Part shown: positions 1 through 50,290 of the stretch, piece after piece
How positions within the stretch are numbered: position 1 is the stretch's first letter
Layout: the number at the start of each line of letters is the position of its first letter
Assembly (NCBI GenBank): GCA_009782265.1
Contig: WRJM01000003.1
Span: forward strand, 1-50,290
Source: Oscillospiraceae bacterium
Lineage (GTDB): Bacteria; Bacillota; Clostridia; Oscillospirales; Ruminococcaceae
Length of the DNA: 50,290 bases
Direction: 5' to 3'
The notes under the pieces: model-generated
Told to the model about the DNA's origin: nothing
Databases searched by the model: none
What the model saw: the letters and a program-made list of their open reading frames with translations, nothing else
Position numbers and translations under genes: made by a program

Positions 1-159
1 ATTCCACTAACTCCGTTCATGGCGAATTTTTGGCAAATTTTCCGCCATACTGCGTTAAATTTCCTTGTAATACATAAAGTATTACTGTGTAAATTTGCCT
101 TGTCTGACAAAAAATTATACTCAAAAATTAGCTCATTCAGGAGATAGTGGAAATGTCTA

Positions 160-705
160 ATGAAAATCAACGTTAGCGAACTTAAAAGTATCATTCCGGA
201 ACTGCGTGCGGGGACAAGAATAGAACTGACCGGTTTTATTTATACCGCACGGGACGCCGCTCATAAACGCCTTTGCGCGCTTTTGGATTCCGGTTCTCCT
301 CTGCCTTTTGACATTAAAGATGCCGTTATATACTACGCCGGACCTTCTCCCGCACCGGACGGGCTTCCTATCGGTGCTTGCGGACCGACAACCTCCGGAC
401 GTATGGATGTTTTTGCACCGCAGCTGCTTGATTCGGGCTTAGCGGCAATGATTGGCAAGGGTGAACGGTGCGAAGCGGTAAAAGAAGCTATTATCCGCAA
501 TAAGGCGATTTACCTGAGTGCGCCGGGCGGCGCGGGCGCTTTAGCCGCCGAACGCATAAAAAGCAATGAAGTGATTGCTTTTCCGGAACTCGGCTGTGAA
601 AGCATTAATAAGCTTTATACGGAAGATTTTCCACTGACGGTTGCATTGGATTGCACGGGCAGGTGTGTTTATGAACAGGAGCGGAAAAATTATGCAATTA
701 TATGA
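160..705 (+). CDS. fumB: Fumarate hydratase / Fe-S hydro-lyase, beta (C-terminal) subunit
   Basis: ORF matches the tartrate/fumarate Fe-S hydro-lyase beta subunit pattern (AHKRL, YYAGPSPAPDGLPIGACGPTTSGRMD, GGAGAL). No alpha-subunit ORF is visible upstream in the window. Confidence 0.88.
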   Translation: MKINVSELKSIIPELRAGTRIELTGFIYTARDAAHKRLCALLDSGSPLPFDIKDAVIYYAGPSPAPDGLPIGACGPTTSGRMDVFAPQLLDSGLAAMIGKGERCEAVKEAIIRNKAIYLSAPGGAGALAAERIKSNEVIAFPELGCESINKLYTEDFPLTVALDCTGRCVYEQERKNYAII

Positions 706-731
706 TTATTTTATTTTTTTGAAATTTTCTG

Positions 732-760
732 TTGACAAAATTACCTTTTAATGATATATT
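732..760 (+). promoter_or_regulatory. Sigma-A type promoter (TTGACA-N17-TATATT)
   Basis: TTGACA 732-737, TATATT 755-760, upstream of the sigma factor ORF. Confidence 0.6.
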
Positions 761-842
761 CATTTTAAGCGAACTATTATTTTAATCAGATTTAACGGAA
801 AGGTTTATTTAAGGGATTATTAAAATAAGGATATAAATCGGT

Positions 843-1430
843 GTGCTTATGGCTTTTCTGCCGGAAAATTCAAAAATGAACGATGAGCAATTGCTGAAAG
901 CGGCAAAGCAGGACGAAATCATCATGTCCGAGCTGATTACCCGCTATGTAAGTGTTATTGTTATCAAGGCAAATAAAATGGCGCGCGGGTTTTCCATGCT
1001 GAATAAGCAGGATGCCGAGGATTTTATATCGGAAGGGTTTCTCGGGCTTCTCAGCGCAATCCGTACCTATGAAGAAGAAAAAGGTTTATTCTCCGCTTAT
1101 GCGAACGCTTGCATTGATAACCGCATGAAAACCGCACTCGGCAAAGCAAAGCGCACGCTTATATTCACGGAGGAATTCAACCCTGATGTTATAAACCTAA
1201 AACACCAAATACCCGGCGCGGATGAAATATTGATTGAGAAGGAAAACCGGGAAGAAATCCTGAAAAAAATCAGCAAAATCTTATCCGAACACGAGTTTAA
1301 CGTATTTAAAATGTATCTTGATTCTTTTTCTTACAGGCAAATCTCCTCAAGGCTCGGTATCAGCGTAAAGTCAGTAGACAACGCTCTTTCCCGCGCCCGC
1401 GCAAAGCTCAAAGCCGCCCATAAATCTTAA
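843..1430 (+). CDS. Sigma-70 family RNA polymerase sigma factor, SigH-like
   Basis: Sigma region 2-like (DAEDFISEGFLGLLSAIRTYEEEKGLFSAYANACIDNRM) and region 4 HTH (YRQISSRLGISVKSVDNALSRARAKL). Confidence 0.8.
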   Translation: MLMAFLPENSKMNDEQLLKAAKQDEIIMSELITRYVSVIVIKANKMARGFSMLNKQDAEDFISEGFLGLLSAIRTYEEEKGLFSAYANACIDNRMKTALGKAKRTLIFTEEFNPDVINLKHQIPGADEILIEKENREEILKKISKILSEHEFNVFKMYLDSFSYRQISSRLGISVKSVDNALSRARAKLKAAHKS

Positions 1431-1475
1431 TAAACCCCGTAAATCCGAAAAAATTGTCCATTGTCAATTATATAT

Positions 1476-1540
1476 GACCCAGTAGCTTAATTCCAGAGCG
1501 TTGTTTTACAAAGGTGCCGGTGCAAATCCGGTCAAGGTCA
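1476..1540 (+). other. tRNA-like structure with truncated anticodon arm, 27 nt upstream of the zinc-ribbon ORF
   Basis: Acceptor-like ends GACC 1476-1479 / GGTC 1536-1539, TA at 1483-1484, D-like stem GCTT 1485-1488 / GAGC 1496-1499, short hairpin TTGT-TTT-ACAA 1501-1511, AGGT variable-like segment 1512-1515, T-like arm GCCGG-TGCAAAT-CCGGT 1516-1532. Confidence 0.5.
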
Positions 1541-1567
1541 AATTTTAAAACGTGAGGTATCACAAAA

Positions 1568-1837
1568 ATGTTCGAAGACAAAACCCTTCAATGCAAGGAC
1601 TGTGGAGCAGATTTCGTATTCACAGCAGGCGAGCAGGAATTCTACGCTGAAAAAGGCTTCGTAAACGAGCCCCAGCGTTGCAAAGGCTGCCGTGACGCAA
1701 AGAAAAGCGCTGCGAGAAACAAGGAAACCTTTATCGCTACCTGCGCCGACTGCGGCGGAGAAGCAAAGATTCCGTTCAACCCGCGCGACGACAGACCCGT
1801 TTACTGCAGCGAATGCTTCGCAAAACAAAGAGCTTAG
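1568..1837 (+). CDS. Small zinc-ribbon protein (paired CxxC motifs)
   Basis: CKDCGADFVFTAGEQEFYAEKGFVNEPQRCKGCR and CADCGG...YCSEC. Confidence 0.8.
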   Translation: MFEDKTLQCKDCGADFVFTAGEQEFYAEKGFVNEPQRCKGCRDAKKSAARNKETFIATCADCGGEAKIPFNPRDDRPVYCSECFAKQRA

Positions 1838-2030
1838 TCTGATTTGCTGAAGCAAATACAGACGGATTGTTTGCTTCGCAAACAATCAAGTAAAAAGTCT
1901 GCTATGCTAAAGCAAACAATCAAGTAAGCAGATGTTCTTGCAAACGCAAAAGTCATAATTGGGTTTTACTGATTCCGCTTGTAAACAACGACTTTTGGTA
2001 TCCCTGTGAAAGACTTTAGCAAACTAAATT

Positions 2031-2057
2031 GCCCCTTACAGCAAGTAAGGGGCGGTT
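2031..2057 (+). terminator. Rho-independent terminator-like hairpin
   Basis: GCCCCTTAC-AGCAA-GTAAGGGGC followed by GGTTTTC. Confidence 0.7.
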
Positions 2058-2060
2058 TTC

Positions 2061-2089
2061 TTGACTTTTAATAAAATAAATGTTATAAT
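2061..2089 (+). promoter_or_regulatory. Promoter TTGACT-N17-TATAAT
   Basis: Immediately upstream of the Uma2-family ORF. Confidence 0.65.
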
Positions 2090-2123
2090 GAAAATCTATA
2101 GTTAATCAACAGGAGGCTATCTC

Positions 2124-2693
2124 ATGGAAGCGTTGAAAAAAAACATTCATTACACATACAAAGACTACGAAAGCTGGGAATTAAAAGAAGGCGAGCGTTT
2201 TGAGTTGATTGACGGTTTTCCTTATGCAATGTCAGCACCGTCGCCGATTCATCAGGGGATAAGCATGATACTTTCAAGATTGTTCAGTAATTTTCTTCAC
2301 GGAAAATCCTGTAAAGTTTTTCATGCGCCTTTTGATGTTCGTTTAAACGCAAAAGGAGATAATGACGATAATGTCGTACAGCCTGATTTATTAGTTATTT
2401 GCGATAAATCAAAATTAGACGATAAAGGTTGTAACGGCGCGCCCGATATGGTGATTGAAATCACGTCACCGTCAACCGCCCGCCATGACAGGTTGATTAA
2501 ATTTCAAAAATACCAAAACGCAGGCGTTCGGGAATACTGGATTGTTGAACCGGAAACCAAGACCGTTCAGGCGTGTATTCTTGAAAATGAAAAATACTTT
2601 GTTAAGCCATACGGGGAAGATGATAATATTCCGGTGACTGTTTTAGAGGGTTGTGAAATCAGCATGAAAGAAGTTTTCGCGGAAGATGAATAA
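2124..2693 (+). CDS. Uma2 family (DUF820) restriction-endonuclease-like protein
   Basis: YELIDG-like / VQPDLLVICD / GAPDMVIEITSPSTARHDRLIKFQKYQNAGVREYWIVEPE pattern. Confidence 0.85.
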   Translation: MEALKKNIHYTYKDYESWELKEGERFELIDGFPYAMSAPSPIHQGISMILSRLFSNFLHGKSCKVFHAPFDVRLNAKGDNDDNVVQPDLLVICDKSKLDDKGCNGAPDMVIEITSPSTARHDRLIKFQKYQNAGVREYWIVEPETKTVQACILENEKYFVKPYGEDDNIPVTVLEGCEISMKEVFAEDE

Positions 2694-2699
2694 ATAAAA

Positions 2700-2771
2700 T
2701 CGGCGGGGTTATGCCCCCTCACGTTAAATAAGGAATTAACTATTCTTACGTGAGGGGGCAATTTCCCGCCG
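2700..2771 (+). repeat. Nested inverted repeat / terminator-like element
   Basis: Outer CGGCGGG...CCCGCCG enclosing GCCCCCTCACGT...ACGTGAGGGGGC. Confidence 0.6.
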
Positions 2772-2847
2772 TGTTTTGTTTGTTGACAATATTTTAATTT
2801 TATGATAATATATAAATAGTAAAATAATTTAAAAAGGAGCAATTTGT

Positions 2848-3054
2848 ATGCAAGCGTATTCAGCGTATTACGAAAAAGGGCATATTATTCCGGTCGGCAA
2901 TTTTAATATACCCGAAAGACGGAAGTTAATTATTACAGTATTAGATGAATATGTTCCGGAAGTTAAAATTGATGATATAACATTAGCAAGCCAACAATCC
3001 CTTTCTAAAGACTGGCTTTTGCCTGAGGAGGACGAAGCGTGGGCAGATTTGTAA
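2848..3054 (+). CDS. Antitoxin-like protein of a MazEF-type module
   Basis: Small protein ending SLSKDWLLPEEDEAWADL, overlapping the next ORF; preceded by TTGACA-N17-TAATAT (2783-2811). Confidence 0.6.
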   Translation: MQAYSAYYEKGHIIPVGNFNIPERRKLIITVLDEYVPEVKIDDITLASQQSLSKDWLLPEEDEAWADL

Positions 3055-3200
3055 AAGGTACATTAAAGGATATAAGTAATATCAGACCTAATAAGTTGTT
3101 CACAGCAGATGAAAATATTATTTTATATAAACTCGGAGAATTAAATAAAGCAAAATTTAATGATGTTATTAATATTATCGTAGACATGTTAAAAGAATAA
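3039..3200 (+). pseudogene. MazF/PemK-like toxin remnant with apparent internal deletion (53 aa, GTG start)
   Basis: Translation VGRFVKGTLKDISNIRPNKLFTADENIILYKLGELNKAKFNDVINIIVDMLKE: MazF-like N-terminus joined to a MazF-like C-terminus. SD GAGGAGG precedes. Not in the ORF track. Confidence 0.55.
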
Positions 3201-3202
3201 TA

Positions 3203-3231
3203 AACCGGCGGGGGTTCCCCGCCGGTTTATG
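3203..3231. terminator. Bidirectional terminator hairpin
   Basis: AAACCGGCGGGG-GTT-CCCCGCCGGTTT. Confidence 0.75.
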
Positions 3232-3236
3232 TTTGT

Positions 3237-4613
3237 TTAAAACCCAACCCTCTCCTCAATATACGCCCTCACCTTGTCAATTTCAATCCGCACCTGCTCC
3301 ATGCTGTCGCGTTCGCGGATAGTTACTTTCCCGTCATTTTCGCTCTCAAAGTCCAAGGTCACACAGAACGGTGTACCGATTTCGTCCTGTCTGCGGTAGC
3401 GTTTGCCGATGTTTCCGGTTTCGTCGTAGTCGCACGCAAAGCTTTTGCACAATTCTGCATACAACTTCTCTGCGGGTTCGCCGAGCTTCTTTGACAGCGG
3501 CAGAACCGCCGCCTTGAAAGGCGCGAGATAGGGGTGAAAATGCAGGATATTGCGAATCGTGCCGTCGTCAAGAGCTTCCTCGTTATAAGCTTCTGTTAAA
3601 ACCGCAAGCAGAAGCCGCTCAACCCCTAAGCTCGGTTCAATGACATAGGGAATAAATTTTTCATTCGTATCGGGGTCGAAGTATTCAAGCGTCTTGCCTG
3701 ATTCATTGCTGTGTTGTTTCAAGTCGTAATCGGTACGGTCGGCAATCCCCCAAAGCTCACCCCAACCGAAAGGATACAGGTATTCAAAGTCTGTTGTTGC
3801 TTTTGAATAAAAACAAAGCTCCTCTGCGGTGTGGTCGCGGAGTTTCAAATTTTCTTCTTTTAAGCCGAGCGAAAGAAGCCAGTTTTTGCAAAAATCCTTC
3901 CAGTAAGAAAACCACTCTAAATCCGTACCCGGCTTGCAGAAAAATTCAAGCTCCATTTGCTCGAATTCACGCACGCGGAAGATAAACTTTCCGGGTGTGA
4001 TTTCATTTCTGAAGGATTTCCCGACCTGTGCCACCCCGAAAGGGATTTTTTTGCGGGAAGTCCGCTGAATATTTAAAAAGTTGACAAAAATTCCCTGCGC
4101 GGTTTCCGGACGCAGATAAATTTCGTCCGCATTTCCCTCTGTTATCCCCTGAAAGGTTTTAAACATCAGATTAAATTTACGAATACCTGTAAAGTTTATT
4201 TTTTGGCAGTTCGGGCAAGGGATTTTTTTCTCGTTAATATAATCCTCAAGCTGTTGATTTTCCCAGCCCGCAGTCACTGTACCGTCAAAATCCTCAATCA
4301 GAATATCGGCTCTGTGGCGGGTTTTGCAGCTTTTACAATCCATAAGCGGGTCGGAAAAACCTGCTAAATGCCCCGACGCAATCCAGGTCTGCGGGTTCAT
4401 TAAAATCGCGCTGTCAAGCCCTACATTATACTTGCTTTCCTGCACGAACTTTTTCAGCCATGCTTTTTTAATGTTATTTTTTAATTCAACGCCGAGCGGA
4501 CCGTAGTCCCATGTATTCGCCAAGCCGCCGTAAATTTCGCTTCCGGCGTATATAAAGCCGCGCCCTTTGCAAAGGGCAATCAGCTTATCCATGGTTTTTT
4601 CTGTGTTTTGCAT
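3237..4613 (-). CDS. glyS: Glycyl-tRNA synthetase (single-chain type)
   Basis: [59 protein letters not shown] and class II motifs. Confidence 0.96.
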
Positions 4614-4635
4614 TTTTGTGCGCCTTTCTTTTGTT

Positions 4636-5196
4636 TTAATTTGTAAAAACGTCTTTTAAATCAATAATACAGCCGTCTAATATGTGAACAGGGACGGTTT
4701 CGTGTTTTTCATAAGTGTTAATGATATGATTATTATTTTCTATTATATGAACCTGTACAGTTTCGGTAACAGGGTCTACAATCCAAAATTCCCGTACGCC
4801 CGCTTGTATATATTTATTAAGTTTAACAATAAAATCATAACTTGCGGTTGACGGTGATAAAACCTCAATCACAAAATCCGGCGCGCCGTTGATAGATTGA
4901 ACATCAACCTTTGATTTATCGCACACAACTAATAAATCCGGTTGAACTATTGAGTTATCGGATTTTTCTTTATTTGCGTTCAAGCGCACATCAAGAGGAG
5001 AGATAAAAACCCTACAAGGCTTTCCCTCTAAAAAGTTGAATAATCTTACGTGCAGTATACCGAGTATTTCTTGATGAATACGCGACGGCGACGACATCAT
5101 ATACGGTACGCCGTCAATCAATTCATACCGCACATCATCGTCCCATGTCAGATAATCTGCGTAGGTATAACGTTTATCTTTGCTAATCGCTTCCAT
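4636..5196 (-). CDS. Uma2 family (DUF820) restriction-endonuclease-like protein
   Basis: Same family as 2124-2693. ORF extends to 5217, but [15 protein letters not shown] aligns as the likely start. Confidence 0.83.
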
Positions 5197-5209
5197 AAAA
5201 CCCCTCCTG

Positions 5210-6277
5210 TTAATCAATCATCATTGACCAATTAAACTCATCCGGCAGTCTGCCGTACTGAATCCCCGTCAGCGTATCATATAATTTCGCTGATAATTCC
5301 CCGATTTTATTATTGTTTATTTCCATAATCATATTCCCCCATTTAAGTAAACCTACGGGAGAAATAACCGCCGCCGTGCCTGTTCCGAAACATTCCTGCA
5401 ATGTTCCGGCTTTATAAGCGTCCGCCACTTCCTGTATGGAAATTCTGCGCTCTGTTACTTTCATACCCCATTTTCGGCAAAGCTCAATTGCGGATTGTCT
5501 GGTAATGCCCTCTAAGACAGAACCCTGCAGTTCCGGCGTGATTACTTCATCATTCATCACAAAAAAAATATTCATCGCGCCGACTTCTTCAATATACTTT
5601 CGTTCAATCCCGTCAAGCCATAAAACCTGCGCGAAATTCTGTTTTTTTGCTTCCGCCTGCCCCGCAAGGGAAGCCGCGTAGTTACCGCCGGTTTTCGTAT
5701 AACCCATGCCGCCTTTAACTGCGCGGACATAGTTTTCTTCTACATAAATGCCCACAGGATTCAAGCCTGTTGCGTAATACGGACCGGACGGAGAGGTTAT
5801 AATGATAAATAAATATTCATCTCCCGGGCGCACGCCTACAAACGGGTCGGTTGCAAACACAAACGGGCGGATATACAACGACGCGCCGTCGCTGTGCGGA
5901 ACCCAATTTTTATCCAAATTGATTAATTGTTTTAAAGCGTCAAGCACAATATCTTCCGGAATTTCGGGAATTACAAGCCTTTTCGCTGATACATTCATGC
6001 GCTTGAAATTCTCCTGCGGTCTGAACAATCTGATTTTATTATTAGAATCGCGGTAAGCTTTCAACCCCTCGAAAATTTCCTGCCCATAATGCAGAACCAT
6101 AGCGGCGGGTGATAATGAAAGATTCTCAAAAGGCACAATGCGGGCGTCATGCCAACCGCTGCCGGTTTTATAATTCATAATAAACATATGGTCAGAGAAG
6201 ATTTGCCCGAAGCCGAGCTTAGAATCGTCCTGCGGAACAGGCTTAGGCATTGTTGTTTTATGAATCGTTATATTCAT
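5210..6277 (-). CDS. ilvE: Branched-chain amino acid aminotransferase
   Basis: Class IV aminotransferase motifs: YGQEIFEGLKAYR, GGNYAASLAGQAEAKK, LDGIERKYIEEVGAMNIFF. Confidence 0.95.
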   Translation of the reverse strand: MNITIHKTTMPKPVPQDDSKLGFGQIFSDHMFIMNYKTGSGWHDARIVPFENLSLSPAAMVLHYGQEIFEGLKAYRDSNNKIRLFRPQENFKRMNVSAKRLVIPEIPEDIVLDALKQLINLDKNWVPHSDGASLYIRPFVFATDPFVGVRPGDEYLFIIITSPSGPYYATGLNPVGIYVEENYVRAVKGGMGYTKTGGNYAASLAGQAEAKKQNFAQVLWLDGIERKYIEEVGAMNIFFVMNDEVITPELQGSVLEGITRQSAIELCRKWGMKVTERRISIQEVADAYKAGTLQECFGTGTAAVISPVGLLKWGNMIMEINNNKIGELSAKLYDTLTGIQYGRLPDEFNWSMMID

Positions 6278-6492
6278 CGTTTTATATCCTCCGGGAATTT
6301 TATATTTTATAAGTTCATAATCTAATCACAAATCACTATAAACAACTATAACACAAATCGCTTTTTTTGTCAATAAATACCTTGCCTTACCTTCGGAAGT
6401 GCTTGTTTATTCGAATAAATTATACTCAACTTCATTCAACTTCACTCTACATCACCCGTGAACATCATTGCTTTTTCGTTTTCATATGATAT

Positions 6493-6596
6493 ATAGTAAA
6501 TTAACTTGAAAATTGCACCAATAAACAGGCATAAAAACCCATAAATTAAAGCTTTTCACGCCTGTTTATTGGGCATTTTCTAAGTTAATTAACTAT
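6493..6596. repeat. MITE-like inverted-repeat element (~104 bp)
   Basis: Left AGTAAATTAACTTGAAAATTGCACCAATAAACAGGC is an imperfect inverted copy of right GCCTGTTTATTGGGCATTTTCTAAGTTAATTAACT, with ATA at both outer ends. Confidence 0.6.
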
Positions 6597-6674
6597 AATA
6601 AAAACAGAATTTACGAAAAGGAGGTATCGTTCAATGGGCTGAGGGGTTTCGCGAAAATCTGACAAAATAAGTAT

Positions 6675-6703
6675 TGACAAAAAAGCCGAAACGGCTTATA
6701 ATG
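6675..6703 (+). promoter_or_regulatory. Consensus promoter TTGACA-N17-TATAAT with a palindrome in the spacer
   Basis: Spacer contains AGCCG-AAA-CGGCT. Confidence 0.65.
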
Positions 6704-6968
6704 AAAGGACGTAGCTTTCGGTTCTTATAACCAATGTTTTGTCATGCGGACAGAATCGGAAGATGTGTTGCTATCAATATCAACAGAAGAAAATCCGCTT
6801 GACGGTTTGTCCGATGTTGAAGTTGATTCCTTTACCGCAATTATAATTGACTACTCAGTTATAATCGTTTTACCGTTTACCCCTTTTACAACATTGTATA
6901 ATAAGCAATTACATATACGAGTTGGAGGGAAACAAGATATTAATATAATTAAATGGAAGGCGGTTATA

Positions 6969-7379
6969 ATGAATAAAAGAATATTAATATTGGTTTTATT
7001 TATTTCTTTATTGATATTATCATCATGCATTTTAACAAAAAACATAAACAATGAAATACTGCCACCGCCTAATGAACTTTACGCTATGATTTTTGTCGAC
7101 AACGAATTATATCATTTTTTCGATTTTGATAAAGGCGGTAGAATGAATAAAGAAGAATTGGAATATTTAGGGAATATTATTAAAACGCAAGACAGACGCG
7201 TTCCTGATGAAAATTTTGTTTCAAATTGTTATTCTTCAGATACAGAGATATATCGAGTAGATGAAAATTGCATATATATTGAATATCAATTTGCTTTTCA
7301 AGATTCTATATGGTCGGGTTTCGGTTACAACACTTGGGAGCGTGCGGTGAATGAACCGCCGAAGAAAAAAACGAATTAA
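6969..7379 (+). CDS. Putative lipoprotein of unknown function
   Basis: Lipobox-like MNKRILILVLFISLLILSSC. ORF extends upstream to 6744; internal ATG chosen from the signal peptide. Confidence 0.5.
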   Translation: MNKRILILVLFISLLILSSCILTKNINNEILPPPNELYAMIFVDNELYHFFDFDKGGRMNKEELEYLGNIIKTQDRRVPDENFVSNCYSSDTEIYRVDENCIYIEYQFAFQDSIWSGFGYNTWERAVNEPPKKKTN

Positions 7380-7596
7380 ATTATCGCTTGCAAAAAGAAA
7401 TCAACCGCTTAAAAAGCGGTTGGCTTCTTTTATTTCAAACAATTACAAAAAAACAACCATGCATGAGATAGGACACGTTATGGGTTGGGATGGCCATCCT
7501 TCATCCGGTAATACAACTTGGGTCATGCAACAGGGTAAACTCGAAAACACAACATTAACTACCGGAGAAAAAAATCACTTATCACAAGTGTATTAA
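7351..7596 (+). pseudogene. Remnant of a metzincin-type zinc metalloprotease
   Basis: MHEIGHVMGWDGH matches HExxHxxGxxH. Only the active-site region remains, and the 5' part of the ORF runs through a terminator-like hairpin (AACCGCTTAAAAAGCGGTT). Confidence 0.55.
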
Positions 7597-7611
7597 AGGA
7601 GGAAAATCATT

Positions 7612-8484
7612 ATGAAAACAAAATTAAAACCGTTCGTTTTTGGTGTTTTTACACTCGCGGCTTGTCTCGGTACGTTTCTGTTGGTATATTTTATAAATAA
7701 CGGGTTCGTGGGAAATGAATTAAACGATTCCGAATCTGACGGATTTTTTTATTCTACTTCTGACTACATAGAATTAAGTTTTGAAGAAATCGTTTCAGGC
7801 GCAACACATATCCTTGATGCTGAATATATAGGTGTTTATCCGGTAAAGCGGGAAATGCTGCTGATGTTTAAACCGAATCGTTTAATCAAAGGCGATGTTA
7901 AGGACAATATTATCCATATAGCTTTTGAACTCTCTATCGGACAAGGTGTAGAAGATATAAAGTATACAGAGGGAGAAAATTATTTATTATTCATTGACAG
8001 AAACCGCTCTGTATACAGAGAACACGATATATATACAGAGCGCGGAGCAGATTGCATTTCGTCAAAATCGGAAGATTGGGAAAAAGTCCATGAGCAAACA
8101 TTTGATTTAATGACAAAATTTAAAAATACAGCCCCTGAAGTATACGGAGCCGAGTTTACATTTTCAACTTCAATAACCGATATTTTAAAGGTTTCCCCGA
8201 ATATATTTGAGGTTGAAATCACAGAAGTTGAGGCTAAAAGCATGATTGTACCGGTGACTTCTTATATATGCACTGTTACAGAGGTTATACAGGGGACATC
8301 TTTCGTTCCAAAAAGCATTTATTTATCTTTATTTAACGATACAGTAAAGGTCGGCGAAACCTATATTGTTTTGTTATCTGATTCTTCCGCAAACCCCGTA
8401 TATGCACTATCTTCAAGAAATAGCGTATACACGAGAGAAAAAGCGTTAAAAATTCCTGAGTTAAAAGCTTTATTTAATGATTAA
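7612..8484 (+). CDS. Membrane-anchored or secreted protein of unknown function
   Basis: N-terminal hydrophobic segment, good SD (AAAGGAGG). Confidence 0.5.
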   Translation: MKTKLKPFVFGVFTLAACLGTFLLVYFINNGFVGNELNDSESDGFFYSTSDYIELSFEEIVSGATHILDAEYIGVYPVKREMLLMFKPNRLIKGDVKDNIIHIAFELSIGQGVEDIKYTEGENYLLFIDRNRSVYREHDIYTERGADCISSKSEDWEKVHEQTFDLMTKFKNTAPEVYGAEFTFSTSITDILKVSPNIFEVEITEVEAKSMIVPVTSYICTVTEVIQGTSFVPKSIYLSLFNDTVKVGETYIVLLSDSSANPVYALSSRNSVYTREKALKIPELKALFND

Positions 8485-8490
8485 ATAGCA

Positions 8491-8524
8491 AAAAAAGCCA
8501 ACCGTTCAACCGGTTGGCTTTTTT
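8491..8524. terminator. Bidirectional terminator
   Basis: AAAAAAGCCAACCG-TTCAA-CCGGTTGGCTTTTTT. Confidence 0.75.
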
Positions 8525-8536
8525 GTTTATATACCC

Positions 8537-9886
8537 CTAATCCAACTCCGCCGCGCTCGCAAGCTCAATCTCAACCTTAATCTTTTTCTGATTTCCTGCT
8601 TCATTGAAACGGATTACGGTCAGCTCTACCGTATCGCCGGGTTTTTTGTTTTTAATCTGCGTTTGTACGTCGGCAATGGTTGAAACCGCATTGCCGTTGA
8701 TTTCGATGATAATATCACCTCTTGCAAGTTCGCTGTTATAAGCGGGTGCTTGCGGGTTAATATCCGTTACCAAAATGCCTTCTTTTACATCCAAGCCGTA
8801 CAACTGCGCCGAATATTCGTTTAGCACGACCGGATTCATAATGCCGAGCATGGGGCGGGACGTAATCTTTCCGTATTGCAGTAATTGATTGATAACCGGC
8901 TTGGCTTCATCAATTGTAATCGCAAGCCCTATATTATCCACAAGATTTTCCCAAACTAATTTCTTATTGACAATCCCAACCACGTTGCCGTACATGTCAA
9001 ACAAAGGACCGCCGGAATTCCCCGAATTCACCGCCGCGTCAAACTGAATGGAACTAAGCTCATACCCGCCGTTCTCAAATTCACGGTTTAAACCTGAAAC
9101 AATCCCGAACGTCATAGATTTATTCAGCCCTAAAGGATACCCGATGGGGCAGACAAATGTACCGACTTTAAGAGACGCGCTGTCCCCGATGGGAAGTGCT
9201 TTGAAAGGTTCGTCGCGTGAGATTTTAAGCACAGCGATGTCCGTGGAGTTATCTGAACCGATAAGCTCGGCTTTGTAACGGTGGGTTATGCTCGGGTCGT
9301 CATAATCGTCAACAACCGCATAAAAATCCGTACCGTTTTCAATTACATGATGGTTGGTTAAAATATAACCGTCTGTAGTGAAAATAAATCCTGTTCCGAC
9401 AAGCTGGGTTTCCTCAGTCCCCGAAGAAAATCTGCCCCCGCCGCTTTTATAATTGATTTCAATCCCAACGACGCCGTCGCTGACCAACTCATAAAGCTGT
9501 GAAGGCGTAAGTTCGGTGTGATTATTATTAATGACTAACGTGTCATTGGAAATAAGCACTTCCGTAGGTTTGCCGCCGTCTGTCTGTTTTGCGTCGCTGT
9601 TGAGTTCAAACTGCGGATAGGTACGGTTGCTGTCCGGCGAACCCTCTCTGATTAAATCCGTGAAGCTGTAAACCAACAGCGTTCCGCCCGCACCCGAGCC
9701 GATTCCGAGCGCAACCACCAATAAGCAAATGAGCGCGGCAACAGCAAAACGCTTGTTCTTCGCTTTGTGCGGTTTCTCCGGCTTCATCAGGGATTCCTGA
9801 TTCTGTGTCATTTCAGGCACAGCGATTAACTGCGCTTCCGCCGGTTGAATCGCATGGTCGTGATTGTCTTTTAAGAAATGTTCCAT
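8537..9886 (-). CDS. HtrA/DegP-like S1C serine protease with PDZ domain
   Basis: TM anchor; GTGFIFTTDGYILTNHHVIENG, DNSTDIAVLKI, DAAVNSGNSGGPLFD; C-terminal PDZ. Confidence 0.92.
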   Translation of the reverse strand: MEHFLKDNHDHAIQPAEAQLIAVPEMTQNQESLMKPEKPHKAKNKRFAVAALICLLVVALGIGSGAGGTLLVYSFTDLIREGSPDSNRTYPQFELNSDAKQTDGGKPTEVLISNDTLVINNNHTELTPSQLYELVSDGVVGIEINYKSGGGRFSSGTEETQLVGTGFIFTTDGYILTNHHVIENGTDFYAVVDDYDDPSITHRYKAELIGSDNSTDIAVLKISRDEPFKALPIGDSASLKVGTFVCPIGYPLGLNKSMTFGIVSGLNREFENGGYELSSIQFDAAVNSGNSGGPLFDMYGNVVGIVNKKLVWENLVDNIGLAITIDEAKPVINQLLQYGKITSRPMLGIMNPVVLNEYSAQLYGLDVKEGILVTDINPQAPAYNSELARGDIIIEINGNAVSTIADVQTQIKNKKPGDTVELTVIRFNEAGNQKKIKVEIELASAAELD

Positions 9887-10017
9887 TTTGCCCTCCGTTT
9901 TCGTGTTTCTCTCCGTTTACTATGGTTATGTATTTAATCTTAAACGTCAATTGTGAAAGCATTGTGATATTGTTCTTAACGCCGGTTAAACTTAAACCGA
10001 ATCGTAATGCATCAACA

Positions 10018-11430
10018 TCAAATTTTCTTTTCAACAGCTAACGCAACCGCGCACTCGATTCTTTTTTTCATCCATTCGCAGAAAAGCTCCGATTGCTTTC
10101 TGGCGTCACCTTCAAATAAAAAGCTTTCGGCGTTGCACCCGCCGCCGCAGTAAAAACGTGCCCAGCAGTCCGGACATTTTTCCTTTGCATAAATATGCGT
10201 TTTTGAAAAATATTCTTTTATTTTTAAATCCGGTAAGCCGCTTTTATTAATATTGCCCATTTTCCACTCGTCAATACCGACAAACCGGTGACAGGGGTAA
10301 ATATTTCCGTCCGGAGCAACCGCTATGTATTCATTGCCCGAGCCGCACCCGCGAAGCCGCTTTAAAATGCAAGGTCCTCGATTAATATCAATCACAAAAT
10401 GAAAAAAACTCCATTTGCCGTGATTGCCGCGCATTAATTCAAAAAGCCTGTCATATTCGTTCTTGATACGGGGCAGGTGTTCTTTTTTCAGCGCGAAAGG
10501 AAATGTTTCCGGAACAGTTACCGGTTCAATTGAGATGTTTGAGAAACCTTCTTTTGCAATAGAAACCACATCGCCCGCAAAATCAAGATTATAACTTGTA
10601 AATGTTCCGCGTATAAAATAATCCGTAAATCCCTTTTTAGTACGGTTTTTTACAAGTTTTTTGAACTTAGGCAGAATGACGTCATAACTGCTCTTGCCGT
10701 TCAGGCAGGGGCGAAGCCGGTCGTTGACCTCCCTGCGTCCGTCAAGCGACAACACTACGTTTGCCATATTTTCGTTTATGTACTCACTTTTTTCATCGTC
10801 AAGCAAAAGCCCGTTGGTGGTAATCGTAAATTTAAACTCTTTTCCGCGCTCTTTCGCTTGTTCTTTACCGTATTCAACAGTCTGCACCACCGTGTCCCAC
10901 GCCATTAAAGGCTCGCCCCCGAAGAAATCAATTTCAAGATGCCGCCGTTCGCCGGCGTTATTCAGAAGATAATCCACGGCTTGTTTTCCGGTTTCGGGCG
11001 TCATGGTTAATTTTTCGCCGCCGAATCCGCCTCCGTCTGCGAAGCAATACCCGCAGTTTAAGTTGCAGTCGTGCGAAACATGCAAACACATGGCTTTAAG
11101 AGGCGCGCCGATATTCATTTCCGCGTAATCGCCGTAATCTGCGTCACCCTCTCCGCTCAGCAAGCCGCTCGCCGACATTTCATAAAGCTCGTTGTAACAG
11201 GCTTTCACGTCATTTTCGTTGTAATCGCTGAATTGTTCAATCAAGCTTGCCGGACAAACGGGTTCTTTTATATCGGGATGGTCTTTTGCTTCTTTAAACG
11301 GCGGTTCGGAAAAATTAACGAAATCAAGCATTTTATAAATTAATTCATCAACGACATGAATTCCGCCCGAAGTAATATCAAGCAGAATAAAATGCTCTCC
11401 CTGCTTGAACTTATGAAATGTTTCCCTCAT
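10018..11430 (-). CDS. scfB: Radical SAM/SPASM SCIFF-peptide maturase
   Basis: CLHVSHDCNLNCGYCFADGG radical SAM motif, C-terminal SPASM cysteines, adjacent SCIFF precursor. Confidence 0.88.
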   Translation of the reverse strand: MRETFHKFKQGEHFILLDITSGGIHVVDELIYKMLDFVNFSEPPFKEAKDHPDIKEPVCPASLIEQFSDYNENDVKACYNELYEMSASGLLSGEGDADYGDYAEMNIGAPLKAMCLHVSHDCNLNCGYCFADGGGFGGEKLTMTPETGKQAVDYLLNNAGERRHLEIDFFGGEPLMAWDTVVQTVEYGKEQAKERGKEFKFTITTNGLLLDDEKSEYINENMANVVLSLDGRREVNDRLRPCLNGKSSYDVILPKFKKLVKNRTKKGFTDYFIRGTFTSYNLDFAGDVVSIAKEGFSNISIEPVTVPETFPFALKKEHLPRIKNEYDRLFELMRGNHGKWSFFHFVIDINRGPCILKRLRGCGSGNEYIAVAPDGNIYPCHRFVGIDEWKMGNINKSGLPDLKIKEYFSKTHIYAKEKCPDCWARFYCGGGCNAESFLFEGDARKQSELFCEWMKKRIECAVALAVEKKI

Positions 11431-11598
11431 TTATTCGCCTGTTTCCGGACGTTCGCAGGGCTGATTCGCAACCGTACAGGAGGTTTTGCACGCGGACTGG
11501 CAGGAGGAACGGCAGTTGCCGCAGCCGCCTTTGCGCACGGATTCACGCAGGACCGGTCCGCAGATTGTTTTAATTTTTGATTTTTCTGTTGTTTTCAT
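11431..11598 (-). CDS. scfA: SCIFF-type ranthipeptide precursor
   Basis: KGGCGNCRSSCQSACKTSCTVANQPCERP next to the maturase. MKTTEKSK start chosen. Confidence 0.88.
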   Translation of the reverse strand: MKTTEKSKIKTICGPVLRESVRKGGCGNCRSSCQSACKTSCTVANQPCERPETGE

Positions 11599-11668
11599 TT
11601 TAATAACCATACCTTTCCGGAATTTTACAGGGTAAAATTCCCGTTTGAAAGATTTATCTTTCAAACAT
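11596..11668 (-). repeat. Hairpin leader, copy B (upstream of scfA)
   Basis: On minus strand: ATGTTTGAAAGATAAATCTTTCAAAC, GGAATTTTAC-CCT-GTAAAATTCC, GGTATGGTTATTAAAATG. Related to 25095-25233 and 45399-45440. Confidence 0.7.
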
Positions 11669-11722
11669 TGCTCCTTATGTCGTTTAATTTACTTTTAATA
11701 GTTATCCCTTTGCGATATATTT

Positions 11723-11824
11723 TGTAGGGGCGGGGCTCGTCCCCGCCCGCTAAAGTACAGGTATATTTATATATTTCGGGCGACCGGTACTTAGCAAAGC
11801 TAAGTACATGGGTCAGCCCCTACA
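11723..11824. repeat. Paired GTAGGGGCG palindromic repeat with a nested hairpin
   Basis: TGTAGGGGCGGGGCTCGTCCCCGCCCG...CGGGCGACC[GGTACTTAGCAAAGCTAAGTACAT]GGGTCAGCCCCTACA. Confidence 0.75.
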
Positions 11825-12039
11825 TTGGGTTTTTGCAATATAGAGATAACCATCTTACTTTTATTATAACATAAAAAATAATTGTTTGCAATAAGTAAAA
11901 TTTTTCAAAAGAAAAATTTTACGGGAATATTTTCCTTTTTTTATTTTTCGGCTAAATTTACCCCTTGAAAAATCGACAAAAATATGATATACTTACTAAT
12001 GATTTTATTATTTTATTAATTAACAGCGGATATTTTTAC

Positions 12040-12072
12040 CGTGTTTCCCCCGCTGAAAGCGGGGGAAACACG
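12040..12072. terminator. Perfect 15-bp hairpin
   Basis: CGTGTTTCCCCCGCT-GAA-AGCGGGGGAAACACG. Confidence 0.5.
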
Positions 12073-12116
12073 AGAATAAGTTCTGTTTTTAATAACAGCA
12101 GGGAGTGTATCAATAA

Positions 12117-12602
12117 ATGAGTTGTGATTGTAAAAATAACAATAATTATGCAGAATTAGAACCGTGTCTTGAAAAATACGCCGATACAGAAGGCAGTTTA
12201 ATTACGATTTTACAAAACGCGCAGGAGTTATACGGCTTTTTGTCGCCGGATTTGCTCAGCTTTATAGCAAAACGCACGAATATTAAACTTGCTAAAATTA
12301 TGGGTGTTGTGACTTTTTACGCGCAGTTCCGCACAAAACCGACCGGCAAGCATTTAATTCTGCTGTGTCAGGGAACGGCATGCCATGTCAACGGCTCTGC
12401 GGAAATTGAAGAAGCCGTGAAAGAACATCTCAGCGTTGCAGAGGGCGATATTACCCCGAACGGTCTTTTTACCTATAACAACGTTGCGTGTTTAGGCTGC
12501 TGCAGTCTGTCGCCGGTGATGATGATTGGCGATAAAACCTACGGCAATCTTACGAAAGAAAAAGTTGTCGGAATTCTCAAAGAAATTGAGGTACAGGGAT
12601 AA
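12117..12602 (+). CDS. NuoE/HydC-like thioredoxin-fold [2Fe-2S] subunit
   Basis: MGVVTFYAQFRTKPTGKHLILLCQGTACHVNGS...VACLGCCSLSPVMMI. Confidence 0.92.
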   Translation: MSCDCKNNNNYAELEPCLEKYADTEGSLITILQNAQELYGFLSPDLLSFIAKRTNIKLAKIMGVVTFYAQFRTKPTGKHLILLCQGTACHVNGSAEIEEAVKEHLSVAEGDITPNGLFTYNNVACLGCCSLSPVMMIGDKTYGNLTKEKVVGILKEIEVQG

Positions 12603-14408
12603 ATGAAAATATCAGTAGGAATGGGAAGCTGCGGCATTGCCGCCGGTGCGAATGAAATATTTAATATACTTAATAACGGTCTTAACGATATACTTAACAG
12701 AGAAGCCGAAAATACTGCAACCGGCAGCTTGCCGGCGGTAGGGTGTATCGGCATGTGCTATTTAGAGCCGATTGTCAATATTGACAGCGACATATATGTA
12801 AAAGTTGACCCGAAAGGCGCGGAAGAACTTTTGAAGCTAATTCGCGGCGAAGAAAACAACGCCGCCGATTATAAAATCAAGCAGGAAGATTTAGACGGAT
12901 TAGCGTTTCAAACCCGCATAGCTTTACAGAACTGCGGTTTAATCAACCCTGAAAATATAAATGATTATATCGCAAAAGACGGCTATAAAGCCGCCCGAAA
13001 ATGCGTTTTAGAATTAAGTTATGAGGAAATTATAAAAGAAGTTAAAACCTCCGGCATCGGCGGGCGCGGCGGCGCAGGTTTCCCCACATGGTTCAAATGG
13101 CAAGCCGCCCGCGACAGCAAAAATGTAGGGGACGTACGCCATGTGCTTGCTGACGCAAACACCGGCGTCCCGCAAAAGAAATACATTATCTGTAACGCCG
13201 ACGAAGGCGACCCCGGCGCGTTTATGGACAGAGCGATTTTAGAGGGCGACCCGCACGCCGTACTCGAAGGAATGATTATCGGCGCAATGGCTATCGGTTC
13301 AGACGAAGGTATTATCTATGTCCGCGCTGAATACCCGCTTGCCATTACAAGACTTGAAACCGCCATTAAACAAGCGCGTGAAAAAAACTTTCTCGGTGAA
13401 AATATTTTCGGTTCGGACAAGAATTTTGATATACGAATCAAAGCAGGTGCGGGCGCGTTCGTTTGCGGCGAAGAAACCGCGCTGATTGCGTCTTTAGAGG
13501 GCGAACGCGGTATGCCCCGATTAAAACCGCCATTCCCCGCCGAGAAAGGCTACCGGCAAAAACCCAGTAATATTAACAACGTCGAAACCTACGCCAATAT
13601 CCCGTGGATTATCCGAAACGGCGGCGAAGCCTTTTCGGAAATGGGTACGGAACATTCCAAAGGTACAAAGGTCTTCGCGCTTACAGGCAAAATCGCCAAA
13701 GGCGGGCTTGTGGAAGTGCCTATGGGCAAAACCATACGCGACGTGGTTTTCGGCGCGGGCGGCGGTATTAAAAATAATAGGAAATTTAAAGCCGTACAAA
13801 CCGGCGGACCGTCGGGCGGCTGTATTCCAGCCGACTTAATAGACACGGAAATAGATTATAAAAATCTTTCGGCTATCGGTGCGATTATGGGCTCAGGCGG
13901 TATGGTCGTCATGGACGAGAACACCTGCATGGTGGATATGGCGCGGTTTTTCCTTGATTTTACCTGCAAGGAAAGCTGCGGAAAATGCACCCATTGCCGA
14001 ATCGGCAACCGCAGAATGTTGGAAATTTTGAACAGAATCTGTGAAGGTAAAGGTAAAGACGGTGATATTGAACTGCTCAGCGATTTAGCCGTGCAAATCA
14101 AGGACGGCTCATTGTGTGCACTGGGGCAAACCGCGCCGAATCCTGTGCTTTCCACTTTAAAATACTTCAAGAATGAATATATCGACCATATCGAACATAA
14201 AAAATGCACTGCAAAGCAGTGCAAGGCGTTATTAACTTACGCGATTGACGCGCAGAAATGCACGGGCTGTACGCTATGTTCAAGAAAATGCCCTGTAAAT
14301 GCGATTTCCGGCGCGGTAAAAAACCCGCATGTGATTAATAATGAAACGTGTATAAAATGCGGAAAATGCGCGGAAACCTGCAAATTTAACGCAATCAACG
14401 TAACGTAG
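12603..14408 (+). CDS. NuoF/HydB-like NADH-binding flavoprotein with N- and C-terminal Fe-S domains
   Basis: GIGGRGGAGFPTWFKW, NADEGDPGAFMDR, ESCGKCTHCRIG, C-terminal CTGCTLCSRKCP/CIKCGKCAETC. Confidence 0.94.
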   Translation: MKISVGMGSCGIAAGANEIFNILNNGLNDILNREAENTATGSLPAVGCIGMCYLEPIVNIDSDIYVKVDPKGAEELLKLIRGEENNAADYKIKQEDLDGLAFQTRIALQNCGLINPENINDYIAKDGYKAARKCVLELSYEEIIKEVKTSGIGGRGGAGFPTWFKWQAARDSKNVGDVRHVLADANTGVPQKKYIICNADEGDPGAFMDRAILEGDPHAVLEGMIIGAMAIGSDEGIIYVRAEYPLAITRLETAIKQAREKNFLGENIFGSDKNFDIRIKAGAGAFVCGEETALIASLEGERGMPRLKPPFPAEKGYRQKPSNINNVETYANIPWIIRNGGEAFSEMGTEHSKGTKVFALTGKIAKGGLVEVPMGKTIRDVVFGAGGGIKNNRKFKAVQTGGPSGGCIPADLIDTEIDYKNLSAIGAIMGSGGMVVMDENTCMVDMARFFLDFTCKESCGKCTHCRIGNRRMLEILNRICEGKGKDGDIELLSDLAVQIKDGSLCALGQTAPNPVLSTLKYFKNEYIDHIEHKKCTAKQCKALLTYAIDAQKCTGCTLCSRKCPVNAISGAVKNPHVINNETCIKCGKCAETCKFNAINVT

Positions 14409-14479
14409 GGGCGGACGACCCTGTCCGCCCGCTAATAAACCGACGATAATAACGGGCGAATATGGATTTCGCCCCTACA
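14405..14479. repeat. Paired GTAGGGGCG palindromic repeat
   Basis: GTAGGGGCGGACGACCCTGTCCGCCCG...CGGGCGAATATGGATTTCGCCCCTACA. Its TAG is the stop codon of the preceding CDS. Confidence 0.75.
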
Positions 14480-14504
14480 AAAACCCGCGAAATGAGGATA
14501 TACA

Positions 14505-16577
14505 ATGAAAGAAATAAATTTAATAATAAACGGTATAGAAGCCAAAGGGTTTGATAATCAGACGATTTTGGAGGTTGCGCAAAACTGCGGCGTTGAAATT
14601 CCGACCTTATGCCATGACGAGCGCGTGAAAATGTACGGCGCGTGCGGAATCTGCACGGTTGAAATTGAGGGCAGTCCAAGGCTGTTCCGTTCCTGTTCCG
14701 CGCTTGCGGCGGACGGCATGATGATTACCACCGACAGCCAGCGGATTCGCAAAAACCGCCAAACGGCGTTAGAACTGCTTTTAAGCGACCATAAGGGCGA
14801 TTGCCGCCCGCCGTGTATGCTTGCCTGTCCGGCGGAAACCGACTGTATGGGTTATGTAAACCTAATCGCACAGGGGAATTATAACGACGCTTTAAAGCTG
14901 ATTATGGAGAAAATCCCGCTTCCGGCTTCTATAGGGCGCGTCTGCCCGCACCCGTGTGAAGACGGGTGCAGGCGCGAGCTTGTGGAAGAACCGATTGCAA
15001 TAGCGCAATTGAAACAATTCGTCGGTGATTTGTCTTTAAATGAATCCGGCGGAATTGAGCGCGACAATACGACGATTCCTTTATCCGGTATGGCGGTCGC
15101 CGTTATCGGCGGCGGACCGGGCGGCTTGTCGGCGGCGTATTTCCTGCGACTGAAAGGTCACGCGGTCACGGTTTTTGACGCCATGCCCGAAATGGGCGGT
15201 ATGCTCCGCTACGGAATTCCCGAATACAGGCTTCCTAAGGCACTTTTGCAAAAAGAAATTGATTTTATTAAAAATACGGGTGTAAAAATGCGCAATAATG
15301 TGCGGATTTGCGCCGATACAGCTAACACCCTGAATGACCTCCGCAAAGAATTTGACGCTGTGATTATCGCGGCGGGCGCGTGGTCGGATTTAAAACTGCG
15401 CTGTAAGGGCGAAGATTTAAACGGCGTTATGGGCGGGATTAAATTCTTGCTTGAAGTCGCAACCGGACATATCAAACAGGGGGATTTTGAAGGCAAAAAA
15501 ATCGCTGTTGTCGGCGGCGGAAACACCGCTATGGACGCTTGCAGAACGGCTGTAAGGCTCGGCACGGAAAAGGTTTATAATATCTACCGCCGTACTAAAA
15601 ACGAAATGCCCGCAGAGGAAATTGAAATTCTTGAAGCAGAAGAAGAGGGTGTAATTTTCAAGAACCTGACCAATCCGAATGAAATCGTCGGCGGCGGGGA
15701 AGCCCCCGCAGGAAATCCTTCTTCAAAAACAGTAACGTCCATTAGATTACAGGTCATGGAGCTTGGCGAACCGGACGCTTCCGGACGGCGCGCACCCGTG
15801 CCTGTTGAGGGAAAAGAAGAAGTGCTTGACGTTGACATGGTTATCGCGGCTATCGGGCAGAAGCTGAACCCGGGCGGATTTGAAGCTTTGGAGCTTACAA
15901 GCAGAGGAACAATCAACGCGGACGAAAATATGTTCACCACAAACTTAGACGGTGTTTTTGCCATCGGCGACGCCGTGAATAAGGGTGCGGATATTGCCGT
16001 TTCCGCAATCGGACAGGCGAAAAAAGCCGCCGAAGCAGTTAATAAATACTTATACGGCGAAGAATTAAACCCGCCGGCGCGTTATCTTGTAAAGGACGAA
16101 AAAACCGCGGAAGATTTCAAAGACAGAGAGAAGCAAGCGCGTGTAAAAATGCCGCACAGAAGCGGAAACGAGCGTAAAGCTGATTTTAAAGAAATCAATC
16201 TCGGCTTATCGGAAGAAGCGGCAAAAAAGGAAGCAAGCCGTTGTCTGGAGTGCGGCTGTAAAGATTATTTTGACTGCAAATTAATTAAATATGCTAATCA
16301 ATATGAAGTCAAACCGGAAAAGTATGAATGTGAAACCTGCCGGCGAACTACGGAGCAGGAAATTCCGGATATAATTCAAAACCCTAATAAGTGCGTTTTG
16401 TGCGGGCTGTGCGTGAGGTTATGCGAAGAAGATGTCGGCGCGGGCGTTCTCGGTTTTGTGAACCGCGGGTTTGATACAACGGTCAGAGCTGCAGGCGATA
16501 TAACGAAATGCGCCGACTGCGGGAAATGTGCAGAAGTTTGCCCGACAGGGGCATTGATGAAAGCAAATCAAGCATGA
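14505..16577 (+). CDS. [2Fe-2S]-ferredoxin / GltD-like FAD-NAD(P) oxidoreductase / 2x[4Fe-4S] fusion
   Basis: N-terminal C..(C)GACGIC ferredoxin, AVIGGGPGGLSAAYFLRLKGHAVTVFDAMPEMGGMLRYGIPEYRLPK, VVGGGNTAMDACRTAVRLG, C-terminal CVLCGLCVRLCEE/CADCGKCAEVCP. Confidence 0.9.
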   Translation: MKEINLIINGIEAKGFDNQTILEVAQNCGVEIPTLCHDERVKMYGACGICTVEIEGSPRLFRSCSALAADGMMITTDSQRIRKNRQTALELLLSDHKGDCRPPCMLACPAETDCMGYVNLIAQGNYNDALKLIMEKIPLPASIGRVCPHPCEDGCRRELVEEPIAIAQLKQFVGDLSLNESGGIERDNTTIPLSGMAVAVIGGGPGGLSAAYFLRLKGHAVTVFDAMPEMGGMLRYGIPEYRLPKALLQKEIDFIKNTGVKMRNNVRICADTANTLNDLRKEFDAVIIAAGAWSDLKLRCKGEDLNGVMGGIKFLLEVATGHIKQGDFEGKKIAVVGGGNTAMDACRTAVRLGTEKVYNIYRRTKNEMPAEEIEILEAEEEGVIFKNLTNPNEIVGGGEAPAGNPSSKTVTSIRLQVMELGEPDASGRRAPVPVEGKEEVLDVDMVIAAIGQKLNPGGFEALELTSRGTINADENMFTTNLDGVFAIGDAVNKGADIAVSAIGQAKKAAEAVNKYLYGEELNPPARYLVKDEKTAEDFKDREKQARVKMPHRSGNERKADFKEINLGLSEEAAKKEASRCLECGCKDYFDCKLIKYANQYEVKPEKYECETCRRTTEQEIPDIIQNPNKCVLCGLCVRLCEEDVGAGVLGFVNRGFDTTVRAAGDITKCADCGKCAEVCPTGALMKANQA

Positions 16578-17974
16578 AAATAGGATTCATAAGTTTTGAC
16601 CACCTGCGCGGCTGGAACGGGATTACGCGCCTGATTGACCGAATTGCCGCTGAAATGGCAGAGCGCGGGCACAGCGTCAGCATTGTCGCGCTTGAAGCGT
16701 CCGCAGATTCTAAAAAGAAAATACCCGTTTCAAAGCTTGATTATCCCCATGAATTAATCACGCTGAATTTAAACGACCGTCAGGGACAAACAGAGGCGGC
16801 GGGAAAAATTGCCGCTTCGGGGCTTGACGTCTGCGCGGCTTCCATAGGCTCAGCACGGCTTTTACAGCTTCCCTGCCTGTTTAAAGCTTCCGGTATTCCT
16901 TTTATTCACGGCGAACCCGCCGACCCGCGTGTTTTTAATTTTGCGCGCTGGCAACCATATGAGCATTACGGGGTTTTATTCGCCGCCGACGCTTTCACCG
17001 TGCTTTTAGAAGAATACCTCCCCTTTTATCCTAAAGCCTTGCAGTCCCGCGCACATGTTATCGGCAATCCCGCACCAAAGCCCGCGCCTGTTGACTTTGC
17101 GGCGAGAAGAAAAAAGAAAACCCGCACAATTATTTCTGCGGGGCGTTTTAATGAGAATGATAAGCGGTTCTCTTTTTTAATCCGCGCTTTCGCCCTGCTT
17201 CATAAAGAATTCCCCGAATGGCGGCTTAAATTAGCCGGTTCAGGGACGTACCGCGAGTTTTACGGTATTTTAGCGGAACAGCTCGGCATACGGCGGTTTT
17301 TGGATTTTACGGGCGCGGTTGACGATGTCGGTTCTCTTTACGAAGATTCGGATATTTTTTGTTTACCCTCATTTATTGCGGAGGGTTTACCTATGGTTTA
17401 TCTTGAAGCGTCCGCTTACGCCTTGCCGCTTGCGGGTTATAAATCCTGCGTTGCTTCCGCCGCACTGATAGATTCAAAAACAGGCGCATTGGCAGAAGAA
17501 AACACACCCGAGTCCCTTGCAAATGCGCTTCGCTCCCTGATGGTTTTACCGCCGGAGGAAAGAGAACAAACCGGTATAAACGCACACGAAAAACTGCAAA
17601 AACTTTACGGAAACAGCATTGTTTTTGACGAGTGGGAAGCATTGTTCGCGGAAACTGTTGAAAAGGTGAAGAACATAGGTTCAACGGCACTTGAAAGGAG
17701 CTTGAAAATGAACGGTATCGGAAAAGAATGGGTTGATTTGAATTTAACGCCCGACAGCTCTGTTTGGACGAAAAAGGTTTTAAGCAGTGCCGCTGCTGAA
17801 ATTTCCGCAAGGGAAAACTCTATGTCGGCTACGGAGAACTCCGACACAGAAGCCGAAAATGTGCGGCTTCGGTGCGAAATCGCAAAATTAACAAGGGATT
17901 ACAGAAATTTACAGGAGAATTACGCTTCTCTTGCGGAGCAGTTTAAAATGCTCGGGCAAAAGCGTAAAAAATAA
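16574..17974 (+). CDS. Glycosyltransferase family 1/4-like
   Basis: MKIGFISFDHLRGWNGITRLIDRIAAEMAERGH, SAGRFNENDKRFSFLIRAFALL, ADIFCLPSFIAEGLPMVYLEA-like block. Overlaps the previous stop (ATGA). Confidence 0.85.
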   Translation: MKIGFISFDHLRGWNGITRLIDRIAAEMAERGHSVSIVALEASADSKKKIPVSKLDYPHELITLNLNDRQGQTEAAGKIAASGLDVCAASIGSARLLQLPCLFKASGIPFIHGEPADPRVFNFARWQPYEHYGVLFAADAFTVLLEEYLPFYPKALQSRAHVIGNPAPKPAPVDFAARRKKKTRTIISAGRFNENDKRFSFLIRAFALLHKEFPEWRLKLAGSGTYREFYGILAEQLGIRRFLDFTGAVDDVGSLYEDSDIFCLPSFIAEGLPMVYLEASAYALPLAGYKSCVASAALIDSKTGALAEENTPESLANALRSLMVLPPEEREQTGINAHEKLQKLYGNSIVFDEWEALFAETVEKVKNIGSTALERSLKMNGIGKEWVDLNLTPDSSVWTKKVLSSAAAEISARENSMSATENSDTEAENVRLRCEIAKLTRDYRNLQENYASLAEQFKMLGQKRKK

Positions 17975-18045
17975 AAATTTTTATTGCAATTTTATGCAGA
18001 ATATGGTATAATTAATTCTATAAAATTAAAAAAAGGGGAATTGTT

Positions 18046-19026
18046 ATGAACAGGGAAGCCAGAAGAAAATCGGAACGATTGGCAAAAAAAGCGCGCAGAA
18101 CAGTGCTGTCACTGCTTGTCGCAGGTACTTTAGCGGCAGGTGTAGCCGATAATGTAACCAATAACTCATTAGGGTTTTTAATTGAAGCAAACGCGGATGA
18201 TTGTCCCTGCAACAGTTCAGGTTGTTATTGCTACCCCGATTGCGATTGTATACATTGTGACCCGCCGCCGCCTGTTGATGATTGTCAGTGTGCGGTTTGC
18301 CCGTGCAATGATAACGGAGGGGTCTGTGAATGTAATTCGGGGGTTTGCAATTGTCTGCCCTGCGAAGAAGATGATGACCCTCCCCCTCCACCCGTAACCA
18401 CAACCCCGCCGCCTTATATCCCCCCGCCTCAAACCACAACAACCGCGACCTCGCCCGTAGCTACAACCACCGCGCCTGTCACTACAGCACCACCCGTTTC
18501 AACAACCGCGCCGCCTGTAACAACAGCAGTTCCCGCGCCGCCGCAGACAAACGATTACGAGCCTGATTTTTCCGAAGAAAACGGCGACGAGAAGTTTTTG
18601 TTTGACGGAAATTATGAGGATTTACTGAACGTGTACATAAACGGCAAGGTTTTGAAATCCAACATTGTCAACGACGGCAAGCAGTGGGATTTATCAGGCT
18701 TTAACGGTTATGACGACACGCTCGGGATTGCTTATGAGGGCAGTGTGGGGGTTATCCTCTACGGTGAATTCCTCAGCACGTTAAGCGGAGGAACATATCA
18801 CCTTTCGGTTGAATTCAAGGACGGAACAATGGGTGATATGGAGTTTGAAATAGAGGGTACTGAAGAAGAAATTATGCCGGAAATTCCCGAAACTCTTGAA
18901 ACTACCGAACCGGAAGAACACGCTCCGAATCCGCCTACAGGTGTCGCGGCAGTCGGTATAACAGCGGCAGTCGCCGCGGGAATCGCGGCGGTTATTAACC
19001 GCAGGAAAAAGAAGAATTTACATTAA
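18046..19026 (+). CDS. Cell-surface protein with Cys-rich N-terminal region, Pro/Thr linker and C-terminal TM anchor
   Basis: About 16 Cys in ~60 residues, TTTAPVTTAPPVSTTAPP linker, C-terminal hydrophobic segment followed by RRKKK. Confidence 0.65.
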   Translation: MNREARRKSERLAKKARRTVLSLLVAGTLAAGVADNVTNNSLGFLIEANADDCPCNSSGCYCYPDCDCIHCDPPPPVDDCQCAVCPCNDNGGVCECNSGVCNCLPCEEDDDPPPPPVTTTPPPYIPPPQTTTTATSPVATTTAPVTTAPPVSTTAPPVTTAVPAPPQTNDYEPDFSEENGDEKFLFDGNYEDLLNVYINGKVLKSNIVNDGKQWDLSGFNGYDDTLGIAYEGSVGVILYGEFLSTLSGGTYHLSVEFKDGTMGDMEFEIEGTEEEIMPEIPETLETTEPEEHAPNPPTGVAAVGITAAVAAGIAAVINRRKKKNLH

Positions 19027-19030
19027 AATT

Positions 19031-19064
19031 AAACAAATCCGCCGGTTAAATACCGGCGGATTTG
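19031..19064. terminator. Bidirectional terminator
   Basis: CAAATCCGCCGG-TTAAATA-CCGGCGGATTTG. Confidence 0.75.
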
Positions 19065-19069
19065 TTTGT

Positions 19070-19912
19070 TTAATTGATTTCAACACTAAACTTATCAATA
19101 TAATAAATTGTTTCCTTGCTGTTGTTTCCGTGCGTGCTTAAATACAAAGCGGGGTAATCCACTGTCGGCGTTCCCGTCCATTCGCCGCTCATGGTATGCC
19201 ATGTATTTTCGGCGGCGTTTTCAATCGAATTTCCGACAGAGGGATAATCATTGTTGTTCACCTGCCAGTTTAAATCCCCAGCCGCGCCGACCCGTTTAAT
19301 ATCAACAGAAAACTTAACCGTTACATTTTTATCTTTATACGCGCCCAAGTTATACTGCGTTACCGCCCAGCCCTGCGGGTTTTTAATTTCCATTACGCCC
19401 GTGCGGTTTTCATCGGGCAAATCAATAATTTGAAAATCGCCCATAACCGAAAGCTCCTGCACGGTTTTATTCAGGAAATTGATTTTATATTCATCATCGC
19501 CGTATGTTCTTTCATGGTCAGCTAAAATACATTCGCTGAGTTTAATTTTCAACAGGCAGGTATTCGGGTCTTTTTCGTTGACGTGCCCCATGGTGTACCA
19601 TTTTGAAAATGCTTTGCGCAGTTTTGACATCATTTCCGCGTTGCGCTCTTCCATGACCCAACCGAGATTTTCGCCCGTTCCCTTTGCTTTGAACCAGTCG
19701 CCGCAAACCGCAACCGCGTTGTTTTGTTCAATTTCACGCATTTTATTGGAAAGCGTGTATGTTACTGCATAAAACGCGCCGTCCTCATAATAGGCGTCTA
19801 CAATGCGCACCTCGGGGCTTTTGCCGGATTTTGCCATCGTTGCTACGGAAATAAGGCTGTCTTGGCTGAATTTCTGCTCCATCAGTTTAATTGCGTTTTC
19901 GTATTTGCTCAT
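19070..19912 (-). CDS. Pyridoxamine 5'-phosphate oxidase-like domain fused to a CBM-like C-terminal domain
   Basis: N-terminal MSKYENAIKLMEQKFSQDSLISVATMAKSGKSPEVRIVDAYYEDGAFYAVTYTLSNKMREIEQNNAVAVCGDW; C-terminal NTWHTMSGEWTGTPTVDYPALYLSTHGNNSKETIYYIDKFSVEI. Confidence 0.75.
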   Translation of the reverse strand: MSKYENAIKLMEQKFSQDSLISVATMAKSGKSPEVRIVDAYYEDGAFYAVTYTLSNKMREIEQNNAVAVCGDWFKAKGTGENLGWVMEERNAEMMSKLRKAFSKWYTMGHVNEKDPNTCLLKIKLSECILADHERTYGDDEYKINFLNKTVQELSVMGDFQIIDLPDENRTGVMEIKNPQGWAVTQYNLGAYKDKNVTVKFSVDIKRVGAAGDLNWQVNNNDYPSVGNSIENAAENTWHTMSGEWTGTPTVDYPALYLSTHGNNSKETIYYIDKFSVEIN

Positions 19913-20140
19913 TTTTTGATTTCCTCCAATTTTTAATGTTAAGATTATTATAAATGATTTAATATGACACCTGATTGTCATATTAAAAAATGTTTTTATT
20001 TTTTATTTTATATCCTATCATACCGTAAAACCAAATCATTTTCTACCAAAATCATCACTATTCATACAACAATCGTAACAAATTGACTTTTAAACGTTTT
20101 TTTGATATAATCATGTTAAGATTAAAAAGGAGTTTTTTAT

Positions 20141-20737
20141 ATGTGCGGCAGATATATCGCCAATTCAGAAGATGAAATCACGGAAATCCGCGAAATCCTG
20201 AAACAGATTTCCATGCGCCTTGTCAGCTTTGAAGTTCCCGAATCCGGCGAATCGGGAACAGTGCCGGCTTTGTCCGATGTTTTCCCCACGAATCAAGTTT
20301 TGCTGATTAACAAAACCGCCGAAATCATCCGTTCAACATGGGGCTTAGAAAAGTGGGACAAGAAAGGCGTGATTATCAACGCAAAAAGCGAAACCTGCGA
20401 ACAAAGCGGGTTCTTTAAGCCGTTCGCAAATAACCGCTGTATCATTCCCGCGCACGGTTATTACGAATGGCGAAAGCCCGATAATCCCGAAGATAAACAA
20501 AAAATCAAATACGCCTTTTCAAGTAAAAATAAGCACGGCATTTTCATGGCGGGGCTGTATAAAACCGACACCTTCGCAATTATCACCAAACCCGCTGAAG
20601 AAGAAATTTTGTTCATTCACCCCCGTATGCCTTTAATCATCAGCGCGGAACAGGCGCAGGACTGGCTTTCCGGAAAGCTGTCAATCAAAGAAGCCGTGTT
20701 ACAGCAGTCGGGAATCACATTCAAGGAAGCAGGTTAA
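20141..20737 (+). CDS. SOS response-associated peptidase (SRAP/HMCES/YedK family)
   Basis: Starts MCGRY; WGL, INAKSETCEQSGFFKPFANNRCIIPAHGYYEW. Confidence 0.93.
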   Translation: MCGRYIANSEDEITEIREILKQISMRLVSFEVPESGESGTVPALSDVFPTNQVLLINKTAEIIRSTWGLEKWDKKGVIINAKSETCEQSGFFKPFANNRCIIPAHGYYEWRKPDNPEDKQKIKYAFSSKNKHGIFMAGLYKTDTFAIITKPAEEEILFIHPRMPLIISAEQAQDWLSGKLSIKEAVLQQSGITFKEAG

Positions 20738-20775
20738 AAATTCAATTATTGAAAACGGCTATCTATGACTATTTC

Positions 20776-20803
20776 TGTAGGGGCGACCCTTGTGGTCGCC
20801 CGC
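20776..20803. repeat. Single GTAGGGGCG palindromic repeat
   Basis: TGTAGGGGCGACCCTTGTGGTCGCCCGC, flanked by GGCTATC...GGATAACC. Confidence 0.7.
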
Positions 20804-20841
20804 GTATTTATATCGGGTTTCTGCAATAAAGGGATAACCAT

Positions 20842-22008
20842 TTACTGAAAATTAAAGCACCTTTCGATTTTCAGCTCTTTCAGCTTGCCTTTCAGATTCC
20901 TTTCAATTTCGGTGAAATCCTCCGGTTCGTCCTGTTCGCCGCTCGGCAAAGAAAGCTGTTCGTACTGATTATTCTGTAATTTGGAAACATGAACCCCCAC
21001 GCTTCTGACCGATTTTTCGTCGAAATTATCTATATACAGGCTTTTCGCGCTTTTGTAAATCAACAAGCCGCTGTCGGTCGGCAGATTCAATGTCAACTGC
21101 CGGTTGATTGCTGTAAAATCATTGTATTTTATTAAAATCGCAATACATTTTGCCTTGACTTTGTGCTTGGCAAGCCGCGCCGACACGGTTTTGGAAAGCA
21201 CATAAAGCATGGTCAGAATATCAAGCTCGTTTTTAAGGTCATAAGGCATCGTAACCGTGTTCCCTATGCTCTTGAACGGGTCGTTTTCGGGTGTTTTCGG
21301 GTCAAAGGCGCGGTCGTCGCCGTTAGCGAACATCCACAGAACCTCGCCGTTTTTGCCTAAAGCGCGCTTCAGATACTTCACGTTACAGCGAGCCAAATCG
21401 CCTATGGTTAAAATCCCCATACCCATAAGCTTTTTGCGGGTCGCGGGACCCACGTAAAGCATTTCAAACGCGGGCAGCTTCCAAATCAGCGGCTTTAAAT
21501 CTTCTTTGGTTAAAACCGTGGTGGCGTCCGGCTTTTTCATGTCCGAAGCAAGCTTTGAAAAAATATAGTTATAGCTTACGCCGACGGACGCCGTCAAGCC
21601 AAGCTCGGACTTAATCCGTGCTCTCAGCTCGTTCGCAAGCCTTTTCCCTTCTTCCGCGCCGTCCGCTCTGCCCGTCAGGTCAATCCACGCTTCGTCAAGC
21701 CCGAACGGAATCACCTCATTGCTGTACTGCCTGTATAAATCCCGCGCTTTCTTGGCAAACGCGACATATTTGGGGTAATCGGCGGTTACGGTGACAAGAT
21801 TGGGCGATTTCTGCCGGGCGAAGAAAATGCTTTCGCCTGTGATTACACCCATGTTTTTAGCAATATCGTTCTTGGCGAGAATAATCCCGTGGCGCATGGC
21901 GGGGTCGCCGCAGACAGCCATAGGGACGTGCCGCAGCCGCTCATTGTAGATACATTCGACAGACGCATAATAGCTGTTCATGTCGCAGTGAAGCATTACT
22001 TTTTCCAT
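20842..22008 (-). CDS. dinB: Y-family DNA polymerase (Pol IV)
   Basis: HCDMNSYYASVECIYNERLRHVPMAVCGD, DEAWIDLTG, TASVGVSYNYIFSKLASDMKKPD. Confidence 0.94.
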   Translation of the reverse strand: MEKVMLHCDMNSYYASVECIYNERLRHVPMAVCGDPAMRHGIILAKNDIAKNMGVITGESIFFARQKSPNLVTVTADYPKYVAFAKKARDLYRQYSNEVIPFGLDEAWIDLTGRADGAEEGKRLANELRARIKSELGLTASVGVSYNYIFSKLASDMKKPDATTVLTKEDLKPLIWKLPAFEMLYVGPATRKKLMGMGILTIGDLARCNVKYLKRALGKNGEVLWMFANGDDRAFDPKTPENDPFKSIGNTVTMPYDLKNELDILTMLYVLSKTVSARLAKHKVKAKCIAILIKYNDFTAINRQLTLNLPTDSGLLIYKSAKSLYIDNFDEKSVRSVGVHVSKLQNNQYEQLSLPSGEQDEPEDFTEIERNLKGKLKELKIERCFNFQ

Positions 22009-22060
22009 AAATTATATAAAACCTGCTTGACAAATTGTGAACGATGGTGTATAATAAATA

Positions 22061-22074
22061 CGAACAACGGTTCG
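22061..22074. promoter_or_regulatory. LexA (SOS) box, perfect CGAAC-N4-GTTCG
   Basis: CGAACAACGGTTCG, just downstream of a TTGACA-N17-TATAAT promoter (22027-22055, + strand). Confidence 0.8.
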
Positions 22075-22088
22075 TATTTTTAGTATAC

Positions 22089-22102
22089 CGAACATCCGTT
22101 CA
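22089..22102. promoter_or_regulatory. LexA (SOS) box in the dinB promoter spacer
   Basis: CGAACATCCGTTCA. On minus strand TTGACA-AATGAACGGATGTTCGG-TATACT places the box between -35 and -10. Confidence 0.75.
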
Positions 22103-22158
22103 TTTGTCAAGTGTTTTTTATGAATTTATGTTCATATATTTTGTATAGGGAGGTTTAT

Positions 22159-22566
22159 ATGGGATTTGCCGAAAAACTGCGCGAGCTGAGAACGCGCCAA
22201 AACATGACACAGTCGGAATTCGGTCTGGCGTTGGGTGTTACCGCCCGCACTGTCATCAATTACGAATCCGGTAACCGCGTACCTAAGGACATGGAATTTT
22301 ACAAGAAGGTTTCCGAACGGTTCAAACTCCCGTTAGAATCGCTTCTGACCGAGCGCGAAGAATTCGCCGCGCAAGCTTATGCCGCGGGCGGGCTTACGGA
22401 AAAGCGCAAGGCGGAGGCTCTTGTCGCGGAAGCAAATTCGCTGTTCGCAGGCGGCGCGCTGACCGAAGAGGACAAGGACGCGGTGTTTTACGCTTTGCAG
22501 GAAGCGTACTGGATTGCGAAAAGCGAAAATAAAAAGTATGCTAAAAAGCGTACAAAGAAGTCTTAA
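22159..22566 (+). CDS. XRE-family HTH transcriptional regulator
   Basis: MGFAEKLRELRTRQNMTQSEFGLALGVTARTVINYESGNRVP. Start chosen at the SD-proximal ATG. Confidence 0.87.
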   Translation: MGFAEKLRELRTRQNMTQSEFGLALGVTARTVINYESGNRVPKDMEFYKKVSERFKLPLESLLTEREEFAAQAYAAGGLTEKRKAEALVAEANSLFAGGALTEEDKDAVFYALQEAYWIAKSENKKYAKKRTKKS

Positions 22567-22568
22567 TT

Positions 22569-23084
22569 ATGTCTATGGAATACATTCACAGAGAAGCGGC
22601 GAAGCTTGTCTGCAAATGCCGGACGCGCAACCCTTTCAAAATCGCTAAAATCATCGGTGTGCATGTGATTTGGCGCGATGATTTCGTGAAGCTGAAAGGT
22701 TTATATAAAGTAATTGAGCGCAACCGCTTCATATTCATCAACAGCAGACTTGATGAATATGAACAAAAATTAATCTGCGCCCACGAGCTGGGGCATGACG
22801 CACTGCACCGCACGCTTGCGACTTACGGCATTTTGCAGGACATGATGCACTGCGACATGAAAAGCCGCCCCGAATACGAAGCTAACGTATTCGCGGCGGA
22901 TATTCTGCTTGACGATAAGGAAATTTTTGACCTTGCGCGGGACGGCTACACCGAACAGCAAATTGCAAGCGAGCTTTGCGTTGACGTGAATCTGCTGATT
23001 ATAAAAATGAATGAGATGAATAAGCGGAGCGGGTACGGATTTAAGCTTTCAAGCGCGCCGCGGGGGGGATTTTTGGGGGATTAA
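22569..23084 (+). CDS. ImmA/IrrE-family metallopeptidase
   Basis: ICAHELGHDALH zinc motif plus EYEANVFAADILL. Confidence 0.9.
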   Translation: MSMEYIHREAAKLVCKCRTRNPFKIAKIIGVHVIWRDDFVKLKGLYKVIERNRFIFINSRLDEYEQKLICAHELGHDALHRTLATYGILQDMMHCDMKSRPEYEANVFAADILLDDKEIFDLARDGYTEQQIASELCVDVNLLIIKMNEMNKRSGYGFKLSSAPRGGFLGD

Positions 23085-24409
23085 TCCCTGATAACTTCAT
23101 GCGCGGTATAGCCGTAATATTCGCCTGTTTCAGCGTCGTAAATTCCGATAACCGTAGCGGGCTTGATTAGTCCGCGTTTGGTTTCAAAACCGTCTGGATA
23201 ATAAACGCCCAAAACCCAAATCATGCGGTCGGAGGGAATTGCGGTCAGTTCGCCGTCGTCATATTGCTCAACAAACTCGGCATAGGTCATCACTTCCATA
23301 ATTTTAACAAACGCGCCGACAGATTCAAGATAATCATAATCAATCACGCTTTTAATATCAAAATAATCATCAGTATCATTTGTATTTTGATAAACAGGCT
23401 CATCAACCGTCCTGTCTATGCCGACTGCGACAAGCTCCCCGTCAATAATTGCCAATTCCCCCATAAACGGAATCACTTCCAAGGTGGGTGTATTATACGT
23501 ATATTTGGTTACGATGAGCTTGCCGTTTTTAAGTTCCAAAGCATAATCATACTGCATACGGTCAGATAGGTCATACTCCTTTTTTTCGGCATAATCATAA
23601 ACGATAATCCGCGAATCAACAACACCCGAACCCATCCACACCGTCGCGCAGAAATCGGGGTAGCCGTTGCCGGTTATATCCGCTATGAATATATTTTGAA
23701 TGGGCATACCGTAAAACAGAACCGTTTCCACCCCGTTTGGGTCGATTGCGGTAACGTTTGCGGAAGTCCACTTAAAAATAATATTATCAAATTCAGGCAG
23801 TTGCAATTCAATAATATCATTCCAGTCTACTTTGTCGAGAGCAACCCATTCCTCCGCATAATAATCATTGATTCTTCTGTCCCTGTCGAGCAATATAATA
23901 TTTGAGGTTTTTCTTAACTGCATAGGATAGGTTTCCATAATCCCTCCGCTGTAATACACCTCAACCGTATCGCCGACAAAAAATTCGGTTTTATCTTCGT
24001 TTACAAGCGGAACTGTGATTAATTGCCCGCTCAGGTGAGTGCTGTACAGCTCGCTGACCTTTACAAGAACAGCGTTATCGTACACATGAGTTACAGCACC
24101 TCTGAACATACTTAAATCCGGCGAATCGGGTTCTACAGACTCGTCATGCGGCGGATTTTCATATGACGGATTTTCATATGACGGATTTTCCGACAACGCG
24201 CCGTTATCCGACAGCATAATCCCTGCCGTTATGCTTCCGCCGACTAAAACAACCAACGCCAGCATAACAGGGATTAACTGCTTCATTACAGGAGCGGAAG
24301 ATGCGTAAATCCTGTTGTTGCCTTTCATTTTTTCCTTGGTTTTGCGGAGCAGGGATTCGCTCGGGTGAATCTGCTCCGTCATGCTTTCATAAAGATTTTT
24401 ATCACTCAT
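23081..24409 (-). CDS. Probable membrane anti-sigma factor with extracytoplasmic domain
   Basis: Overlaps the upstream ECF sigma ORF; one TM segment near residue 50; large extracytoplasmic region. Confidence 0.5.
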   Translation of the reverse strand: MSDKNLYESMTEQIHPSESLLRKTKEKMKGNNRIYASSAPVMKQLIPVMLALVVLVGGSITAGIMLSDNGALSENPSYENPSYENPPHDESVEPDSPDLSMFRGAVTHVYDNAVLVKVSELYSTHLSGQLITVPLVNEDKTEFFVGDTVEVYYSGGIMETYPMQLRKTSNIILLDRDRRINDYYAEEWVALDKVDWNDIIELQLPEFDNIIFKWTSANVTAIDPNGVETVLFYGMPIQNIFIADITGNGYPDFCATVWMGSGVVDSRIIVYDYAEKKEYDLSDRMQYDYALELKNGKLIVTKYTYNTPTLEVIPFMGELAIIDGELVAVGIDRTVDEPVYQNTNDTDDYFDIKSVIDYDYLESVGAFVKIMEVMTYAEFVEQYDDGELTAIPSDRMIWVLGVYYPDGFETKRGLIKPATVIGIYDAETGEYYGYTAHEVIRD

Positions 24410-24914
24410 TGAAATATTCTCCTTTCAGTTTTTCCCGCAGAATAGCACGGGCGCGGGTCAGCCATGTGCGGACGGTTGATTCGCGTGCGTTAAGTATCTT
24501 ACTGATTTGCTTTACGGAAAGCTTCTCGCCGTAAAACAAGTGAATTGCAGAACGGTATTTTTGCGGAAGCAATTTTAAATATTCAAATAAATCGATTTCT
24601 TCTTTTGCTTCAAAAATAATCGAATCTTCATAATCGTTAATCGATACGGTCTTTCTGAACCACGCCGATGTTTTCACGGATTTACAGCGGTTGAGCGTAA
24701 CGCGAATCAGCCACGCTTTCATATGCTCATCGTCGTTAAAGGTGCGCGGCTTGGAAACCAAAGAAAGAAAAACGTCCTGAAACACGTCTTCGGCGTCATG
24801 CTTTGAACGCATTTGCGTCAGGGCAATCCGGTAAACCGTATCCGAATATTTTTCAAGAGCTTCGTCAATGCAATCGTCCGTACGCAGCGATTGTATTGCC
24901 ATAGGTTTAACCAC
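24402..24914 (-). CDS. ECF-type RNA polymerase sigma factor
   Basis: YRIALTQMRSKHDAEDVFQDVFLSLV, KAWLIRVTLNRCKSV, C-terminal HTH. Confidence 0.9.
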   Translation of the reverse strand: MVKPMAIQSLRTDDCIDEALEKYSDTVYRIALTQMRSKHDAEDVFQDVFLSLVSKPRTFNDDEHMKAWLIRVTLNRCKSVKTSAWFRKTVSINDYEDSIIFEAKEEIDLFEYLKLLPQKYRSAIHLFYGEKLSVKQISKILNARESTVRTWLTRARAILREKLKGEYFNE

Positions 24915-25033
24915 CTCCTGCCAATAACACTTATCAAAAACGCAAAAAGCTACAATTTTTATAAAATTGTTTTTGGTTTACATTATATAAATAATATATC
25001 ACATTTTATAATATAAAATCAACACTTCAAGTA

Positions 25034-25062
25034 TTGACGTAAGCTTTTATATACTGTATAAT
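25034..25062 (+). promoter_or_regulatory. Promoter TTGACG-N17-TATAAT
   Basis: Upstream of the structured leader of the GH115 gene. Confidence 0.65.
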
Positions 25063-25094
25063 GAAAGGAAACTATGTATAAATTCGTTGGAGGT

Positions 25095-25233
25095 ATGTTT
25101 GAAAGATAAATCTTTCAAACCGGAATTTGTTCCTTTGCAGGTTGACTTGTCAAACTGCCACGGTCTAAAACAACGACCGTAATTTGGCTGCGCCAAACCG
25201 GAAAAATTCCAGAAAGGTATGGTTATAAATATG
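25095..25233 (+). repeat. Hairpin leader, copy A (upstream of GH115 gene), multibranched
   Basis: GTTTGAAAGAT-AA-ATCTTTCAAAC 25097-25120; GGAATTT 25122-25128 / AAATTCC 25204-25210 enclosing three hairpins; ATGGTTATAAATATG. Confidence 0.7.
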
Positions 25234-28200
25234 AAAATCAGCAAATTTAAAAAAGCAATATCCTTTATCCTTGCGGCGGTATTATTATCCCCGTTTATTT
25301 TTACGTTCAATGAGCCGATGGCGGCGGCTGATACCGCTTCCAAGGCGGGTATAGCTTTACCTCCCGTTCCCGATAAGGGCACGAAACCCGCCGACAGCGA
25401 CTTCGTTTTGGTTTATGATAAAGCGGCGGATTTATACGTTGATAGCGCGGATTGGGAGGGCGTAAAGCTTGCGCTTGCGTCCCTGCAAAGTGATATAGAG
25501 CTTGTCAGCGGGCAGAAGCCCGATATTAAAAACAACACTTCTTCCCTTTCAGATATGGCGGTGATTGTGGGTACTATCGGAAAAAGCGCGGTAATTGACG
25601 ATTTGATTAACAATGCAAAAATAAAATTAAACGTATCCGGTATTACAGGCAAATGGGAAAGTTATGTGATTGAAATTGTGGAAAATCCTGTGCCCGGCGT
25701 CAGCCGTGCTCTTGTTATCGCCGGAAGCGACAAGCGCGGGACAATTTACGGCATTTATAAAGTCAGTGAACTTATCGGGGTATCGCCGTGGGTTTGGTGG
25801 GGCGACAGTATGCCTGAGCGTAAAGGGAAATTGACTTTCGACGGAACACTCCGCATTGAACAAGGCGAACCGTCCGTGAAATACCGCGGGATATTCTTAA
25901 ACGATGAGGCGCCGAGCCTTTCCGGCTGGGCTTCAAAAAATTTCGGTTCTTTGAAAAATTCCGGCGCATCAAAAGGCTTTGACCATGAATTTTACAGCCA
26001 TGTTTTTGAATTGCTTCTGCGCCTGAAAGGCAATTATCTCTGGCCGACCATGTGGAACAATTCTTTCCATACCGACGACCCCTTGAATTCCGAACTTGCC
26101 GATACATACGGAATCGTGATGGGTACATCTCATCAGGAACACATGACCTGCGCCGATAAGGAATGGAGCTGGGACGGTAAAGGCGATTGGAATTATTTCA
26201 CCAACAAGGATAATATTTACAATTTTTGGAAAAACGGCGTTACGGTGCGTAAAAATTATGAATCCGTGCTGACGCTCGGCATGCGCGGACAGGCGGATAC
26301 AAGCATACTCGGCGCGAACGCCACGCTCGGCGACAATATGAATTTATTGGCAGATGTTCTGAAAGACCAGCGGCAGATTATTAAGGACGTGTACGGCGCG
26401 GAAAACGCCGCCCCTCAGCTTTTGGCGCTTTACAAGGAAGTTGAGGATTTTTACTACGGCGACAGCACCTACGGCAAGCTTGCCGTCCCCGACGATGTAA
26501 CATTACTGCTATGCGACGATAACTTCGGCAACGTCCGCACTTTGCCGGTTCCGGAAATGCGAAATCGTTCCGGCGGTTTCGGTATGTATTACCATTTTGA
26601 CTACAGGGGCGGACCGATTAGCTACCAGTGGATTAATCAAATCCCGCTTAATAAAATTTGGGAACAAATGACGTCCGCATATGACGCGGGTGTTGACAGA
26701 ATTTGGATAGTTAATGTCGGCGATTTAAAACCTATGGAACTGCCCATAGATTATTTCCTGAATCTTGCTTATGATTACGAAAAATGGAGCGCGCCCAATT
26801 TAACCGATACGTTCACCCGTGAATGGGCGGCGCGGGAATTCGGCGAAAAATTCGCTGACGACGCAAAGGACGTACTGAACGGCTACACCAAAATCCTCGG
26901 CGCACGCAAGGCGGAGGTCGTTCTTGCCAATCCGTCCACATTCAGCCTTACCGCCTTTGACGAAGCGAACAGGGTGATTCGGGCGTTTGAAAACGTGGTT
27001 GAAAAAGCCGAGAAAATATACAACGAACTCCCCGATTATAAAAAACCGGCGTTCTATCAGCTTGCATTATATCCGGCGCGTGCTTCCATGAATGTGTATA
27101 AAACCGGCATTTACGCCGCGTGGAGCTTGTTCTTGGCAAAAGAAAACCTCCCCGCCGCCAACGAATACGCTAAGCTTGCGGAAGCGGCATTTGAAGCGGA
27201 TAAGGCGGATATGGAGTATTACAATAAAATGCTTTCAAGCGGTAAATGGGATGGGATTATGCGCCAAAATCACATCGGATATACCACATGGAACAGCCCG
27301 TCCAACTCCGTCGTAGCGGACAGAATGTTCGATACCGGTTCTGTAAACCCTCTGGACGGCTCGGAGCTTGCCGTGCGTGTGCAGAACAGTGATGTGATTA
27401 TCAGAGGCGGTAAAACAGAATTAGATGATTTTTCAAACCTCAGTCAGCAGAACAGATACTTTGATATTTTCAACGGCAAAGCCCTGCCGTTTGAGTTTAC
27501 GGTAAAATCAAGCGCGGACTGGGTGAAAATTTCTGAAAACAGCGGTGTTTGTATCAGCCAAAAACGAATCGGCGTTTCGGTTGACTGGAGTAAAGTTAAA
27601 TCGGATTCGTCGGCAATAATCACTGTTTCGGGTACGGGTCAAAGCATAGAAATCGCCGTAAACGCTGAGGTTTTCGGAGAAGCTGTTTCGCCTGAAAAAG
27701 CTTATGTTGAAACCGACGGGACTATTTCAATCAATCCTGTAAACTACGCCGAAAACACAGCCGTAAACGCGGCAAGCTGGACGGTGATTGACGATTACGG
27801 GCGCGATAATCATTTCAGCAGTATAAAAGTTTTACCGAATCACAGAAGCTTCACAGAAAGCAGCGCGCCTTTTGTTGAATACGATTTCTACGTTCAGAAC
27901 GAGGGCGAATACAATGTTAATGTTTTTATTGCCCCGACCAATAATTTCGTTCATCAAACGATTACGCCTTTAACACAGCAGCTGCGCTTCTCAGTACAGA
28001 TTGACAGCGGAGAAAAACAAACCGCAAACGGCTTGCCGAGCGGATTTAATGTAGGCGGCAACGCATGGTCGTACAGTGTAATGAATAATATGCGCATGAC
28101 CCAAACCAATCACGGCAGTCTTTCTAAAGGCTGGCATACCTTGCGTATTTTTGCAATTGACCCCGGCGTTGTGATTCAAAAAATCATTGTCGCTCCGGCA

Positions 28201-30000
28201 GACGCAAAACAAACAACCGTCGGGAACTCGCCGCAGACCTATCACTTTATGGATTCTTATTTCGGACCGCCCGAAAGCTTTTGGGCGGAAACATCTGATG
28301 TTGCAAAGCCGTATCCGGAGTTGGACGCGGGGATTCAGCAGTTCACGGCAAAGAATGTTGAAATTACCTTTGAAGCGGACGGCGTTGTGATTGAAAAAGT
28401 GACGGCTTCGGCTTCAAACGGCTCAAAGCTGACTTCGGAGCAAATCAACGCTGTCAAACAGCCGGAAAAAGAAGGGCATGATTTTGCGGGCTGGCTGACG
28501 GCGGGCGGAACGGCATTAACAGACCAAATCATTTTTACGGAAGCCGCAGCGGTTACGGCAAATTTTGTTTCGACCGATTCAGCCGGCATTACGTATTATC
28601 CCAACAACGGCACTGCCGAAAGCCATAAAACCCACGCACCCAAAGAAACCGCCGTTGTTGTTGAAAATTGTACTTTTTCCAATGATAATAAAACCTTCCT
28701 GCGGTGGAACACAAAACCCGATGACAGCGGCGATGTATACACGCCCGGCGTTGAGTATACTGCGCGTGAACCTATGGTTCTGCACGCGATTTGGACAGAC
28801 GACATGAGTGTTACCACGTTTTCAAGCGGCTTGGCGGGCAGTCTTGCCGATAAAGCGTTTGACGGCAGCCAAGGCACTTCGTGGAAAACGCTCGGCAACG
28901 GCACGGAATGGGTCGAAATCGGACTTAACGGGAGCTACACCCTTGACGGTATAACGGTTGTTTTTGAAGGCGGTGCAGATAATATTGAAGCTTATCAGGT
29001 TGAAACAATGGCTTCAAACGGGCAATGGGAGCAGATGGCGTCCGGAACGGGAAGCAGTATCGGCGAAAGCGGTGAATTGCTTTTCCTGCAGGCTCTGCCG
29101 GTAACAACAAACAGAATCAAATTCAGCTTTTCTGCCAAAAACGCAGATACACCCGTTTCTGTCAGTGAAATATCGCTTGCGCCGTTTATTAACTGGGGGC
29201 TTGCCGGAAACGGCGGTATGATTACATCCGTTCCGGACGACGGCGAAGGTGAGCCGGAGGTAATGAACGACGGCGACAGGGTTGACTACAACAAACGCTG
29301 GCGAATCGACTCAAAGGAAGGCTTCACAACACCGATTACGCTTACGCTTGCGGAAAGCAAAAACATTTCGGTTGTGAATATATTCAGTATCACCGGCTTA
29401 TGGAACGAAAGCCCGCCCGATATTAAACGTGATACAACCGCAACCTCCGCGCTCGGCACAATCCGCAACCTTACGCTTGAATACACCGCGGACGGAAACG
29501 AATGGCTTCCTTTGCCGAACGGTAAAATCACCAATAATCAATATTCATGGATTTCGGTACAGCTTGACGAACCGATTGCCATGACGGGCGTCCGGTTTAC
29601 GGTTCAGGCGCAGGGCGGCAGTGAATTCAACGACGACTGGATTCGCGTGGTTCAGTTTGAAGCATTAGAGCTTGTTGACACAAACGGAATCATCAAGCTT
29701 CCCGAACTGATTGACAACGATATGAGTGTTGCGCCGACAATGACGTCCGGCTCTGACGAAGATTCAGAAACCGATAACGAAAAAGATGGTGAAAAAGACG
29801 ACGGTTTTATTATCTATATCGTTATAGGTCTTGCGGTTATGGCGGTTGTCGGGGTTAGCGCATTTGTGTTCCTGCGCATGAAAAAGAGCAAACCGGTCAA
29901 GCCTGTGCAGGAAAATGCTCAGCCGGAAACAAAAATGCAACAAAACGATATTCAACAGGAAGAAAGCGCACCGGAAGAAATACAGGAAGAAAACGAATAA
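25231..30000 (+). CDS. Glycoside hydrolase family 115-like protein (alpha-glucuronidase type), surface-anchored multidomain
   Basis: RGTIYGIYKVSELIGVSPWVWWGD, KYRGIFLNDEAPSLSGW, LKGNYLWPTMWNNSF; InlB/Flg_new-like repeats, F5/8C-like domains, C-terminal TM. Confidence 0.88.
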   Translation: MKISKFKKAISFILAAVLLSPFIFTFNEPMAAADTASKAGIALPPVPDKGTKPADSDFVLVYDKAADLYVDSADWEGVKLALASLQSDIELVSGQKPDIKNNTSSLSDMAVIVGTIGKSAVIDDLINNAKIKLNVSGITGKWESYVIEIVENPVPGVSRALVIAGSDKRGTIYGIYKVSELIGVSPWVWWGDSMPERKGKLTFDGTLRIEQGEPSVKYRGIFLNDEAPSLSGWASKNFGSLKNSGASKGFDHEFYSHVFELLLRLKGNYLWPTMWNNSFHTDDPLNSELADTYGIVMGTSHQEHMTCADKEWSWDGKGDWNYFTNKDNIYNFWKNGVTVRKNYESVLTLGMRGQADTSILGANATLGDNMNLLADVLKDQRQIIKDVYGAENAAPQLLALYKEVEDFYYGDSTYGKLAVPDDVTLLLCDDNFGNVRTLPVPEMRNRSGGFGMYYHFDYRGGPISYQWINQIPLNKIWEQMTSAYDAGVDRIWIVNVGDLKPMELPIDYFLNLAYDYEKWSAPNLTDTFTREWAAREFGEKFADDAKDVLNGYTKILGARKAEVVLANPSTFSLTAFDEANRVIRAFENVVEKAEKIYNELPDYKKPAFYQLALYPARASMNVYKTGIYAAWSLFLAKENLPAANEYAKLAEAAFEADKADMEYYNKMLSSGKWDGIMRQNHIGYTTWNSPSNSVVADRMFDTGSVNPLDGSELAVRVQNSDVIIRGGKTELDDFSNLSQQNRYFDIFNGKALPFEFTVKSSADWVKISENSGVCISQKRIGVSVDWSKVKSDSSAIITVSGTGQSIEIAVNAEVFGEAVSPEKAYVETDGTISINPVNYAENTAVNAASWTVIDDYGRDNHFSSIKVLPNHRSFTESSAPFVEYDFYVQNEGEYNVNVFIAPTNNFVHQTITPLTQQLRFSVQIDSGEKQTANGLPSGFNVGGNAWSYSVMNNMRMTQTNHGSLSKGWHTLRIFAIDPGVVIQKIIVAPADAKQTTVGNSPQTYHFMDSYFGPPESFWAETSDVAKPYPELDAGIQQFTAKNVEITFEADGVVIEKVTASASNGSKLTSEQINAVKQPEKEGHDFAGWLTAGGTALTDQIIFTEAAAVTANFVSTDSAGITYYPNNGTAESHKTHAPKETAVVVENCTFSNDNKTFLRWNTKPDDSGDVYTPGVEYTAREPMVLHAIWTDDMSVTTFSSGLAGSLADKAFDGSQGTSWKTLGNGTEWVEIGLNGSYTLDGITVVFEGGADNIEAYQVETMASNGQWEQMASGTGSSIGESGELLFLQALPVTTNRIKFSFSAKNADTPVSVSEISLAPFINWGLAGNGGMITSVPDDGEGEPEVMNDGDRVDYNKRWRIDSKEGFTTPITLTLAESKNISVVNIFSITGLWNESPPDIKRDTTATSALGTIRNLTLEYTADGNEWLPLPNGKITNNQYSWISVQLDEPIAMTGVRFTVQAQGGSEFNDDWIRVVQFEALELVDTNGIIKLPELIDNDMSVAPTMTSGSDEDSETDNEKDGEKDDGFIIYIVIGLAVMAVVGVSAFVFLRMKKSKPVKPVQENAQPETKMQQNDIQQEESAPEEIQEENE

Positions 30001-30043
30001 ATCTTTAAAATAAGACAATATGGTGTCATATTTATATGCTATA

Positions 30044-30072
30044 ATGTAGGGGATATTATTTATCCCCTACAT
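30044..30072. promoter_or_regulatory. Perfect 12-bp palindrome at the presumed start of transcription of the WYL regulator gene
   Basis: ATGTAGGGGATA-TTATT-TATCCCCTACAT just after a TATAAT. Confidence 0.45.
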
Positions 30073-30091
30073 TAAAAAGGCTGTGAACTTT

Positions 30092-31000
30092 ATGAAATTA
30101 AACCGACTGCTTGAAATCACCACGATTCTTTTGAACAAAAAAACCGTAACCGCGGCGGAGCTTGCCGAGCGTTTCGGTGTTTCCACGCGCACAATTTACC
30201 GCGATATAGACGCGCTGTCCGCTTCCGGTGTACCTGTTTTCTGTTCGCAGGGTTCGGGCGGCGGGATTTCGATTTTAGAGGATTACACTGTCAACCGAAC
30301 TATGTTGTCAGGGAGTGAACGCGACAGTGTTTTGCTTGCTTTGCAAACATTAGAAGCAACACGCTTCCCTGAAATAAACATCCTTTTGGAGAAGCTCGGC
30401 GGTATTTTTAAATCACCTGATTCCGACTGGATTTCCGTGGATTTTTCACCGTGGGGAAGCAACCCGAATTCGCAGAATAAATTCTCCGACATCAAAGCGG
30501 CGATTCTGCAAAGCCGTATCATCGAGGTAGGTTATATCAACGCTTATAACGAAAAAAGCCGCCGTAAAATCGAACCGCTGCGCTTGATTTTCAAATCGCA
30601 GGCGTGGTATTTGTGGGGGTTCTGCCTTGCAAAGCAGGAATACCGGACTTTCCGCATTTCCCGTATTAAAAGCGTTTCAGTAACCAATGAAACCTTTGAC
30701 CGCAGTAAACCTCATGTTTCCGCGAACGGCGAAGAAAAAATCAAACAGGAACGCTGTCCGTGGATACGGCTTACCTTAGAATTTTCCGGCGACGCGCTGT
30801 ATCGCTTATGCGATGATTTTGACGACGATATTCTCACCGATAACGGGGACGGCACATTTAAAATCGAAATTTCATTACCTGAAGAAGAATGGCTTTACGG
30901 CTATATTCTGTCATTCGGAACTTCGGTAAAAGTTCTTGCGCCGGCGTATATAAAAAAAATCATAAAAGAACGCGCCGAAAAAATCGCGGGAATGTATTAA
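30092..31000 (+). CDS. YafY-type HTH/WYL-domain transcriptional regulator
   Basis: N-terminal HTH (TVTAAELAERFGVSTRTIYRDIDALSASGVPVF), WYL region (KIEPLRLIFKSQAWYLWGFC). Confidence 0.9.
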   Translation: MKLNRLLEITTILLNKKTVTAAELAERFGVSTRTIYRDIDALSASGVPVFCSQGSGGGISILEDYTVNRTMLSGSERDSVLLALQTLEATRFPEINILLEKLGGIFKSPDSDWISVDFSPWGSNPNSQNKFSDIKAAILQSRIIEVGYINAYNEKSRRKIEPLRLIFKSQAWYLWGFCLAKQEYRTFRISRIKSVSVTNETFDRSKPHVSANGEEKIKQERCPWIRLTLEFSGDALYRLCDDFDDDILTDNGDGTFKIEISLPEEEWLYGYILSFGTSVKVLAPAYIKKIIKERAEKIAGMY

Positions 31001-31006
31001 AAATGA

Positions 31007-31035
31007 TTGACAAATCCTTCCTTTTATTATATAAT
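31007..31035 (+). promoter_or_regulatory. Consensus promoter TTGACA-N17-TATAAT
   Basis: Upstream of the MFS/iorAB/paaK genes. Confidence 0.7.
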
Positions 31036-31100
31036 AAAAAACAGCAAATCTGCTCTTAACCTTATGTTAAGGGCAAAATTTTCTTTATTAGGAGAAACAT

Positions 31101-32414
31101 ATGAGTAACAGCGCGGAAAAACAAAATTCAAGCGGCTTGAAAGTTCTAATCGCAGGGGCGGTTCTGCAATTGTTTTTAGGGATTATATATGTCTGGAGCG
31201 TTTTTGTCAAACCCGTCAGTCATTATTACGGTTGGTTCACCGTGTCCGGTGACTGGGTTGCAGATTACTCTGCTGTAAAACTAACCGCTTCTTTTATGCT
31301 TTGCTTTTTCGTAATCGGCATACTCACGGGCGGAAAGCTGCAAACCAAAATCGGCGCGAAGTTAACGGTTTTAACGGGCGGTCTTATGGTTTCCGCCGGT
31401 ATGTTGGCAACCGCGCTGATTCCGCAGGGAAAACTTTCCCTCGAACATATGTTCAGCAGTTCAATGTCATTGGAGGGACCTGTACGTGAAGCTGCCGCAC
31501 CAGTATTCTTGATATATCTTTTTTACGGTATTATCGGCGGTTTCGGCGTGGGTATGGCGTATAACGCCATTGTGTCCAGCGCGCAGAAATGGTTTCCGAA
31601 AAAGCGCGGCATGGTGACGGGGGTTGTGGTTTGCTCCTTCGGGCTTTCAACCGTCATTTTCGCGCCGCTCGTTGAAACGCTTAACAGAAATTTTGCGGTT
31701 AATACTACTTTTATGATTTTGTCCGGTGTTTTTGCTTTAGCGACGCTTTCTATTTTTAGCTTTATTAAAATGCCGGAGCAGGTTTCAAATGCATCCGCTC
31801 CTGTTTTAAAAGGCAAGCAATATTCAACCTTTGAAATGCTGAAAACCCCGCGCTATTACCTGCTTACACTGTCGCTGATGTTCGGTACATCAGTGTTTTT
31901 CATCATCAACCCGTCTTTGAAGGAACTTGCCATAAACCGCGGTATAGCGGATTTCGCGACTTATCTCGTTATGTTCACCGGTATCGCCAACGCGCTCGGT
32001 CGGCTCGGCGCGCCTATGCTGTCCGATAAAATCGGCAGAGAGAGTGCCGATATAATTATTCTGATGATAACCGCGCTCGGCGCGTTCGGGTTATGTTTTG
32101 CGGAAGGGGCTTTGCTGATTGCCGTAATCGCACTTGTGGCGTTTTGCTACGGCGGTTATTCCGGGTTATATCCGGTGCTGACCTCCGAAAACTTCGGGCT
32201 TAAAAACGTCGGCTCAAATTACGGCGCGGTCATGGTCGGTTTTATGCTTTCGGCGTTATTGTTCCCGATTGTGCTGAATAAAATCGAAAACCAAACCGTG
32301 AAATTCATTATTTTAGGTGCTTTGGCGGTTATCGGCGCGTTTTTAGTAATTGTATTAAAAATTATAAATACCCGTAGAGGCGAACAGCGTTCGCCCGACT
32401 TAAAATCCGATTAA
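31101..32414 (+). CDS. MFS transporter, OFA (oxalate:formate antiporter-like) family
   Basis: 12-TM pattern; FYGIIGGFGVGMAYNAIVSSAQKWFPKKRGMVTGVVVCSFGLS. Confidence 0.85.
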   Translation: MSNSAEKQNSSGLKVLIAGAVLQLFLGIIYVWSVFVKPVSHYYGWFTVSGDWVADYSAVKLTASFMLCFFVIGILTGGKLQTKIGAKLTVLTGGLMVSAGMLATALIPQGKLSLEHMFSSSMSLEGPVREAAAPVFLIYLFYGIIGGFGVGMAYNAIVSSAQKWFPKKRGMVTGVVVCSFGLSTVIFAPLVETLNRNFAVNTTFMILSGVFALATLSIFSFIKMPEQVSNASAPVLKGKQYSTFEMLKTPRYYLLTLSLMFGTSVFFIINPSLKELAINRGIADFATYLVMFTGIANALGRLGAPMLSDKIGRESADIIILMITALGAFGLCFAEGALLIAVIALVAFCYGGYSGLYPVLTSENFGLKNVGSNYGAVMVGFMLSALLFPIVLNKIENQTVKFIILGALAVIGAFLVIVLKIINTRRGEQRSPDLKSD

Positions 32415-32444
32415 ATTTAGCGGGAGAACATTGTTCGCCCCTAC
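32373..32444. repeat. Paired GTAGGGGCG-type palindromic repeat overlapping the 3' end of the MFS CDS
   Basis: CGTAGAGGCGAACAGCGTTCGCCCG...CGGGAGAACATTGTTCGCCCCTACA. Confidence 0.75.
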
Positions 32445-32462
32445 ATGGGAGATAAAAACCAA

Positions 32463-34400
32463 ATGAAACAGCTTTTAATGGGCAATGAAGCCATCGCGCT
32501 GGGCGCAATCCGCGCCGGAATCGGCTTTGCTTCCGGTTATCCGGGTACGCCGTCCACGGAAATTCTTGAAACCCTTGCCAAGAATAATGACGGCAGTTTT
32601 TACATTGAATGGTCTGTCAACGAGAAATGCGCGCTTGAAACGGCGGCAGGAGCGGCTTTTACAGGTGTCCGTGCACTCGTTACCATGAAGCAGGTGGGCT
32701 TAAATGCCGCTTCCGACCCGCTGATGAGCCTGAATTATGTCGGCGTAAAAGGCGGTATGGTTGTGGTTGTCGCTGACGACCCCGGTCCGATTTCATCGCA
32801 GACCGAGCAGGACACAAGGCATTTCGGGATTTACGCGAAGCTTGCGGTTTTTGACCCCTCAAGTCCGGAAGAAGCTTATAAAATGATTGCGGACGCGTTT
32901 GAACTCTCGGAAAGAATCGGCAGACCGGTGCTGTTCCGCCCGACAACACGCATTTGCCACGGACGGGCAAGCGTGGAAATTTTACAAAAATCAGAAACCC
33001 GCCGATTAGTTAAAATAGGGTTCTTAACAAACCGTGATACCGGCGGAATCGCAGACGGCGGCACGTCGCACCCGTCAAGAGTAATCTTTCCGCGGCTTGC
33101 TTTTCAGCAGAAATCTGTCATTGAAAGCACGCTGAAACAGCTTAGTAACGAGCTTTCGGAATACCCCGCAAATGCAATAGAGGGTAACGGAAAACTCGGT
33201 ATAGCTTGCGGCGGGGTCAGTTATGCTTACGTAAAGGAAGCCTGTAGGGGCGAACATTGTTCGCCCGATAATAACAGCGTTCCTGCGGGCGCACACTGTG
33301 CGCCCCTACACAAGCTTTTAAAAATCTCTGCTTACCCTTTCCCGCAGAAAAAAGCCCTTGAATTTCTTGACGGGCTTGAAAAAGTTTTGGTAATTGAAGA
33401 ATTAGACCCGGTTATAGAGCGGGAATTGGTTTACCTCTGCGGGTTTCATCATCTTGATGTTGAAATACTCGGAAAACATTCAGGGCACATTCAAAACGCA
33501 GGCGAATTATCGCCCGATATTGTTAAAAGCGCTGTGTTAATCTTTTTAGGTTTACAGGATGATACTCTTGTAAATAAAGGGTTTTCAGAACCGGAAGCTG
33601 TTCCTGAACTGCCGGTGCGTCCGCCCGTGCTTTGCGCGGGTTGTCCGCACAGAGCGGCGTTTTTTGCAGTAAAGGAAGCTTGTCTGAATCCTCGAACGAA
33701 TTCGGACGTCAAGCACAAAGCTGTATATTCCGGTGATATAGGTTGCTACACGCTTGGGAACGCCAAGCCGCTTGAAATGGTTGATACCTGCCTTTGTATG
33801 GGCGCGGGGATTACGATTGCACAGGGACTTCACAGAGCTGAACCTGATACGTATCATTTTTCTTTTATCGGCGATTCTACCTTCTTTCACAGCGGAATCA
33901 CCGGTATTATTAACGCTGTTTATAACCAAACCGACATCATTGTTGTAATCCTTGATAATTCCACTACTGCTATGACCGGCGGTCAGCCGCACCCGAGTAC
34001 AGGCAGAACCCTGATGAACACCGATTCCCCGAAAGTCAGTATATACGATATTGTCAAGGCTTGCGGTGTTTCTAAGCTTATTCGCTGTAATCCTTTTGAA
34101 GTTGACAAAGCGATAAACGCCGTGAAATCCATGCTTGACGAGAAAGGCGTGCGGGTGATTTTATTTGAAGCTCCCTGTATTGCGGTTTCTAAAAATTCTG
34201 ATAAATATACTGTAAACTCAGAAAAGTGTACAGGTTGCGGGATTTGCGTCAGGAAATTAGGCTGTCCGGCTGTTACGCTTGCCGATAAAAAAGCCTTGAT
34301 TGATGCCGATTCCTGTACGGGTTGCGGGGTTTGCGCAAATATTTGCAAATTTAATGCGATTAACGTAGGGGACGACGTCCACAGCGTCCCGTCAATATAA
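32463..34400 (+). CDS. iorA: Indolepyruvate ferredoxin oxidoreductase, alpha subunit
   Basis: GFASGYPGTPSTEILE, ADDPGPISSQTEQDTRHFG, CAGCPHRA, C-terminal 2x[4Fe-4S]. ORF opens at 32445. Confidence 0.93.
   Translation: MKQLLMGNEAIALGAIRAGIGFASGYPGTPSTEILETLAKNNDGSFYIEWSVNEKCALETAAGAAFTGVRALVTMKQVGLNAASDPLMSLNYVGVKGGMVVVVADDPGPISSQTEQDTRHFGIYAKLAVFDPSSPEEAYKMIADAFELSERIGRPVLFRPTTRICHGRASVEILQKSETRRLVKIGFLTNRDTGGIADGGTSHPSRVIFPRLAFQQKSVIESTLKQLSNELSEYPANAIEGNGKLGIACGGVSYAYVKEACRGEHCSPDNNSVPAGAHCAPLHKLLKISAYPFPQKKALEFLDGLEKVLVIEELDPVIERELVYLCGFHHLDVEILGKHSGHIQNAGELSPDIVKSAVLIFLGLQDDTLVNKGFSEPEAVPELPVRPPVLCAGCPHRAAFFAVKEACLNPRTNSDVKHKAVYSGDIGCYTLGNAKPLEMVDTCLCMGAGITIAQGLHRAEPDTYHFSFIGDSTFFHSGITGIINAVYNQTDIIVVILDNSTTAMTGGQPHPSTGRTLMNTDSPKVSIYDIVKACGVSKLIRCNPFEVDKAINAVKSMLDEKGVRVILFEAPCIAVSKNSDKYTVNSEKCTGCGICVRKLGCPAVTLADKKALIDADSCTGCGVCANICKFNAINVGDDVHSVPSI
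33243..33310. repeat. Paired GTAGGGGCG palindromic repeat inside the iorA coding sequence
   Basis: TGTAGGGGCGAACATTGTTCGCCCGATAATAACAGCGTTCCTGCGGGCGCACACTGTGCGCCCCTACA; encodes RGEHCSPDNNSVPAGAHCAP. Confidence 0.85.
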
Positions 34401-34413
34401 ACGGAGGGTTGTA

Positions 34414-35052
34414 ATGGAGTATAACATCATCATCGCCGGTGTCGGCGGGCAGGGTACGGTTTTAGCGTCAAAGCTCATCGCCGCCGCCGCTATGAAAAAA
34501 GGCTTCTTTGTTCGTACTTCCGAAACCATCGGCATGGCACAGCGCGGCGGCTGTGTAACCAGCCATGTACGGATTGCAGCCGCCCAGCGTGACGCCGTCC
34601 GGTGTGCCGCCGGCGGCAATATTTGCTTCTCCCCTATAATCGGCAGTAAATCTGCTGATATGCTCATATCCATGGAGCTTGCGGAAACCGTGCGGGTTTT
34701 GCCGCTCCTGAAAGACAGCGGAACTGTGATTACCTGCAACAATGCGGTTTTCCCGACGACAGGTGCTTATAATCAAGATGAGATTTTAAGCTATCTGCAA
34801 AAAAATATACCGTCCGTTTTCATTGCGGACAGCAAAGAGTTTATTAAACAGAACGGCGCAAAAGTGCTTAACACCTATCTTCTCGGCGCGGCGGCACAAT
34901 CGGAGGCGACTGTCGCCTCCGAAAAATTCCCCTTTTCGGTATGTGAACTTGAAGAGGTTGTCAGGGAGAATGTCCCCGAAAAATTCATTGAATTAAATTT
35001 AACTGCTTTTAAAGCGGGGAAAGAGGAATATTATGGTCAGCTTCAATCTTGA
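34414..35052 (+). CDS. iorB: Indolepyruvate ferredoxin oxidoreductase, beta subunit
   Basis: IIIAGVGGQGTVLASKLIAAAAMKKGFFVRTSETIGMAQRGGCVTSHVRI. Confidence 0.92.
   Translation: MEYNIIIAGVGGQGTVLASKLIAAAAMKKGFFVRTSETIGMAQRGGCVTSHVRIAAAQRDAVRCAAGGNICFSPIIGSKSADMLISMELAETVRVLPLLKDSGTVITCNNAVFPTTGAYNQDEILSYLQKNIPSVFIADSKEFIKQNGAKVLNTYLLGAAAQSEATVASEKFPFSVCELEEVVRENVPEKFIELNLTAFKAGKEEYYGQLQS
34900..34922. repeat. Perfect 11-bp-arm palindrome inside iorB
   Basis: TCGGAGGCGAC-T-GTCGCCTCCGA. Confidence 0.7.
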
Positions 35053-36259
35053 AGCGGTTCAAAATGCAATTACCCACGCAAAAAACAGCGAATTTTATAA
35101 GAACAAATTAAACGGTATTGAGTCCGCTGATATTAAAAGAAAGGAAGATTTTGAAAAACTTCCGTTCACCGACAAGGAAGATTTACGCTCGGCATATCCT
35201 TTAGGTTTACAGGTTGTCGGTGACGAAAAAATCGTGCGGATTCACTCGTCGTCAGGCACTACGGGAACGCCGGTAATAATCCCGTACACCCAAAAAGACG
35301 TAAACGACTGGGCGGTGATGTTCAGACGCTGTTATGAAACCGCCGGTATAACCAATCTTGACCGGATTCACATTACCCCGGGCTACGGCTTGTGGACGGC
35401 GGGAATCGGCTTTCAGCTCGGCGCGGAGCTGCTCGGCGCAATGAGTATTCCGATGGGACCTGGCAACACCGACAAACAAATCAAGATGATGATTGACTTA
35501 AAATCCACCGTGCTTTGCGCGACTTCTTCTTACGCGCTTTTACTTGCGGAAGAAATCACCAAACGCGGCGTTAAGGATAAAATCTGCCTGAAACGCGGCG
35601 TTATCGGCTCGGAACGCTGGGGCGAAAAAATGCGCGGTCGTATCGCAAACGAGCTTGGCGTTTCGCTTTTTGATATTTACGGTTTAACCGAAATCTACGG
35701 ACCGGGAATCGGGATTAACTGTGGACATGACAGCGCAATGCACATGTGGAGTGATTTTTTCTACTACGAGATTATCGACCCGAAAACAGGCGAAATTCAG
35801 CCGGAGGGCGAAGTAGGTGAACTTGTGATTACGACTTATCACAAGGAGGGCGCGCCGTTAATCCGATACCGCACGCATGACTTAACGCGGGAAATCCCGG
35901 GAAAATGCGCCTGTGGTTCTGCTTTCCCGCGGATTGACGCAATTATCGGGCGCAGTGATGATATGGTAAAGGTACGCGGTGCGATGATTTACCCGAGCCG
36001 TGTGGATGAGCTTCTTGCTAAAATCGACGGCGTTTCAAGTGAATATCAAATTATGATTGACCATGTTTCAGGCAGGGATATTCTGACGTTATTTTTTGAA
36101 ACAGGTTTAAAGGATGAAGCACTTAAAACGCTTGAAAAAACCGTGGAAGCCGAGTTTAAGCAAACCATAGGCTTAACACCGAAAGCAAAGGCGGTGGCGG
36201 TGGGCGAACTGCCGAGGAGCGAGAAGAAGTCAACACGGGTGTTTGATAATAGATATTAA
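35033..36259 (+). CDS. paaK: Phenylacetate-CoA ligase family protein
   Basis: RIHSSSGTTGTPVIIPYTQKD, YGLTEIYGPGIGINC, YRTHDLT. Confidence 0.92.
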   Translation: MVSFNLEAVQNAITHAKNSEFYKNKLNGIESADIKRKEDFEKLPFTDKEDLRSAYPLGLQVVGDEKIVRIHSSSGTTGTPVIIPYTQKDVNDWAVMFRRCYETAGITNLDRIHITPGYGLWTAGIGFQLGAELLGAMSIPMGPGNTDKQIKMMIDLKSTVLCATSSYALLLAEEITKRGVKDKICLKRGVIGSERWGEKMRGRIANELGVSLFDIYGLTEIYGPGIGINCGHDSAMHMWSDFFYYEIIDPKTGEIQPEGEVGELVITTYHKEGAPLIRYRTHDLTREIPGKCACGSAFPRIDAIIGRSDDMVKVRGAMIYPSRVDELLAKIDGVSSEYQIMIDHVSGRDILTLFFETGLKDEALKTLEKTVEAEFKQTIGLTPKAKAVAVGELPRSEKKSTRVFDNRY

Positions 36260-37083
36260 CCCCCGCACACATCAATCACCACCAATTCAGGGCGGTTAAA
36301 AATCCGCGGAATCCCCCTTGTGCTTTTGCTTAAACCCCTGCTGACCACCATATAATTATCAAAAGATTCGCCGATATTGTAAATCCCGCCTGCGTATTTG
36401 GGTTTAAACCCCTGATGAACGGCGTAAATCCCGTTCGCCGCACTCGGCACGTGCGGAAGCCTGATTTGCCCGCCGTGTGTATGTCCGGTCAGAATCAAAT
36501 TGAAATTTAATTTTTCATATAAATTAATTTTTTCGGGGCGGTGTGTAAGCAGAATGGTGTAATTCCGGCTGTCGGCTTCCCGCGCACAGTTCAAAAGTTG
36601 TTTCTTGAATTTTTCCGCGCCGATAACCGCGTCGTCCACGCCGCAGATGTTAATTTTATTCCCGCGCACGTTTACTTTTCTGCACTCACCCTCAAGAACG
36701 TCTGCGCCAAGCTCACGGAAGAAATGCTTGATTTCACGGACTTCGCCGCTTTTGAACTCGTGATTGCCCGAAACGTAGAAGCATGGATAATCCCCCAGCT
36801 TCCGAAGCAGAATTTTTGTGTTCGCATGGGGAATAATATGGTCGGCGATGTCGCCCGCCATGAGGATTAAATCAGGATTAACGGCTTCAATGGCGCGGAT
36901 TAGCTTCTTCTGCCCCCTGCCGTAACTGTTGCTGTGCAGGTCGGACAGCAGAACCAATCGGATTTTGCCGTTGGTTTTGCCGGTGTGAATTTTATAGCGG
37001 ACGACAGACAATTCTCGCCCGCGGATAATGCCCATCATTGCCCAGCCCATTAAGAATAAAAGTATATTTTTTATGGTTTTCAT
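36256..37083 (-). CDS. Metallophosphoesterase
   Basis: LLSDLHSN, LMAGDIADH, VSGNHEFKSG, LILTGHTHGGQIRLP. Confidence 0.92.
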   Translation of the reverse strand: MKTIKNILLFLMGWAMMGIIRGRELSVVRYKIHTGKTNGKIRLVLLSDLHSNSYGRGQKKLIRAIEAVNPDLILMAGDIADHIIPHANTKILLRKLGDYPCFYVSGNHEFKSGEVREIKHFFRELGADVLEGECRKVNVRGNKINICGVDDAVIGAEKFKKQLLNCAREADSRNYTILLTHRPEKINLYEKLNFNLILTGHTHGGQIRLPHVPSAANGIYAVHQGFKPKYAGGIYNIGESFDNYMVVSRGLSKSTRGIPRIFNRPELVVIDVCGG

Positions 37084-37151
37084 AATAATATGATTTATAA
37101 TTTTTAAATAAATATACTATAAATCCAAATCCAAAAACAGGAGCGCGATAA

Positions 37152-38087
37152 ATGACAATCTCAGAAATGCAGGAGCAAATCCGTGAATTGAAGCAAAAAA
37201 CCAACACTGCCGTTCTCGCCCATTCTTATCAGGCGCGTGAAATTTTGGAAACCGCCGATATTACCGGCGATTCGTTTCAATTAAGTGTAGCGGCAAAAAG
37301 TGCAGAACAGCGCAATCTAATCCTTTGCGGCGTGAAATTCATGGCTGAAACCGCAAAAATTTTAAATCCCGAAAAGCACGTATTCTTAGCGAATAAAAAC
37401 GCAGGCTGCCCTATGGCGGAGCAATTAACTCCGGAAACACTTGCCGCTATGAAAAAAGCAGAACCTGACCGGGCAGTTGCCGCTTACATAAATACAACCG
37501 CAGAGCTAAAAAAACTCTGCGACGTGTGCGTGACCAGTTCGGGCGCGGTGCAAATCGTGCAGAACATGGAAGCGGAAAAAATCCTTTTTATTCCTGACCG
37601 CAACTTGGGTGAATTTATAAAAAAGCAAGTCCCCGAAAAGGATATAAAACTCATTGACGTCGGGTGCTGTCCCGTGCATAACGCCGTAACCGCCGAAGAT
37701 GTTTTAAAGGCGAAAGCAAATTATCCGGACGCGCTTGTTTTGGTTCACCCTGAATGTAAGCCGGAAGTTTTAAAATACGCGGACTATATCGGTTCTACAA
37801 CGGGGATTATGGAATTTGCGAAGAATTCAAGCAAAAACGAATTCATAATCGGCACGGAAATGAGCATTACCGCGCATTTACAATACGAATGTCCCGAAAA
37901 ACATTTTTACGCGCTGTCCGGAAAAATCCTCTGCGCTGACATGAAGATGACAACATTGCCGGATTTATTGAACACATTGCAGTCTGTTGCGCAAAATGAC
38001 GGCAAAGCGTTTGAAATTATAATGAGTGATGAGGATATAAAACAGGCGGGGCGGTGTATTGAGAATATGCTGAAGTATTCGGGGTAA
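37152..38087 (+). CDS. nadA: Quinolinate synthase
   Basis: AHSYQAREILETADITGDSFQLS, FMAETAKILNPEKHVFLANKNAGCPMAEQL, VHPECKPEVL. Confidence 0.95.
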   Translation: MTISEMQEQIRELKQKTNTAVLAHSYQAREILETADITGDSFQLSVAAKSAEQRNLILCGVKFMAETAKILNPEKHVFLANKNAGCPMAEQLTPETLAAMKKAEPDRAVAAYINTTAELKKLCDVCVTSSGAVQIVQNMEAEKILFIPDRNLGEFIKKQVPEKDIKLIDVGCCPVHNAVTAEDVLKAKANYPDALVLVHPECKPEVLKYADYIGSTTGIMEFAKNSSKNEFIIGTEMSITAHLQYECPEKHFYALSGKILCADMKMTTLPDLLNTLQSVAQNDGKAFEIIMSDEDIKQAGRCIENMLKYSG

Positions 38088-38200
38088 TCCGGCGGTTTTT
38101 TGTGCGGATTTGTGCAGATTTGTGCATATTTACAATAGACAAAATTTTATATAATACGGTATAATTTATTTATTTAAATTCATCAGGGGGAGCGGCAATT

Positions 38201-39193
38201 ATGAAAATTAAAAGAATTTTATCGGGGTTTATTGCGGCTGCAATTATTTTCGGGCTTTTTTCGGTTATACCGGTAACGGCAACGGTACAGGTTTACCCGA
38301 CGCCGGAGGGGTACAGCGACCATGACTATCAGAAGCTGATTGCGTTTTTCACGCAGAATGAGAACAACATGAAGATTATTGATAAATTAGGTTGGGATTT
38401 GGCAAAACCGGAAACGTGGGGAAAAGAATCTTTTAATATTATTACATGGAATAATGACTTAATTAAGCAAATTATAAGTATTGAATTACCTAATTTAATT
38501 TTATCCGGAACTTTAGATATTTCCGATTGTGTTTCTCTTGAATATTTGTTATGTTATGACAATATCCTTACAAATATTAATGCTTCCGGTTGTAAATCAC
38601 TTAAAACAATAGATTGTGCTAATAATAAACTTATAAGTATTAATGTTTTCAGCTGTGATTCACTTTCATGGTTTGGTTGCAGTAATAATAACCTCACAAT
38701 TCTTGATGTTTCTAATAATCAAATGCTTCGAACATTAAACTGTCCAAACAATAATCTCATAAGTCTTATTGGTTTCGGTTGTTACAGGCTTTTGCGATTA
38801 AGCTGTAGCAATAATAAGCTAACAAGTATATCATCATTTGAAGATTTAGGAAGTTTAATAATCGCAGATGTCAGTAATAATAACCTTGATTTAAACAGCG
38901 AAGCGGTAAAAACTTCAATTAATAAAATACAAGCAACTATTGATAAAAATAACGGGAAATTTTACTATGAATTGCAAAAAAGCGGCGAACCGCCTGCTCC
39001 CCCTCCGCTCCTGAAAGGCGACGTAAACGGCGACGGCAAGGTTGACACCGCTGACGCGCTTGATGTTTTGCGGCATGTTGTCGGCATTGAACATATCGGG
39101 GATTATTACTTCCATGCCGCCGATTTGGACGGCGACGGGAATATTACTACCGCCGACGCGTTAGCAATCCTTAAAATTATAGTGGGTTTATAA
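38201..39193 (+). CDS. Secreted leucine-rich-repeat protein with C-terminal type I dockerin
   Basis: Signal peptide, repeated LxxLxCxxNxL units, duplicated GDVNGDGKVDTADALDVLRHVVG / ADLDGDGNITTADALAILKIIVG. Confidence 0.88.
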   Translation: MKIKRILSGFIAAAIIFGLFSVIPVTATVQVYPTPEGYSDHDYQKLIAFFTQNENNMKIIDKLGWDLAKPETWGKESFNIITWNNDLIKQIISIELPNLILSGTLDISDCVSLEYLLCYDNILTNINASGCKSLKTIDCANNKLISINVFSCDSLSWFGCSNNNLTILDVSNNQMLRTLNCPNNNLISLIGFGCYRLLRLSCSNNKLTSISSFEDLGSLIIADVSNNNLDLNSEAVKTSINKIQATIDKNNGKFYYELQKSGEPPAPPPLLKGDVNGDGKVDTADALDVLRHVVGIEHIGDYYFHAADLDGDGNITTADALAILKIIVGL

Positions 39194-39203
39194 GTTTAAT
39201 AAA

Positions 39204-39230
39204 TGAAAAGAAGCCTTTACGGCTTCTTTT
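39204..39230. terminator. Terminator hairpin
   Basis: AAAAGAAGCC-TTTAC-GGCTTCTTTT. Confidence 0.7.
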
Positions 39231-39241
39231 CAGGTTATAAA

Positions 39242-39934
39242 TCATATAATCTTAGAATTATTAATCACCAACTTAAAATTAATCCCTAACGCTTCTGCGG
39301 ACACCCGGCACAGCGACATGCGGTTTAAAAAGATTTCAAAATATTCCATAATCGAGCTGATTTCAAGGTCGATAATTAAGTCCAGAAACAACTCGGTTTT
39401 GTCGTCCGAGAAGTAATAACGGGACTGCACACAAGCGTAATTCACCCTGTCGTGAATGTCCCTGATGATGGCTTCTGCGTCGTCTTCGTCAACGCCGTCC
39501 GGATGACGTACTCTTGAACGCCGCACGTCCATTTTATCCGCAATAATCAGCGCGGCGGCAATGGGGTTCACGGGCGCGGCACTAAGCTCGTCATGGTTGC
39601 CGATTGCGCAAATAATCACCGCGATTTCTTCCGCCGGCATAGCAAGCTTGCTCAGCAGATTGAACGCCATCAGCGCGCCCACCTGCGCGTGGGTGTTGCG
39701 GTTGACGCAGTTTCCGATGTCGTGCATGTATCCCGCGATTTGCGCAAGCTCACATTCGCGCTCGGTGTAACCCAGCGTTTGCAGAATATCATATGCCGCG
39801 TCGGCGGTACGTTCAACGTGCGTGTTGGAATGTTCGGTGTACCCGATGGATTCTAACGCTTTGTCGGCATGATTGATATAGGATTGTATGTCGCTGTTTT
39901 GTTTAATGTACTTGTATGTTATATTGCTCATCAT
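39242..39934 (-). CDS. HD-domain phosphohydrolase
   Basis: HVERTADAAYDIL...LAQIAGYMHDIGN...NHD. Confidence 0.8.
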   Translation of the reverse strand: MMSNITYKYIKQNSDIQSYINHADKALESIGYTEHSNTHVERTADAAYDILQTLGYTERECELAQIAGYMHDIGNCVNRNTHAQVGALMAFNLLSKLAMPAEEIAVIICAIGNHDELSAAPVNPIAAALIIADKMDVRRSRVRHPDGVDEDDAEAIIRDIHDRVNYACVQSRYYFSDDKTELFLDLIIDLEISSIMEYFEIFLNRMSLCRVSAEALGINFKLVINNSKII

Positions 39935-39962
39935 TTTACTCCGTGTTTAAAACTATTTTGCA

Positions 39963-39986
39963 GGCGTATACGGAATACGCCCCTAC
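39963..39986. repeat. Half GTAGGGGCG-type palindrome
   Basis: GGCGTATACGGAATACGCCCCTAC. Confidence 0.5.
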
Positions 39987-40021
39987 TCAATTTTATCATA
40001 AAACCGTAAAAATTTCAAGTC

Positions 40022-40050
40022 TTGACAGTTTTCTTTTTAAAGCCTATAAT
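40022..40050 (+). promoter_or_regulatory. Consensus promoter TTGACA-N17-TATAAT
   Basis: Just upstream of nth. Confidence 0.7.
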
Positions 40051-40057
40051 ATATAGT

Positions 40058-40690
40058 ATGAACAAAAAACAAAAAACGGCGGAAATAAACCGCACGCTTA
40101 CAACGCTTTATCCCGAACCCGTCTGCGAATTAAACTATAATCAAAACAAGCCGCATGAACTTCTAATTGCGGCGCGGCTTTCGGCGCAGTGTACGGACAA
40201 GCGCGTGAATCAAGTCACCCCCGCGCTTTTTGCGCGGTTTCCGACGCTTACGGACTTCGCATACGCCGATGTTTCCGAGGTAGAGGAATTCGTGCGCTCC
40301 TGCGGGCTTTATAAAACCAAAGCACATGACATTGTTGAAACCTGTAAAATGCTTGTAAATACATATAATTGCACAATTCCCGACAGCATGGACGAATTAA
40401 TAAAACTGCCCGGTATCGGCAGAAAAACTGCTAATCTGCTTCTCGGCACGCTTTACGGTAAACCGGCAATCGTCACCGACACGCACGTAATCAGGCTTTC
40501 CAACCGTTTTGGTTTAGTAAACACCAAAAACCCCGAAAAGGTCGAATCAGCGTTAAAAAAGCTGATTGTGCCGGAAGAATCGCTGAACTTCTGTCACAGG
40601 CTTGTTTTATTCGGGCGGGAATTCTGCAAAGCACAGAGCCCGAAGTGCGCGGAGTGCGGGGTGAGAGAAATGTGTACTTATATTAAATAA
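40058..40690 (+). CDS. nth: Endonuclease III
   Basis: LIAARLSAQCTDKRVNQVTPALF, LPGIGRKTANLLLG, VTDTHVIRLSNR, C-terminal 4Fe-4S cysteines. Confidence 0.95.
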   Translation: MNKKQKTAEINRTLTTLYPEPVCELNYNQNKPHELLIAARLSAQCTDKRVNQVTPALFARFPTLTDFAYADVSEVEEFVRSCGLYKTKAHDIVETCKMLVNTYNCTIPDSMDELIKLPGIGRKTANLLLGTLYGKPAIVTDTHVIRLSNRFGLVNTKNPEKVESALKKLIVPEESLNFCHRLVLFGREFCKAQSPKCAECGVREMCTYIK

Positions 40691-40778
40691 AGAAATAAAC
40701 CGCCCCGGCTCAAAGGCGGCGGTTATTTCTAAATAACTCAACCCACGGTCAACCGTCTACCGGTTGCCCTTTTTCTAT
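40686..40778 (-). ncRNA. Orphan antisense-type RNA, homologous to the antitoxin RNA at 42945-43024
   Basis: Minus-strand TTGACA-N17-TATAAT (40783-40811), aligning body (GGGCAACCGGTAGACGGTTGA) and AACCGCC...GGCGGTT terminator-like hairpin. Confidence 0.55.
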
Positions 40779-40850
40779 TTTCATTATAAATCAAAATCAC
40801 GCTTTTGTCAATACATTAACTAAAAATCACAAAATTTTTTCAAAAACTGC

Positions 40851-40877
40851 TAAAGTTTTTCCGAAAAGCTCCGATAA
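40851..40877 (+). promoter_or_regulatory. SigD/sigma-28-type promoter
   Basis: TAAA-N15-TCCGATAA upstream of flagellin. Confidence 0.65.
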
Positions 40878-41004
40878 TATCATTAGTAAACAGTATTTTG
40901 CTTATAAAAAAGCAGGATACAGTTCACAAAAACAGGGAAATACTTCCCGAGTAAAAAATCACCGGAAAAGGACTTCCGGTGCAGATTTCAAGGAGGAAAT
41001 CACA

Positions 41005-42666
41005 ATGGCAGGATTAATAGTACAACACAACCTAAACGCCATTAATGCTAACAACAAGCTTAGCATGAACGTCATCGGCACAAAGAAAGCTACCGAAAAA
41101 TTATCTTCGGGCTATCAAATCAACCGTGCAGGCGACAACGCGTCAGGTCTGGCTGTCTCGGAAAAAATGAGAAGCCAAATCAGAGGCCTCGGTCAAGCGA
41201 TTAGAAACGCTAACGACGGTATCAGCCTCATCCAAACCGCAGAAGGCGGCTTAAACGAGACTCACGCTATTCTTCAGAGAATGAGAGAGCTCGCAGTTCA
41301 GTCGGCAAACGGCACATATCAGGATGAACTCGACCGTGAAGCTATGCAGCTCGAAGTTGACGCTCTCAAGAGCGAAATCGACAGAATCGCAGCTTCCACC
41401 GAGTACAACAAAATTAAGCTGCTCGACGGTTCGCTCGGCGGCGCGTCCAGCACAGCCGGCAAATACGGTCCCCGTTATGCTTCGCTTGAAACCACAACCG
41501 GTTCAAACTGGCAGGGAACAGTTGTTACGTCCAGCATCGTAGGCGTAACAGTCGGATTCACCACAGGCGCTTCCGCTAAGGGCGGCGAAAACGCTTCTTG
41601 GGACATCGCTGGTACAACCCTTACCATCAATCTGTCTGCCGGCGCAACCTACACCCAGGCTCAGATTGACGACCTTATCAAAGGTGCTACACAGCATAAG
41701 GCAAGCGGTCAGACTGGTGCGATTCCTACCGTTACCGTTAAACTCGGCACAGGCGTTATCATCGGCGAACAGAAGACACTCGGTATCACAACTGCGGGTG
41801 TAAGAGCTAAATCCGAAATCGATGGTGTTGGCGGCGACCTTACTGCTTACCTCATCAGCAATACCACTTCTTCCACCGACGGTTACGCAAACTTCATTCA
41901 GTTCACTTCCAACAACTACGGTTTAGACACACGTAACTTCACGCTTGCGACCGACGTTTCACCCGGCAAGGAATGGGTTGAAATTGACACGGTTGAAAAC
42001 AACCCCAACGTTAAAGACGGCGCATTTATTCTTCACCTTTCTACCGGTAAAGAATATACTCAACAAGACCTCGAAAATATCCTGAGAAAAGCCGGCTTGG
42101 ATTACGAAGTAACTCTTGCTGACGCCACAGGCGTAATCGCTAACGGCGACATTAAGTTCTATGCGAACACCTCTGTTACCGCAGGCAGTGCAAACGCTCT
42201 TACTCTTTCAATGGGTACCGGCGTAGCAGGACAGGGTGTTGGTAAAGACAAATCCGGCGGCGTAGGCGAAGGTCTTACCTTCCAAATCGGTGCTAACGGC
42301 GTTGCTGACCAGAGAGTAAGCCTTTCTGTTGACGACATGAGTTCCGGCGCGCTCGGCATTAAAAATGCTGACATCTCCACCCGCGAAGCTGCAAACTATG
42401 CGATTGAAATCATCGACAAAGCAATCAGCACAGTTTCCTTCCAGAGAGCAGGTCTCGGTGCATTGCAGAACAGACTTGAATCCACTGTTAACAACTTAAC
42501 AGTAACTCAAGAAAACTTAACAGCTGCTGAAAGCCAAATCCGTGACACAGACATGGCTTCAGAAATGATTAACTACACCAAGTTCTCCATTCTGCAGCAG
42601 GCTGCACAGGCTATGTTGGCTCAGGCTAACCAAGCGCCTCAAGCAATACTCCAGTTACTCGGATAA
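41005..42666 (+). CDS. Flagellin with enlarged central domain
   Basis: [19 protein letters not shown]...[31 protein letters not shown] and C-terminal [34 protein letters not shown]. Confidence 0.95.
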
Positions 42667-42698
42667 GTATTTCCATAACAGTTGTTTTAATCGCAACG

Positions 42699-42732
42699 GC
42701 AAAACCCCCGTCTTTCGGCGGGGGTTTTGTTT
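42699..42732 (+). terminator. Flagellin terminator
   Basis: AAAACCCCCG...CGGGGGTTTTGTTTT. Confidence 0.8.
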
Positions 42733-42750
42733 TATAATTTAATTATTAAT

Positions 42751-42779
42751 TTGACAGAAATTGGTATTTATGTTATAAT
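42751..42779 (+). promoter_or_regulatory. Consensus promoter of the putative type I toxin
   Basis: TTGACA-N17-TATAAT. Confidence 0.8.
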
Positions 42780-42862
42780 TATTTTGCGAAGAAATTCGCA
42801 TACATATAGGGCATATCAAACGGTAAGCGGTCAATTTCCCCTCGGAAACGAGGTGAGGTCGT

Positions 42863-42949
42863 ATGACTTGGCTTGAGTTCTTAACTTTAGCACTTGTTAT
42901 CTGTAACATAATCAGCATAATGCAGAACGACTATATAAAAAGGAAATAG
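42863..42949 (+). CDS. 28-aa hydrophobic peptide, putative type I toxin
   Basis: SD AGGTGAGG then MTWLEFLTLALVICNIISIMQNDYIKRK. Not in the supplied ORF track. Confidence 0.72.
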   Translation: MTWLEFLTLALVICNIISIMQNDYIKRK

Positions 42950-43024
42950 CCGCCCTACGTCCAAAGTAAGCGGCTAATTTCTTAATCTTACGTGAGGGCG
43001 ACCGCTATCGGTATGCCCTATTCT
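42945..43024 (-). ncRNA. Putative antisense antitoxin RNA overlapping the toxin 3' end
   Basis: Minus-strand TTGACA-AAAGGGCTTATATGTGT-TATAAT (43031-43059); AGCCGC...GCGGCT hairpin followed by ATTTCCTTTTT at its 3' end. Confidence 0.7.
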
Positions 43025-43087
43025 ATGGAAATTATAACACATATAAGCCCTTTTGTCAATAACCAAACAAGCTTTTCATTAAAAATA

Positions 43088-43116
43088 TTGACATTTATTT
43101 TAAATTTTGGTATAAT
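43088..43116 (+). promoter_or_regulatory. Consensus promoter of tRNA-Arg
   Basis: TTGACA-N17-TATAAT. Confidence 0.75.
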
Positions 43117-43154
43117 ATTATGGCGCATGGTTGATTAAAATATCTTGCAATAAT

Positions 43155-43226
43155 GCCCCCATAGTTAAATGGATATAACGGGGTCCTCCTAAGACTCAGT
43201 TGCAGGTTCGATTCCTGCTGGGGGTG
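43155..43226 (+). tRNA. tRNA-Arg (anticodon CCT)
   Basis: Cloverleaf: acceptor GCCCCCA/TGGGGGT, anticodon stem GGGTC/GACTC with loop CTCCTAA, T arm GCAGG-TTCGATT-CCTGC. Confidence 0.93.
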
Positions 43227-43321
43227 GTCGCGAGCCGCGACGGGCAGTATCACTGCTCCTCTACTAAGTGCAATAAATCGTCAAGTTCGGATTTTAAAGC
43301 AGGCAGTGCGGAAGTAGCGTA

Positions 43322-44050
43322 TTATTTTTTATTCAAAATCCTGCTTTCATATTTTCCGGTTTTGACATTGATAAATCTTGCCCATAACGATACTTTATTA
43401 TCTTCGTTCAGCGAATCCCAAACCATATTTATAAATTCATCAATACTGCCGTTAATTTCAACCGGAACAGGCTCTCCCTCAAAACTCAGCAGCGAACCGC
43501 TGCCGGCAGTGTTTTTAGTATCCTCTTTGTAAGTATGTATAAACCTGCCCCGCCCTGCCTGAGGGTTATTGAACGCGAAATTATAACGCAAGCAGGAATC
43601 AGGATTACCGTTATCGGTTTTTAAAATTGACATAGCGTAGTTAAATTCTTCTTCCGAAAAATGCAGAATCCCTGAAATACGCGGCGTGAAATTCGGTTCG
43701 TCGGGTTCGTATTCACGGTTGCGGAGTGCCTGTTCAAACGTAAGCTGCTGACCCATCAGCGACGCAATTGTGTCGGTTTGGTCGCCGTTGGTGACGATTA
43801 ATTTACTTCCCATGACCTTAACCGCATTGTAAATCACAAGCGCGGGGTCGGTCATTTTTGTTTCGTCAAAGGCTTTGGTTCGTATACCGTCACCGTCTTC
43901 AACAAAAACACGGTTTCTGCTGTTTTCGCTTCTGCCCATGATGAAATAGGCGGCAACGGCGTTTTCGCCGTCCGCGCTCCTGCCGATGATGATTCCGCGC
44001 CCGGGGTAGGGATTGGATTTCAGGATTTCGCTGATGTTTTTTGTCTGCAT
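43322..44050 (-). CDS. purO: IMP cyclohydrolase, PurO-like
   Basis: NPYPGRGIIIGRSADGENAVAAYFIMGRSENSRNRVF; within the pur cluster. Start chosen at MQTKN. Confidence 0.82.
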   Translation of the reverse strand: MQTKNISEILKSNPYPGRGIIIGRSADGENAVAAYFIMGRSENSRNRVFVEDGDGIRTKAFDETKMTDPALVIYNAVKVMGSKLIVTNGDQTDTIASLMGQQLTFEQALRNREYEPDEPNFTPRISGILHFSEEEFNYAMSILKTDNGNPDSCLRYNFAFNNPQAGRGRFIHTYKEDTKNTAGSGSLLSFEGEPVPVEINGSIDEFINMVWDSLNEDNKVSLWARFINVKTGKYESRILNKK

Positions 44051-44071
44051 GATAAATTCCTTTCTTGGGTT

Positions 44072-44146
44072 TGTAGGGGCGAACATTGTTCGCCCGCGCA
44101 GATATTCATTTGCTTATTTCGGGCGACCGCAAGGGTCGCCCCTACG
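44072..44146. repeat. Paired GTAGGGGCG palindromic repeat between purN and purO
   Basis: TGTAGGGGCGAACATTGTTCGCCCG...CGGGCGACCGCAAGGGTCGCCCCTACG. Contributes the purN stop codon. Confidence 0.8.
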
Positions 44147-44795
44147 TTATAATTGTCTTGTTACCGACAACCTTAATCCTGTCCTCACAGAACAACGCAA
44201 CCGCTTCAGGTAAAATTACCTGTTCGGCTTCTTCCATGACACGTTTTTGCAGGGTTTCGGGGGTGTCGTCATCTTTGACTTCTACAGCTTTTTGCAAAAT
44301 AATCGCCCCGCCGTCACAGACTTCATTCACAAAATGAACCGTTGCACCGGTGAGCTTCACGCCGCTTTTAATTACAGCTTCATGCACTTTTAAACCGTAA
44401 AATCCCGTTCCGCTGAACGCGGGAATCAGCGCGGGGTGAACATTGAGCATTTTATTCGGGAACGCTTTTACAACCAACTCGTCAAGAATAATCATAAAAC
44501 CGGCATAAACCACAAGGTCGGTTTGATTTTCTTGTAAAATCCGCAGAATTTCCGCGCTGAAAGCCTTTCTGTCCGGCTTATAAGCCCTCCATTCAACAAC
44601 CGCGGTTTTGATGTTGTTTTCTTTGGCGCGGGTTAAAGCATAGGCGTCCGCTTTAGAAGAAATAACAAGATTAATGCGCCCGTTTTGGATTTTACCGGCT
44701 TTTTGGGTCGCATCGGACGCTCCGGCGTTAATTAAAGCCTGCAAATTCGTGCCGCCGCCGGAAACTAAAACTGCTATGTTTTTCATAAACTTCAC
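44142..44795 (-). CDS. purN: Phosphoribosylglycinamide formyltransferase
   Basis: IAVLVSGGGTNLQALI, VYAGFMIIL, NVHPALIPAFSGTGFYGLKVHEAVIKSGVKLTGATVHFV. Confidence 0.95.
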   Translation of the reverse strand: MKFMKNIAVLVSGGGTNLQALINAGASDATQKAGKIQNGRINLVISSKADAYALTRAKENNIKTAVVEWRAYKPDRKAFSAEILRILQENQTDLVVYAGFMIILDELVVKAFPNKMLNVHPALIPAFSGTGFYGLKVHEAVIKSGVKLTGATVHFVNEVCDGGAIILQKAVEVKDDDTPETLQKRVMEEAEQVILPEAVALFCEDRIKVVGNKTIIT

Positions 44796-45124
44796 ATTAA
44801 CATTTCTTTAATTTGTTTTTGTAATAACGGAATATCAGTAGTTATTGTTTCCCAAATATCTTCCATACGTAAGGTCTGATAACCGTGCGCTGTTACATCA
44901 CGTAATCCGGAAATTGAACGCCACGGAATCGCAGAATTATTTGATTTAATATTATCAGATAGAAGTTTAACTAATTCGCCGATATTAATTAATGTCATGC
45001 AAACAGCTCTTTTAGTTTTTTCGTCATTTATAAATTTTTCATTGCTGAAATTTGTTATCATATCGGTTATAATAAATGTTTCCGATAAAATTTTATTTAA
45101 TACAGCTTCATCTCTTTTATCCAT
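44792..45124 (-). CDS. HepT-like (DUF86) protein
   Basis: IPWRSISGLRDVTAHGYQTLRMEDIWETITTDIPLL (Rx4-6H-like). Confidence 0.83.
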   Translation of the reverse strand: MDKRDEAVLNKILSETFIITDMITNFSNEKFINDEKTKRAVCMTLINIGELVKLLSDNIKSNNSAIPWRSISGLRDVTAHGYQTLRMEDIWETITTDIPLLQKQIKEMLM

Positions 45125-45401
45125 AAACTCTTACAACCTTTCCTATTTCCAAAAACGTGTCTCCCGGTAAAGGAGCATGAATTATATCAACAGAAATTTT
45201 TAATTGCGCTTCTAAATTATTCTTTATTTCCGATAACATAAATAAAGATACAGCCGGATTTTGAAACTCTATCAGTAAATCCAAATCACTTGCTTCGGTT
45301 TGCCGTCCGTCGGCATATGAACCGAAATAAGAAACGTTTTTTATCGGAAAAGTTTCCGCCGTGTTTATTATCGCTTTGCTTATTTCATCATGTGTTATCA
45401 T
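45117..45401 (-). CDS. MntA-like minimal nucleotidyltransferase
   Basis: VSYFGSYADGRQTEASDLDLLIEF (GSx10DxD). ORF opens at 45413 within the repeated leader. Confidence 0.85.
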   Translation of the reverse strand: MITHDEISKAIINTAETFPIKNVSYFGSYADGRQTEASDLDLLIEFQNPAVSLFMLSEIKNNLEAQLKISVDIIHAPLPGDTFLEIGKVVRVYG

Positions 45402-45440
45402 ATTTATAACCATTCCTGTTTGAAAGATTATTTTTAAACT
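45399..45440 (-). repeat. Hairpin leader, copy C (degenerate, upstream of MntA-like gene)
   Basis: Minus strand GTTTAAAAATAATCTTTCAAACAGGAATGGTTATAAATATG. Confidence 0.6.
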
Positions 45441-45447
45441 TTCACTT

Positions 45448-46497
45448 TTATATCAAAACCACACCCTCATCACCCTTAACAACCTTACCGATACAATACG
45501 CCTTAACTCCCGCCTTCTCAAGCACTTCCACCGCCAAATCCGCTTTCTTCGCGCCGACAATGCAAACCATGCCGATTCCCATGTTAAATGTATTGAACAT
45601 ATCACGTTCGGGGATATTCCCGGCTTTTTGAATAAACTCAAAAATCGCGGGTACTTCAAACGTGCTTTTATTGATTTTTGCACACAGCCCGTCCGGCAGA
45701 GCGCGGGGGATATTCTCGTAAAGCCCGCCGCCGGTGATATTGGCGATTCCTTTTACCTTTACGGCTTCAATCAGCTTTAATACAGGCTTCACATATATTT
45801 CAGTCGGAGTCAGAAGTTCTTCGCCGAGGGTTTTCTTTGTTTCGGGAATCATCTCGTCAAGCGGATTCCTGCTGTCTTTTATATTGAACACCTTTCGGAT
45901 TAACGAGAACCCGTTGGAATGTACTCCGCTTGAAGCCAGCCCGATAATTACATCATCTTCTTTTACTTTTGAGCGGTCAATGATTTTGGATTTATCTGCG
46001 ATTCCGGTGCAGAAGCTTGCCAAATCATACTCGTTTTCCGGCGTTAAGTCCGGATGTTCGGCGGTTTCGCCGCCGATAAGCGCGCAGCCCGCTTTTACAC
46101 AGCCGTCCGCAATCCCTTTTACGATTGCTGCGATTCTTTCGGGAATAACTCTCCCGCAGTTGATATAATCAAGGAAGAACAGCGGCTTTGCGCCGCAGCA
46201 AATGATGTCGTTTACGCACATGGCGACCGCGTCAATCCCGATGGTATCATGCTTGTCAAGCAAAAAAGCGATTTTCAGCTTTGTACCTACGCCGTCCGTT
46301 CCGGACACGAACACCGGTTCTTTTATATTTTTTAAATAAGGCGCAAGGTTAAAAAGTCCGCCGAACCCGCCGATACCGTCCATGATGCCTTTTATGCGGG
46401 TGCGTTTTACGTCGTTTTTCATTAATTCAACCGCTTCATAACCCGCGACAATGTCAACGCCCGCCGCCTTGTAGCTTTCGGAATAACTGTTTTTCAT
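45448..46497 (-). CDS. purM: Phosphoribosylformylglycinamidine cyclo-ligase
   Basis: YKAAGVDIVAGYEAVELMK, GTDGVGTKLKIAF, GIADKSKIID. Confidence 0.96.
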   Translation of the reverse strand: MKNSYSESYKAAGVDIVAGYEAVELMKNDVKRTRIKGIMDGIGGFGGLFNLAPYLKNIKEPVFVSGTDGVGTKLKIAFLLDKHDTIGIDAVAMCVNDIICCGAKPLFFLDYINCGRVIPERIAAIVKGIADGCVKAGCALIGGETAEHPDLTPENEYDLASFCTGIADKSKIIDRSKVKEDDVIIGLASSGVHSNGFSLIRKVFNIKDSRNPLDEMIPETKKTLGEELLTPTEIYVKPVLKLIEAVKVKGIANITGGGLYENIPRALPDGLCAKINKSTFEVPAIFEFIQKAGNIPERDMFNTFNMGIGMVCIVGAKKADLAVEVLEKAGVKAYCIGKVVKGDEGVVLI

Positions 46498-46515
46498 AAA
46501 AACCTCATTTATATT

Positions 46516-47952
<1,437 letters not shown>

Positions 47953-47985
47953 TGAATAAACCTTCCTTTTTTGTTTTTCGCAGAA

Positions 47986-48480
47986 TCAGGAATTATATTT
48001 CGCGCCTGCTTCTTTATCGATTTCAAGGCATTTTTCGTATTGCTTTTTTTTGAAATCGGCGAACTTGTCCATCAAGGAATCATCACCCGTACCGAGGATT
48101 TGAACTGCTAAGTACCCCGCGTTCTGCGCGCAGTCAATCCCGACGGTTGCCACGGGGACACCCGGAGGCATCATTACCATTGCTAAAAGTGCGTCAAGCC
48201 CTTCAAGGGCTTTATTTTTAAGCGGCAGTGCAATCACGGGCAATTCTGTATGCGCGGCAAGCACACCCGCAAGGTGCGCCGCCATACCCGCCGCCGCTAT
48301 GATTACGCCGTAATTCTCTTTACGTGCGTTTTTAGCGAATTCGGCGACTGCGTCGGGCGTTCTGTGCGCGGAAAGAACCCGCACGGTGACATCAATCCCG
48401 AAATCCTTCATTACGTTAATTGCTTTTTCAACAACAGGCATATCGTTGATACTGCCCATGAATACCGCCGCTTTTTTCAT
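47986..48480 (-). CDS. purE: N5-carboxyaminoimidazole ribonucleotide mutase
   Basis: VFMGSINDMPVVEKAINVMKDFGI, LSAHRTPD, IIAAAGMAAHLAGVLAAHTELPVIALP. Confidence 0.94.
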   Translation of the reverse strand: MKKAAVFMGSINDMPVVEKAINVMKDFGIDVTVRVLSAHRTPDAVAEFAKNARKENYGVIIAAAGMAAHLAGVLAAHTELPVIALPLKNKALEGLDALLAMVMMPPGVPVATVGIDCAQNAGYLAVQILGTGDDSLMDKFADFKKKQYEKCLEIDKEAGAKYNS

Positions 48481-48534
48481 GTGTTTCTACTTCCTTTATT
48501 ATTTTTATATTGGTTATATATTTATAATATTTTT

Positions 48535-48608
48535 TGTAGGGGCGCACACTGTGCGCCCGCAAAAAATACGAAAGCGCGGGTTACGAGCGCACACTGTGCG
48601 CCCCTACA
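48535..48608. repeat. Paired GTAGGGGCG palindromic repeat
   Basis: TGTAGGGGCGCACACTGTGCGCCCG...CGAGCGCACACTGTGCGCCCCTACA. Confidence 0.8.
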
Positions 48609-48617
48609 TTAGGTTAA

Positions 48618-49913
48618 TTAATCCAATTCCCTATATTTCGGATTCCTAAGGCATACAAAACTGGTTATAAATCCAATCATACCGACAATGAAAAACATGA
48701 CCGCAAGCCCTGAGCCTTTTTCCGCGCCGAAAGCAAAGGATAATATTTGCTGAACCGGCGATGCGGTTTCCATGAAAGGTTCAAAAACACGGTCTGCCAA
48801 TAACCCCCCAAGCAATAAACCAACCGGTATGGTGCTGTACTGGATTGTATCCCGTGCCGCGAACACACGCCCCTGCATTTCAACCGGCACTTTTGTCCGC
48901 ATGATTGCCGTCAGGTTTGCGCCAAGAAAGGGTAACGGCAAGTTCCCCGCGAAAGCAAAGAAAGCCCAAATCGGCAGTGCGCGCCCGAAGCTGAACAGCA
49001 AATCACCGAAAAGAAACGAAATGCCGCAGGTGAAGAAAATTATTTTTATACGGCTTTTTACGGGTTTCATCAGTGTAACAATTACGCTCCCCGTGAGCAT
49101 ACCGATTCCGACCGCCGCTTCCGTGATTCCGCGTGAAATCTGATTGCCGCCCGTCCGGCTGAGAATCATAACGGGTAACATGCCGTAACTGCCCATTTTC
49201 GCGATGAAGTTAATAAACGCGAAAAATAAAATAATACGAAACAGTGTCTTGTTTTTCCGCAGGTGATGAATCCCAGCCGTACAGCTTTTCAGGAAGGATT
49301 CTTTCTTTTCATTTACCACTGGTGCTATTTTGGGGATTTTGATGAATACAAGCAGGATTGAAAACGCAACCGCAAAAGCGGCAAGGTCAATTATCAATAC
49401 GGTTTGCAGACCGCCGAACGTAAATATCAATCCCCCGAGCGCGGGTGCTAAAATCGTTACAACAGAGCCTGAAAAAGCATTAAAACCGCTTGCGCGGACA
49501 TACTGCTCTTTCGGCACTAATAAAGTAGTGGCGGCGTAGGAAGCGGGTGCTTGAAATGCGTTCATAAAGCTGAGTAAAAAGTTAATGATGTATACATGCC
49601 GGATTTGCAGATTGTTTATGAAAAATAAAATCATCACAACCGCTGTACCGACAGCCGCTAATAAATCGGATAACAGCATAATCCGTTTCTTGTCAAGCCG
49701 GTCGGCAAGCGTTCCGGCAATGAAGCTGAACAAAACGGACGGCGTAAGCGTGCAAACGGTCAGCAGTGTAATGCTGAGTGCTGTTCCTGTTTGGCTGTAA
49801 ACCCAAGCAATCAGCGCGAAGCTTGTCATTGACGTGCCGAGATTCGACACGGATTGCGAACTCCAGAGGATTAAGAAATTCCGAAGCCCTTTAAATATTG
49901 TTAATTTTTTCAT
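48618..49913 (-). CDS. MFS transporter
   Basis: 12-TM pattern; WSSQSVSNLGTSMTSFALIAWVYSQTGTALSITLL, AGTLADRLDKKRIMLLSDLLAA. Confidence 0.88.
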   Translation of the reverse strand: MKKLTIFKGLRNFLILWSSQSVSNLGTSMTSFALIAWVYSQTGTALSITLLTVCTLTPSVLFSFIAGTLADRLDKKRIMLLSDLLAAVGTAVVMILFFINNLQIRHVYIINFLLSFMNAFQAPASYAATTLLVPKEQYVRASGFNAFSGSVVTILAPALGGLIFTFGGLQTVLIIDLAAFAVAFSILLVFIKIPKIAPVVNEKKESFLKSCTAGIHHLRKNKTLFRIILFFAFINFIAKMGSYGMLPVMILSRTGGNQISRGITEAAVGIGMLTGSVIVTLMKPVKSRIKIIFFTCGISFLFGDLLFSFGRALPIWAFFAFAGNLPLPFLGANLTAIMRTKVPVEMQGRVFAARDTIQYSTIPVGLLLGGLLADRVFEPFMETASPVQQILSFAFGAEKGSGLAVMFFIVGMIGFITSFVCLRNPKYRELD

Positions 49914-50037
49914 GGCTTTGCTCCTTTTAATTTTTAATAAATTAAAAATGCAAAGCCCGATTCGGACGGCAGAATTGAATACACGTTCTTATACCGCTCC
50001 ATGCAATTTCCGTCCGTTATCAGACCTTGCACGGAGC
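49914..50037 (-). promoter_or_regulatory. Structured leader with potential RBS-sequestering stem upstream of the MFS gene
   Basis: GGCTTTGC 49914-49921 / GCAAAGCC 49950-49957; GCTCCATGCAA 49996-50006 / TTGCACGGAGC 50027-50037; CGGACGG 49963-49969 / CCGTCCG 50010-50016. Confidence 0.5.
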
Positions 50038-50110
50038 TAAACCGGCTGTGATTATCATATAATACGCCTCCCGTTATTGCTTTTTTAAATAAACAATAAA
50101 ATTTTATCCG

Positions 50111-50290
50111 TGTTTCACCCGCCTGCGGCGGGTGAAACACAAAAACAACTTTACCTGCTGTTTATAGTATAGTCGTTTAATTTGAAAAGCCGTTTGCTTT
50201 TCAAATTAAACGGGTTTCCGCAGTCTGCGGACTGCGGGCGCTGTCGCAACAGCGCAATCCCCAATTAACTTTAAAAATCGAAACGATTTT
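50111..50290. repeat. Array of perfect hairpins at window end
   Basis: GTGTTTCACCCGCC-TGC-GGCGGGTGAAACAC; GTTTAATTTGAAAAG-CCGTTTG-CTTTTCAAATTAAAC; CCGCAGTC-TGC-GGACTGCGG; GCGCTGT-CGCA-ACAGCGC; AAAATCG-AAA-CGATTTT. Confidence 0.65.

Follow-up and report, generated by a model that had tools for sequence, protein, structure and literature searches.

A short hairpin element, probably mobile, lies between the Shine-Dalgarno sequence and the start codon of unrelated genes in Oscillospirales and viral contigs

RESULTS

Our analysis shows that a short hairpin-forming sequence is dispersed in front of unrelated genes, with covarying hairpins, in the sense orientation, between the Shine-Dalgarno (SD) sequence and the start codon, and that it is inserted precisely, with zero net base change. 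Very probably, this sequence is a short non-autonomous mobile element that inserts in one orientation after AA in the SD-start gap and is tolerated as selfish DNA through a putative SD that it supplies anew.

Copies in the window and their genes

The window, i.e., the whole stretch of DNA analyzed (50,290 nt), contains three copies, at the places where the initial annotation had put them, and each is confirmed in the sequence. Copy A (GTTTGAAA ... ATAA; forward strand, 25097 to 25228, with boundaries taken from filled and empty sites of relatives and from the copy alignment) precedes a GH115 gene (forward strand, 25231 to 30000; PF15979, E = 2e-138) that starts with ATG at 25231-25233 and has an alternative in-frame ATG upstream at 25219. 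The native SD of this gene (GGAGG; forward strand, 25089 to 25093) is found 5' of the inserted element, in keeping with the GA-rich peak 5 to 10 nt 5' of the insertion point in 76 copies. Hairpin 1 of copy A (forward strand, 25097 to 25120), recognized by pattern match and by covariation in other copies, is a perfect 24-nt inverted repeat, GTTTGAAAGATAAATCTTTCAAAC, identical in copies A and B; the chance expectation for it in the window with up to 3 mismatches is 0.00. Hairpin 2 (forward strand, 25122 to 25210) is predicted by RNA folding to consist of a closing stem (25122-25128/25204-25210) and three inner hairpins. Minimum-energy folding predicts the multibranched form described earlier for this copy (-41.1 kcal/mol, z = -2.99). 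The element-carried putative SD (GAAAGG; forward strand, 25212 to 25217), conserved in the copy alignment, would replace the displaced native SD.

Copy B (reverse strand, 11601 to 11666; covariance model E = 9.6e-17) has the simple form, with a predicted fold of two hairpins. Hairpin 1 lies at 11643-11666, hairpin 2 at 11619-11641, and the carried SD at 11612-11618, all on the reverse strand. It precedes scfA, which encodes a six-cysteine SCIFF peptide precursor (reverse strand, 11431 to 11598, start ATG 11596-11598; PF13165, E = 1.6e-19), and the native SD of scfA (AAGGAG; reverse strand, 11671 to 11676) can be read 5' of the copy. Copy C (reverse strand, 45404 to 45439; covariance model E = 0.287) is decayed, with a degenerate hairpin 1 (45418-45439) and no hairpin 2, as had been described, although its tail is intact. 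It precedes an MntA-like NTP_transf_2 nucleotidyltransferase gene (reverse strand, 45117 to 45401, start ATG 45399-45401; PF01909, E = 9.1e-10). The three domain matches bear out the gene identities proposed from the sequence. A GC-rich palindromic repeat (GTAGGGGCGGGGCTCGTCCCCGCCCGC ... CCCCTACA) was also seen upstream of scfA, at 11727-11830 of the window, and a similar repeat, GGTCGCCCCTACA, lies upstream of the copy at locus L017.

Architecture and folding

The copy contexts and their alignment reveal a common layout: a native SD, a short spacer whose last two bases are AA or AT, the GTTTGAAA-hairpin, a hairpin 2 of variable length, GGAAAGGNATGGTNATAA, and the start codon. The element measures about 35 to 130 nt, with a body of two or more hairpins; hairpin 1 runs GTTTGAAA...TTTCAAAC, and hairpin 2 is variable and covarying. 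Both stems covary, in that 6 pairs are altered on both sides, a number reached by none of 500 shuffles, and the pairing is lost once the partner is slid by 1 to 3 columns. Predicted folds of the copies are strong (z of about -3 to -4). No terminal inverted repeats were found in the copy alignment: the ends are GTTTGAAA... and ...GGTNATAA, with hairpin 1 situated inside the left end. The element forms a separate subfamily in each species (for example, GTTTGAAAAATCGAAGATTTTTCAAACCCGTTGTTTGTGCC... in genome G015).

Several copies hold further small sequences. Other small repeats are nested in the hairpin loops at L120 (180-800), L143 (1540-1690), and L158 (410-560), the one in L120 having long inverted ends (ATACTGATATGCAATTAAAAACCGTA...). 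An additional small hairpin stands between the element SD and ATGGTNATAA at L226, L231, L239, L242, and L276 and in the G035 copies L070 and L082; in these subfamilies, it looks as if a further insertion had entered the gap between the SD and the ATG of the element itself. At L227 and L232 (G259), the element forms tandem or nested arrays upstream of genes, one of them accC-like.

Copy number and distribution

A search for hairpin 1 that allowed up to 3 mismatches located it at about 30 distinct places in the 1.84-Mb draft genome (155 contigs) from which the window derives, and the reversed-pattern control gave 0. With a covariance model trained on 11 copies of the simple form, about 45 copies in the sense orientation are recovered from the same genome; thus, the three copies first noticed are real but are far from the genome total. 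Neither of the outcomes that the initial annotation had named as refuting its reading, three copies alone or no insertion boundary, was observed. Within the genus, the model has matches in 12 of 36 genomes (that of the window included) and, outside it, in one genome of another family. Hairpin 1 alone, as an unbiased pattern, is present in 18 of 40 genomes of the genus, with almost no matches for the reversed control. Of 394 genomes of the order searched, 8, distributed over six families, contain the exact 24-mer of hairpin 1 (control, 0). Together with a second covariance model, the 24-mer extends the element to six other families of the order, across which its distribution is patchy. One genome of another order also carries the element. 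Matches of a related pattern on named contigs belong to uncultured Oscillospiraceae-type MAGs, according to the submitters' own labels.

The 24-mer is also present in seven viral contigs, where the layout is unchanged. Searches of the short element consensus against annotated phages and plasmids, and of a 5-kb viral contig flank against phages, gave no match. At L110 (G015), a copy lies ahead of a phage portal-like gene, so that the element, judged by this context, appears to reside in prophage-like DNA as well. Viral contigs L195, L197, L200, L202, and L203 have a different hairpin leader (CTCAAAGGCAACGGTTTCATTCCGTTTTGTGCCTTGAG or similar) with the same tail, GAAAGGAATGGTNATAANNATGA, before phage-type open reading frames; it is perhaps a sister element. 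In the draft genome of the window, gene starts of the type GAAAGG..ATGGTTATAAATATG without hairpins (L003, L004, L005, and L008) are probably decayed copies. Comparison of L255 with L078 shows a copy reduced to its tail by internal deletion.

Empty sites and junctions

Orthologues were found with concatenated protein queries, and their upstream regions were then read, the comparisons being between species (MAGs). In the closest pair, G016 and G001, exact junctions were obtained at three loci (^ marks the junction): ggaggaacaa^agATGTTTCAG, ggaggtgtttaa^ATGAAAAAAGC, and gacggagga(t/c)aa^taATGAAATT. At the second of these, the empty site reads ggaggtgtttaa^ATG and the filled site reads ggaggtgtttaa, the element (GTTTGAAA...ATAA), and ATG. 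In all three pairs, the joined flanks of the filled site equal the empty site, with a length difference of 0 and no bases lost, and the element is inserted after AA, 0 to 2 nt ahead of the start codon. The three pairs show no clear target duplication, although a 2-bp AA duplication would look the same as an element that ends in AA. Contrasts between filled and empty sites were also seen against other relatives at rpmJ, recD2, rdgB, rluB, and gmk, and some insertions are common to both sister species (L132/L244). The suggestion in the initial annotation that a mobile leader had inserted at a start codon is supported by these junctions and by the dispersed, species-specific copies, which reach into viral contigs. 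The ATG that it had noted at both ends is indeed seen, but it is an effect of the junction: at the 5' end, AT is native spacer and G is the first base of the element.

Position and orientation relative to genes

Almost every copy that was read lies in the sense direction between the SD and the start codon of a gene. Among 87 distinct copies with a recognizable tail, 76 are followed, 0 to 7 nt past ATAA, by an open reading frame that has at least 60 codons or is open to the end of the locus; all 76 frames start with ATG, and the gap is exactly 2 nt in 56. The remaining 11 include the real short genes for ScfA (55 codons) and rpmJ (37 codons), plus a few chance or unclear cases. A few copies, such as those at L024, L045, and L125, have no clear long open reading frame after them, and the copy at L054 precedes rpmE, which starts with TTG. 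The genes behind the element are unrelated (among them rpmJ, rpmE, secE, cysS, gmk, hisG, hisD, rdgB, recD2, GH115, ScfA, and the phage portal-like gene). On viral contig L190, a second copy is located between the SD and the ATG of the first.

The left flanks contain a GA-rich SD and have A at position -2 in 83% and at position -1 in 79% of cases, compared with 9% for AA at the matching place in intact genes. At filled sites, 7 nt separate the G peak of the SD from the insertion point downstream, whereas in intact genes the peak stands 10 nt ahead of the ATG; by this difference, the insertion falls about 3 nt ahead of the start codon. An AA target combined with selection alone was considered as the cause of this position and was rejected, because neutral intergenic AA sites far outnumber SD-start gaps and yet hold almost no copies. 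It is therefore likely that the translation start is recognized in some way during insertion.

Carried SD, translation, and leader peptides

Insertion shifts the native SD 60 to 130 nt away from the start codon, and the 3' tail of the element (GGAAAGGNATGGTNATAA) would place another SD, in many cases together with an in-frame ATG, at the altered gene boundary. Genes that have been interrupted, essential ones included, could thus stay translatable through the carried SD, and the element could spread between bacterial and viral genes as selfish DNA that the host tolerates. Since rpmJ, secE, cysS, and gmk carry the element, their expression must survive it, and the tail motif GGAAAGG/GAGGAAAGG presumably serves ribosomes as the replacement SD. 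A point against this use is the long distance from the AGG to the second ATG (about 13 nt). In the G000 copies, the carried SD is predicted to be mostly unpaired (0.71). In the G016 subfamily (14 copies), folding predictions pair the native SD with a CUCCUC of the element in 93% of cases, against 36 to 57% in controls; the old SD would then be masked and the new one exposed. Such pairing is absent from the predicted folds of G000 and G015; hence, masking is not general and, as far as the folding predictions indicate, is likely confined to one subfamily. The initial annotation had also proposed a translational on-switch, which is borne out in part only: an SD comes with the tail, and no sign of switching was seen.

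The peptides read from the leader are not conserved. The upstream ATG (MVI-x-M) is intact and in the frame of the gene in 42 of the 76 copies and out of frame or lost in the other 34; it may be used as a start in some copies, as far as the reading frames tell. MVI(N/K)M therefore does not hold as an encoded peptide, nor does MFER (followed by a stop codon) as a part of the module, the latter frame existing only where the native flank ends in AT; both are by-products of the junctions. A conserved leader peptide starting from the TTG in GTTTG was likewise rejected, as 34 stops occur at scattered positions and 17, 9, and 8 copies are open in the three frames.

DISCUSSION

Alternative explanations

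The copies could instead be leaders of a conserved cis-regulatory RNA, of riboswitch or protein-binding type, that control the translation of a set of genes and are kept for this regulation. The compensatory base changes, the strong predicted folds, the constant sense orientation before a gene, and, in the G016 subfamily, a predicted pairing that ties up the native SD but not the element SD would all fit such an RNA; however, the genes downstream (rpmJ, secE, gmk, hisD, GH115, and phage genes) share no pathway, presence differs between sister species at most loci, the subfamilies are clonal within species, and the SD pairing is missing in G000 and G015. Rfam covariance models run against the window and 12 loci matched neither a cis-regulatory family nor a group II intron core. 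We consider this explanation quite unlikely, and the RNA regulator suggested in the initial annotation is not supported, given downstream genes of no common function and the lack of an Rfam match for the element.

Other explanations concern how the element moves. Movement in trans by a Y1 transposase (IS200/IS605, RAYT), with single-stranded hairpins as its substrate, as for a REP/REPIN or PATE-like element, would agree with hairpins near both ends, no evident target duplication, strand-specific insertion, and a left target (AA) and right end (ATAA) that are short and alike. It seems very improbable nonetheless, and the Y1 transposase was rejected as the mover because the distribution of PF01797 does not follow the element: Y1_Tnp is absent from the high-copy genomes G000, G001, G015, G016, and G012 (drafts 76 to 99% complete) and is commonest in G014, a genome without the element. 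In addition, more than an AA target is needed to account for the restriction of the copies to SD-start gaps. Recognition of these gaps, along with recognition of the sense strand, would be accounted for by a retroelement or group II intron-like RNA that inserts at ribosome-bound mRNA or at SD sites by base pairing with the SD, and an anti-SD-like CUCCUC is present in some subfamilies; the G000 elements, however, have no CUCC motif, and no group II intron was matched in Rfam. Reverse transcriptase (PF00078) is absent from the element-rich G001, G032, G034, G035, and G259 and present in the element-free G005, G008, and G013, so that it too was rejected as the mover for not following the element, which leaves this route with very little probability. 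A recombinase with a 2-bp core (IS110- or IS607/serine-like) would use AA as the core common to both junctions. Filled sites of the form AA^GTTTG...ATAA^, with AA at both junctions and a net change of exactly the element, are compatible with it, and RNA guidance, if any, could explain the targeting of the SD; yet copies with AT at the left junction mostly keep AA at the right, and we regard this mechanism as unlikely. No autonomous copy or mobilizing enzyme was found among the copies examined, and the long insert-bearing copies L120 and L143 were rejected as autonomous elements, as they contain other small repeats and no transposase genes.

Implications

We therefore return to the short non-autonomous element that is tolerated through its carried SD. 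Possibly, though this is tentative, it represents a new class of mobile elements, whose integration machinery recognizes the SD-start gap on the sense strand and for which the replacement ribosome-binding site is a built-in means of tolerance. Dozens of genes per genome, essential ones included, would have had their ribosome-binding sites swapped by one element family. If that is so, a selfish element determines some of the variety of leaders and of the efficiency of translation in these bacteria, and both the annotation of start codons and the analysis of SD sequences are affected in genomes that bear it. A system that integrates at translation starts would represent a novel principle of targeting and, possibly, a tool to retune gene expression. 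The natural pairs of genes with and without the structured leader make models of SD swapping and standby sites directly testable.

Comparison with known systems

No known system that combines insertion in the SD-start gap with a carried SD was found in Rfam or in the largely open-access literature that was searched. A 2024 review of prokaryotic MITEs nowhere mentions start codons, Shine-Dalgarno sequences, or ribosome-binding sites (PMC10969869). With IS200/IS605, IS110, and IS607, the element shares target specificity without classical target duplication; it differs in having no transposase and in its target, the SD-start gap, and Y1 is absent from element-rich genomes. The TAACTGA repeats of Beggiatoaceae and Cyanobacteria are abundant, mostly forward, and located a few nucleotides from the start codons of genes without a common function (PMC4679880), in all of which the element resembles them. 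However, they are 7-nt direct repeats that lack hairpins and show hardly any SD character, and the study demonstrates no insertion into the gap between SD and start codon (PMC4679880).

Like MITEs and the REP/REPIN, ERIC, BOX, and RUP repeats, the element is non-autonomous, multicopy, and hairpin forming and has no open reading frame of its own, and it shows the dispersed copies and polymorphic occupied and empty sites of MITEs and small mobile repeats. Those families occupy general intergenic sites in both orientations, whereas the element is in the sense orientation in the SD-start gap. From MITEs of the DDE type, it differs in lacking terminal inverted repeats, and no clear target duplication was seen; from the Y1-mobilized REP, REPIN, and PATE elements, it differs in that no Y1 transposase (PF01797) accompanies it in the five high-copy genomes named above. 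The Rickettsia palindromic elements (RPE) are short dispersed palindromes that lie in unrelated genes without inactivating them (PMC10969869). The element does not belong to them, as RPE lie in frame inside coding sequences while the element stands before the start codon and brings an SD, but it is likewise short, palindromic, and dispersed, and the host gene likewise appears to survive.

Follow-up and report, generated by a model that had tools for sequence, protein, structure and literature searches.

The window analyzed here is a 50,290-nt stretch of Oscillospiraceae DNA from a fragmented assembly that is 88.5% complete. Two converging promoters, each a perfect TTGACA-N17-TATAAT, were found by direct reading and by scan at 42751-42779 on the plus strand (toxin promoter) and at 43031-43059 on the minus strand (antisense promoter), just as the first-pass annotation of this DNA had described them. 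The plus-strand transcript, whose start we infer from the sequence to lie approximately 7 nt past the -10 box, would open with a stem-loop predicted from sequence and folding (GCGAAGAAATTCGC, 42786-42799). This is followed by two segments (ATAGGGCATAT at 42806-42816 and CGGTAAGCGGTC at 42821-42832) that by direct reading are both complementary to 43000-43021 and that together form the 5' arm (42806-42832) of an end-to-end clamp of the mRNA. The toxin open reading frame has 28 codons (42863-42949, plus strand) and encodes the peptide MTWLEFLTLALVICNIISIMQNDYIKRK; its assignment is based on homologues, dN/dS and hydropathy. The Shine-Dalgarno (SD) sequence GAGGTGAGG at 42850-42858 is present and strong as originally noted, but reading and folding both place it within a local hairpin (CCTCG-GAAA-CGAGG, 42840-42853). 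A 3' hairpin, GGGCGACCGCTATCGGTATGCCC (42996-43021, plus strand), recognized from covariation helices 1-2 and from the clamp pairing, is likely to serve as both the terminator of the toxin mRNA and the 3' arm of the clamp. Its hairpin proper, GGGCGACCG-CTAT-CGGTATGCCC, spans 42996-43018 and is the likely terminator element, with a poor T-tract in the window copy (TATTCTAT).

The opposite strand of this 3' hairpin constitutes the 5' hairpin of the antisense RNA, the putative antitoxin; the two transcripts would open with similar 5' ends in the form of an inverted repeat. The antisense RNA is delimited by covariance model and covariation to 42933-43024 on the minus strand, approximately 90 nt with a 5' end near 43024. 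Its terminator (42937-42975, minus strand; helix 3 of the covariation analysis) is formed by the arms AGCCGC (42948-42953) and GCGGCT (42970-42975) followed on that strand by TATTTCCTTTTT. The terminator had been placed after the toxin stop codon; the hairpin and its T-tract are found, but the hairpin overlaps the stop codon, with the AG of TAG inside the stem. The locus is more than a chance arrangement: homologous copies retain all of its features, with both promoters, the antisense terminator and the clamp recurring in dozens of loci, and the helices covary. With at most one mismatch, the toxin promoter is kept by 41 of 62 homologous elements, a count that takes in toxin-less ones, and the antisense promoter by 56 of 63. 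Of the neighbors, the flagellin gene has its own strong terminator (42698-42731), and a third perfect promoter at 43088-43116 (plus strand) is that of tRNA-Arg(CCU) at 43154-43227. The window also contains, at 44792-45413 on the minus strand, a gene pair for a HepT-like RNase and a nucleotidyltransferase, a HepT/MntA-type toxin-antitoxin (TA) system.

The 28-aa peptide consists of a single hydrophobic helix with a basic tail and reaches a hydropathy maximum of 2.51 over 15 residues, which agrees with the hydrophobic helix and charged C-terminus first read from this frame. Close homologues are found in the same genus at 1-4 per genome, with 50-79% identity. For codons 1-22 of 16 homologues, the part of the frame that lies outside the antisense overlap, we obtained a pS of 0.65 versus a pN of 0.22 (median dN/dS approximately 0.17), indicating purifying selection on the reading frame and upholding the expectation that it would be conserved in related genomes. 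No Pfam or NCBIfam model matched the peptide. Pfam Hol_Tox (PF16935) gave no match to it even at E 10; the positive control BsrG passed this model (E 1.8e-8), and the peptide of one relative scored 14.1 bits against a cut-off of 23.3. Weak protein matches (E 0.2-0.7) in three genomes (G028, G034, G046) have the full DNA architecture, so the family is badly underestimated by protein similarity alone. In tblastn searches neither this peptide nor a second one of the family had a match in plasmids, and the phage matches of the 28-aa peptide were at chance level; carriage by plasmids or phages was rejected on these grounds.

We used covariance models to examine the antisense RNA independently of the peptide: R1, made from the antisense RNA of 15 window-type loci, and the broader R2. 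The window antisense RNA was matched at 42930-43029 by both models (R1, E 9e-20; R2, E 5e-17). R1 recovered its own training set and also found loci with Hol_Tox peptides (L055 at E 4.5e-11, L064 at 7e-9 and L053 at 3e-8); further R1 matches to PF16935-type loci include L058, L060 and L063, the weakest at E 2.9e-4. Note that the Hol_Tox loci were chosen solely by the match of their peptides to Pfam Hol_Tox, and that R1 was trained on window-type loci only. By this measure, the window antisense RNA and that of PF16935-peptide loci are homologues. A search of the whole window with Rfam release 15 at the gathering score returned a tRNA as the sole match and nothing over the TA locus; on the homologous loci examined Rfam found no TA RNA family, while the bsrG control was found, and the open-licence papers searched held no description of the antisense-RNA family. 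The earlier statement that the locus belongs to no described family thus stands with respect to Pfam, NCBIfam and Rfam, but needs qualification because the same antisense RNA is found at loci that pass Hol_Tox.

Covariation supports the predicted structure of the antisense RNA. Across 62 aligned antisense RNAs, 91.3% of the pair cells were paired, and 75 double changes were counted versus 20.7 in shuffled alignments (0 of 500 shuffles); structures slid along the same alignment were only 20-54% paired. A further 54 antisense RNAs from scans of the order and phylum gave 91.5% paired cells and 81 double changes versus 20.1 shuffled (0 of 500). Fitting both alignments to the model favors the structure, but the compensatory counts are still far above both controls. 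Within the terminator helix (helix 3), 7-8 of the 9 pairs have compensatory changes. The E-values of the models are rough, ordinary terminators reaching E 4e-4. In the window itself, R2 matched 7360-7439 (E 4e-4) and 8424-8530 (E 2e-3), and both were rejected as antisense copies, being ordinary strong terminators without a promoter or toxin; the strong terminator hairpins at these marginal matches lie at 7390-7440 and 8488-8530. Weak model matches therefore need other features too.

The complementarity of the 5' UTR to the 3' region, reported in the first-pass annotation, is a conserved property of the family. In the window the 42806-42832 arm pairs with 43000-43021 at -38.5 kcal/mol. When each 5' UTR of 48 complete elements was paired with its own 3' end and with that of every other element, the duplex energy was -42.3 kcal/mol for self versus -28.0 kcal/mol for non-self pairs, a difference reached in none of 20,000 permutations. 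When whole mRNAs were folded, 46 of the 48 elements formed 15 or more clamp pairs. Over the same 48 elements, mean SD accessibility was 0.13-0.18 whether the mRNA was full-length, trimmed, nascent or antisense-bound. An SD on/off switch operated by antisense binding or by 3' trimming was rejected, as accessibility was unchanged in folding. The hok-like foldback inhibition originally suggested is consequently borne out for the foldback between the 5' and 3' ends, but an SD block by that foldback lacks thermodynamic support, because the local hairpin hides the SD with or without the clamp. Similarly, translational control by the antisense RNA is not predicted, since SD accessibility is unchanged on antisense binding. 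With the SD inaccessible in every folded state, we think that the clamp may guard the RNA ends and slow decay rather than mask the SD. By analogy with txpA/RatA and bsrG/SR4, the antisense RNA would act through duplex formation and RNase III. The window antisense RNA is predicted to be cognate: with its own mRNA the pairing energy is -187 kcal/mol, whereas the best value with the mRNA of any other copy is -76 kcal/mol.

Copies of the element are numerous. Within the genus, 44 of 71 genomes gave R2 matches at E <= 1e-4, and the window's own genome has 14 copies. With strict filters and the same threshold, at which the weakest matches may include chance ones, 76 of the 247 genomes scanned in the order carry copies (as many as 16 each), as do 47 of its 126 sampled genera; in the phylum scan, 22 of 300 genomes did. 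Those strong matches that were inspected (below about 1e-8) had the promoters, clamp and ORF as well. As a negative control, ten genomes from outside Clostridia were chosen because each has a chance terminator-like match, and they gave none at 1e-4; a Megamonas genome gave one weak match, one Ruminococcaceae genome none, and a Ruminococcus genome six copies, one with a peptide (MTILELLTLMLLIVAIIDLSNNKKK) near the window type. Named carriers of the exact antisense-terminator pattern are mostly Oscillospiraceae assemblies, and several of the carrier isolate codes look, from their names, like termite-gut bins. Of 115 copies, 83 or more are complete TA units, and the neighbors of the copies differ. 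Neither window copy is present beside nth or the IMP cyclohydrolase gene in relatives (29 examined for each), so the window insertions are lineage-specific. At L155 (G014:C1:289000-294400) and L235, five TA units follow one another in tandem at intervals of about 335-360 bp; the peptides are nearly identical in the L155 array and several differ in that of L235.

A single antisense-RNA/clamp chassis carries very different hydrophobic peptides of 22-37 aa, as exemplified by MELIMGFLVLYALLLIIREIKK beside MTWLEFLTLALVICNIISIMQNDYIKRK. The window's genome has nine further complete units with different peptides, most of them 22 aa of the type MELIxxFLxLYxxxxIIxxIKK and one of 34 aa. Toxin candidates of this 22-aa type on the same chassis (L077, L079, L080, L084 and L002:1898) are so short that no protein family model covers them. 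On the sequence evidence, the family is defined by its RNA, is large, and lies outside Rfam.

Three toxin-less antisense genes with perfect promoters are present in the window's genome. One of these lies in the window at 40680-40811 on the minus strand (R1, E 2.7e-9; R2, E 9.4e-13), with its RNA at 40680-40781 and a perfect promoter at 40811-40783; it lies immediately behind the nth stop codon, upstream of the flagellin gene, and is absent after nth in 29 relatives. The antisense RNA of another, L086 (G000:C1:4841; the third is L087), has 26 nt of perfect complementarity to the mRNA of the complete unit L079 (G000:C2:22387), at -128 kcal/mol, and is possibly a trans antitoxin for that unit. 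In another genome, L227 (G045:C2:40000-49000, detailed in L004) is a TA island holding hicAB, a RelB-type antitoxin gene, a complete type I unit, a Gp49/HigB-like and XRE pair, and three toxin-less antisense units. The toxin-less units of L227 are 84-98% identical to its complete unit, and one starts exactly at the stop codon of the XRE antitoxin. A general clustering of toxin-less copies at type II TA operons was rejected, as only L227 has this arrangement and most others have different neighbors.

The window locus is very probably a type I toxin-antitoxin locus: it has a small hydrophobic ORF under selection and, at the sequence level, an antisense gene with its own promoter, terminator and covarying RNA opposite the toxin mRNA. 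The type I architecture with antisense RNA and foldback put forward in the first-pass annotation is to this extent strongly supported by conservation, covariation and recurrence. We propose that the plus-strand promoter would produce an mRNA of approximately 240 nt, its ends paired in a clamp of about 22 bp and its SD shut in the local hairpin; with the ends clamped and the SD locked, the mRNA would be stable but poorly translated. The minus-strand promoter would produce the antisense RNA of about 90 nt, starting opposite the mRNA 3' end and stopping within the last toxin codons. Because it is fully complementary over approximately 90 nt, the antisense RNA would open the clamp at its 3' arm, and the resulting duplex would be cleaved by RNase III, as happens with RatA on txpA. 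Should the antitoxin supply fall, surviving mRNA would be translated and the 28-aa basic-tailed helix would insert into the membrane, stopping growth. The transcripts, the RNase III route and the membrane toxicity are in this scheme what we infer. The weak T-tract of the window toxin terminator, the lack of a Pfam or NCBIfam match for the peptide, the failure of R2 to detect SR4 and the unchanged SD accessibility on antisense binding count against the scheme. As a whole, we nonetheless regard as highly likely the explanation that this is a compact, TxpA/BsrG (Hol_Tox)-like type I TA module, with a silenced mRNA, an antisense RNA and a membrane-acting toxin.

The wide differences among peptides on a single chassis would also suit an antisense-controlled membrane peptide that is not toxic and that regulates a membrane process as ComI does. 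ComI inhibits competence, and its NCBIfam model weakly matches the peptide of one relative (E 0.0081), but at 15.9 bits versus a cut-off of 55; layered silencing by SD hairpin, clamp and antisense RNA, together with multicopy turnover, is typical of toxins, and we consider a non-toxic peptide unlikely. The scattered and lineage-specific copies, neither window copy lying next to nth or the IMP cyclohydrolase gene in the relatives, could be taken for a MITE-like mobile element, its complementary ends serving as terminal inverted repeats and its promoters and ORF being incidental. We think this very improbable: the predicted transcripts enclose the complementary stretches, the conserved promoters fall outside these, and the ORF is under selection. 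Furthermore, G028 has two identical toxin copies with a common toxin promoter, yet the spacers of their antisense promoters differ; the copied unit is thus not bounded by the repeat ends. Just as hard to credit is a role of the antisense unit chiefly as a bidirectional terminator or a stray promoter for its flagellin and tRNA neighbors. The hairpins are strong, and toxin-less copies do lie at the 3' ends of nth (in the window) and of a HigBA-like operon, but flagellin and the tRNA have their own terminator and promoter, and most copies are complete TA units.

The TA module favored here would add to gut Clostridia, where type I systems are poorly charted, a large family whose defining part is the RNA and not the peptide; the RNA model makes findable peptides of 22-30 aa that are invisible to protein searches. 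A genome with a dozen copies, different peptides and private antisense pairing provides a natural set for studying antitoxin specificity, how toxins turn over and what antitoxin genes that lack a toxin do. More tentatively, the RNA chassis (clamped mRNA plus the antisense RNA of about 90 nt) might be an independently evolving, mobile control cassette that Clostridia combine with mini-toxins unrelated in sequence, that is also shed as stand-alone antitoxin RNA genes and that at times becomes attached to type II TA operons (L227). Were this so, other genes could come under the trans control of type I antisense RNAs.

Among known systems, par of pAD1 (Fst/Ldr) resembles the window locus in having a small hydrophobic toxin and a convergent antisense RNA. 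The par locus has a bidirectional terminator common to both RNAs and direct repeats. The window locus has instead two separate terminator hairpins and 5' ends that form an inverted repeat, and its peptide matches no Fst/Ldr model in Pfam or NCBIfam; membership in Fst/par, and with it the likeness drawn in the first-pass annotation, was rejected. Long-distance pairing of the toxin mRNA ends, predicted for the window locus, is a feature of hok/Sok and AapA/IsoA as well. Membership in hok/Sok was rejected because the antisense RNA does not pair with the toxin leader; it covers the 3' part of the mRNA and the last codons. The ends of the AapA3 toxin mRNA of Helicobacter pair over a long distance, and this pairing itself masks the SD, 3' trimming activating the mRNA (PMC6733600); in contrast, the window SD is masked locally, and the peptides are unrelated. 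The CD2517.1-RCd8 type of C. difficile is a convergent type I TA with several copies per genome and often prophage-linked toxins of 50-53 aa (34-35 in some) with no reported sequence similarity to others (PMC6563280). The window family, compared with this type by description only, is similarly convergent, multicopy and clostridial.

The comparison with txpA/ratA proved apt. BsrG/SR4, TxpA/RatA and BsrE/SR5 are the Bacillus subtilis systems of this kind, BsrG belonging to Pfam Hol_Tox PF16935 and Rfam RF01412. In common with the window locus they have a convergent antisense RNA that overlaps the 3' part of the toxin mRNA and a small hydrophobic peptide with a basic tail. The bsrG ribosome-binding site lies in a short GC-rich hairpin (PMC6562991), as the window SD lies in a local hairpin, and RatA acts on txpA by an RNase III route (PMC3531473). 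At the bsrG locus on phage SPBc2 we found the SD hairpin along with a 5'-3' helix of -43.2 kcal/mol versus -16.2 kcal/mol for shuffled 5' arms; an SD in a local hairpin and a long 5'-3' mRNA helix are thus present in both the window family and bsrG. The window peptide differs in being below Pfam detection. The window antisense RNA of about 90 nt lies wholly inside the toxin mRNA and starts at the terminator hairpin of that mRNA. In txpA/RatA and bsrG/SR4, by contrast, the two RNAs overlap at their 3' ends by approximately 100-140 nt and the antisense RNA starts beyond the toxin terminator, a separate one in bsrG. R2 did not detect SR4 in the 601 bases of the bsrG locus (9.2 bits, E 0.18), and RF01412 found bsrG only and none of the window-family loci. 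The putative holin-like toxins (Hol_Tox) of Clostridia of the same order have the same DNA/RNA chassis, found by an RNA model naive to them, but their peptides are longer and of the YSDLIQIGILI type, compared with the WLEFLTL type of the window. The nearest kin are the TxpA/BsrG-Hol_Tox systems, not Fst. Because the window peptide fails the Hol_Tox test, R2 and RF01412 do not cross-detect, and the antisense start differs from that of bsrG, we file the window locus as a compact and new variant, one that would work like TxpA/BsrG on a chassis common to clostridial Hol_Tox loci.
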